A stretch of DNA of 5,304 bases from Methanosarcinales archaeon. Lineage in GTDB: Archaea > Halobacteriota > Methanosarcinia > Methanosarcinales > Methanosarcinaceae. Positions 1-5,304 of the stretch are shown piece after piece. The stretch is from contig JAAXQB010000122.1 in NCBI GenBank assembly GCA_012329085.1, positions 1-5,304 of the forward strand, written 5' to 3'. The stretch's first letter is position 1; every line of letters starts with the position of its first letter. The translations under genes were made by a program, and so were the position numbers. The notes under the pieces were generated by a model. It was given only the letters and a program-made list of their open reading frames with translations. It ran no database searches and had not been told where the DNA came from.

Positions 1-848
1 TCATGTTTATGACTTTATTCCATTAAAACAAGGATTGAAACTAATTCCTCTTTTATTATTTTAGACGATTCTTTCATGTTTATGACTTTATTCCATTAAA
101 ACAAGGATTGAAACCGAAATCCCAACACGAGAGAGAATATACGATTTCTATGTTTATGACTTTATTCCATTAAAACAAGGATTGAAACTGAAAAATCATC
201 TCGATCTTTTATCAATGTTTTTCCGTTTATGACTTTATTCCATTAAAACAAGGATTGAAACTATTTTCCTGCCAATAGAAAGGACTTGTATATATTGTTT
301 ATGACTTTATTCCATTAAAACAAGGATTGAAACATAACACCCGAGCCTTCAGCTATAATTTCAATATTGTTTATGACTTTATTCCATTAAAACAAGGATT
401 GAAACCATACCTCCTCTTTCGGTTGTTAAAGAACTAAAGAAGTTTATGACTTTATTCCATTAAAACAAGGATTGAAACTTATAGCATTGAATATATTAGT
501 CTCGGCTGCATCCAGTTTATGACTTTATTCCATTAAAACAAGGATTGAAACCATAAGCACGGAAATAAGGGCGTCCTTTCCATGAGGGTTTATGACTTTA
601 TTCCATTAAAACAAGGATTGAAACTATATATTACATTTGTATATGATTTCATTTTTTAAAAAAGTTTATGACTTTATTCCATTAAAACAAGGATTGAAAC
701 ATTTTATTGTCGGGCTGAACGACGGCAATGGAAGTATCGTTTATGACTTTATTCCATTAAAACAAGGATTGAAACAATATTAATGCAAATCGTGAGACCG
801 CACACGATGAAGTTTATGACTTTATTCCATTAAAATAAGGATTGAAAC
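1..848 (+). CRISPR. CRISPR array (type III-B-like repeat), leader-distal part, 12 repeats
   Basis: Twelve 37-bp direct repeats start at 5, 78, 152, 225, 297, 369, 442, 515, 588, 664, 739 and 812. Each begins GTTTATGACTTTATTCC and ends AAGGATTGAAAC. The first eleven are identical. The eleven complete spacers are 36, 37, 36, 35, 35, 36, 36, 36, 39, 38 and 36 bp and all differ. Bases 1-4 are the end of another spacer, so the array continues to the left. The terminal ATTGAAAC matches the common 8-nt crRNA 5' handle, and the only degenerate repeat is at the right end. Both point to transcription left to right with the leader outside the window. The repeat has only about 3 bp of internal complementarity (TCC/GGA), so it is essentially unstructured, as is common for type III-B-associated repeats. 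The neighbouring cmr genes suggest that a Cmr complex uses these crRNAs after processing by a Cas6 encoded elsewhere. Confidence 0.98.
812..848 (+). repeat. Degenerate terminal CRISPR repeat
   Basis: This last repeat differs from the other eleven by one change: T instead of C at position 836, repeat position 25. No further copy follows within the window. Decay of the terminal repeat is typical of the end far from the leader, and it supports the left-to-right orientation of the array. Confidence 0.93.
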
Positions 849-899
849 CTATACTTAGGACAATTGTCGCAAAATGATTTATATAATTTGTGATTGCAA

Positions 900-937
900 T
901 CTATCATAAACTGATTGATAGAATTTTTATTTTTTAT
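900..937 (+). terminator. Weak terminator-like hairpin after the CRISPR array
   Basis: TCTATCA (900-906) and TGATAGA (916-922) can form a 7-bp stem with a 9-nt loop. A T-rich stretch of about 15 bases follows. The stem has only two G-C pairs, so it would be a weak intrinsic terminator at best. Its place 50 bases after the last repeat fits a site where array transcription slows or ends. Confidence 0.35.
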
Positions 938-1012
938 GTGCTTTTTGAGATATATACCATTTATGATTACATGATAAGTAGATATATATAATGATTACTT
1001 ATTAATTATTTG

Positions 1013-1032
1013 CAATTGAGTTATTTCAATTG
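1013..1032. promoter_or_regulatory. Inverted repeat, possible operator
   Basis: CAATTGA (1013-1019) and TCAATTG (1026-1032) form an inverted repeat with a 6-base gap, about 30 bases upstream of the candidate -10 box of the membrane CARF gene. CAATTG is itself palindromic and recurs in GACAATTGTC at 859-868. The spacing would suit a dimeric regulator. Short AT-rich palindromes are common by chance in DNA of this composition, so the role is inferred only from position. Confidence 0.25.
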
Positions 1033-1062
1033 TGATTATTAAAAATTTAAATCTGCACATTT

Positions 1063-1068
1063 TATAAT
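1063..1068 (+). promoter_or_regulatory. Candidate -10 box for the membrane CARF gene
   Basis: A perfect TATAAT lies 74 bases before the start codon at 1143. No convincing -35 hexamer sits 16-18 bases upstream and there is no extended -10 TGn. In sequence this rich in A and T a perfect hexamer can occur by chance. The gene lies opposite the cmr operon, so it needs its own promoter or read-through from the array. Confidence 0.3.
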
Positions 1069-1142
1069 ATAAATTGGAATTGATTTAAATTACGATAATA
1101 TTTATATAAAAAAATATAAAAAAATAAAAATGAGATAATATT

Positions 1143-1892
1143 ATGGATGCAGTGATTGAATTTTTTATTGAAGATTTTATTGGAATAATAATAATAATAT
1201 CCAATATCATCAGTTTTAGTATAGGACGCTTTAAAAGTAAAAATATTGATGTGAGTATGAATATTGATATTGATGAAACGGAAGAAGAAAAACAGAAGCA
1301 TGCAAAAAAAGGAATAATAATAATAATATCACAATACAAAAAAACAAAATTAATGAAAGAAGAAGATATAAAAAATGCATTAAATCAAAAAAAGTATGAA
1401 ATGTTTGATTTGGAAAATAGCAATCTTGGACATAATATAAAGTCTATATTAACACATTCTACAAAATTAAAACATTGTTGGATTGTTGGGAGTTATGTAA
1501 AAGATTCAAAATCAATCACCTCAAGTTCTATTAATTTTATAGAAATACTTATTGAATATTTAAAACAAGAAAAAAACTTGCAATGCACATTTCATTACGG
1601 TAAACAATATGCCATTCCTATAAGTAATGATGCTTTAATTTGCAAGAAATCGTATAAGCTAACCAATGATATTTTTATAGAGGCAAAAGAAGATTATAAT
1701 TTAATACCAAAAGATATTATTGTTGATGTGACTGGTGGAACAAAAAGTATGAACTTAGGACTCATTTTGGCATCATTACATAAAGATAAAGATTTACAAA
1801 TAATTGGCAGTGACTATGATTTGAATGGGGATGTTATAAGAGATAAGTCTCGTTCAATTAGAATTCATTTCAGTCCGAAAATAAAAAAATGA
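1143..1892 (+). CDS. Membrane-anchored CARF effector (TM-CARF, Cam1-like)
   Basis: The 249-aa product has two parts. Residues about 5-28 form one hydrophobic helix with five isoleucines in a row (15-19), then basic R29, K31 and K33, predicting an outside N-terminus and a cytoplasmic body. An acidic linker (about 34-56) leads to a CARF fold: first strand GIIIIISQY (57-65), second strand HCWIVGSY (111-118), and the diagnostic DVTGGTKSM (195-203) followed by a long helix and QIIGSDYD (219-226). CARF domains bind cyclic oligoadenylates made by Cas10. In Cam1, a single N-terminal helix plus CARF domain oligomerises and depolarises the membrane when cA4 binds. No nuclease, HEPN or protease domain is visible, so the membrane helix is the likely effector part. 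The ATG at 1143 has only a weak TGAGA ribosome site (1131-1135). Starting here keeps the whole helix. The CARF assignment is firm; equivalence to Cam1 is inferred from architecture. Confidence 0.87.
   Translation: MDAVIEFFIEDFIGIIIIISNIISFSIGRFKSKNIDVSMNIDIDETEEEKQKHAKKGIIIIISQYKKTKLMKEEDIKNALNQKKYEMFDLENSNLGHNIKSILTHSTKLKHCWIVGSYVKDSKSITSSSINFIEILIEYLKQEKNLQCTFHYGKQYAIPISNDALICKKSYKLTNDIFIEAKEDYNLIPKDIIVDVTGGTKSMNLGLILASLHKDKDLQIIGSDYDLNGDVIRDKSRSIRIHFSPKIKK
1182..1330 (+). repeat. Two identical 20-bp ATA-rich direct repeats inside the CARF gene
   Basis: The same 20 bases, GGA followed by five ATA codons and TC, occur at 1182-1201 and 1311-1330 in the same reading frame. Both encode GIIIIIS, first in the membrane helix (residues 14-20) and again in the first CARF strand (57-63). 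Each is a five-unit trinucleotide microsatellite. Slippage would add or remove isoleucines without changing frame, and recombination between the copies would delete 129 bp (43 codons) in frame. Confidence 0.85.
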
Positions 1893-2075
1893 ATGTAAAA
1901 AAAATTGAATTTAAAATATTTTTACACAGACATCGTCAAACTTTTCGAGTTTAATTTATACATTCAAAAAGCCGACAGTGATAATAAAATCATATTTATA
2001 GAATGCGATCATATGTGGCTTTATCTCAAGGTTGCTTATGCCCTTCATGGAAAAGCTATAAAGCTAACCTATCGG
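1893..2075. other. Convergent intergenic region, possible coding remnant
   Basis: This 183-bp stretch separates two converging genes. No strong bidirectional terminator is visible; the only pairing noticed is AAAGCC (1968-1973) with GGCTTT (2017-2022) across a 43-base loop. Base composition looks less AT-rich from about 1930. A + strand frame opens at TTG 1905 and runs to 2144, reading IIFIECDHMWLYLK near 1986-2027. It lacks a good start site and overlaps the conserved end of cmr6, so I do not call it a gene. It could be a fragment of a lost gene. Confidence 0.4.
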
Positions 2076-3179
2076 TCACCGGTAACTATCTACCATATGC
2101 CCATAACCAACCGCAGTTTTTGCACCAATCCCATAATCCAATAATGCATTTTTTAAGTATTTTTCCACAATACTTAAAATATTACTATTTTGTTCTTTAA
2201 ATTTATCATTATCAAGTATAATATTATCTTTATTTTTTATACCTATCATAAATCTAAAAGTTGTATCTTTAACTGTTAAGAAAAAAATAGGATTTGGATT
2301 TTGATAATCTGTAGGAAATTCAGTTTTTCCATAATAATCAGGATAAAGAACATTCATTACATCAGGTTCTATTTTTGGAATTTCCATAGGAAAAACATCA
2401 AAAAATATTATTTTTCCTTGCATACTTTCATTATAAAAACTATCTTTTGGACATCCAAAAATATTACAAAATAATTGATTTTCAAGTGCTCGTTTTTCTG
2501 CATTTTTCAAATCGATTTGATTATTTTCGTCTTGTGCAAACTTTTCACCAATAATATAATTTCGCACCACTCCTTTTATAGCACTTCCAGGAATATACGG
2601 AATTCCATATATATGGTGCAAAGTCATTGAAACTTCATACACAGATTCATTTCCTAAACCTATTACCATTCGCCAATCTGGTTTAAGGATAAATTCTGAA
2701 AACTCTAAATTTAATTTTTTTACAACATCATTATAATAATTATCGGAAATGTTTGTAATAAAAGAATTTGAAAAATTTGTTTTAATCTGATAGATTATTT
2801 TATTTCTATCTGTTTTAAAAAATTTAAATTTATCACCTTCAAATCGTGCCAACTTATTAAATTTTAAATTAAAATTATCAACATCTTTAAAATTGTTAAG
2901 CACTTCTATTGTGTCTTTTGGAATTTTTGTTTTGGATATATCAAAACTATCTGTGTGATTTTCTTCTGATTTTTTAGATGTTGTTTGAATTATTTTTAAA
3001 TTTTTTGCATAATTTTTATTATTTTTATATACAATATCAAATTCAACTTTATCATTTTTAGAAGGTGGATTCCCTCTAAAACTACTTTTATCAAAACAAA
3101 CATCTCCCATTCCTTCCCTCTTGATATATCCACTTCCAGTCTTTGAATTATAATTTTTAATTTTTCCTTTTTCACGCAT
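2076..3179 (-). CDS. cmr6: Cmr6 RAMP (Cas7-like) subunit with N-terminal cold-shock-like domain
   Basis: The 367-aa product is longer than a typical Cmr6, roughly 230-300 aa. Residues about 170-362 carry Cmr6 hallmarks: GLGNESVYEVSMTLHHIYG (174-192), IPYIPGSAIKGVVR (193-206), GKIIFFDVFPME (255-266), and the C-terminal glycine loop GIGAKTAVGYGH (350-361). Cmr6 caps the Cmr backbone near the 3' end of the crRNA. Residues 4-64 look like a cold-shock OB fold: GKIKNYNSKTGSGYI (5-19, matching the GxVKWFNxxKGFGFI pattern), GDVCFDKSSF (25-34, matching DVFVHFSAI), then NDKVEFDIV (42-50) and NYAKNLKI (56-63). Nucleic-acid-contacting aromatics are partly kept (Y10, Y18, F29); others are replaced. A polar linker (about 65-95) joins the parts. 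The ATG directly follows the cmr5 stop (TAAATG) and has an AAAGGAAG ribosome site, so this start, and hence the extra domain, is well supported. Cmr6 identity is strong; the cold-shock assignment is by pattern. Confidence 0.93.
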   Translation of the reverse strand: MREKGKIKNYNSKTGSGYIKREGMGDVCFDKSSFRGNPPSKNDKVEFDIVYKNNKNYAKNLKIIQTTSKKSEENHTDSFDISKTKIPKDTIEVLNNFKDVDNFNLKFNKLARFEGDKFKFFKTDRNKIIYQIKTNFSNSFITNISDNYYNDVVKKLNLEFSEFILKPDWRMVIGLGNESVYEVSMTLHHIYGIPYIPGSAIKGVVRNYIIGEKFAQDENNQIDLKNAEKRALENQLFCNIFGCPKDSFYNESMQGKIIFFDVFPMEIPKIEPDVMNVLYPDYYGKTEFPTDYQNPNPIFFLTVKDTTFRFMIGIKNKDNIILDNDKFKEQNSNILSIVEKYLKNALLDYGIGAKTAVGYGHMVDSYR

Positions 3180-3590
3180 TTAATCTTCTTCCTTTAATCC
3201 TTCTGAAAATCTTCTGAGCCAATTAAAAAATGCAAGCACTTCAATAGTTAAAGCATGATATTCTTGAGAATTGAGTTGGACAACCCCATCTAATAGACTT
3301 TTTAAATCTGATACGGTTTTAAGTCCATAGTTTTTGTATTTTTCATCCATTTTTAACCATGTAACAATACTATCACCAACTTCCCTATACACTCCTTTCT
3401 CTTTATCTTTTTTAGAAAATAAAAAAGCAAGTGATGCCCCCAATCCATTCGTTTTTACTAACATTGGAAAACTTTTAACATGAGAACTATATATATTTTT
3501 TAGATCTTTAGAAATTTTATTTGCACAATCATAAGCACATTTTGCCCTACCTTGCCCTATACCTTTAATTACACTTTTATTATTGCTCAT
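3180..3590 (-). CDS. cmr5: Cmr5, small alpha-helical subunit of the Cmr complex
   Basis: The 136-aa length is normal for Cmr5. Family motifs are clear: GRAKCAY (14-20), FPMLVKTNGLGASLAFL (41-57), and YHALTIEVLAFFNWLRRF (111-128). Cmr5 (Cas11 class) forms the helical inner filament that runs along the Cmr4 backbone and helps hold the crRNA-target duplex; it has no catalytic role. The start codon overlaps the cmr4 stop by 4 bp (ATGA) and has a TGGAG ribosome site 9 bases upstream. The stop abuts the cmr6 start with no gap. This packing indicates translational coupling in the order cmr4-cmr5-cmr6. Nothing is unusual in the protein. Confidence 0.97.
   Translation of the reverse strand: MSNNKSVIKGIGQGRAKCAYDCANKISKDLKNIYSSHVKSFPMLVKTNGLGASLAFLFSKKDKEKGVYREVGDSIVTWLKMDEKYKNYGLKTVSDLKSLLDGVVQLNSQEYHALTIEVLAFFNWLRRFSEGLKEED
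3188..3195 (-). promoter_or_regulatory. Ribosome binding site of cmr6
   Basis: The minus strand reads AAAGGAAG here, inside the end of cmr5. The AGGA core is 10 bases before the cmr6 ATG. It fixes that start and therefore places the cold-shock-like domain within the translated protein. Confidence 0.8.
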
Positions 3591-4543
3591 TTTTTATCGC
3601 TCCATGTCTCTACTTTTGCAATACCTTTTCCAATTGTTGCATTTCCTCCAATCTGAATAACATCAGGAACATTTTTTTCAAAAAAGTCCATTAATATTTC
3701 TTCCTCACTTTGAGAATTAGTTTTTGCAAATCTGCCTTTTTCTTTATTAAATATCGGTGTAGTCAAAACAAGTGAATACATAACTGTTTCAGCAGGCAAA
3801 TATTCCTCTGTAAATAAAGCACCTGGTTCAACAGTGCCAGTTTCAGGTTTTATTTTTATTCGTGTAATTACCTCTGTGGAATGATTTACAAAATCCCTAA
3901 AATCATTATTTGAAAGAATAACCAATTTATTATTAATTTCAGATATATCTATGACATTGCTTATAAATTCGGCAATTTTTTTTATGTTTTTCTCATGAAT
4001 CTCAAATGCATATTCTTCTAATATAATATTTTCATTTATCTCTAAGTATTCTTTATTTGCAATTATACATTTATTTTTATTATCTTTGGAATTCAATAAA
4101 TCATCTAATGGAATTTCATCAAAGAACAATGAATCTTTTGAAATGCCATTAGTATTTTTGCATAACTCCAAATCTGCTTTAAATCTTTCTAATACCATTG
4201 GACAGGTAATCCATGCAAATACACCTTTCATTGATTTTATAGGAAATAATAAAATCCGTGCATCTGTAAAACCTAATGCACCTGCATGCCCATCTCCTTG
4301 TTCAGAACCAAAACTAAGAGAAATTGTATTATCTTTATTAGAACTATTTGCTATTTCTCCATTTTTCATTTTATTTTCAAATATATCTCTTAAGCACCCT
4401 TTCACCCCAGATGCTTCTATTTTAGGAAAGCTTGTATGTCGTTCTCTTTGTATTGGCATATCTACTATTCCTAATTCAGTTTCACTACCTGCATGAAGTG
4501 GTGTTTTTACAATTATAAAAAACGGTTTTGCTATTTTATACAT
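3587..4543 (-). CDS. cmr4: Cmr4, Cas7-type backbone RNase subunit
   Basis: The 318-aa product shows the Cmr4 signature: TPLHAGSETELGIVDMPIQRE (14-34), then TSFPKIEASGVKGCLRDIF (37-55). SLSFGSEQGDGHAGALGFTDARILLFP (75-101) and CPMVLERF (114-121) follow, with a C-terminal glycine loop IQIGGNATIGKG (296-307). Several Cmr4 copies form the backbone along the crRNA, and each cuts bound target RNA at 6-nt intervals. The aspartate needed for this cleavage in studied homologues (about residue 26) corresponds to D28 in GIVDMP, so the slicer is probably active. The ATG overlaps the end of the upstream nuclease gene by 8 bp and is preceded by AAAAGGAG. The stop overlaps cmr5. Finding cmr4, cmr5 and cmr6 together makes this III-B rather than III-A. 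Confidence 0.97.
   Translation of the reverse strand: MYKIAKPFFIIVKTPLHAGSETELGIVDMPIQRERHTSFPKIEASGVKGCLRDIFENKMKNGEIANSSNKDNTISLSFGSEQGDGHAGALGFTDARILLFPIKSMKGVFAWITCPMVLERFKADLELCKNTNGISKDSLFFDEIPLDDLLNSKDNKNKCIIANKEYLEINENIILEEYAFEIHEKNIKKIAEFISNVIDISEINNKLVILSNNDFRDFVNHSTEVITRIKIKPETGTVEPGALFTEEYLPAETVMYSLVLTTPIFNKEKGRFAKTNSQSEEEILMDFFEKNVPDVIQIGGNATIGKGIAKVETWSDKK
3600..3604 (-). promoter_or_regulatory. Ribosome binding site of cmr5
   Basis: The minus strand reads TGGAG, 9 bases before the cmr5 ATG and within the last codons of cmr4. It supports the ATGA overlap start. Confidence 0.7.
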
Positions 4544-5304
4544 ATTTTGTAACTCCTTTTATTTTATCAAATATTTCATTTAATTTATTTTCATCACTTA
4601 ATATTTTTCTATCTATTAATTTTATATTCATTAAATTAGCACGATTTTGATAAGAATCTTTTATTTGATTATTATTATCTCTTAAATCACTATCCAATGT
4701 AAATAAATACCCATTTACTATTAAACCAAAATCATTTTTTAATGCATATAGTTTATATAGAGTGTCATTCATCAGATTTTTATTATTATCTTTTAATGAT
4801 GTTTTACATTCGATGATATATAATGTATTTTTATGCACAAACACGACATCAAATTCATTTTGAGTTTCTTTTTGTGAAATGTGAATATTTAATCCTATTT
4901 TATTATCTTCTAATTGAATATGTTTTTGTATAAGAGTATATACATATTCTTCGAACCAGCCACCCGTTAGATATTCAATTTCTTTTTTATTAAGAATTGA
5001 TTCTTTTTCAGTGATAAAATTTATTTCTTTTAAAAAACCCATCATTTCTTCATCTAATTGAATTTTCTTTTTATTCCTCTCCCTTCTTAATTCTTTAATT
5101 CTCATCTCAATTTTATTTTCCATAAATTTTTTAAAAAAAGATTCTGTATATGCTACGGCTTTTAATATTTTATTCTCACGAATTATCTTAAAACCATAAG
5201 AAGTTAAATATTCTTCTATTGAGATTCTAAAATTTAAATCATATACTCCATTTTGTAGAGATGGAAAAATTTGTTTATATGTATTTTTACCAATTGGTAA
5301 ATAA
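4536..5304 (-). CDS. card1: Card1/Can2-type CARF nuclease (DUF1887), 5' end missing
   Basis: The reading frame is open to the window edge, so the N-terminus lies beyond 5304. The ATG at 5121-5123 is internal: 60 in-frame sense codons precede it. The 255 visible residues start YLPIGKNTYKQIF, resembling the end of a CARF domain, followed by a basic helical region. The C-terminal part is a PD-(D/E)XK nuclease: YLTGGWFEEYVYTLI (111-125 of the visible part) as in the DUF1887 family, NEFDVVF with D152, and LYIIECKTS with E165 and K167. All expected metal-binding and catalytic residues are present. Card1 and Can2 are dimeric nucleases that cyclic tetra-adenylate activates to cut single-stranded nucleic acids or nick DNA. 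The usual length is near 370 aa, so about 115 residues, including the TGGTK-type CARF motif, are probably off-window. It overlaps cmr4 by 8 bp, an operon arrangement. Can1 (longer, double CARF) is a less likely alternative that the missing end would decide. Confidence 0.9.
   Translation of the reverse strand, partial: YLPIGKNTYKQIFPSLQNGVYDLNFRISIEEYLTSYGFKIIRENKILKAVAYTESFFKKFMENKIEMRIKELRRERNKKKIQLDEEMMGFLKEINFITEKESILNKKEIEYLTGGWFEEYVYTLIQKHIQLEDNKIGLNIHISQKETQNEFDVVFVHKNTLYIIECKTSLKDNNKNLMNDTLYKLYALKNDFGLIVNGYLFTLDSDLRDNNNQIKDSYQNRANLMNIKLIDRKILSDENKLNEIFDKIKGVTKYV
4553..4560 (-). promoter_or_regulatory. Ribosome binding site of cmr4
   Basis: The minus strand reads AAAAGGAG, 9 bases before the cmr4 ATG and inside the end of the nuclease gene. 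It is the strongest ribosome site in the window. It suggests cmr4 can be translated on its own as well as by coupling. Confidence 0.85.

Follow-up and report, generated by a model that had tools for sequence, protein, structure and literature searches.

A cold-shock domain at the N-terminus of the type III-B protein Cmr6 is exchanged with a second small domain and may tune RNA capture at the seed end

The window, by which we mean the whole 5,304-nucleotide stretch of Methanosarcinales DNA analyzed here, carries a run of minus-strand type III-B genes whose ends overlap or abut. A Card1-like endonuclease gene (4536..5303, minus strand; PF09002, E=3.5e-22) lies directly upstream of cmr4 and overlaps its start; its frame is open to the window end, and its 5' part, with the N-terminal portion of the protein, falls beyond it. 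It is followed by cmr4 (3587..4543, minus strand; 318 aa; TIGR02580, E=1.4e-68), by cmr5 (3180..3590, minus strand; 136 aa, without an N-terminal extension; PF09701 over residues 13-131, E=1e-28) and by cmr6 (2076..3179, minus strand). A profile scan of the frames in the window found no cas10/cmr2, cmr3 or cmr1. At the other end lies a CRISPR array (5..848, plus strand) with 12 direct repeat copies within the window at a spacing of 72-76, for which a 37-base unit is our own reading; the repeats end in ATTGAAAC, and the final copy differs by one change (AAAATAAGG). A weakly CARF-like frame (1143-1892, plus strand; TIGR02710, 27.1 bits, below the cut-off of 83.9) adjoins the array on the strand opposite to the cmr genes.

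The 367-aa product of cmr6 matches the type III-B RAMP protein Cmr6 at equivalog level over residues 165-362 (TIGR01898, E=4.1e-44; 151.1 bits versus a cut-off of 51.1), and its gene adjoins cmr5 and cmr4, the neighborhood looked for in a Cmr6. Ahead of the RAMP body are a cold-shock (OB-fold) domain (CSD; residues 1-64, 2988..3179, minus strand) and a linker (residues 65-83, 2931..2987, minus strand; limits set by hand) that is modeled with low confidence (pLDDT <50 at residues 68-78 of the predicted Cmr6 model). A CSD at this position had been proposed in a sequence-only reading, and profile and predicted fold now agree on a true one, which excludes a chance motif: residues 1-70 score 29.8 bits against PF00313, above the cut-off of 27 (the whole protein scores 25.1 bits, slightly below it), and the predicted model of the domain is a five-strand OB barrel like that of CspB. 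The same reading took the CSD to belong genuinely to the protein, and this also holds. A wrong start codon was rejected because an in-frame stop, the TAA of cmr5, immediately precedes the cmr6 ATG. A ribosome-site-like sequence, AAAGGAAG (3188..3195, minus strand; position counted by hand), lies 8 nt ahead of that ATG. The extra N-terminal CSD on the window Cmr6 is therefore confirmed. In 18 diverse CSD rows, G5, G17, I19, V45, F47 and A58 are invariant, and Pfam calls a CSD in 52 of the 62 sequences of set A1, which was used for folding and includes two rows (P0060 and P0077) with the second type of N-terminal domain (B-type) described below.

CSD-Cmr6 is a minority form of Cmr6. Among the best 120 of 2206 homologues (E<=0.001), a list biased to close relatives of the window protein, 44 carry both PF00313 and PF03787 by our own count of precomputed domains, including proteins under archaeal names (Methanofastidiosa, P0032; Heimdallarchaeota, P0063). 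By an iterated profile, the CSD is present in 12 of the 80 best relatives from genome contigs, where one label is weak (L056, E=0.0036) and two loci are nearly identical (L021 and L054); Pfam was run on four of these 12 and agreed for L019, L036 and L042 and not for L021. Among the genome-contig records with CSD-Cmr6 are ones named Brocadia and Loosdrechtia, a Thermotogae bin, several Firmicutes/Clostridia bins and a Bacteroidetes bin. Genomes were also sampled with a Cmr6 profile that does not cover the CSD, in three phylum samples centered on the genomes of loci L016, L012 and L004, in which 18 of 296, 41 of 299 and 18 of 294 genomes scored above the Cmr6 cut-off. Of these 77 genomes, 66 gave a locus and 11 gave none, and all 66 loci were read; each is the best match of its genome, so further Cmr6 copies (e.g., in G005, G015 and G028) are uncounted, and several duplicate genomes or sequences already among L001-L080. 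Our own profile found the CSD in seven of the 66 (L114, L125, L126, L141, L144, L153 and L154), or in four of 63 once L125, L141 and L144, from genomes already known to have it, are removed; Pfam, run on four of the seven, agreed for L126, L153 and L154 and not for L114. The extension thus recurs, as an ordinary part of Cmr6 would, but it does so in a minority of the loci read. Related fusions were seen alongside: a Cmr6-Cmr1 fusion that begins with a CSD and is cut by the locus end (L153:1-2622, minus strand, 874 aa), a second Cmr6-Cmr1 fusion (L150:1201-3564, plus strand, 788 aa), and an open frame of 301 aa (L166:263-1165, minus strand) in which further, unassigned sequence stands behind a good CSD (PF00313, E=2.2e-13); locus L166 was retrieved because an 86-aa frame in it matches the Cmr6 profile weakly.

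To describe the binding surface we compared positions 8, 9, 15, 17, 27, 29 and 30, which we take to be the nucleic-acid binding positions of CspB, across 69 aligned CSDs (58 homologues and 11 loci; CspB numbering). An aromatic residue stands at position 9 in 62 of the 69, at position 15 in 58 and at position 17 in 66, and in RNP2 position 27 is His in 52 and position 30 is Arg or Lys in 44; across the wider set, RNP1 is mostly retained and RNP2 is altered relative to classical CSDs. The window domain, read via P0001, the representative of its cluster, whose letters are identical at all seven positions, carries N8, Y9, S15, Y17, C27, D29 and K30, so that its RNP1/RNP2 surface is aromatic at two of seven positions (Y9 and Y17). 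By these letters its stacking surface appears worn, with most stacking residues lost, and binding, if any, would therefore be mainly electrostatic. The net charge of the P0001 CSD is +8, the top of 74 CSDs (range -2 to +8, median 2), of which 55 are positive and 19 neutral or negative.

The same N-terminal slot holds a different small domain, B, in other Cmr6 proteins. B is also commonly basic (net charge positive in 48 of 56, median 3) and gave no Pfam match in any of the 26 members scanned. An AF2 model of the B-type Cmr6 P0013 predicts five strands that follow the order of those in the CSD, and hhalign aligned B with the CSD over 16 N-terminal columns at 55% probability and, in other alignments, over 37 columns at 70%. 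No convincing PDB match emerged from a profile of B (best E 0.21). The matches listed for fold searches with the B-type model were all filled by the RAMP body, and a search restricted to the B of P0013 returned four proteins including the query, each with a RAMP domain. B was found in six of the 66 sampled loci (L082, L087, L095, L124, L127 and L138).

B also stands ahead of Cmr5 in nine open frames, with good matches in L026, L034, L087, L174, L175 and L179 and weak ones in L008, L089 and L178. Few of these cases are independent: a single genome (G071) is the source of L087, L174 and L179, whose printed start and score match those of L026, while L034 is alike to L175, and L008 to L089 and L178. 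Loci L026, L034 and L008 are named Chlorobium or Chlorobiaceae. Cmr6 carries B too in L026, L034, L174, L175 and L179 and does not in L008. The B-Cmr5 frames lie, for example, at L026:8630-9307, L034:8651-9322, L174:1447-2124 and L175:1498-2169. Two further Cmr5 frames (L018:530-1201 and L027:8037-8708), in loci whose Cmr6 has neither CSD nor B, begin with a CSD-like N-terminus that falls below the PF00313 cut-off in L018 (E=7.4e-4) and is not significant in L027 (0.19).

The N-terminal slot of related Cmr6 bodies has been exchanged between CSD and B. Among 200 Cmr6 (the best 120 proteins of 2206 plus 80 loci), 74 carry the CSD, 56 carry B and 70 carry neither, some of the last being truncated by contig ends. 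Identity between CSD-type and B-type bodies reaches 78.6% (P0011 versus P0077, 276 aligned residues). With the N-terminal domains removed, a quick tree of the 200 bodies requires 45 changes among the three states (shuffled mean 93.4), and its well-supported branches, 49 of 193 inner branches on a tree that includes long branches, force at least 13 changes of the CSD and at least 14 of B. A more careful tree of 38 rows (24 CSD and 14 B), hand-picked after the 200-row tree, pairs the window cluster P0001 with B-type P0013 (support 99/96), such that the nearest body relative of the window Cmr6 is a B-type protein. Forcing the B rows of this tree together was rejected at p ~1e-36, a value that is overstated because the rows were chosen after seeing the first tree; 31 of 500 and 33 of 500 shuffles in the 38-row analysis were equally clustered. 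These trees record changes of state and cannot separate gain from loss of the domains.

We propose that Cmr6 and, in some Chlorobium-type genomes, Cmr5 begin with an interchangeable cassette. A CSD and a hitherto undescribed domain, predicted to have five strands, would replace each other on closely related Cmr bodies, and the swap may tune seed-end RNA capture by type III-B complexes; we give this reading a probability of about 0.45. As the sequence-only reading had it, Cmr6 lies near the crRNA 3' end: according to the available text of PMC8376896 and PMC5965380, Cmr1 and Cmr6 cap the end of the complex that holds the 3' part of the crRNA. In the Thermus thermophilus complex Cmr1/Cmr6 leave this 3' end exposed and the target starts to pair at that site, and earlier work cited in the same source has target binding require both proteins (PMC8376896, available text). 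The part given to the CSD in this proposal, that of an exchangeable RNA-contacting accessory at the Cmr1/Cmr6 end that aids target-RNA capture, seems to us evenly balanced. The linker would tether the CSD flexibly to the RAMP body and hold it beside the crRNA 3' seed, where the target first pairs, and the CSD would there catch single-stranded target RNA or keep the target straight. All 15 genomes that were searched, including 11 that encode CSD-Cmr6, contain a Cmr1, and the CSD is therefore not a stand-in for a missing Cmr1; 70 of the 200 Cmr6 carry neither domain, so Cmr function does not generally depend on the CSD. In favor of RNA contact are the aromatic residues that most CSDs keep at positions 15 and 17, the positive charge of most CSDs and B domains, the sharing of one slot by CSD and B on related bodies and the presence of B on some Cmr5. 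Counted against an RNA-contacting role, judging by residues and charge, are the altered RNP2, the worn surface of the window domain and the 19 of 74 CSDs without positive charge. Of the original OB-fold proposal, fold and placement stand, while the RNA role appears weakened for the window protein and the likely novelty of the fusion is lost, as discussed below.

According to the available text of PMC8376896, a host ribonuclease presumably trims the crRNA 3' end, and since Cmr6 sits at that end, the CSD might instead clamp or shield the protruding crRNA tail and so set crRNA length against trimming. We regard this as unlikely, in that B also occurs on Cmr5, a subunit whose place is not limited to the 3' tail; this argument holds only where B and the CSD have equivalent roles. 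On the same proviso, a second small basic domain in the slot and its presence on some Cmr5 argue for contact with the target RNA rather than only with the crRNA tail, and B would then do the same job as the CSD. The repeated exchange on related bodies, together with the aromatic binding residues missing from the window CSD, would also fit a slot that serves as a protein-docking surface or an anti-CRISPR evasion site, with the OB fold a mere scaffold exchanged because it is attacked; most relatives, however, retain the aromatic residues at positions 15 and 17 and a positive charge, and we consider this improbable. A functionless CSD, brought in by recombination and carried along neutrally, would suit the many Cmr6 that lack it and the strongly worn surface in the window, but is very doubtful given an intact frame and predicted fold, recurrence in bacterial- and archaeal-named records and six residues invariant across 18 diverse rows. 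If the seed-end capture reading is true, a swappable domain of RNA-binding type at the end where pairing starts would give a means to adjust how targets are captured, how sensitive the system is and how well structured targets can be reached, and would be useful for Cmr-based RNA detection.

As a fusion, CSD-Cmr6 is not new. The sequence-only reading had not placed it in characterized Cmr complexes, yet databases and solved structures already hold it: chain H of PDB 9arw is a 376-aa "CSD domain-containing protein Cmr6", also found in 9z7q, 9z7v and 9z7x, and a PDB sequence search aligned 9arw_H to residues 1-362 of the window Cmr6 (E=2.4e-74). For the window Cmr4 and Cmr5, too, the top PDB sequence hits are the Cmr4 and Cmr5 chains of these entries, and 9arw was not among the matches listed in the CSD fold comparison. 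Beyond the known fusion, the present analysis shows that related Cmr6 bodies exchange their N-terminal domains. Among the papers listed from the literature searched, which was poor in subscription papers and bioRxiv preprints, there was no recognizable description of CSD-Cmr6, and, in a search little of which was aimed at exchange, no recognizable report of N-terminal domain exchange in Cmr6; the PDB codes turned up papers on other subjects. In the available text of the papers concerned, "cold-shock" in PMC8376896 refers to a culture step, and "csd" in PMC3150331 and PMC5965380 to Csd1/Csd2.

The 9arw-type Cmr6, compared here by sequence and molecule name as are 9z7q, 9z7v and 9z7x, is like the window protein in joining a CSD (residues 1-66) and a Cmr6 body in one chain. 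It differs in RNP2 (FFH in 9arw, CFD in the window) and at positions 15 and 17, where 9arw has F and F and the window S15 and Y17. Relative to Bacillus CspB (PF00313), the window CSD is fused to Cmr6 and has an altered RNP2; its net charge is positive, whereas that of CspB is negative, and 68 of 69 Cmr6-type CSDs lack CspB position 38. The Cmr6 proteins of Archaeoglobus (3x1l, 9l7c) and Pyrococcus (4w8v), in contrast, have no N-terminal domain, and their alignments begin at window residue 82 or 154, none reaching the CSD. The S1-type OB-fold fusions described for unusual CRISPR variants in the available text of PMC3150331 resemble the window protein in that an OB-fold domain forms part of a fusion in a CRISPR-Cas system, although there the domain is of the ribosomal S1 type and the CRISPR variant a different one.
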